From Acholeplasma sp. (GTDB lineage: Bacteria > Bacillota_I > Bacilli_A > Acholeplasmatales > Acholeplasmataceae): a stretch of 32,235 nucleotides of DNA. The stretch lies in assembly GCA_012838065.1 (NCBI GenBank), contig DUPY01000020.1, positions 1 to 32,235 on the forward strand, given 5' to 3'. Positions 1-32,235 of the stretch are shown in pieces (positions within the stretch are counted from its first letter, which is position 1; every line of letters begins with the position of its first letter). The translations under genes and the position numbers were made by a program. The notes beneath the pieces were generated by a model, which worked only from the letters and a program-made list of their open reading frames with translations, searched no databases and was not told the origin of the DNA.

Positions 1-91
1 GAATATAGAAATCTGGCTATCTAATTTTTATAATATTTAACCTGTCTACTTGACAAGTATCAGTTCATAATTAGACTATAGGCTTTTTTGT

Positions 92-1138
92 TTAATCAAA
101 AATATTAATTTGATACACTTTCTTTTGATGCCCCTCAACAATACGTTGCCATTTAGAACTTCTTCCTTTTCCCAATGGACGAATGATGTTATTATCACGT
201 AACCGTTTTAATGTTCGATCAATTGTTGCATCGGAAACATTGGGATGCTGTGTTCGTATATCTTCTTTAGAAAATATGCCATCAAACTTCATAATCGTGT
301 TTTCAATATTATCACTCTTGTTTAAATCTTTCTCAAACTCATAAGCATAAGCAATATCGTTAACCTTCTTGTATGCATCCATGAGTAACGTAATAAGCAA
401 GCGACTTAAAAAGTCCGTTTGAGCGAAGCCTGATGCGTATAAATGTCGCGCTTGAATTAAAGCGGCATGCCATTCGTTTTTAATTTCTACGAAACTTTCA
501 AAGAAACTCGTATATTTAAATATACCAAAGTGTTTTAATAACAAAGCATAAACGATAAGTAAACCTAATAGATCATTTTTACTACTAAAAATATCGAGTT
601 CCAAAAAATCAACGTAAAAATTTACAATTAACTGTGTTAATTCAAAACTATTTTTATGTATTTGTTTACTTAACAACGTTAATAATTCATCTAAGTAAAC
701 ACGCTTTGAAGTCTTTTTAGCTCGTTCACCAATTAGTGTAATCTCTTCAAATGTATTGAATACAATTGGCTCTAAGTTTGCACATAAATATTTTGACATA
801 TCGATGATTTCATTTGATAACAATTCGAAATCTTCAGAGTATTTTTGTAGTGTTATTAAAATTTTCTTTAAATTAAGTAACAATGTCTCATCGTTATTTT
901 TGGCAGATAAATTTTTTTTAGCAAGTGCTTTAAGTCGTGCATCTGTAATGCCTAAACTTAAAAGTTTTCCTAAAGCATAGATGTCATTTTCTAAGACATT
1001 TTTTTGGAAACTATTCAAATCACGACTAAAAAGCTCATCATAATAAAATGATTTGCCTTTACTTTCATAAAGTGATAGCAATAAAGCTATGACTTCGTTT
1101 GTTATTTGAATGCGTTCCATATTACCTAATGCTTTCAT
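92..1138 (-). CDS. Degenerate Fic-like protein with C-terminal winged helix
   Basis: A protein of about 348 residues, last gene of the parE-parC-kinase operon. The segment around residues 183-260 follows the layout of Fic domains: after a helix comes IFSSKNDLLG where Fic enzymes have HPFxDGNGR, then a hydrophobic helix, then a FFESFVEIKNEWHAAL stretch like the family's post-catalytic helices. The catalytic His, the Gly-rich anion loop and the Arg are absent, so AMP transfer is unlikely. Residues about 279-333 look like a winged helix-turn-helix (SDATIDRTLKRL followed by a basic wing), as in many Fic proteins. ATG at 1138 is preferred over an in-frame GTG at 1144 because TAAGGG, overlapping the kinase stop codon, sits at proper distance. 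The Fic assignment rests on motif layout only; it could be an unrelated helical wHTH regulator. Confidence 0.6.
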   Translation of the reverse strand: MKALGNMERIQITNEVIALLLSLYESKGKSFYYDELFSRDLNSFQKNVLENDIYALGKLLSLGITDARLKALAKKNLSAKNNDETLLLNLKKILITLQKYSEDFELLSNEIIDMSKYLCANLEPIVFNTFEEITLIGERAKKTSKRVYLDELLTLLSKQIHKNSFELTQLIVNFYVDFLELDIFSSKNDLLGLLIVYALLLKHFGIFKYTSFFESFVEIKNEWHAALIQARHLYASGFAQTDFLSRLLITLLMDAYKKVNDIAYAYEFEKDLNKSDNIENTIMKFDGIFSKEDIRTQHPNVSDATIDRTLKRLRDNNIIRPLGKGRSSKWQRIVEGHQKKVYQINIFD

Positions 1139-1146
1139 AGTCACCC

Positions 1147-2784
1147 TTAGTTGAAGCTACTACCACCAATAAATTCTCTGAGTAATGAATTACATGGTAC
1201 AAGATCTTCATCAATTACCTTAAAGTATTTTAAAAATTTCAATAGTCTATTTGCTGTTATGAAGTGTTTACTTTCAATTGGAACAGCTTGTAACTGTCTA
1301 ACAGCATGTGGTTTTAATACAGCAAATTCATACGTTAGTTCGGAATTAAAGACGTAATTGGCGTCATTTTGGAATGGATATATCCATTTAAATTCTCCAC
1401 GTCGAACACTTGCCCACATATCCATGGTATCTTCTGCTGATGAGTTACGGTATTTTTGGTCACGAACAATACGACGTAATAATCTTAGGTCCGTAATACT
1501 AATTGGGTTATGGTCATCAATGTGCAATTGTGTTTGTGGTGCAATATAAATTTTGAATTTTTGATGTGCAGGAATACTCTTAGTTAGCATTTCATTAAGT
1601 GAGTGTATACCTTCAATAATAATTGGTGTATGTGAATCAACTTTAATTACTTTACCCCGTTCACGTTTTCCAATCTTAAAGTTAAAGTGTGGAAGTTCAA
1701 CTTCTTCACCACGAATAAGTTTTAACATATGTTCATTAAACAATTCGATATCTAAAGCTTCAACATGCTCTAAATCAGGTTTACCAAATTCGTCTTTTGG
1801 TGCCATATCACGTTCTAAGTAATAATCGTCCATAGAAATCATTACTGGTTGCAAGGCACGGCTCTTAAGTTCAATTCTTAAGCGGTTAGCAAACGTTGTT
1901 TTACCACTTGAAGAAGGACCAGCAATTAAAATTAGACGGATATCTGGTGTTTTAGAAATAATATCACCTAATTCATATAATTGGTGGTTGTGTTTTGTTT
2001 CACACATGTTAACAAAGTCAACACTTGCTTTACGATCAACTGCGTATTGGTTAATACGTGGAATTGTGTTTCCACGTGTAATTCTTCCCCATTTTGCAAC
2101 TTCTCGTAATGCTGCACCAAAGCGTGGTTCATCAAAAAACTCAGGGATTTTTCCGTCAAACTCTGCTCTTGGATATTGAATAATAAAACCAGGATGATAT
2201 AAAAACATTTTGAAATCACGTAAATAACCTGTTGATGGCAGCATATAGCCAAACATATAGTTCATATAACCATCACATTCATATAAGTTAACATATTCTT
2301 CTTCACGATATTTTAAAATATCTACTTTATCTTGCATATTGAATTTTTGGTAAAGAATGGTTGCTTCACCAACAGAAATTCTACGTCTTTCAATACTTAA
2401 ATCTAAGTCGATTAAGCGTTGAACTTCTTTACGTATACTATTAATCACTTTATCGTCTAATATGCCATCGAATGATTCGAAAACACCTAAAATTGAACGA
2501 CTAACAGTATAATTAAATTTAAGTTTAGCTTTTGGATATAAATTATGTACTGCTTTAGCAATAACATAACGCAATGTTGATTCATAAATTTTAATTGCAT
2601 CCGCATTGTTATACGTTAAAAATTTAACTTCTGCATCTTTTGTTAAAATGTATGCTAACTCTCTAAGACGTTGATTAACACTAACTGCTAGTGCATCTTT
2701 AACGCCAAAGTCTTTGGCCACATCTTTTAATACAGGTGGCACATCGTAACCTTTAGTTACGCCATCATACGTAATATTAATCAT
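1147..2784 (-). CDS. TGS-domain nucleoside (uridine-like) kinase
   Basis: 545 residues in the layout of the Firmicute nucleoside kinase family: an N-terminal TGS-like domain (about 1-60), a domain like the second additional domain of threonyl-tRNA synthetase (about 65-250), and a C-terminal P-loop kinase of the uridine kinase/phosphoribulokinase fold. The Walker A motif GPSSSGKT lies at 289-296, followed by SMDDYYLERD, which in uridine kinases binds the nucleoside, and IIIEGIHSLNE as the second strand motif. It probably phosphorylates a nucleoside in the cytosol using NTP, but the substrate cannot be told from sequence. It follows parC by 11 bases and has a good ribosome site (GGGAGAG). The fusion is normal for the family, not an artefact. 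Confidence 0.85.
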   Translation of the reverse strand: MINITYDGVTKGYDVPPVLKDVAKDFGVKDALAVSVNQRLRELAYILTKDAEVKFLTYNNADAIKIYESTLRYVIAKAVHNLYPKAKLKFNYTVSRSILGVFESFDGILDDKVINSIRKEVQRLIDLDLSIERRRISVGEATILYQKFNMQDKVDILKYREEEYVNLYECDGYMNYMFGYMLPSTGYLRDFKMFLYHPGFIIQYPRAEFDGKIPEFFDEPRFGAALREVAKWGRITRGNTIPRINQYAVDRKASVDFVNMCETKHNHQLYELGDIISKTPDIRLILIAGPSSSGKTTFANRLRIELKSRALQPVMISMDDYYLERDMAPKDEFGKPDLEHVEALDIELFNEHMLKLIRGEEVELPHFNFKIGKRERGKVIKVDSHTPIIIEGIHSLNEMLTKSIPAHQKFKIYIAPQTQLHIDDHNPISITDLRLLRRIVRDQKYRNSSAEDTMDMWASVRRGEFKWIYPFQNDANYVFNSELTYEFAVLKPHAVRQLQAVPIESKHFITANRLLKFLKYFKVIDEDLVPCNSLLREFIGGSSFN

Positions 2785-2795
2785 TTTATCTCTCC

Positions 2796-5407
2796 CTAAT
2801 CTATATCGTTATCGTCGAACAAATCGAGTCGACTTAAACGTATTTTTTTATTATTTTTTACAACAATTTCTTCTTTTACAATATCAATTGTTGCTTCTTT
2901 TTTAGTTTCTTCTACAGTTTTAAGTTTTTTAGGTAAAACAACATCATCTGGTTCATCATCTAAAAGTTCAGTTAAGGCCTCACTTATTTCAATTAGATAT
3001 GGAAGACCTAATTTCTCGATATCGTATAATTTTTTACCAAATTTATTTTGTGTGTATTTTAAATCATTTACCGTATATTTCATGCCAACCCTATCGGTAA
3101 CAACTAAAACACTCACATTTTCTTTTGTTTGTTCTTTTGAAATTCGCGCGGCACTTACAACATAATGTGGGTTTAATTTTTGCATTTCCACAACGCGAAT
3201 ACCACGACGATTTCTACTATATGCAGGTAAACTATCCACTTCATCCTTAATAACATGTCCTCGAATAGTTAATAAGGCAATTTCATCATTGCTTTTCGCG
3301 TAAAATGCTTCTACAAGCTCATCGTTCGCTCCAAGAGCCATACTCTTCACCCCGCCGGCTTGCGTACCATATAAAGGCAATTCATCCGTTTTAAATCGTA
3401 GAACATAACCATCTTTAGATACGGCAATGATGTTACGTTTTTGATGCATATCGACACTTACAAGCTCATCATTTTTTGATAATCTCATTGCACGCATTGA
3501 TTTAGAGTATCTTGAAACTTCAAAGTCTTTTAATTTCACTTGTTTCATCATACCTTGTTTTGTTGCAAGTAATAAATAGAAAGGATTATCAAAGTTTTCG
3601 ATATCAAAGACTTTCAAAATACGTTCATCTTTTTCAATAGAGATAATGTTATTAATGTAAACACCTAAATCTTTCCACTTTTGCTCATCAATCTTAAATA
3701 CTGGTAAGAAAATGTAGTTGCCTAAGTTTGTAAATAATAATAAAGTATCTGTAGTTTTAACTTCCTTTTCAAAAATAAGGGCATCATCGTTTTTAAGTCC
3801 AATGGATTGTGATGCTTGATAACTTCTTACAGAAGCGCGTTTTACATAGCCATCTTTTGTAATACCAATATAAACTTGCTCTTGAGATACTAGCTCTTTT
3901 TCATCGATACGAATTGTTGAAATTTCTTCTTCAATTTCAGATTTACGGTCGTAACCTAATTTATCACTTACTTCTTTCAATTCGTCCTTAATTGCTTTTT
4001 TAAGTGCTCTTTCATTCGTTAATAAATGATTTAAATGTTTAATTTGTTCACTTAATAGATCATTTTCTTTTTGCAATGCAAGAACATCTGTATTTGAAAG
4101 TCGATAAAGTTGTAAAGTCACTATAGCTTCGGCTTGTAAATCACTAAATCCAAATGCTTCCATAATGTTTGCTTTAGACTCAGCTTTGTTGTTAGACGAA
4201 CGAATAATTTTAATAATTTCATCTACAACAGAAACCATTTTAATCAAACCTTCAACAATATGTTGACGTTTTGTTGCACGTTCCAACTCATAGTTCGAAC
4301 GATTCGTCATCACATCTTTTTGATGGTTAATATAAGCTTTTAAAATTGGGATGACACCGACGAGTTCAGGTCGATTATTTAATATAGCAACCATGTTATA
4401 GTTGTAACTAATTTGCATGTCCGTGTTTTTAAACAAATAATTTAAAATAAAGTTTGCATCGCTACCTTTTTTAAGGTCAATTGCAATTCTTAAGCCTTCT
4501 TGGTCTGTTTCATCGCGTACTTCTAAAATATCTTCTAATCTTTTATCGACACGTAGCATGTCAATACTTTTCACTAAATCCGCTTTGTTAACTTCATACG
4601 GAATTTCAGTAACAACAATACGATCTTGTGTTTTACTCATTTCTTCAATAAAGCTACGAGCTCTTACAACAACTTTACCCGTTCCGGTTTCAAGTGCTTG
4701 TAAAATACCAGCTTTACCTTGAACAATACCACCGGTAGGAAAATCTGGACCTTTAATGATCCCTGCTATTTTTTCAAACGGTACATCTTCTTCATCTATT
4801 AAAATCATTGTTGCTTCAATAATTTCTCTTAAGTTGTGTGGTGGAATTTTTGTTGCATAACCACTGCTAATCCCCATCGCACCATTTACAAGTAAGTTTG
4901 GGAATTTTGACGGTAAAACAACCGGTTCAACTTCCTCATCGTCAAAGTTCGGTACAAAAGGAACCGTACGCTTGTCAATATCTTTTAATAAAGCTTCTGA
5001 AGCACGTGATAATCTTGCTTCCGTATAGCGCATTGCCGCAGCAGGGTCTCCATCAATTGATCCATTATTACCATGCATATCAATTAACGTCATTCCCATT
5101 TTAAAATCTTGACTTAGTCGCACCATTGCTTCATAAATTGATGAGTCACCATGTGGGTGATATTTACCCATAACTTCACCTGCAATACGTGCAGATTTTT
5201 TATATGGTTTGTTATGAAACATCCCCATTTGATGCATCGCATATAATATACGTCGTTGAACAGGTTTTAATCCATCTCTTGCATCTGGTAATGCACGATC
5301 TTGAATAATATATTTAGAGTATCTTGCAAAACGTTCGCTAACGATATCTTCTAAGGATTCGGTTATAATTTTTTCGATAAACGTGTCTATTTGTTTTAGT
5401 TTAGACA

Positions 5408-5408
<1 letters not shown>
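2796..5408 (-). CDS. parC: DNA topoisomerase IV subunit A
   Basis: 870 residues. This is the DNA breakage-rejoining subunit of topoisomerase IV, which decatenates daughter chromosomes with ParE. The 5Y-CAP region carries [20 protein letters not shown] (about 34-53), the quinolone-region segment [12 protein letters not shown] with Ser89, Ser90 and Glu93, and the catalytic Tyr128 in [11 protein letters not shown]. The C-terminal half contains degenerate beta-pinwheel repeats ([25 protein letters not shown]) without a clear GyrA box, as expected for ParC rather than GyrA. A charged tail of about 60 residues follows ([14 protein letters not shown] onward). Its ATG overlaps the parE stop by one base (TAATG), so the two are translationally coupled. 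The Ser/Glu pair in the quinolone region is the sensitive type. Confidence 0.95.
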
Positions 5409-7369
<1,961 letters not shown>

Positions 7370-7397
7370 CTATTCACCCATTTCTATCTTTAATGGT

Positions 7398-7426
7398 ATT
7401 ATATCAAAAAATGTCGTCAAGGACAA
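7398..7426 (-). promoter_or_regulatory. Promoter of the parE-parC operon
   Basis: Reading the minus strand, TTGTCC (7421-7426) and TATAAT (7398-7403) are separated by 17 bases. It lies about 30 bases upstream of the parE start. The match is by consensus only. Confidence 0.7.
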
Positions 7427-7524
7427 TGACTTGCATATGTTTTTTAAGAATATATTAGGATTAAAATAATCAAATTTAAAAATAAAAACTATTTACCTTA
7501 TATCGCTATTTTTTTATAAAAAAA

Positions 7525-7533
7525 TGTTATAAT
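7525..7533 (+). promoter_or_regulatory. Extended -10 promoter of plsY
   Basis: TGTTATAAT gives an extended -10 element about 20 bases before the plsY start. No good -35 hexamer is seen at the usual distance, which fits extended -10 promoters. The divergent region 7370-7553 holds nothing else recognised. Confidence 0.65.
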
Positions 7534-7553
7534 AGCATAAGTGAGGGATTTTA

Positions 7554-8210
7554 ATGAATACATTAATTATTTTTGCATTTTTATTATTATCATATTTACT
7601 AGGTTCAATTCCGTTTGGACTACTTATTGGTAAAACATTTAAAGGTATTGATATACGGTCTGCAGGATCTAAAAGTACTGGTGCAACAAACACAATGCGT
7701 CTTTTAGGCTGGCGTTTTGGACTTTTAACATTATTTTTAGATTCAATTAAAGGTATTATTGTGATTGTTATCGTCCGATATATATTAAATGATTATTATA
7801 TGATAAAACTTTTTAATTACAATATTGAAATTTTAGGATTATATGGAATTGCGGCTGTATTAGGTCATGTATTCTCAATTTACATTGGGTTTAAAGGTGG
7901 TAAAGCTGTTGCGACATCCTATGGGATTTTAATGATTTTAACGCCACTAACTGGTCTTGCAGCAACTATAGTATTTGCATTAATCGTGAAATTTACAAAA
8001 TATGTTAGCTTAGCATCAATTGTCACATCACTTCTTGTGTTTGTTATATCACTCTTTGGTATTTTCATCAAAGATGTTGATTATATTCGCTTGGTAAGAA
8101 TCGAAACCTTAGTTACCTATATGGTTTTAGTAAGTATTATTTATATACGTCATAAAGCGAATATTGAAAGACTTCAAAATGGTACAGAAAATAAAATAAA
8201 TATTAAATAA
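7554..8210 (+). CDS. plsY: Glycerol-3-phosphate acyltransferase PlsY
   Basis: 218 residues, an integral membrane enzyme that transfers acyl groups from acyl-phosphate to glycerol-3-phosphate, the first step of phosphatidic acid synthesis in most Gram-positives. Family motifs are present: LLGSIPFGLLIG near the N-terminus, GSKSTGATNTMR (family form GSGNxGATNxxR), the GHVFSIYIGFKGGKAVAT block, and four to five hydrophobic segments. The first motif has Lys-Ser where Gly-Asn is usual; the core GATN is kept. GAGGGA precedes the ATG at a proper distance. It stands alone, transcribed divergently from parE, and ends in a strong bidirectional terminator. Confidence 0.93.
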   Translation: MNTLIIFAFLLLSYLLGSIPFGLLIGKTFKGIDIRSAGSKSTGATNTMRLLGWRFGLLTLFLDSIKGIIVIVIVRYILNDYYMIKLFNYNIEILGLYGIAAVLGHVFSIYIGFKGGKAVATSYGILMILTPLTGLAATIVFALIVKFTKYVSLASIVTSLLVFVISLFGIFIKDVDYIRLVRIETLVTYMVLVSIIYIRHKANIERLQNGTENKINIK

Positions 8211-8241
8211 AAAGTTCCCAAAATGTTGGGAACTTTCTTTT
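8211..8241. terminator. Bidirectional terminator after plsY
   Basis: An 11-base-pair perfect stem, AAAGTTCCCAA (8211-8221) with TTGGGAACTTT (8226-8236), loop of four bases, T-rich on the plus side and A-rich on the other. It ends plsY and would also end any transcript of the pirin relic. Confidence 0.88.
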
Positions 8242-8800
8242 TACTTAGGTAATTCTATGCGTCCAACAGGAAACTTTGCAAAACGACTTGCTTCTTTTCC
8301 ATGTACGGGATCCGTTTTATCAAATGGCCAACCACCAAACTGATGATCACGAAAATCTTTATATGCTTGTAAAACTGCCTCCTCCGTATTCATAACAAAG
8401 GGTCCATAAGCATATACAGGCTCATTGATAGGCATGCCTTCGACAAGTAAGAACTTACTTGTACCAATTATACCTTTAAGTTTAATGTTCTTCTTATCAA
8501 CTAGTTTAAATATTTTTTCTCCAATATATTCATCCTGATCTATTGAATAATTGTTGGCATCAAAGGCATATAGCATTCGAAACAGACTTTTCTTACCACC
8601 TTCAAGAATATTTCAGATTCAGCATCAATTTCAATCAACATAATTTTTACGCCATTATTTAAATCATAAGCCCACGAATCAGGATTAGGTTCTAAAGCAA
8701 TGTAGTCATTAAATTTACCAGCAATTAATTTTATCCGAGCTTCTTTATTTGGTGTGCCAATTTTTATTAAAGGAATTTCATTTCGCCATAGCATTCTAAA
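8241..8800 (-). pseudogene. Pirin-family relic, 5'-truncated and frameshifted
   Basis: Two fragments in different frames together give the C-terminal part of a pirin-type bicupin. The upstream fragment (from about 8800) reads WRNEIPLIKIG, IKLIAGKFNDY and NNGVKIMLIEIDAESE. The downstream one reads ILEGGKKSLFRMLYAFDAN, YAYGPFVMNTEEAVLQAY and ends GRIELPK. Joining them needs a single base restored near 8605-8613, after which the pirin pattern continues without a gap. The N-terminal cupin, with the metal-binding HPHRGFE motif, is missing: the open frame simply starts inside the terminator of the neighbouring ABC operon. There is no start codon with a ribosome site and no promoter. Judged non-functional. 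Confidence 0.75.
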
Positions 8801-8807
8801 TAGAGAC

Positions 8808-8837
8808 AAAAGTGCCCCACAAGGCGGCACTTTTTTT
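8808..8837 (-). terminator. Terminator of the marR-ABC exporter operon
   Basis: A nine-base-pair stem, AAAAGTGCC with GGCACTTTT (8808-8816 and 8826-8834), close after the stop codon of the downstream ABC gene and T-rich on the minus-strand side. The pirin relic begins directly behind it. Confidence 0.82.
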
Positions 8838-8841
8838 ATGT

Positions 8842-10680
8842 TTATTCTTCAAATTGTGAATTGTATAATTCTGCGTAAAATCCATCTTTTTCAAGTAATT
8901 CTTGGTGTGTACCACTTTCAACAACATCGCCATCTTTCATAACTAAGATAACATCTGCATTTTTAATTGTTGATAGACGGTGCGCAATAACAAACGATGT
9001 TCTGCCTTTCATGAGTTCATCCATCGCCTCTTGAATTAAAATTTCAGTTCTAGTATCAATACTTGAAGTTGCCTCATCAAAGATGAGCAATGGTGCATTT
9101 TGAATCATTGCACGAGCGATAGTAAGTAATTGTTTTTGACCGGCTGATAAGTTAAGTTTATCAGTTAATACCGTATTGTATTTTTCTGGTAGTGTATTAA
9201 TAAAGAAATGAATACCTACCGTTTTACATACACGTTTAACTTCTTCAAATGTAATATTTTGTTTATTGAAGACTAAATTATCATATACAGTTCCTTCAAA
9301 TAACCATGTGTCTTGTAGAACCATTCCAAATAAATCATGGACACTTTCACGTTTCATATCTTTAATAGACACACCATCAATTAAAATATCGCCACTGTTT
9401 ACTTCATAAAATCTCATAAGTAAGTTTACAAGCGTTGTTTTACCAGCACCTGTTGGACCAACAATCGCAACTTTCTGACCTGATTTCACGTGAACCGAAA
9501 AATCTTTAATGATGAGTTTGTTTTCTTCATAACCAAATTTAACATTTTTAAATTCAACATCACCTTTAACAGTATTTAGTACCGTTTCTTTATGTGATTC
9601 ATCTTCAAGTTCTTTTTCTTCTAAGAAATCAAAGACACGCTCACTTGCTGCTGTACCTGATTGAAGCGATGTCATTGCTTGACTAATGTTTGATAATGGT
9701 TGGGTAAATAAACGAATATATATAATAAACGCTAAAATAACACCAAATTCAATTTTGTTACGAGCAACTAATAATGCACCAACAATGACTACTGCAACAT
9801 AACCTATATTTCCTAAGAATCCCATAAGTGGCATCATTAGACCTGAAGTAAACTGTGATTTATATCCACTTTCATAGAGTTTCGTATTCATTTCTTCAAA
9901 TTTTTCTTTAGATTCTTTTTCACCGTTATATGCTTTTACAATCGTATGTCCTGTATAAACTTCTTCGATATGTCCGTTTAAGGCACCTAATTGTTGTTGA
10001 TACGTCTTAAAGTATTTTTGAGATTTTGAAATAATAACGAACATGAAAACAAAACCAATAATTGATGAAAGAATTGCTGTAATTGCCATGATCCAATTTG
10101 TAATAAACATCATAATGATTGAGCCAATAAATAATGTTGTTGATGTTACAAGTGAACTGAAACTCTGATTTAGTGTCTGACCGATTGTATCAACATCGTT
10201 TGTCATGCGGCTTAAAATATCACCAACATTACGTGTATCGTAATATTTAAACGGCACTTTGTTCATTTTATCAGCCATTTCTTTTCTAAACTTGTTAGAT
10301 ACTCTTTGGCTTACTGTCGTCATAATAAAACCTTGCATATAGTTAAATAAGAACCCAGCACTATACATTGCGACAAGCGTTAGTGCTAGTTTTTTCACTA
10401 AATCCATATTGATGGCAAAACCTTTTTCAGGATCTAGACCATACGAAATTTCATTCGTCATTTGCTTAATAATATCTGGACCTAAAATTGTGAATATTGT
10501 ACCAATAAAGGCAATCACAACAGCAAAGATAATTAAATAACGATAAGTGTTTGTATATAGAAAAAGTTTTTTGAATGATTTTTTAAAATCTTTAGCTTTT
10601 TCTCCACCCATACCTGGACCATGTCCATGACGTGTTACTCTTCCTGCTTCTTGAGTTTTAGTATTTTGTTCTTTACTCAT
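8842..10680 (-). CDS. ABC multidrug exporter half-transporter, consensus ATPase partner
   Basis: 612 residues: N-terminal cytosolic tail, six-helix exporter domain (about 45-345), then an ATPase domain. Motifs: Walker A GPTGAGKTT, signature LSAGQKQLL, Walker B LLIFDEATSSID with the catalytic Glu, and H-loop IAHRLSTI with its His. The signature is a degenerate LSAGQ. Together with its neighbour this is the asymmetric pattern of heterodimeric exporters such as LmrCD and BmrCD (known family behaviour): this subunit supplies the intact Walker B Glu and H-loop His of the active site. It overlaps the upstream gene by ATGA. Likely function is drug or lipid efflux; the substrate is unknown. Confidence 0.88.
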   Translation of the reverse strand: MSKEQNTKTQEAGRVTRHGHGPGMGGEKAKDFKKSFKKLFLYTNTYRYLIIFAVVIAFIGTIFTILGPDIIKQMTNEISYGLDPEKGFAINMDLVKKLALTLVAMYSAGFLFNYMQGFIMTTVSQRVSNKFRKEMADKMNKVPFKYYDTRNVGDILSRMTNDVDTIGQTLNQSFSSLVTSTTLFIGSIIMMFITNWIMAITAILSSIIGFVFMFVIISKSQKYFKTYQQQLGALNGHIEEVYTGHTIVKAYNGEKESKEKFEEMNTKLYESGYKSQFTSGLMMPLMGFLGNIGYVAVVIVGALLVARNKIEFGVILAFIIYIRLFTQPLSNISQAMTSLQSGTAASERVFDFLEEKELEDESHKETVLNTVKGDVEFKNVKFGYEENKLIIKDFSVHVKSGQKVAIVGPTGAGKTTLVNLLMRFYEVNSGDILIDGVSIKDMKRESVHDLFGMVLQDTWLFEGTVYDNLVFNKQNITFEEVKRVCKTVGIHFFINTLPEKYNTVLTDKLNLSAGQKQLLTIARAMIQNAPLLIFDEATSSIDTRTEILIQEAMDELMKGRTSFVIAHRLSTIKNADVILVMKDGDVVESGTHQELLEKDGFYAELYNSQFEE

Positions 10681-12449
10681 TGTAATTCCTCCTCTGACAA
10701 TTGTGATAGAGCAATTTCACGATATACTTTGTTTTCACGTAGTAATTCATTATGTTTCCCTGCTCCAACAATTTTACCTTGATCTAAAACTAAAATGAGA
10801 TCTGCATTTTGAATTGTACCAATACGTTGAGCAACGATTAATGTAATTTGATTGTTTAAGTTTTTCTTTATTGCATCACGTAGATTTCGGTCTGTTCTAT
10901 AGTCTAAGGCAGAGAATGAATCGTCAAAAATTAAGATTTCTGCTTCTTTTTGAATTGCACGTGCAATGGAAAGTCTTTGTTTTTGTCCACCAGAGAAGTT
11001 TTTTCCTGCTTGTGAAACATGAGCTTTTTCTCTTTCATCTAAACTGTTTACAAAGTCACTTGCTTGAGCAATGGTCAATGCATTTTGAATATCTTCTTTT
11101 TTCGTTTCATCTTCTAAACCATAATTAACATTTGATTTAATCGTTCCACTAAATAAAAATGCTTGTTGTGAAATGTAGCCTACTCGACGTCGTAAATCCT
11201 TTTGAACATATTTTTTAATATCTAATCCATTGATTTTAATTTCACCTTCAGTAACATCATAAAATCTAGGAATCAAATTAATCAACGTTGTCTTACCTGC
11301 TCCTGTAGCTCCAATGATTGCAACAGTTTGACCTGCAGTTGCTTTAAAACTAATATTATCTAGTACTAAATCTGATGCATCAGGATATTTAAACGACACG
11401 TTATTAAATTCTAACATTTCGATATGATCAACAAGCGGCTCAGAACCATCTTTAATTTTTGTTTTTGTATCTAATACTTCTAAAATACGGCCTGCAGATA
11501 CTTGTGCTCTTGGTAAAATAATGAATATCATTATTAACATCATAAATGCAGAAATTGCTTGTATCGCATATGTTGAAAATACAACCATATTTCCATATAA
11601 TTCTCCGCGAGCAATAATGCTTTCTACAGGGTTTAAGATGTTTATATCTATACCATGAATTAAGCCTGCGCCAATCCAGTAAATAACAAGGTTAATACCT
11701 GTCATGACTAAAGTCATCGTTGGTCCAATCAAACTCATGATTCGTCCAGTAAATAAGCCATCATTCATTAAATTATCGTTAATTGAATTAATTTTTCTTT
11801 TTTGGAAGCTTTCGGCGTTATAAGCTTTAATTACTCTTAAACCTGTTAAGTTTTCTCTTGAATATTTATTCAATTCATCGGTGTTTTTTTGAATACGTTT
11901 AAATCTAGGTACTGCTAAGAAGACAATAAGCATTAGTACAATCGCTATTAAAAATATAGCCGCTGCTGTAGCTATGCTCCATTGCCATTCTGTTTTAGAA
12001 ATCTTTAACACACTCCATACAGCAAGTATTGGTGCTTTAATTAGTAACTGGGCACCCATTGAGATAAACATTTGAACTTGGTTAATATCATTTGTTGATC
12101 TCGTAATTAAACTTGGTGTAGAGAAGGCATTAATTTCTTGTAACGAAAACTCCGTTGTTTTATCAAATGTTTTCGTACGTAATCTAGCTGAAAAACGGCT
12201 AGATAGTCTTGAGAAGATATAACCTACAACAACACTTAACGCTAAACTTCCTAGCGCAAGCGATAACACAATTAAACCTTTCTTGACAATACCCCAAATA
12301 TCTGGATTTGAATCTTGTGTCATTAATGTAATTTGTTTGACGTAAACTGGCATTTCAAGTTCAAGAAACACTTGACCGAAAATTAAGCCAAAAGATATTA
12401 AAATGAATATCCATTCACGTCGTTTCAAATATCTTAATATTTTAAACAT
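10677..12449 (-). CDS. ABC multidrug exporter half-transporter, degenerate ATPase partner
   Basis: 590 residues with an exporter-type membrane domain (about 15-315) and an ATPase domain. Walker A is GATGAGKTT and the signature is the canonical FSGGQKQRL. Walker B ends in ILIFDDSFSALD, with Asp where the catalytic Glu should be, and the H-loop reads VAQRIGTI with Gln instead of His. Its own nucleotide site is therefore predicted to be weakly hydrolytic, while its signature completes the active site of the partner encoded next. It starts at the base after the end of the MarR gene and overlaps the partner by ATGA, so all three genes form one tightly packed operon. Local drug-inducible control by that MarR protein is inferred. 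Confidence 0.88.
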   Translation of the reverse strand: MFKILRYLKRREWIFILISFGLIFGQVFLELEMPVYVKQITLMTQDSNPDIWGIVKKGLIVLSLALGSLALSVVVGYIFSRLSSRFSARLRTKTFDKTTEFSLQEINAFSTPSLITRSTNDINQVQMFISMGAQLLIKAPILAVWSVLKISKTEWQWSIATAAAIFLIAIVLMLIVFLAVPRFKRIQKNTDELNKYSRENLTGLRVIKAYNAESFQKRKINSINDNLMNDGLFTGRIMSLIGPTMTLVMTGINLVIYWIGAGLIHGIDINILNPVESIIARGELYGNMVVFSTYAIQAISAFMMLIMIFIILPRAQVSAGRILEVLDTKTKIKDGSEPLVDHIEMLEFNNVSFKYPDASDLVLDNISFKATAGQTVAIIGATGAGKTTLINLIPRFYDVTEGEIKINGLDIKKYVQKDLRRRVGYISQQAFLFSGTIKSNVNYGLEDETKKEDIQNALTIAQASDFVNSLDEREKAHVSQAGKNFSGGQKQRLSIARAIQKEAEILIFDDSFSALDYRTDRNLRDAIKKNLNNQITLIVAQRIGTIQNADLILVLDQGKIVGAGKHNELLRENKVYREIALSQLSEEELQ

Positions 12450-12884
12450 TTAGTTCCCTCTTTCCTCTTCTAGTAAATTTTGCTTTATTTTGCCAAGCAC
12501 GTTCATAAAAACTTGGAGTTCATCGTTGGAGACATTTTTGATCATGATTCGTTCAAGGTTCATAATACGATTATTCATCGATTGAAAAAACTTTTGTGAT
12601 TTAGCTGTCACTTTGATTATTTTTTTTCTACTATCTATATCATCAGGAATAATTTCGATAAACCCATTTTGTTCAATAAGTTTTAACATTCTTGAAGTTG
12701 TTGATTTTCTCATCATAAAAACATCTTCTAAATCACTTGGATGAATTTTCCTTTGATTATTTTCAATTAAATATTTAATGATTGCACCATGGGGCATAGA
12801 AAGTTGTGACTGATTCACATCTTTGTGCGTATAGCGCACAATTAAATTCATTAAGTTCCTTAGTTCTAATCCAATTTGTTCCAT
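12450..12884 (-). CDS. MarR-family regulator of the ABC exporter operon
   Basis: 144 residues with the MarR winged-helix layout: an N-terminal dimerisation helix, helix-turn-helix around residues 50-75 (HPSDLEDVFMMRKSTTSRMLKLIEQNGFI), the wing containing DDIDSRKKIIKVTAKS with the family's Asp-x-Arg turn, and C-terminal dimer helices. It is the first gene of the operon and sits directly before the exporter pair. A perfect 12-base palindrome lies over the probable transcription start, so autorepression relieved by a drug-like ligand is the simplest model (inference). The ATG is preceded by GGTGGTG at normal spacing. Confidence 0.88.
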   Translation of the reverse strand: MEQIGLELRNLMNLIVRYTHKDVNQSQLSMPHGAIIKYLIENNQRKIHPSDLEDVFMMRKSTTSRMLKLIEQNGFIEIIPDDIDSRKKIIKVTAKSQKFFQSMNNRIMNLERIMIKNVSNDELQVFMNVLGKIKQNLLEEERGN

Positions 12885-12908
12885 TTATTCACCACCCATT
12901 TTATTTAG

Positions 12909-12950
12909 TTAGCATGCTAATTATTATATGGATTTTTCAGATAAAGTCAA
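12909..12950 (-). promoter_or_regulatory. Promoter and probable operator of the marR-ABC operon
   Basis: On the minus strand, TTGACT (12945-12950) and TATAAT (12923-12928) are 16 bases apart. The perfect palindrome TTAGCATGCTAA (12909-12920) follows the -10 at once, covering the start of transcription, with partial symmetry extending outward. This position suits a repressor site for the MarR protein encoded first in the operon. Confidence 0.75.
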
Positions 12951-13015
12951 TCGTTTTGCAACATTATATAGTGATGAGACGTGGATATGTAAATTTTGCC
13001 ATAACTAATAAAAAA

Positions 13016-13035
13016 AAGACCTAAGATAAGGTCTT
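13016..13035 (-). terminator. Terminator after the UPF0154 gene
   Basis: AAGACCT and AGGTCTT (13016-13022, 13029-13035) pair around a six-base loop, with a T run on the minus-strand side. It follows the UPF0154 stop codon by about 20 bases. Confidence 0.85.
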
Positions 13036-13056
13036 ACTTAAATACTTAATTTATAT

Positions 13057-13272
13057 TTACTTATACTGATTCATCGAAGTCATGATTTGACGAACTTGTT
13101 TTTCAGAAGGTGTTCTACCCATTTGTCTCATCATTTCTCTAATCATTTGCTCATTAACTGGAGGGTTTTTCTCTAAATATTTTTTAAACCACGCACGTGC
13201 AATAAAGAAACCTGCAACACCGCCGGCAATTAACGCTAAAACTCCAATTATTAATCCCCAATACCATTCCAT
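13057..13272 (-). CDS. UPF0154 (YneF-like) small membrane protein
   Basis: 71 residues. One N-terminal membrane helix (about 5-26, WGLIIGVLALIAGGVAGFFI) is followed by the family signature: FKKYLEKNPPVNEQMIREMM, then RQMGRTPSEKQVRQIM. Members are found across Firmicutes and mollicutes; their function is not established. GAGGTGAAG precedes the ATG. It has its own promoter overlapping the end of rsmD and a terminator behind it, so it can be expressed alone, although read-through from rsmD is possible because no terminator separates them. Confidence 0.9.
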   Translation of the reverse strand: MEWYWGLIIGVLALIAGGVAGFFIARAWFKKYLEKNPPVNEQMIREMMRQMGRTPSEKQVRQIMTSMNQYK

Positions 13273-13298
13273 GTAAACTTCACCTCGATTTCTCTAAT

Positions 13299-13327
13299 AT
13301 TTTACGCTATATTTCAATAAAATTCAA
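13299..13327 (-). promoter_or_regulatory. Promoter of the UPF0154 gene
   Basis: TTGAAT (13322-13327) and TAAAAT (13299-13304) on the minus strand, 17 bases apart, just past the rsmD stop codon. Confidence 0.65.
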
Positions 13328-13331
13328 GTGC

Positions 13332-13865
13332 TTACATTTTTTTGTAAATGATTACTTTTTTTAATCCATAATTTTTTTCTTTTTGTTTAGAAAATGAACC
13401 GATTCTATCGGGAAGTGTATTGGATTTAATAAGTTCACATACAATCGTTGATTCGTCCTTCGTATAGGCTTCTAAAGTTTTAATCACTTCTTCATATACA
13501 TTAAGGTTATATGGCGGATCTAAAAAAATAAGGTCAAATTTACGATTGATTGCATCACTTAAAAAACGTTTATAATCCATTTGTAAAACTTGATAGTTTG
13601 GCACGTCTAGTTTATGGATGTTTTCTTTGATTACATCGATGGCTTTTCGTTGTTTATCAACGAATGTAATATGTTCGGCACCACGACTAAAGGCTTCTAA
13701 ACCGTATGCGCCTGAACCAGAAAAAAGGTCTAATACGACCTTTTTATCTAAATTTCCTAGCATATTAAAAACAGCCACTTTAACCATATCGCTCGTTTCA
13801 CGTGTATCATCACTTAAAACGCGTTTTATGATAAAGCCTCGTTTTGTACCGCCAGTAATTCTCAT
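13332..13865 (-). CDS. rsmD: 16S rRNA (guanine-N2)-methyltransferase RsmD
   Basis: 177 residues. It methylates N2 of the guanine equivalent to G966 of 16S rRNA during 30S assembly, using S-adenosylmethionine. The N-terminus MRITGGTKRG and the DTRETSDMVKVAVFNML segment are typical. The SAM-binding motif is LDLFSGSGAYGLEAFSRGA (about 60-78) and the catalytic motif is DPPY within DLIFLDPPYN. Its start overlaps the end of the CopZ-like gene by ATGA, so a ribosome-modification gene is coupled to a copper operon. The usual RsmD partner coaD is not next to it. Confidence 0.92.
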   Translation of the reverse strand: MRITGGTKRGFIIKRVLSDDTRETSDMVKVAVFNMLGNLDKKVVLDLFSGSGAYGLEAFSRGAEHITFVDKQRKAIDVIKENIHKLDVPNYQVLQMDYKRFLSDAINRKFDLIFLDPPYNLNVYEEVIKTLEAYTKDESTIVCELIKSNTLPDRIGSFSKQKEKNYGLKKVIIYKKM

Positions 13866-14044
13866 ACTGTTGGTGTATAACCTGTTTGTTTGATGACTTC
13901 TAAAGCCTTAGTAACATCATTATCTTTTACGACAACAATGTGATTATCTAAATCGATTTTTGGTCTAACACCATTCATTAATAATGCTTTTTCTACTTTT
14001 GCTGCACAGTTTTTACAGTGCATATCGTTAACTTTGATTTCCAT
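13862..14044 (-). CDS. copZ: CopZ-like copper chaperone (single HMA domain)
   Basis: 60 residues forming one heavy-metal-associated domain. The metal-binding loop is MHCKNCAAKVEKAL, with the CxxC pair at residues 9 and 12, and the end is QTGYTPTV, like the C-terminal strand of CopZ. It likely carries Cu(I) in the cytosol to the ATPase encoded four bases upstream. GGAGAATAA is a good ribosome site. It is slightly shorter than usual CopZ (about 68), with a compressed middle. The gene name rests on domain and context. Confidence 0.85.
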   Translation of the reverse strand: MEIKVNDMHCKNCAAKVEKALLMNGVRPKIDLDNHIVVVKDNDVTKALEVIKQTGYTPTV

Positions 14045-14048
14045 AAGT

Positions 14049-16187
14049 TTATTCTCCTTTTGTTTTAAATTTATATAACTTTAAGCTTAAAGCGTTTAAT
14101 ACAACCATAATACTACTAAAGCCCATACCAATACCAGCAAGTGATGGGTTTAATAATCCAAATGCTGCTAATGGAATCATAACTACATTATAAGCGAAAG
14201 CCCAGAAAAAGTTAAGATATATATTTTTTAAAGTTGCTTTTGACAAATCAATCGCGTCAAGTACAAGTGATAATTCATGTTTCATTAAAGTCACATCTGA
14301 TGTGTCAATTGCAATATCACTTCCATTAGACACTGCGATACCTACATCCGACATTTTTAATGCTGGTGCATCGTTAATACCATCTCCAACAAATGCTGTA
14401 ACATGTCCATCTTTTTGGATTTTTTGAATAATCTCAGCTTTTTCATGTGGTAAGACATTTGAAAACACGTGGTCAATACCTACGAGACCCGCAATGTATT
14501 TAGCAGTAATTTCTTGGTCCCCAGTAATCATGTAAGGTACAATGCCACGTTTTTTAATGTGCTCAATTAAACCTGTAACATCTTCTTTTAAAGCATCACT
14601 TACCGTAATCAAATTTAGTACTTCATTATTTCTAATTGTGTAGAAAACTGTTTTACCTTGTTCTTGATATATTTTATCATCGTAAGGATTTTCAATTTCA
14701 AGATTTTTTAGCAATTTACTTGAACCTACATAATATGTAATACCAGCAATATCACCCTTAATACCTAGACCAACAAGTGTTTCAAAATTTTTAACATCCA
14801 TTAGATCACCATCATAAGCCTCTGTAATCGCGTTTGAAATTGGGTGATTAGAATGTGACTCAATACTTGCAGTATATTTTAAAGTTTCCTTGTCGCCTAA
14901 AAAATCAATTAATTCCGGGCTACCTTTAGTAAGTGTCCCTGTTTTATCAAAAGCAATCGCTGTAATTTTATTTGCGACTTCAAAAAATTCGCCACCTTTA
15001 TACATAATGCCTTTTTTAAATGCCATACCACTAGCAACTGAAATACTTGTTGGTGTAGCAAGTCCAAGTGCACATGGACACGAAATAACAAGTACAGCGA
15101 TAGCTGGAGAGAATGCATCAGAGGCACTCTTTCCTAAAATAATGTATGTAACAAAGACTAGTAAAGATAAAACCACGACAACTGGAACAAAGAAACTTGC
15201 AATTTTATCGGCAATTCTTTGTGCCTTTGGTTTAATTAACGCTGTATTTTCAACAGTTTCAATAATTTTAGCTAAGACTGATGAAGTTGAATCTTCAGTA
15301 ACTTTGACCTCTATTGTTTCTAATAAGTTCATCGTTGAACCAATAACTTTGTTATCAAGTTTCTTTTCAGCAGGCATTGGTTCACCAGTTATCATTGATT
15401 CATCGATATATGTCGATCCTTTTATAATAATACCATCTAATGGTATTTTTTCATTAGGTAAAACAACCATAACATCGCCAACCTTAACATCTTCGATAGC
15501 AACACTTAATACATCATTATCACGACGAATTCTAGCTTCTCTTACACCAAGACTAATGAGTTGCTGTAGGGCATCGCTTGTTTTTTCTTTAACTCTATTT
15601 TCAAAGTAATTACCAATTAATACCATCGCGATAATTACTGCGGTTGTTTCAAAATAATAATGGGCATGTGAGCCACCCTTATGCATTATTGTTTCATAAA
15701 TACTATAAATGTATGCAGCTGATGTACCGATTGCTACAAGGACATCCATACCTAAACTTTTAAAACGAATTTGATGATAGGATTGGATGAAAAATCTGCG
15801 TCCTGCAAAAAATAAAATTGGTGTTGTTAGTGCCCATTGAAAATAACCATTCATCAATATTTCTGGCATAGGCACTGCGTTTACGCCTAGATGATAAAAC
15901 ATTGTGTATAAAAGTGGTAAGGATAAAATAATCGCAACCATTAAATCAATGAAATCACGGCACTTAGCTTTTATTTGAGCTTCATTATCTATTGTAGGAT
16001 AATAACCGATTTTTAGTAAATTATCTGTTAAATCATCTGGTTTTACCTTAGTTTCATCATAATTAAAAATAACTTTTTTACTTGTAACCAAAACTTTTGC
16101 ATCAATATGAAGTGATTCAAAATGATTTTCAATTGTTTTCGCACATTGTACACATGTGATATTGTTTACTTTAACTGTTTTTCTCAT
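14049..16187 (-). CDS. copA: Copper-exporting P1B-type ATPase
   Basis: 712 residues with one N-terminal HMA domain (Cys12-x2-Cys15), then a P1B ATPase. Key sites: TGE at 267-269, membrane CPC at 370-372, phosphorylated Asp414 in DKTGTLTKG, the His-Pro pair at 448-449 that marks P1B pumps, and GDGINDAP from 601. Metal choice is shown by the last membrane helices: Tyr-Asn at 666-667 (AYNVVMIPLA) and Met688 with Ser691-Ser692 (GMGFSSIMVVLNAL). These are the P1B-1 Cu(I) signatures; a Cd/Zn pump would carry Lys and Asp there. Its ATG overlaps the regulator's stop as ATGA. Function: ATP-driven export of Cu(I) across the cell membrane. Confidence 0.93.
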   Translation of the reverse strand: MRKTVKVNNITCVQCAKTIENHFESLHIDAKVLVTSKKVIFNYDETKVKPDDLTDNLLKIGYYPTIDNEAQIKAKCRDFIDLMVAIILSLPLLYTMFYHLGVNAVPMPEILMNGYFQWALTTPILFFAGRRFFIQSYHQIRFKSLGMDVLVAIGTSAAYIYSIYETIMHKGGSHAHYYFETTAVIIAMVLIGNYFENRVKEKTSDALQQLISLGVREARIRRDNDVLSVAIEDVKVGDVMVVLPNEKIPLDGIIIKGSTYIDESMITGEPMPAEKKLDNKVIGSTMNLLETIEVKVTEDSTSSVLAKIIETVENTALIKPKAQRIADKIASFFVPVVVVLSLLVFVTYIILGKSASDAFSPAIAVLVISCPCALGLATPTSISVASGMAFKKGIMYKGGEFFEVANKITAIAFDKTGTLTKGSPELIDFLGDKETLKYTASIESHSNHPISNAITEAYDGDLMDVKNFETLVGLGIKGDIAGITYYVGSSKLLKNLEIENPYDDKIYQEQGKTVFYTIRNNEVLNLITVSDALKEDVTGLIEHIKKRGIVPYMITGDQEITAKYIAGLVGIDHVFSNVLPHEKAEIIQKIQKDGHVTAFVGDGINDAPALKMSDVGIAVSNGSDIAIDTSDVTLMKHELSLVLDAIDLSKATLKNIYLNFFWAFAYNVVMIPLAAFGLLNPSLAGIGMGFSSIMVVLNALSLKLYKFKTKGE

Positions 16188-16543
16188 GCTCGCTCCTTCT
16201 TATACACATAGGCACTATGGATAATTTCTAAAATTTCTTTACATTTTGTTTTATAATATACCATTTTACCTTCTCTTCGCTGTTTTACTAAATCGTGGGA
16301 TTTTAAAAACTTCATTTGATGTGAAATTGCACTTTTTGATACTCCTAGCAAATGTGCAAGATCACAAACACATAGTTCATCTTCTTTTAGTGCCTCCAAT
16401 ATTTTCACTCGAGTAAAATCACCTAAAATCTTGAAAATACTTGCAATACTTTCAATGGTGTTATCGCTATGAATCTTTGATTTTATTCGACTTAACGTCT
16501 CTTCATGAAAGACGATGCATCCGCAATTTTTGTTGCATTGCAT
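16184..16543 (-). CDS. ArsR/SmtB-family metal sensor, CadC-like
   Basis: 119 residues. Winged helix typical of ArsR/SmtB repressors: ILGDFTRVKILEALKEDELCVCDLAHLLGVSKSAISHQMKFLKSHDLV. The alpha-3 metal motif ELCVCD places cysteines at 58 and 60, and the N-terminal arm has Cys3, Cys7 and Cys9. This is the layout of CadC, which binds Cd, Pb or Bi through an N-terminal Cys arm plus Cys58 and Cys60 (established for pI258 CadC). It heads an operon whose ATPase is Cu(I)-type, an unusual pairing, because Firmicute copper operons normally use CsoR or CopY. Direct repression of its own promoter is inferred from position and from the dyad described in the promoter entry. Confidence 0.88.
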   Translation of the reverse strand: MQCNKNCGCIVFHEETLSRIKSKIHSDNTIESIASIFKILGDFTRVKILEALKEDELCVCDLAHLLGVSKSAISHQMKFLKSHDLVKQRREGKMVYYKTKCKEILEIIHSAYVYKKERA

Positions 16544-16564
16544 GAAATCACACCTTTCTATCAG

Positions 16565-16613
16565 TTGAATGACTGCTCAATTGTATTGTACATCAAATGA
16601 TGAAAATTAGCAA
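16565..16613 (-). promoter_or_regulatory. Promoter and possible operator of the metal-resistance operon
   Basis: On the minus strand, TTGCTA (16608-16613), 17 bases, TACAAT (16585-16590). An outer dyad TTGA-N8-TCAA (16565-16580) lies just after the -10, over the likely start point, where an ArsR-type repressor would block transcription. Only the outer four bases on each side are symmetric, so the operator call is tentative. Confidence 0.6.
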
Positions 16614-16637
16614 GAAAAAAAGCACCCAAAGGTGCTT
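16614..16637 (-). terminator. Terminator of the M42 peptidase gene
   Basis: AAGCACC and GGTGCTT (16620-16626, 16631-16637) pair around a four-base loop, with a T run on the minus-strand side. It overlaps the last codons and the stop of the peptidase gene, and the next promoter's -35 begins in its tail. Confidence 0.85.
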
Positions 16638-17688
16638 AATCAAATAATATTTTTTCAACTGTTTCTTTATTTAACTTTTCAATGACTAAAGTCATTAGTT
16701 TTACGGTATTTTCAAAGTCATCACGATGGATGATAGATGTGTGTGAATGCATGTAACGCGTTGGTATACAAATTGATAAGCTTGCCGCACCATGATGTGC
16801 TAAGTGGAAGTGACCGGCATCGGTTCTACCACCTTTTATAAAGCCTTCTTGATATGGAATCTTGTTTTCTTTTGCAACTTCAATAACGAAGTTTCTTAAT
16901 GTTTTATGACCAATTAAACCACCATCAAATAATAAAATTTGTGGCCCTTTACCAAGAGATTGTTCATTTGATATGCCACCGGGTACATCATTACCTAATC
17001 CTGTATCTATAGCAAAGGCAATATCAGGTGCTGCAATGTATGATGCTGTTTTAGCACCACGTAAGCCAACTTCCTCTTGAACAGTAAATGCACCAAATAC
17101 TTGATTTGGATTGTTTTTTAAGTTTTTTAAAACTTCAACAACTACTGCACTACCAATTCGATTATCCCATGCTTTACCAAGTAAGTATTTACCATTACCT
17201 AGTACTTTGAATTCGCTGTTTGGCGTAATCATGTCACCTGGCATAACACCTAATTCTAAAGCTTCTTCTTTACTGTCTACTCCAATATCTAAGTACATTT
17301 GTTCAATGTCAATGGCTTTCTTACGATCTTCAAGTGGAATAATATGTGGCGGTTTAGAACCAGTGACTCCATAAACAATACCTTTTTTCGTTGTAATTTT
17401 CCAAACTTGAGCTAGCATTACTTGCGAGAACCAGCCACCAATTGGTTGGAACTTAACAAAACCTTCTTTTGTAATCTCAGTTACCATTAAACCAACTTCG
17501 TCCATATGGCCACCAATCATAATTCTTGGACCTGTCTCACCTTTAATAGCGATAAGTGAACCTAAATGATCGTGCTCAATAAAATCCGCGTATGGCTTCA
17601 CTTCGCTTTCTATATACTTAGAAACTTGAACTTCTTGGCCTGGTATACCGTCTAATTCCGTTAGTTTTTTCAAAAAATCATTTTTCAT
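16636..17688 (-). CDS. M42-family glutamyl/leucyl-type aminopeptidase
   Basis: 350 residues, close to the family norm. M42 peptidases are cytosolic dinuclear-metal aminopeptidases that assemble as tetrahedral dodecamers. All expected ligands are visible: His61 and Asp63 in GGHMDEVG, bridging Asp174 in AWDNRIG, Glu204-Glu205 in TVQEEVG (general base and ligand), Asp227 in AIDTG, and His313 in YMHSHTS. The GGRTDAGHFHLAHHGAAS segment is also typical. N-terminal specificity cannot be assigned from sequence. AGAAGG lies at proper distance from the ATG. It is immediately preceded by a structured RNA gene that ends in a terminator, so expression may depend on read-through. Confidence 0.9.
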   Translation of the reverse strand: MKNDFLKKLTELDGIPGQEVQVSKYIESEVKPYADFIEHDHLGSLIAIKGETGPRIMIGGHMDEVGLMVTEITKEGFVKFQPIGGWFSQVMLAQVWKITTKKGIVYGVTGSKPPHIIPLEDRKKAIDIEQMYLDIGVDSKEEALELGVMPGDMITPNSEFKVLGNGKYLLGKAWDNRIGSAVVVEVLKNLKNNPNQVFGAFTVQEEVGLRGAKTASYIAAPDIAFAIDTGLGNDVPGGISNEQSLGKGPQILLFDGGLIGHKTLRNFVIEVAKENKIPYQEGFIKGGRTDAGHFHLAHHGAASLSICIPTRYMHSHTSIIHRDDFENTVKLMTLVIEKLNKETVEKILFD

Positions 17689-17706
17689 GTTGTACCTTCT
17701 TTCATT

Positions 17707-17855
17707 AAAAAAAGCCTAGAAAGCGTATGAAGAACGAATGATTTAAAGTGGGTATTACCTTTTCTATAGTTCGGGATTCCATTGCTGGCATTCAACACCC
17801 CTATAGTTTTAACACCCATTCTAATGATTTGGGTTCCATAGCTTACTTTCTAGGT
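17707..17855 (-). ncRNA. Structured RNA with its own promoter and terminator, 6S RNA-like
   Basis: About 149 nucleotides. Pairing in order: CCTAGAAAG with CTTTCTAGG (17846-17854 and 17715-17723), then TATG/CATA plus GAA/TTC, then a large nearly symmetric open region of about 15 by 14 bases, then TGGGTGTT with AATACCCA (17811-17818 and 17749-17756), then CTATAG-GGG with CCC-(GAA)-CTATAG, and an apical loop. Both sides of the open region carry the same octamer AAATCATT, which cannot pair with itself. The outer stem is followed by seven T residues. A rod with one central bubble is the hallmark of 6S RNA, which mimics an open promoter and binds sigma-A RNA polymerase. No primary sequence match can be checked. 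Alternative: an untyped leader attenuator for the M42 gene. Confidence 0.55.
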
Positions 17856-17861
17856 ATCTAC

Positions 17862-17890
17862 ATTTTATCACTTGGAACATATCTTGTCAA
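17862..17890 (-). promoter_or_regulatory. Near-consensus promoter of the 6S-like RNA
   Basis: TTGACA (17885-17890), exactly 17 bases, TAAAAT (17862-17867) on the minus strand. The predicted start is about 17855, one base before the outer stem of the RNA. It is among the strongest promoters in the window and begins right after the stop codon of the membrane-protein gene. Confidence 0.82.
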
Positions 17891-17891
17891 A

Positions 17892-19349
17892 TCAATAGTA
17901 TAGATTTATCCTTACGTAATGACCATTGTAAATAAGTAAATCTAACAAAAATTCTTGAATTTTTGTTTCTATTATATAAGAAGTATTTGGAACTTGTAAA
18001 TCGACTTGAACCGTCATGTGGCCATCATAACTTATTTTTCGCAAATACTTATAGTTATACTTCAACGAAAATGCATGTAGGTCTTCATTTGTATTAAAGT
18101 AGACGACAAAACTTATAATAACTTTACTTCGTATTTCTAATTCATCTAAAATATCTGCTAAATATAGCGCTCGTGCTATTATATAATTCGGTTGATGGAA
18201 AAAATTCTTTTCATAAAGTGTTTTGTATTTGTCTTCACGAATAACCATTTGGATTTGGTCATTAAATTGTGCTTCTAGAAAATCCAAAAATTTATGAACT
18301 TTTAATTCATCCTCATTATGAAACTCACAGTACAATTTAATAAATTTTTTATCATACGTATAGGCTGTAATGAAAAATTTTTTAGCATTGGCATAAATCA
18401 AAACCTGCTGTAATTTTTTTTGAAATTGAGTCAACGCAATTGCAATTTGATAAACCACAGATATTTGATAATTTTCGTTATAAACAAACGGTTCAAAAAG
18501 CGCATTTGCGAAGACTTCTCTTTGTTTATCTTGATCATAATAATGATAATGTTCAAAAATGACGCGAGCGCGTAATTTTATGAATTCATAAACGCCAGTA
18601 GCTATCCCTAATATCAAAGCAACGCCACTTAAAATATATTTCGTTGAATCAACAGGAATATAGATTAGAAACACATATATAATTGGTGGATAAATTAGTA
18701 TAACAAGTATTCTAAACAGCGATGTAAAGCCCTTTTTATATAGTACAAGGATACTTGTTACAATAACAAACAATCCATAGAGCGATGAGAAAAAAGAGCT
18801 TAACTTAAAGTTTTCAAAAGTGATTGCCATTTCTCCTAATTGATTGATCAAAACAAAGACGCCAATAGCTGTTAAAATAAGTATTATCACTTGTCTTAAT
18901 TTATAATACGGTTTCTTTGTATATAGTTTTCTTGTTTGCGGTAAATGATAGTAATTTTTCATTTCCTTTCGATAGGCCATATAAGGTGCTCTACTGCCAT
19001 ATAAATCGACATTTATCGGCACTATTTCTTCATCTGAAATACGTTTACTTAAGTAGTTTTCAAATTCAGCAAGTGGATTTAAAACGAATAATAAAGACGC
19101 AAGTAACGTAATAGCAATTTGATATTGTGGAAGTACGATTAAAAGCATTGCACAAATAATGCCATAGATACTATAGATGATAAGTTTCGCAAGACCACCA
19201 AAGGAGTAAATCAATACATAAACGAGTACTGTTAATACAATTCCTGCAAAAAAAGTTCTATCTTTTGGCTCTTTAAAAATAAAACTACTTGGTAGTAAGA
19301 TAATGATTGTAATTAATGAAACTAAAAATATGTTAACTCTTCTTTTCAT
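17892..19349 (-). CDS. Membrane protein of unknown function
   Basis: 485 residues, not recognised. Hydrophobic helices lie at about 8-24, 33-55, 56-75 and 77-92. A polar stretch containing VDLYGSRAPYMAYRKEMKNYY follows, then a second cluster of about four helices (roughly 150-260). The remaining C-terminal 225 residues are soluble, rich in Tyr, Phe and charged residues, and look like a mixed alpha/beta domain (VIISFVVYFNTNEDLHAFSLKYNYKYL; GHMTVQVDLQV). No catalytic motif is apparent. GAGGTTAAG precedes the ATG. It has its own promoter and ends with TGA three bases before the -35 of the 6S-like RNA. It could be a membrane-anchored sensor or envelope protein, but nothing proves this. Confidence 0.8.
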   Translation of the reverse strand: MKRRVNIFLVSLITIIILLPSSFIFKEPKDRTFFAGIVLTVLVYVLIYSFGGLAKLIIYSIYGIICAMLLIVLPQYQIAITLLASLLFVLNPLAEFENYLSKRISDEEIVPINVDLYGSRAPYMAYRKEMKNYYHLPQTRKLYTKKPYYKLRQVIILILTAIGVFVLINQLGEMAITFENFKLSSFFSSLYGLFVIVTSILVLYKKGFTSLFRILVILIYPPIIYVFLIYIPVDSTKYILSGVALILGIATGVYEFIKLRARVIFEHYHYYDQDKQREVFANALFEPFVYNENYQISVVYQIAIALTQFQKKLQQVLIYANAKKFFITAYTYDKKFIKLYCEFHNEDELKVHKFLDFLEAQFNDQIQMVIREDKYKTLYEKNFFHQPNYIIARALYLADILDELEIRSKVIISFVVYFNTNEDLHAFSLKYNYKYLRKISYDGHMTVQVDLQVPNTSYIIETKIQEFLLDLLIYNGHYVRINLYY

Positions 19350-19367
19350 AACTTAACCTCACTTATA

Positions 19368-19397
19368 ATTATAACAAAGAAAAACCATTTAAACAAA
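19368..19397 (-). promoter_or_regulatory. Promoter of the membrane-protein gene
   Basis: TTGTTT (19392-19397) and TATAAT (19368-19373) on the minus strand, 18 bases apart, close before the gene. Confidence 0.65.
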
Positions 19398-19412
19398 GAC
19401 TTATCTTTTTAA

Positions 19413-19438
19413 TAATAAAAAAAGCACCGAAGTGCTTT
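19413..19438 (-). terminator. Terminator of the infC-rpmI-rplT operon
   Basis: AAGCAC-TTCG-GTGCTT on the minus strand (19423-19438), a stable UUCG-capped hairpin, followed by a T-rich tail. It lies about 16 bases after the rplT stop codon. Confidence 0.9.
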
Positions 19439-19454
19439 TGTTTAATAAATTGAA

Positions 19455-20150
19455 TTATTTATCAGAATCGTTTAAAGCTTGAACTAATTCAGCTTTTAAC
19501 ATTTTTGAGTAACCAACAATACCACGTTCAGATGCTAATTTTTTTAATTGAGCAACTAACATTTTATCGTAAGGTACTTTAGCCTCTTCTTTTACAGGAG
19601 CAGCTTTAGTTTCTTTTTTAACTTCAACTTTTGCTTCTTTTGCTGGAGCAGCTTTAGTTTCTTTTTTAACTTCAACTTTTGCTTCTTTTGCTGGAGCAGC
19701 TTTAGTTTCTTTTTTAACTTCAGCTTTTACTTCTTTAACAGGAGCTTTTTCAACTTTTTTCACTTCTGCTTTAGCCTTTGGATTTTTTGCATTTTCAGCG
19801 ATTGCTTTATTTGCAGCTTCAACATAAGCAGTAAAGTCTTGCGGAGCGTGTACAGCGATATCAGCTAATACTTTACGGTTTACTTCGATACCAGCAAGTG
19901 CTAAGCCATGAATTAATGTTGAATATTTTGTTCCGTTTAATTTTGCAGCAGCATTAATACGGTTAATCCATAACTTTCTGAATTCGCGTTTTCTTTGTTT
20001 ACGGTCACGATATTGGTATGCAAGTGCACGCATAACTTGTTCGTGAGCAGTTCTATATAATGTACGTTTTGATCCAAAGTAACCTTTGGCTAATTTTAAT
20101 ATTTTTTTACGACGGCGTCTTGTAACCGTACCACCTTTAACTCTAGGCAT
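19455..20150 (-). CDS. rplT: Ribosomal protein L20 with a long C-terminal extension
   Basis: 231 residues, about twice the usual length of L20 (about 117). Residues 1-118 are a normal L20: [37 protein letters not shown], and [24 protein letters not shown]. The extension starts with a Lys/Ala/Glu-rich linker (about 119-190) containing 16-residue repeats of the type [16 protein letters not shown]. It ends with residues 193-231, where [29 protein letters not shown] matches the Rho N-terminal/SAP-like helical fold that binds nucleic acid. L20 is an early 50S assembly protein and autogenous repressor of its own operon in Firmicutes. The tail is in frame, with no stop before it, so it is a genuine fusion. 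The role of the extra domain is unknown. Confidence 0.95.
19601..19744. repeat. 48-base tandem repeat within rplT, about three copies
   Basis: Copies begin at 19601, 19649 and 19697. The first two are nearly identical; the third diverges in its second half. The unit keeps the reading frame and encodes a 16-residue Lys/Ala/Glu linker module, so copy number could vary without disrupting the gene. Confidence 0.88.
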
Positions 20151-20167
20151 TTTCTAGTTCCTCCCTA

Positions 20168-20368
20168 TTATAACATGTTCGAAATAAGACTCTTGATCCG
20201 TTTTTTATCTGATGGATGAACGCTTGTTTCGCCTCTTAATTGTCTGTTTTGTTTTGTTGTTTTTGATGCTGCTAAGTGATTGCTATATGCGTGTCCTCTT
20301 GACAACTTACCTGTTGCAGAAACTTTAATACGCTTTTTTAAACCACTGTGTGTTTTTTGCTTTGGCAT
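20168..20368 (-). CDS. rpmI: Ribosomal protein L35
   Basis: 66 residues, normal length. Family sequence is clear: MPKQKTHSGLKKRIKVSATGKL, then RGHAYSNHLAASKTTKQNRQLR, and a basic end with KKRIKSLISNML. It is a small 50S protein, rich in Lys and Arg. It lies between infC and rplT in the order conserved across bacteria, 20 bases after infC and 17 before rplT. AAGAAGGAATAT provides the ribosome site. Confidence 0.95.
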   Translation of the reverse strand: MPKQKTHSGLKKRIKVSATGKLSRGHAYSNHLAASKTTKQNRQLRGETSVHPSDKKRIKSLISNML

Positions 20369-20388
20369 AATTATATTCCTTCTTTCTC

Positions 20389-20916
20389 TTAAGTATTTGG
20401 TGCCACGACGGCAATCATACTTCTACCGTCCATTTTTGGTCTCGCTTCAACAATTGCTCGATCACCAATTTCTTTGATGAATCGTTCAATAACATCACGT
20501 CCCACATCACTGTGAGTAATCATACGGCCGAAAAAGCGAATAGAAATTTTAACTTTATCACCTTTTGCCAAGAACTTTAATGTTTGTTTTAACTTTGTAT
20601 CAAAGTCGTGTTTATCAATTGTTGGACTTAACCGTATTTCTTTGACTTGAACGATGTGTTGATTTTTTTTGATTTCTCTAAGTTTACGTTGTTGATCATA
20701 ACGGAATTTTGAATAATCCATAAACTTAGCAACCATAGGTTTAGAATCCGGACTCACAACAACAAGATCTAACTCTTTTGCATGTGCCTTTGCTAACGCT
20801 TCATCACGAGTAATTTGACCAAGGTTATTACCTTCATCATCAATAACTAGCAGTTTCACGTTTGCTGGAATTCCCTCATTAACAAGCTCATTTTGCTTAT
20901 TTTTATTCGATTTAAT
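20389..20916 (-). CDS. infC: Translation initiation factor IF-3, probable AUU start
   Basis: About 175 residues. IF-3 binds the 30S subunit and checks the start codon. The N-terminal domain begins NELVNEGI and contains VKLLVIDDEGNNLG; the linker and C-terminal domain contain FRYDQQRKLREIKKNQ, VKEIRLSPTIDKHD, KGDKVKISIRFFGR and a PKMDGRSM end. The start is the point of interest. The only ATG codons nearby (20922 and 20931) lie inside or two bases after the ribosome site GGAGG (20925-20929). An ATT at 20916 lies eight bases after it, in frame, followed by AAA TCG AAT. AUU starts on infC are known in E. coli and others and allow IF-3 to limit its own synthesis. Confidence 0.9.
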   Translation of the reverse strand: MKSNKNKQNELVNEGIPANVKLLVIDDEGNNLGQITRDEALAKAHAKELDLVVVSPDSKPMVAKFMDYSKFRYDQQRKLREIKKNQHIVQVKEIRLSPTIDKHDFDTKLKQTLKFLAKGDKVKISIRFFGRMITHSDVGRDVIERFIKEIGDRAIVEARPKMDGRSMIAVVAPNT

Positions 20917-20944
20917 GTACATCGCCTCCATTTATTTTAATTTT

Positions 20945-20982
20945 TAAAAAAGAAAAAGTGTGCACTATATAAGTACCCACTT
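20945..20982 (-). terminator. Attenuator-like terminator in the infC leader
   Basis: AAGTG-G-GTAC, loop, GTGC-A-CACTT (20956-20982) followed by TTTCTTTTTT on the minus strand. It sits between the L20-type leader structure and infC, where an L20-controlled terminator is expected in Firmicutes. Confidence 0.7.
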
Positions 20983-21079
20983 GAAACGTCGTTATTTTTC
21001 TAACGTGACATTTTGCCTATGAACACTTATCCATCAGGCGAGAGGGTTCTCTTCTTTCCACTAATTCAATTTTATTACC
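20983..21079 (-). promoter_or_regulatory. L20-type leader RNA of the infC operon
   Basis: The leader runs from the predicted start near 21079 to the attenuator. It contains the helix GCCT-G-ATGGA-TAAGTG-TTCAT-AGGC (21015-21039) and a second hairpin CGTTA-GAAAAA-TAACG just before the attenuator. In Bacillus, L20 binds a 23S-like fold in this leader and causes premature termination (established). The same order of elements here supports that model, but identity to the Rfam L20 leader was not tested. Confidence 0.65.
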
Positions 21080-21085
21080 AAAAGT

Positions 21086-21113
21086 ATTATACCATGTAAA
21101 ACCAAGATGTCAA
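21086..21113 (-). promoter_or_regulatory. Promoter of the infC-rpmI-rplT operon
   Basis: Two perfect consensus hexamers on the minus strand, TTGACA (21108-21113) and TATAAT (21086-21091), 16 bases apart. It is the strongest promoter match in the window. Confidence 0.88.
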
Positions 21114-21121
21114 GAAAAAAA

Positions 21122-21838
21122 TTATCTTTCCTTACTAAATTCTAAAATACAACTTATAATATCACCTTTATTTAAAGTTATAACATATTTATCACTATAT
21201 TTATAGACATAAGGTGTTAAAGTTTCGCCTTCTTTAACCGCATGCTTATACTCTACACGAATCATGTTATAGTCAAAATCTGGTATTAAGTCTTCAGCAA
21301 ATGTCACATAAAATGAGTTGTTCATATGCTGATAGGTATCAATATGGACACGACGAACAACAAAATCATTTTTTTGCTCAACATCATCTGCTTGGTGAAT
21401 TTCAATATGACGCCCATAATAAGGCATATCACTATAAGATTCATATTGACCAATTGACTCAACAATATCATTAGGTAATCTTACAAATCTATTTGTAGAT
21501 ATATTAATAAAAGTCCCCAAACAATAAGACTTCATAAGGACTTCGTTGTTTGAATCAAACATAAGTGTATTACGATATCCTAAAAAACCTTTAGTTTCAT
21601 ATGGCCATGTTTTTAATTTGACCCATTCTAAAACCTCTGGTCTGCGAATAATATGAACTTGACGATAATTTAAAAAGACACCAACTTGATGTTCATTTAA
21701 AAAGTTATTAAACTTTTCTAAACTATTAATATGTAAATTTTCACAGTCTTGAATTAGATTAATAAGGCCGAGTGTTTTTAAATACCCATTTTTTCCAATT
21801 TCACTACTGTATATTTGTTTTGTCATGTTGTAGATCAT
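21122..21838 (-). CDS. Acyl-ACP thioesterase (FatA/FatB-like, double hotdog)
   Basis: 238 residues. The two-hotdog layout of bacterial acyl-ACP thioesterases is visible. The N-terminal half has a long helix (GLINLIQDCENLHINSLEKF) and a strand pair (VFLNYRQVHIIRRP; GYRNTLMFDSNNEVLMKSYC). The C-terminal half starts with FVVRRVHIDTYQHMNNSFYV, where HMNN at 171-174 matches the family's conserved His-Asn element. It would release free fatty acids from acyl-ACP in the cytosol. It follows galT by 12 bases with AAGGATTATT as ribosome site, so the two are co-transcribed. Whether it acts on endogenous or host-derived acyl chains cannot be said. Confidence 0.82.
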   Translation of the reverse strand: MIYNMTKQIYSSEIGKNGYLKTLGLINLIQDCENLHINSLEKFNNFLNEHQVGVFLNYRQVHIIRRPEVLEWVKLKTWPYETKGFLGYRNTLMFDSNNEVLMKSYCLGTFINISTNRFVRLPNDIVESIGQYESYSDMPYYGRHIEIHQADDVEQKNDFVVRRVHIDTYQHMNNSFYVTFAEDLIPDFDYNMIRVEYKHAVKEGETLTPYVYKYSDKYVITLNKGDIISCILEFSKER

Positions 21839-21850
21839 AATAATCCTTCT

Positions 21851-23320
21851 TTACCTTAAAGCATTTAATATAAAGTCTTCAAACACATCATAGTTTGACT
21901 CTTTAAATACACTACAATCAATGAGTCCTTTAATAAATACATTACCAACTTCTTGATTTAAGATTTGTTGAATATTTTCACTTGTAAATTGATACATTGA
22001 CCTCAATTTTTCAACAAAATCTTGATGCTTCATCGCAGCTTCACTTAACGGTGTAGCATTTAATAAATATTGTTTTACTTCCTTAAGTTCATTTATTAAT
22101 CGACCAGGTAAAATCGCTAAACCGGAAGCTTCAATTAATCCAATGTTTTCTTTTTTTACATGCCATACATCTTCTTTTAAGTGATAGACACCAAGTGGGC
22201 ATGCATCCGTTGTATGATTATCTCTTAAAATCATATCTAAAAAATAGGTATCACCATGCTTTCTAGCAATTGGTGTAACCGTATGGTTTGAAACTCCATC
22301 AGTATATGCAACGATATCCAAGGCTTTATTCTCATACATTTTCCAACAATCAAACACTTGATACGCATAATTAACAAGAGCTTCTTTGTTTTTTGACTCA
22401 AAACGTAGAGAAGCCATCGGCCAATTAAGTATTGAAACAGCTACGTCATTAAACTTAAATGTTTTTAAAGTTGTCGCATTCTCAATTGGCAATGTGTATT
22501 TACCACCTTGATAATGACTGTGACTCAATATAGAGCCACCCACAATTGGCATATCCGCATTTGAACCGAAGAAATACCCTTCAAAAATATCCGTTAGCAT
22601 TAACAAATTCATAAATGTTTGTTTATCTGTTTTCATAGGTTTATGTTCTTCTGTAAAAACAATTGCGTGTTCATCATAATATATATATGGTGAATATTGA
22701 AAATACCATTTACCATCATTTAATTCAACTTCAATCACGCGATGTTGGTCGCGACTATCACGGGTAAAATTACCGGAAAAACCTTCATTTTCAATACATA
22801 AAACACACTTTGGATAAGCTGTACTTTCTTGTCTAAGAGCTAATGCAATCGATTTTGGGTCTTTTTCAGGTTTTGATAAATTAATCGTTAGTTCTATGAT
22901 TCCATATTTACTATCGACACTAAAGTGCTTGTTTTTTAAAATGCGATCAAATCGTATGTAATTTAAACTTTTCATGTATTCATAGTACCAAGTGGTGGCT
23001 TTAAAGCTACTTTCTTTATATAAAGACCAAAACTCAGATTCAACATCACTAGGTTTTTTTGCAAAAACATTCATAATTTTAGCATCAAACAAATCTCTTT
23101 GTGTTTGACTACCATCTAGGATACCCAGTTGTTCTAAATTGTCTAATATAATATCCAATGCTTCTTGTGGATATGTTATTTTATTGGGTTCATATATTAT
23201 ACCATCATTCGTTAAATTTAAAAGATGATACAGTTGATTTTTTATATAATGATAATCGCGTTTAAGAATAATTCCACGATTGATTTCATACTGTATTAAA
23301 CTTTCAATAGCTTGTTTCAT
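21851..23320 (-). CDS. galT: UDP-glucose:galactose-1-phosphate uridylyltransferase (Firmicute type)
   Basis: About 489 residues from ATG 23320, the length of the Firmicute-type GalT rather than the roughly 350-residue enterobacterial form. The enzyme exchanges UMP between UDP-glucose and galactose-1-phosphate in the Leloir pathway. The active site region is GGSILSHSHYQGGKYTLPI with catalytic His267 and metal-side His269 (SHSHYQGG, family form SHxHxQGG). Other family blocks include NWPMASLR and LGVYHLKEDVW. An in-frame ATG further upstream at 23407 is rejected: it lies upstream of the promoter hexamers and partly in the neighbouring terminator. No galK or galE lies nearby; the downstream partner is the acyl-ACP thioesterase. 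Confidence 0.9.
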   Translation of the reverse strand: MKQAIESLIQYEINRGIILKRDYHYIKNQLYHLLNLTNDGIIYEPNKITYPQEALDIILDNLEQLGILDGSQTQRDLFDAKIMNVFAKKPSDVESEFWSLYKESSFKATTWYYEYMKSLNYIRFDRILKNKHFSVDSKYGIIELTINLSKPEKDPKSIALALRQESTAYPKCVLCIENEGFSGNFTRDSRDQHRVIEVELNDGKWYFQYSPYIYYDEHAIVFTEEHKPMKTDKQTFMNLLMLTDIFEGYFFGSNADMPIVGGSILSHSHYQGGKYTLPIENATTLKTFKFNDVAVSILNWPMASLRFESKNKEALVNYAYQVFDCWKMYENKALDIVAYTDGVSNHTVTPIARKHGDTYFLDMILRDNHTTDACPLGVYHLKEDVWHVKKENIGLIEASGLAILPGRLINELKEVKQYLLNATPLSEAAMKHQDFVEKLRSMYQFTSENIQQILNQEVGNVFIKGLIDCSVFKESNYDVFEDFILNALR

Positions 23321-23351
23321 TTTCTCACCCACATCATTAATCGTTAACTCT

Positions 23352-23379
23352 ATTATAAAATAATTTGTAATAAAAACAA
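23352..23379 (-). promoter_or_regulatory. Promoter of galT
   Basis: TTGTTT (23374-23379) and TATAAT (23352-23357) on the minus strand, 16 bases apart, placing transcription start about 25 bases before ATG 23320. Confidence 0.65.
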
Positions 23380-23387
23380 ACTTAAAA

Positions 23388-23430
23388 AAAGTTACTTCCT
23401 TAAACAATATTAATTTAAGGAAGTAACTTT
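23388..23430. terminator. Strong terminator of the quinone-response operon
   Basis: A 17-base-pair perfect stem AAAGTTACTTCCTTAAA with its complement (23388-23404, 23414-23430), nine-base loop, followed on the minus strand by a T run. It separates the hydrolase gene from galT. Confidence 0.92.
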
Positions 23431-23442
23431 AATTAATATACT

Positions 23443-24027
23443 CTAAATATACGCCTTTACAGCATTTAATTCATTTATTGTAATCTCGTGTCCTCCAGGT
23501 GATTCAAACACTTGTAATGGGATTTTAGCGTTGTTTATAAGCTTGATTAAACCTAAAGCCTCTGTTGGTGATATCATACGATCCGTTCGACCATACCCAA
23601 TAAAAATACGTGTATTTCTATTTGGCATTTCAAGTTCTTTAAATGGCCTCATAGGATGCAACATAATAAGTTTAGAATAATTAAACTTATCATTATAGAG
23701 CATACTTGCCATAATGTTCGCACCATTTGAATAACCTAAAATTATTAATTCATCCCTGTTTAAATGATAGTCAACAATTGCTTTTTCAATAAAATCAATC
23801 AAGTTGTTTGTTTCTTCTTTTAAGTTTTCAATATCAAAAACACCCATACCAAGTCGCTTGAAAAATCTTGGCATTCCATTTTCAACAACATTTCCACGAA
23901 TACCTAATAAATTTGCATTAGGGTCTAAAAACTTACCAATTTCTAATAAATCATGCTCATTGCCACCCGTACCATGCAACAATACAAAAGTACGAGATGA
24001 CATACCTTTTATAAATATATGTTTCAT
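23443..24027 (-). CDS. MhqD-like alpha/beta hydrolase
   Basis: 194 residues, a small carboxylesterase/phospholipase-type hydrolase like MhqD of Bacillus. The first strand reads FVLLHGTGGNEHDLL (oxyanion region), the nucleophile is Ser100 in LGYSNGAN (GxSxG), and the rest of the triad is Asp149 in GYGRTDRM and His180 in SPGGHEI. It is cytosolic with no signal peptide. It overlaps the MarR gene by ATGA and ends the operon of two ring-cleaving dioxygenase-like proteins and a MarR regulator, the same set as the Bacillus mhq genes that handle quinones and catechols. Its precise substrate is not known even in Bacillus. Confidence 0.88.
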   Translation of the reverse strand: MKHIFIKGMSSRTFVLLHGTGGNEHDLLEIGKFLDPNANLLGIRGNVVENGMPRFFKRLGMGVFDIENLKEETNNLIDFIEKAIVDYHLNRDELIILGYSNGANIMASMLYNDKFNYSKLIMLHPMRPFKELEMPNRNTRIFIGYGRTDRMISPTEALGLIKLINNAKIPLQVFESPGGHEITINELNAVKAYI

Positions 24028-24443
24028 TTTTCGATACTAAAACTTACCTTTTTTAATAACTCCAGTAAGTTTATTCTTTCTTCATCCGTTAATACCTTAA
24101 ATAATTCTTTAGCAAGTTTTTCGTGTTCAGGAAAAATCGATTCAATGAGCTTACGTCCTTTTTCTGTTAAATCAACATAGATACTACGACGGTCTTCCTT
24201 TGAAAATTGACGCTCAACAAGTTGCTTTTTTTCTAGTTGATCAATTAGATAAGTCATTGAGCTATTTGGAATAAGTAGCTTTTCACAAATTTCATTAATT
24301 TTTGATGAACCTTTATGGTAAAGCTGTTCAAGTACTGCAAATGTATTTATGTTAACATCAAATCTTTTTAAATCATTAATAATGGCACTTTCAACAGTAT
24401 TTTTTGTGCGAAATAAAACAGTAATTAATTTTAAATCATTCAT
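24024..24443 (-). CDS. MarR-family regulator of the quinone-response operon (MhqR-like)
   Basis: 139 residues with a MarR fold: dimer helix, DNA-reading helix within KINEICEKLLIPNSSMTYLIDQLEKKQLV, wing with EDRRSIYVDLTEKG, and C-terminal dimer helices. It lies third in the operon, two bases after the second dioxygenase-like gene and overlapping the hydrolase gene by ATGA. In Bacillus, MhqR represses the dioxygenase and hydrolase genes and is released by catechol and quinone stress (established). The palindrome at the operon promoter resembles the MhqR site, so this protein likely represses its own operon. Only one Cys-free core is visible, so redox sensing by Cys is unlikely. Confidence 0.85.
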   Translation of the reverse strand: MNDLKLITVLFRTKNTVESAIINDLKRFDVNINTFAVLEQLYHKGSSKINEICEKLLIPNSSMTYLIDQLEKKQLVERQFSKEDRRSIYVDLTEKGRKLIESIFPEHEKLAKELFKVLTDEERINLLELLKKVSFSIEK

Positions 24444-24445
24444 AA

Positions 24446-25435
24446 TTAAAAATACTCCTTTTCAAATACTTTTGTACTTCTTACTGTATCAATTGGTCGT
24501 ACAATTTTTTCTACATAGTCACGATGATTTCTAAATCTTGGTGGCAAGGCTAATTTTTCACCTAAAACTTCATAGGATTCCTCATCGTCAATAAATCCTG
24601 GCCCATCTGTGGCAAATTCAAATAAAATTTGTGGATAAATTCTTGAGTATAAGCTTTCAAAATAGAAACGATCGACGTAACCCGAGTGAGGAATTTTTAA
24701 ACTTGTTAGTTTAGTTATCCATGATTTTAATGCGTTGGTATCACTTACTCTAAATGCGACGTGATGAACTGTACCATATCCTTGGTAACCGTCAATAATT
24801 AAGCTGTTATGCACGAGTATAACAGATCCACCGTTTCCACCTTCACCCATTTCATATAAATGCAAATTAGATTCTTTACCAGTTTTTCTCATTCCAAGAA
24901 TATCTACTAATACATAATCCATGAGTTCAAGATTTTTAACAGTTAGATATATTGGTCCTAAACCAGTAATTGAAAACTCATTTGGTACAGGTCCTTTTAA
25001 CCATGGTGTTCCGCTTTTTACACCAACGTTTTTTTCATCAGAATACAATGCGTACAATTGGCCATCAAAGTCTTCAAATTCTAAAACTTTTTTACCAAAG
25101 ACCTCTTTGACTGGTTGATAATTTACTTTATAATGTATAAATCGCTTTACAAAATAATCAATTGCTGCGTCATTTGGTACTCTAAAGGACGTTCTCGTAA
25201 TTTCATTATTACCATGCATACCTTTTTGTATACCTTTAAAGTCAAAAAACGTCATATCTGTTCCCGCACTTCCCTTATCATCAGCAAAGAATAAATGATA
25301 TGTATGAATATCATCTTGATTGATCGTTTTTTTAACGAGTCTTAAACCTAAGACATATGTAAAAAAATCATATATTTTTTCTGCACTACTCGTAATGGCA
25401 GTAACATGATGTATACCTAATAGATGATGTTCCAT
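24446..25435 (-). CDS. Ring-cleaving dioxygenase-like glyoxalase/VOC protein, MhqO type
   Basis: 329 residues made of two VOC (glyoxalase/dioxygenase) modules of about 150 residues each. The N-terminal module opens HHLLGIHHVTAITSSAEKIYDFFTYVLGLRLVKKTIN and the C-terminal one opens FSITGLGPIYLTVKNLE. Likely metal ligands are the His of IHHVTA and HHVAFRV and the Glu in ILFEFATDGPGF. MhqO, MhqA and MhqE in Bacillus are the nearest known type and are induced by catechol and hydroquinone; their reaction is still inferred. It follows the larger paralogue by two bases. Unlike that paralogue it has no C-terminal extension beyond the VOC pair. Confidence 0.88.
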   Translation of the reverse strand: MEHHLLGIHHVTAITSSAEKIYDFFTYVLGLRLVKKTINQDDIHTYHLFFADDKGSAGTDMTFFDFKGIQKGMHGNNEITRTSFRVPNDAAIDYFVKRFIHYKVNYQPVKEVFGKKVLEFEDFDGQLYALYSDEKNVGVKSGTPWLKGPVPNEFSITGLGPIYLTVKNLELMDYVLVDILGMRKTGKESNLHLYEMGEGGNGGSVILVHNSLIIDGYQGYGTVHHVAFRVSDTNALKSWITKLTSLKIPHSGYVDRFYFESLYSRIYPQILFEFATDGPGFIDDEESYEVLGEKLALPPRFRNHRDYVEKIVRPIDTVRSTKVFEKEYF

Positions 25436-25437
25436 AA

Positions 25438-26622
25438 TTAGTTATCTCCTTTTATTTTAAATGCTTTTTCTCGATTGTCGTTTTCATCGACGAAATCAAT
25501 TTTTTCAATCATATTTCTAAGTCCGCTTGTTACACTTTTAACATAAGCTTTACGAACTTCATTGCGTTCTTGAACTTCTTCACTTGTGAGTTCTCTTTCT
25601 TTACTAATTTTTGCAAATTCGTTTACTCGTTTAAGTAAATTTTGATGATTAATATACGAATCATACGTTTTTTTATCCGTGTAAGGATAATTTTTTAACG
25701 CATCAAGTTTTTGAACAAATACAGGCATAAGATCATTTTCAATTTCATTTCTATATGATTCATAATGACTAGGGAGTCTAAAATTTGTACCTAAGTCTTC
25801 AAGTGGTTCATCTGCTGTAAATCCTGGACTGTTTGTAGCAAGTTCAATAATCGCTCCACCCGGTTCCCTAAAATATATAGATTTGAAGTACTTTCGGTTT
25901 TTAATTTCTGTTGGATGGTACTTACTTAATTTTTCTTTAAAGGTGATTAGCTCTTCTTCTTTAACATTAAAAGCGATATGATGAATTGTTCCAACACCTA
26001 AAGACCCTTTATTTGTTTTCATGAATTTCACATCAACCGTATGACCAAAAGTACTCTGTGTTGTAAATCTTTGATAATAGCCGTCCTTACCTTCGTTTGT
26101 AAAGCCTAGATCATTTTCTAAGAAACTAAATGTGTTGGTATAGTCTAAACTTTGCATAACAACACCGTAAATACCTTTAATTGCATATTCTTTTGTAACA
26201 CCGTTAAATTCATAACGATTTTCCAATTCAATATCACTTTCGACAAACTCTAATTGAATCCCATGTGGATCTCTAATCGTTAAAAATTTATCATTAAAAC
26301 GTGTTGTCTTAAAATGGAAAACTCCAAATTGATCAAATCTTTTTTCCCAATAGCTCATAGAACCCTTTGGTATAGATAATATAATGGTTGTTGTTTGACC
26401 TTCACCAATAAGTCCACTTTTAGCATCGATATATGGAAAGAACGTTAATATCGTTCCAACTTCAGCTTCATGATTACCAAAATATAAATGATACATTTTA
26501 CGATCATCAAAGTTAACGGTTTTCTTTATAAATCTTAATCCTAGGACACTTGCATAAAAATCCATGTTCTCTTGAGCATGCCCTACGGTTGCAGAAATAT
26601 GATGAATTCCTAATGTTTTCAT
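25438..26622 (-). CDS. MhqO-type ring-cleaving dioxygenase fused to a UPF0291/DUF896 domain
   Basis: 394 residues, about 65 longer than the paralogue next to it. The VOC pair comes first: MKTLGIHHISATVGHAQENM, HLYFGNHEAEVGTILTFFPY, then HHIAFNVKEEE and AIIELATNSPGFTADE (ligand Glu). Residues about 326-394 are a separate helical hairpin, RVNEFAKISKERELTSEEVQ then RNEVRKAYVKSVTSGLRNMI. This follows the YnzC (UPF0291/DUF896) pattern RINELAxKxKxxxLTEEE...LRxxYLxxxRxxxxxxL. Stand-alone YnzC is an 80-residue SOS-linked protein of unclear role in Bacillus. First gene of the operon, with GGGGGTTT as ribosome site. Substrate unknown; quinone or catechol detoxification is inferred from the operon. Confidence 0.85.
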   Translation of the reverse strand: MKTLGIHHISATVGHAQENMDFYASVLGLRFIKKTVNFDDRKMYHLYFGNHEAEVGTILTFFPYIDAKSGLIGEGQTTTIILSIPKGSMSYWEKRFDQFGVFHFKTTRFNDKFLTIRDPHGIQLEFVESDIELENRYEFNGVTKEYAIKGIYGVVMQSLDYTNTFSFLENDLGFTNEGKDGYYQRFTTQSTFGHTVDVKFMKTNKGSLGVGTIHHIAFNVKEEELITFKEKLSKYHPTEIKNRKYFKSIYFREPGGAIIELATNSPGFTADEPLEDLGTNFRLPSHYESYRNEIENDLMPVFVQKLDALKNYPYTDKKTYDSYINHQNLLKRVNEFAKISKERELTSEEVQERNEVRKAYVKSVTSGLRNMIEKIDFVDENDNREKAFKIKGDN

Positions 26623-26652
26623 AATAAACCCCCTTAATTCAAAGTAGAATAT

Positions 26653-26696
26653 TTCGAATTCGAATTAATTTTATAATATATATCAGATATAATCAA
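26653..26696 (-). promoter_or_regulatory. Promoter with MhqR-type palindrome
   Basis: On the minus strand, TTGATT (26691-26696), 17 bases, TAAAAT (26668-26673), directly followed by the perfect palindrome TTCGAATTCGAA (26653-26664). The symmetry extends outward with one mismatch. The B. subtilis MhqR site has the same CGAATTCG core (established). Position over the transcription start supports repression. Confidence 0.8.
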
Positions 26697-26756
26697 ACGA
26701 TTTGCATTATTTGATTTCCGAAATACTTTAATTCTTCGTATATTTCTGTTTAAAAT

Positions 26757-26782
26757 AAAAAAAGTGTAGCTTAAACTACACT
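26757..26782 (-). terminator. Terminator of the NatAB-like operon
   Basis: AGTGTAG-CTTAAA-CTACACT (26763-26782) with a T-rich tail on the minus strand, just after the permease stop codon. Confidence 0.88.
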
Positions 26783-26790
26783 CCATTAAA

Positions 26791-27918
26791 CTATTTTGTA
26801 AACATCATCTTTTCACTATTAAACATCTTTGTAAGAATAAATGCGAAAATGACAGTGAACAATAAATTAGAAACTACAGCAACAACAAGTGGTACTAAGT
26901 TTATATTGCCTGTAAATGCTTCCGATAAAATATTGGCTGTATTGTAAATTGGGATTGCATATGTCCACGCACCATCACTAATTTTAAATGAGAACATTGT
27001 TGTCATTCCAATCATCATCGATAAAATCATTAATGGTGTAACAAATGTTGTCGCCTCTTTTATATTTTTAGCAGTTGCAGAAATAACTGAAACAATCGAT
27101 ATAATAACAAGTGTCGTAGATACTAAAATTAAGAATAATGTTACATATGTACTAAAATCAAATGTTATTGATGTATCAGATTGCATAAGTTTTGGAAGTG
27201 ATAAAATCACACCTATAAAACTTGATATACTGCTTAAAACAGATAAAATACTCAATGAGAAAATTTTGCCTAATGCAATATGACTTCTTCTTGTTGGTGT
27301 TGAAAGCAAGGTAGCAATTGTACCACGTTCTTTGTCACCAGCAATTGATTCTGGTCCAACTGCCAAAGCGCCTTGGAATAAAAATGTAATGATTAACATT
27401 GGTAGTATCATCGCAACCAAATTAAACGATAAATCATTTTTAGAAAATGTTTGCTCAAGAATCTTATATTGAACGCCGTTAATAATCGTTTGATTGTAAA
27501 CGGCATTTAAAATACCTAATACTGAAGACTGGATACCCAATGAATCCATGTTACCATCATTGTAATACAAGTAAATTTCCTTGGTATCTGGGTCCATATG
27601 AATAAGTAACAACTTATCTTCTGATTCAATATCGTTTTTAATACCTTCAATTTCACTTTCAGTTACACTTATAAAGTTAACTTCCATTTCTGCTTCCGTA
27701 AATGCAGTAACTAACACGGTACGAACTTCACTTGTTAAACCATACTCATAAATGTCATAAGCTTTTTCAGGTTCTACCATTTGACTCATTGCTGAACCTA
27801 TTAATGAATAGACGACAAATAATAATAACCCAGGTAAAATAATGGTTGTAAAAATTAACTTTTTATCGGTAAAGACTCTTGCAAGTTCCTTACGCATGAC
27901 AATTAATATATGTTTCAT
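26791..27918 (-). CDS. ABC-2 type exporter permease, NatB-like
   Basis: 375 residues. One membrane helix near the N-terminus (about 20-42, LIFTTIILPGLLLFVVYSLIGS) is followed by an external domain of about 120 residues. Then come five more helices from about residue 170 (NLVAMILPMLIITFLFQGAL; LSILSVLSSISSFIGVILSL; VTLFLILVSTTLVIISIVSV; VTPLMILSMMIGM; VVAVVSNLLFTVIFAFIL). The cytosolic segment ESIAGDKERGTIATLLSTPTRR carries the coupling helix seen in NatB and related ABC-2 permeases. It overlaps the ATPase gene by ATGA. NatAB of Bacillus exports sodium; that substrate cannot be inferred here, and other small molecules or peptides are equally possible. Confidence 0.85.
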   Translation of the reverse strand: MKHILIVMRKELARVFTDKKLIFTTIILPGLLLFVVYSLIGSAMSQMVEPEKAYDIYEYGLTSEVRTVLVTAFTEAEMEVNFISVTESEIEGIKNDIESEDKLLLIHMDPDTKEIYLYYNDGNMDSLGIQSSVLGILNAVYNQTIINGVQYKILEQTFSKNDLSFNLVAMILPMLIITFLFQGALAVGPESIAGDKERGTIATLLSTPTRRSHIALGKIFSLSILSVLSSISSFIGVILSLPKLMQSDTSITFDFSTYVTLFLILVSTTLVIISIVSVISATAKNIKEATTFVTPLMILSMMIGMTTMFSFKISDGAWTYAIPIYNTANILSEAFTGNINLVPLVVAVVSNLLFTVIFAFILTKMFNSEKMMFTK

Positions 27919-28691
27919 ACATTACCTCCATAGATGCTTGAGTAAAGGTTAAAGAATACATCCTCTATTGACTTTTCTTTTGTCAATTCATCTAAAGTAC
28001 CTTCTAACAATACTTTTCCATCTACCATAATACCTACACGGTCACATACTTTCTCTACAAGTGAAAAGATATGTGTTGATAAAATAATCGTATAACCTTT
28101 TTGTTTCAATTCTAATAGGAAATCTGTAACAATTTTTGCAGTTAATACGTCAAGTCCATTTGTTGGTTCATCAAAAATAATTATTTTCGGATCTTGAGCA
28201 AGTGAAATCGCTAGTGACGCTTTTTGACGCATGCCCGTTGATAGATCACCTATTTTAACCTCAGCGAAGTCTGTAATTTCAAAACGTTTAAATAATTCAC
28301 TCTTTCTAGCTTCTCTTACCTCTGGATCTATGTTGTGTAAATCACTGTAAAAATCATAAAGATAATTTGTTGTAAAAAAGTCTTCAAGTTTTAATTCACT
28401 CGTAAGAAAACCTATTTTACTGCGCACTAATATTGGATCTTTAACAACGTTTATACCATCAACATACAGCGTGCCTTCATCTGGTTTTATTAATGTTGAT
28501 AACATTCTTAAAGTAGTTGTTTTACCAGCGCCATTTGAACCTAATAAACCATAGATTTCACCTTTATATGCATCAAATGATAAACCATTTACTGCAACTT
28601 TAAGTTTCTCATTTGTTTGATTAATTTTTTGTTGTTTTTTTGATAGTGTAAATGTTTTTACAACATTTTTCACTTCGATTGCTTTTTCCAT
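27915..28691 (-). CDS. ABC transporter ATP-binding protein, NatA-like
   Basis: 258 residues, a single ATPase domain. Walker A is GSNGAGKTT (51-59), signature LSTGMRQKASLAISLA, Walker B IIIFDEPTNGLD with its catalytic Glu, and H-loop STHIF. Before Walker A there is an insertion of about 20 charged residues (TLSKKQQKINQTNEKL), longer than in most NatA-like proteins. It powers the permease encoded next. AGGAGG lies at proper distance from ATG, and a promoter is visible upstream, so the pair is a stand-alone two-gene operon. Confidence 0.88.
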   Translation of the reverse strand: MEKAIEVKNVVKTFTLSKKQQKINQTNEKLKVAVNGLSFDAYKGEIYGLLGSNGAGKTTTLRMLSTLIKPDEGTLYVDGINVVKDPILVRSKIGFLTSELKLEDFFTTNYLYDFYSDLHNIDPEVREARKSELFKRFEITDFAEVKIGDLSTGMRQKASLAISLAQDPKIIIFDEPTNGLDVLTAKIVTDFLLELKQKGYTIILSTHIFSLVEKVCDRVGIMVDGKVLLEGTLDELTKEKSIEDVFFNLYSSIYGGNV

Positions 28692-28711
28692 ATCGATACC
28701 TCCTAACCTAT

Positions 28712-28739
28712 ATTATACACACATCTTAATTAAAATCAA
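28712..28739 (-). promoter_or_regulatory. Promoter of the NatAB-like operon
   Basis: TTGATT (28734-28739) and TATAAT (28712-28717) on the minus strand, 16 bases apart. The divergent region 28692-28888 also holds a TATAAT on the plus strand (28857-28862) for the acyltransferase gene, with a weak -35. Confidence 0.7.
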
Positions 28740-28888
28740 TATAAAATCACAAAAAAATTATTTAATATTATTTTTTATTACACGGTTTCTCGGTTTATAC
28801 TTACGACATTTTCTTTCAAATCCAACTGTTTTCGTGATTTTGGTACTAAAAAAATGTATAATATAAATGCAATTATAAAGAATAGAGG

Positions 28889-30175
28889 ATGATTACTATC
28901 AAAAAAACAACATATTGGCATAAATTAGATAATGCCGCGAAAATTTTCCCAGCTGTATCTAATCATAATCGTAGTAACGTCTTTCGTCTTTCATTTTATT
29001 TAGATGAGGAAATTGATGTTGACTTTTTAGAACACGCTGTCAAACTATCTTTAGACCGCTTTCAAACGTTCGCAGTTCAACTTAAGAGTGGTCTTTTTTG
29101 GAATTACTTTGCCGAAAACAAAAAACCTTTTAAAGTTGAAAAGGAACCTCCACAAATATGTAAGTATTTTAAGTTTGCACAAAACAACGACTACTTATTC
29201 AAGGTCTATTATTTAAATAATAAGGTATCACTGGAAACTTTCCATTCGATTACAGACGGTACAGGCGCAATAATTTTCTTAAAAACGATTGTTTTTAAAT
29301 ACTATACCTTAAAGGGATATACCTTAGAACATGAAAATAAAATTTTAGGCGAACTTCCTTATTCAAATCGTGAGAGTGTCGATGCATTTGTACGCAATTA
29401 CGATTCGAATAATAAAAAACAGCTTAAAGAGGTTAAAGCTTATCATTTAAAAGGCGAAAAGTTTAAGGATGATTGGAACCTTTTAATTAAATTACAAGTA
29501 CCTAGTGATCAGTTTCTAAATATGTGTCGTGAAAAATATAAAGTATCCGTTACACAATATATAACAGCACTCATCGCCTATGCTTATTATCAAGAAGGCC
29601 CAAATGCTAAAGGTAATAAAAATCCAATTAAAATGCTTGTACCTGTTAATTTAAGACCTTATTTCGATGAAATCACTTTAAGAAACTTTGCCTTATATAT
29701 TAAAGCAACTTATGACTTGCAACATGACTGGACGTTTGAAGAAATGTTAGAATTTACAAAAAATGAGTTTTTTGAACAACTTACCAAAGAACAGCTTCAA
29801 CAGCGACTAAGTGCACTTGTTGGTATAGAAAAAAATATCTTTGTACGTATACTACCACTCTTCTTAAAGACCATAGCATTTAAAATTGGATATAAACAAC
29901 TTGCTGAAAGTATAAGCACGATGTCTTTATCAAATTTAGGCAATGTTGATTTACCTACGGATTTAAAATTACGCATTAAGGATGTCGATTTTATTACTGC
30001 GGGTAAAGATATTAACTGTTCAATTTGTTCTGTACATAATCACATCAATATCAACTTCATATCTGAATTAAAAGATATTAGTACAATCCGTTATGTCGTT
30101 AATCATTTGCGAAGTGAAGGCATTGATCTTGTGATTGATACGAACTATCAGGAGGGATATGATGAAATATTGTAA
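28889..30175 (+). CDS. Condensation-domain-like acyltransferase
   Basis: About 428 residues. The motif TFHSITDGTGA at about 118-127 matches the HxxxDG active-site motif of chloramphenicol acetyltransferase/condensation-fold enzymes such as alcohol acetyltransferases; the N-terminal YWHKLDNAAKIFPA is typical of a Firmicute group annotated that way. A second-half block SLSNLGNVDLP is also usual; the DFGWG motif of nonribosomal condensation domains is absent. No carrier-protein domain is present. The substrate is unknown: a lipid or alcohol acceptor is the common guess. The start is uncertain: AGAGG ends right before ATG 28889, leaving no spacer, so an ATT or ATC a few codons later may be used. 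It is coupled to the zinc-ribbon membrane protein by overlap. Confidence 0.75.
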   Translation: MITIKKTTYWHKLDNAAKIFPAVSNHNRSNVFRLSFYLDEEIDVDFLEHAVKLSLDRFQTFAVQLKSGLFWNYFAENKKPFKVEKEPPQICKYFKFAQNNDYLFKVYYLNNKVSLETFHSITDGTGAIIFLKTIVFKYYTLKGYTLEHENKILGELPYSNRESVDAFVRNYDSNNKKQLKEVKAYHLKGEKFKDDWNLLIKLQVPSDQFLNMCREKYKVSVTQYITALIAYAYYQEGPNAKGNKNPIKMLVPVNLRPYFDEITLRNFALYIKATYDLQHDWTFEEMLEFTKNEFFEQLTKEQLQQRLSALVGIEKNIFVRILPLFLKTIAFKIGYKQLAESISTMSLSNLGNVDLPTDLKLRIKDVDFITAGKDINCSICSVHNHININFISELKDISTIRYVVNHLRSEGIDLVIDTNYQEGYDEIL

Positions 30176-30827
30176 AACTTGTGATGTGAAATACAATACG
30201 ACCTTACATAAATGCCTGTTTTGTGATAGTGAGTTAATTGACGATAAAAAAGATGAACTCTTCTATAACTATAGACCTTATATTAAAGAAAAAAAGACAT
30301 TTAGAAACGTCTATAAAGTATTGATTTTCATTAACATTGTTTCCGCTTTAATTACGATGTATATCGATTACACATTAAACGATAAATTAATGTGGTCACT
30401 TATTGTGCTTTCAGCTAACGTGTACTTGATTTTCCTATTTACGGCAATATATAAAAAAATGAAATGGAGCCAACAAACGATTTTATATATTATATTATCA
30501 AGCATACTTGTTCTTTCCATAGGCGTCATTATACGTGATTACAGTTGGGCGATTGACTATGTATTGCCATTTAGTATCGCGTTCAATATTTTATTACTAA
30601 CGCTGCTTATCGTTATTAATCGTAAAAATTTCTATGACCTAATGATAAATTTAATCCTCATGTGCATATTAGGTTTAATACCCCTTTTATTAAGTGTTTT
30701 AAGTGTAACACATGAAAAATGGCCAAGTCGTTCAACGGCAATTTACGCGATTATTACATTGGCTGCGATGTTTATTCTTTCTACTAAAGAAACTAAGGAA
30801 GAGTTAAAGAGACGTTTTCATATATAA
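30162..30827 (+). CDS. Zinc-ribbon membrane protein (DUF6320-like)
   Basis: About 221 residues from ATG 30162. The N-terminus is a rubredoxin-like zinc ribbon, CKTCDVKYNTTLHKCLFC, with two CxxC pairs. About six membrane helices follow (for example VYKVLIFINIVSALITMYID; LMWSLIVLSANVYLIFLF; TILYIILSSILVLSIGVII; VLPFSIAFNILLLTLLIVIN; ILMCILGLIPLLLSVLSV; ATY-region AIYAIITLAAMFILS). ATG 30162 is chosen over nearby upstream ATGs because GGAGGG lies six bases before it. It overlaps the acyltransferase gene by 14 bases, so the two are translationally coupled. Proteins of this type often sit next to such acyltransferases. Function unknown; it might present or export the acylated product. Confidence 0.75.
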   Translation: MKYCKTCDVKYNTTLHKCLFCDSELIDDKKDELFYNYRPYIKEKKTFRNVYKVLIFINIVSALITMYIDYTLNDKLMWSLIVLSANVYLIFLFTAIYKKMKWSQQTILYIILSSILVLSIGVIIRDYSWAIDYVLPFSIAFNILLLTLLIVINRKNFYDLMINLILMCILGLIPLLLSVLSVTHEKWPSRSTAIYAIITLAAMFILSTKETKEELKRRFHI

Positions 30828-30830
30828 ATA

Positions 30831-30866
30831 AAATGTAGACCTATTCATTGGTCTACATTTTTTATT
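30831..30866. terminator. Bidirectional terminator between convergent units
   Basis: AAATGTAGACC with GGTCTACATTT (30831-30841, 30850-30860), eight-base loop, T-rich on the plus side and A-rich on the other. It ends the acyltransferase operon and the broken gene. Confidence 0.9.
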
Positions 30867-31565
30867 ATCGCTTGTAGTAAAACAGACTCCCACCATAGTT
30901 CTTTTTTAAGTTCTCATGTGAATCGTATAAAAAATATTTTTCCCCATAAAGTTTCAAGTAATCTATTTTAGCTAATTCATCTTTAAACAATTTGTTGATT
31001 TCATCACTTATCCCACTCTTAGCGTTTCTTGTAATTTCACGATCTTTTTCATAAAAAACAACAAAACCTCGTATTATTTCGTTAATCGACCAGATATTTG
31101 CTTGTCTCTTAAAATGCTTCTTGATTTTCTTAAAGATGTGTCTATAGATATGTTCATGAATATACAAATTGTATTGGTCGGCTAATTCGATTGAATACGT
31201 TATTTCATAACCGCTACTGCATATGCTTTGATTGTTTGAACAAGTTCATCAACAAATCAAAATACCGGGTTATAATTGTCTGATCAATCAATTCATCGTT
31301 AACAAATGTTGTTTTCCCAAGAAACTTATACCGTTTCTTAATTTGTTCAATTGATGCTTTAGAATCTAGATAAATAACTATATTATTTTTGCTGCCTGAG
31401 TCTTTGAAGTTTGTTGCTGCTATTTTCAACGATATATAGAATTTTTACGTTATAATTTGACGTTATAAATTTCTGTAAATCTATAAGATGTGGATCTAAA
31501 TCAAAATGTATAAGAATTAATAGAGATTGATACTTCTTATTTGTTTTATCAATTTTAGTTAGCAT
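30865..31565 (-). pseudogene. Broken gene in three frames, function unknown
   Basis: Three consecutive open pieces on the minus strand, each in a different frame, add up to one protein of about 230 residues. The first begins at ATG 31565 behind a good ribosome site (GAGG, spacer eight) and reads LTKIDKTNKKYQSLLILIHF. The second contains NIVIYLDSKASIEQIKKRYKF and overlaps the first end. The third contains SIELADQYNLYIHEHIYRHI and ends GGSLFYYKR. Shifts fall in about 31383-31429 and 31214-31245, both in the same direction. No internal stops occur otherwise, so the loss is recent or due to base-calling errors. The family is not recognised; the middle resembles a Rossmann-like or nuclease-type alpha/beta fold only loosely. 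Confidence 0.65.
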
Positions 31566-31631
31566 CAAATCAACCTCACAGTTTCGACCTTTTTAATTGT
31601 TTAACCCACTGTAACATATATTTTATATAAA

Positions 31632-31661
31632 AATCATCCCTAGTTTACACTGGGGATGATT
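31632..31661 (-). terminator. Terminator of the alanine dehydrogenase gene
   Basis: AATCATCCC with GGGATGATT (31632-31640, 31653-31661), 12-base loop, T-rich tail on the minus strand, shortly after the ald stop codon. Confidence 0.88.
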
Positions 31662-31668
31662 AATAATC

Positions 31669-32235
31669 TTATAATAGTTGATTTAAATCTGTATAAGGTA
31701 AGTCAAAAGCTTTTGCAACACCTTGATAAACGATAAGCCCTTTATAAGTGTTAACACCTTTAAATAAGGCTTTATCAAATTTGATAGCTTCAACAAAACC
31801 TTTATTCGCAAGCATTAAACCATACTTGATGGTTGCATTATTAAGTGCTTCAGTTGATGTGTTTGGTACAGCTCCTGGCATATTCGCAACACAATAATGA
31901 ATGATACCGTCAACAACAAAGATTGGATCTTTATGTGTAGTTGCACGGCTAACTTCTGTTGAACCGCCTTGATCGATAGCTACATCGACAATAACAGCAC
32001 CTTTACGCATATCTTTGTAATATTCTTTACGAACGAGTTTTGGTGCTTTCGAACCTTTAATTAATACAGCACTAATAACTAGGTCTGCTGTTTTTAATGC
32101 TTCATGAATGTTTGTTTCATTACTGTAAAGTGTTTGGATTTGATTGCCATACGCTTGATCTAACTGCGTCAGTTTATTTAAATCAACATCTAAAATTGTC
32201 ACATGAGCATTTAAACCTGATAAAAGTTGTAAGGC
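31669..32235 (-). CDS. ald: Alanine dehydrogenase, C-terminal part (5' end outside window)
   Basis: The reading frame stays open to the window edge (189 residues visible), so the start is beyond 32235; the apparent GTG at 32202 is internal. Ald catalyses reversible NAD-dependent deamination of L-alanine to pyruvate and ammonia. The visible part begins inside the NAD-binding domain (ALQLLSGLNAHVTILDV, beta-alpha-beta end and the acidic residue that binds ribose). It continues with TLYSNETNIHEALKTADLVISAVLIKGSKAPKLV, IVDVAIDQGGSTEVSRATTH, DGIIHYCVANMPGAVPNTST, and ends at DLNQLL. All family blocks match, including the VANMPGAVP signature. It has its own terminator. Confidence 0.95.
   Translation of the reverse strand, partial: ALQLLSGLNAHVTILDVDLNKLTQLDQAYGNQIQTLYSNETNIHEALKTADLVISAVLIKGSKAPKLVRKEYYKDMRKGAVIVDVAIDQGGSTEVSRATTHKDPIFVVDGIIHYCVANMPGAVPNTSTEALNNATIKYGLMLANKGFVEAIKFDKALFKGVNTYKGLIVYQGVAKAFDLPYTDLNQLL

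Follow-up and report, generated by a model that had tools for sequence, protein, structure and literature searches.

A very probable single-copy 6S RNA gene of an Acholeplasmatales bacterium, scoring below the cut-off of the standard Rfam model

In other bacteria 6S RNA occupies and restrains RNA polymerase, and the pRNA templates of B. subtilis and E. coli 6S RNAs span the end of helix P2 and the start of the central bubble. The working described for the class combines mimicry of an open promoter, sequestration of the sigma-A holoenzyme and release by a pRNA made from the 5′ bubble strand (PMC8876501; PMC12005410). In lactic acid bacteria 6S RNA almost always has rarA as its upstream neighbour (PMC8414754), and the Ms1 RNA of Actinobacteria has been described as structurally related to 6S RNA (PMC9130861). 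For Acholeplasma, Mollicutes, Tenericutes or phytoplasma, a literature search found no description of a gene for 6S RNA; Wehner et al. (2014), the main survey, lay outside this search and may report one. We analysed a 32,235-nt stretch of DNA from Acholeplasma sp. (the window), one locus of which very probably is the single-copy 6S RNA (ssrS-type) gene of this Acholeplasmatales bacterium.

We searched 61 genomes at the nucleotide level, that of the window and those of 60 relatives, and the element turned up in 26, its own genome counted; these homologues belong to the Acholeplasmatales, and carriers of the RNA include A. laidlawii (homologue at L063 2492-2647), A. granularum and A. equifetale. 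The first-pass annotation had advised a search with the Rfam 6S model, and RF00013 indeed returned a full-length match in the right place and on the right strand (17709-17859, minus), but at 19.4 bits and E=0.058 this lies well under the gathering score of 46.4 bits, which is a database threshold and not a biological property. RF00013 was nonetheless the sole family of 4227 with E<=10 at the locus. Across the window there was no gathering-level match to any Rfam family, known riboswitches included, and across the genome RF00013 gave no match at E<=0.001. RF00013 also matched the RNA at the same gene in one relative (21.8 bits) and in A. laidlawii (18.6 bits) and gave no match at E<=10 in another homologue (L010). 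When 19 homologue loci were scanned against Rfam at E<=0.1 nothing was returned, because RF00013 scores such loci near 20 bits or less.

Because the window RNA falls under the RF00013 gathering score, homology was tested in both directions. We built a covariance model, R1, from 26 Acholeplasmatales sequences only, and ran R1 and RF00013 each over 296 genomes of the class. R1 recognised the window RNA (17706-17856, minus) and matched 43 genomes outside the order; in 25 of these the match coincided with an RF00013 match on the same strand, and none was discordant. In the opposite direction, a model built from 32 RF00013-called 6S RNAs of other orders only (R2), picked from the RF00013 list and not by R1, placed its best match in the window at 17709-17859 (minus) with 51.2 bits and E=1.2e-7, the next having E=3.2; genome-wide the window RNA again ranked first (E=4.5e-6, next 0.97), all R1 and R2 E-values being only roughly calibrated. 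Of the 25 other homologues R2 also recovered 22, each at its known position. The apical GGUGUUGAAUGCC...GGAAUCCCGAA is common to other Bacilli 6S RNAs, as is the motif GUGUUGAAUGCC..GGAAUCC with ACCCAC. By these reciprocal tests the window RNA is homologous to recognised 6S RNAs, and the sequence has diverged so far that the standard Rfam model misses the order's version. In the remaining 18 of the 43 genomes outside the order (G236, G239, G254, G257, G393, G245, G345, G289 and ten more), R1 matched with E from 5e-6 to 5e-3 where RF00013 found none; these are likely further unrecognised 6S RNAs.

The first-pass annotation had described a near-consensus promoter ahead of a nine-pair outer stem that doubles as a terminator, and within it a rod with a central open region and a paired apical arm. 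Every one of these elements was found where it had been placed, and the strand, on which that annotation was silent, is minus. The promoter (TTGACA-17-TGaTAAAAT) agrees with consensus at 11 of 12 positions, and the predicted transcript would start at about A17855. The outer stem pairs CCUAGAAAG (17854-17846) with CUUUCUAGG (17723-17715), nine pairs that one U.G pair extends to the 10 of P1, and is followed by C and seven U (17713-17707); the bubble measured 15 × 14 nt and the apical arm is paired. Folding of the minus strand gives -40.8 kcal/mol (z = -3.55), a value equalled by none of 200 shuffles. We rejected a plus-strand reading, for which the fold is poorer (z -2.4) and R1 gives only 22-25 bits on the reverse strand of six loci, low scores that are expected of a palindromic rod. 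Feature coordinates are collected in Table 1. A second promoter-like site on the minus strand (17971-18000; TTTACA-18-TATAAT, 11/12), ~110 nt upstream and within the 3′ end of the upstream gene, could yield a longer 6S precursor or could be a chance match.

Table 1. Predicted features of the 6S RNA locus and its flanking genes
Feature	Position	Strand	Evidence
6S RNA gene (very probable), predicted transcript ~147-149 nt	17707..17855	-	R1, R2 and sub-threshold RF00013 matches
Predicted sigma-A promoter: TTGACA 17890-17885, 17-nt spacer, extended -10 TG-a-TAAAAT, hexamer 17867-17862	17862..17890	-	sequence; homologues
P1 5′ strand, closing stem, CCUAGAAAGU	17845..17854	-	fold, covariation
P2 5′ strand AUG-GAAC; likely pRNA template with the CCCAAA next to it	17833..17839	-	alignments
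5′ strand of central bubble, CCAAAUCAUUAGAAU, 15 nt	17818..17832	-	sequence, fold, alignment
P3 5′ strand GGGUGUU, upper boundary of bubble	17811..17817	-	covariation
Apical arm: P4 CUAUAG/CUAUAG and conserved GGUGUUGAAUGCC...GGAAUCCCGAA	17764..17806	-	alignments, R2 match
P3 3′ strand AAUACCC	17750..17756	-	covariation
3′ strand of central bubble, ACUUUAAAUCAUUC, 14 nt	17736..17749	-	sequence, fold
P2 3′ strand GUUC-uu-CAU	17727..17735	-	alignment
P1 3′ strand GCUUUCUAGG and U-tract, predicted intrinsic terminator	17707..17724	-	sequence, fold, covariation
M42 glutamyl aminopeptidase family gene, downstream	16636..17688	-	Pfam PF05343, E=9e-103
Membrane protein gene, no Pfam family, upstream; conserved beside RNA	17894..19349	-	stop 17896-17894

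These elements are conserved as a unit. In the alignment of the 26 homologues GAACCCAA is invariant, GGUGU(U)GAAUGCC...GGAAUCCC is nearly so, the closing stem is conserved as well, and the most conserved part of the RNA is the AUG-GAAC of P2 with the adjoining CCCAAA. A promoter one to three mismatches off consensus precedes each of the 26 at about the same distance, and a T-rich tract, weak in L021, follows the closing stem. On this evidence from sequence, conserved promoter and terminator bracket a predicted rod-shaped RNA of ~147 nt, which would form an independent transcription unit. The octamer AAATCATT does occur on both sides of the bubble (17830-17823 and 17744-17737), as the first-pass annotation had noticed; the part proposed for it, to keep the bubble open, does not extend to the family, where the longest word common to both bubble strands is 4-7 nt in 25 homologues. 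A functional role for the repeat was ruled out, since it is not conserved in homologues, and it is unique to the window species and incidental.

Compensating changes at homologous loci, for which the first-pass annotation had proposed to look, proved abundant in both arms. In a model-guided alignment of the 26 homologues (A4; MAFFT by itself misaligns P2 in a few sequences), 94.9% of cells pair and 22 of the 38 pairs show double changes, P2 for example occurring as GUG/CAC, AUG/CAU and GUA/UAC; covariation scores 0.368, where shuffles give 0.163 and none of 500 reaches the observed value. A second set, A5, comprised 39 further loci, mostly from other genera or families and nearly all outside model building (L080 is the same place as L024). 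Here 31 of the 38 pairs show double changes, in 224 cells against 68 in shuffles (0/500), counts that lean towards the structure in that A5 was aligned with the model; sliding by 1-3 columns lowers the score to 0.06-0.13. Compensating changes touch five of the six helices in A4, where P5 is nearly invariant, and all six in A5. Covariation thus supports a central bubble between a closing stem and an apical arm, the arrangement of the 6S class, and together with the reciprocal models it upholds the original assignment of 6S topology.

The window RNA shares with RF00013 members such as E. coli SsrS and B. subtilis 6S-1 (BsrA) the closing stem, P2, open central bubble and apical arm, a promoter of its own, a closing stem that serves as terminator, homologous positions by reciprocal models and, with the Bacilli members, the apical GUGU(U)GAAUGCC..GGAAUCC and ACCCAC. 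It differs in its low RF00013 score (19.4 against 46.4 bits), in its own 5′ bubble and P2 sequence (GGAACCCAAA), and in a length of ~147 nt, below the ~160-nt comparison RNA and near or under the lower size limit reported for the class.

Within the order 104 of 160 genomes, from 25 of 28 genera, have the RNA according to R1, in one copy each except in G056, whose two matches (C5:47-195 and C15:48348-48496, one at a contig start) represent two 6S genes or else a duplication in the assembly. Absence here means that R1 recognises nothing. Genus g8 (29 genomes: G007, G020, G030, G084-G109) has no R1 match at E<0.1, laxer filters included, the best being E=0.15. The SVM signal family PF12113 occurs in seven of eight g8 genomes tested, and g8 is therefore read as Phytoplasma; the phytoplasmas thus appear to have lost 6S RNA with genome reduction.

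The gene neighbourhood bears on whether the RNA acts on its own or in cis. The usual order in Acholeplasmataceae is membrane protein, (GalU), RNA, (small membrane protein), M42, with the M42 gene next or next-but-one in most loci. The upstream membrane protein of ~485 aa, without a Pfam family, stands beside the 6S gene or GalU across Acholeplasmataceae. Farther upstream, the product of a ribosomal protein L20 gene (19455-20150, minus) has 231 aa and a C-terminal extension, which makes it roughly double the length of the family profile (107 positions). The 6S RNAs of lactic acid bacteria (PMC8414754) share the structural plan. The gene rarA (Pfam MgsA_C, E=9e-49) lies ~1.2 kb upstream of the R1 match in one outlying relative from another family of the order (L066), and it also lies near two RF00013 loci (L120 and L122); in Acholeplasmataceae, by contrast, the neighbours are the membrane protein, GalU and the M42 peptidase, and neither rarA nor uspA was seen beside the window gene. 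Only 18 nt separate the U-tract from the M42 start codon of the window (17688), too few for another promoter, so that M42 would be expressed by read-through from the RNA or from upstream. One might see in the family a distinct, short Acholeplasmatales 6S subtype that also serves as the 5′ leader of M42 mRNA where no promoter intervenes, that is, in lineages of the window type. We regard this dual role as unlikely; if it holds, read-through would produce a 6S-mRNA fusion and peptidase expression would be tied to the state of the polymerase.

A still less probable reading makes the RNA a cis-acting leader or attenuator of M42, in which a ligand or protein controls the terminator stem and read-through expresses the peptidase. 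The tight spacing in the window and the frequent proximity of M42 in Acholeplasmataceae speak for it. The location upstream of an M42 peptidase, which had been taken to define homologous loci, is true of the window but only one of several contexts: in family f5 GalU lies upstream of the RNA and several loci have no M42 nearby, in family f3 none of the tested neighbours lies within ~1-1.5 kb, and another gene separates RNA and M42 in seven of the 26 homologues. A TATAAT stands just past the terminator in 11 of 26. Structure and motifs, moreover, match 6S RNA, and the terminator, far from being a separate switch, is formed by the stem that closes the entire RNA. Since the RNA is kept while its neighbours change, and a TATAAT can follow its terminator, we take it for an independent gene; a leader of the M42 peptidase as main role was rejected, its association with M42 not being conserved in f3 and f5.

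The RNA might instead be another polymerase-associated RNA that merely resembles 6S, for example one of the Ms1 type, which binds core polymerase without sigma. The form of polymerase bound is not readable from sequence, and Ms1 is, per the literature, a polymerase-associated structured RNA of related shape (PMC9130861). It is, however, likened here by description, it is described as an actinobacterial class and so belongs to another phylum, and the window family is reciprocally recognised by Bacilli 6S models; we consider this reading very improbable. A chance fold, with a strong promoter and a terminator around an unstructured spacer, could draw on the commonness of promoter-like sites in AT-rich DNA, their count across the region being no higher than chance, but is already refuted by covariation beyond all 500 shuffles, along with the z of -3.55 and the conservation of sequence and pairing in 104 of the order's 160 genomes.

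If the 6S RNA of the window works like those of E. coli and B. subtilis, from whose biology we infer polymerase binding and pRNA synthesis, the bubble between its two arms would mimic an open promoter, and under nucleotide shortage sigma-A holoenzyme bound to it would be kept away from promoters on DNA. Among the genome's products are an RpoD-type sigma (419 aa) and two smaller sigma-like proteins. On the return of nucleotides, polymerase would copy the 5′ strands of bubble and P2 (GGAACCCAAA) into a short pRNA, probably containing GGGUUCC, and this synthesis would open P2 and release the RNA. GGAACCCAAA, the most conserved segment, reaches from the end of P2 into the beginning of the bubble and is compatible with a candidate pRNA template. 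The P2 3′ strand (GUUC), once freed, may in most relatives then pair with GAAC of the 3′ bubble, as in the release hairpin of E. coli: with the P2 5′ strand blocked in silico, this 3′-bubble hairpin (GUUC/GAAC) formed in 20 of 26 homologues and a bubble-collapse helix in three. For the window RNA the predicted minimum-energy fold under the same blockage contained neither. Its 3′ bubble has no GAAC, and its release rearrangement therefore probably differs.

The locus supplies a 6S gene for an order whose sampled genomes hold none that Rfam calls above its cut-off, and its family extends to the cultured A. laidlawii; R1 also yields 6S candidates in 18 genomes of other orders without an RF00013 match. 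The single copy in most Acholeplasmatales genera, set against none detected in 29 phytoplasma genomes, makes the dispensability of 6S RNA testable in a reduced lineage.
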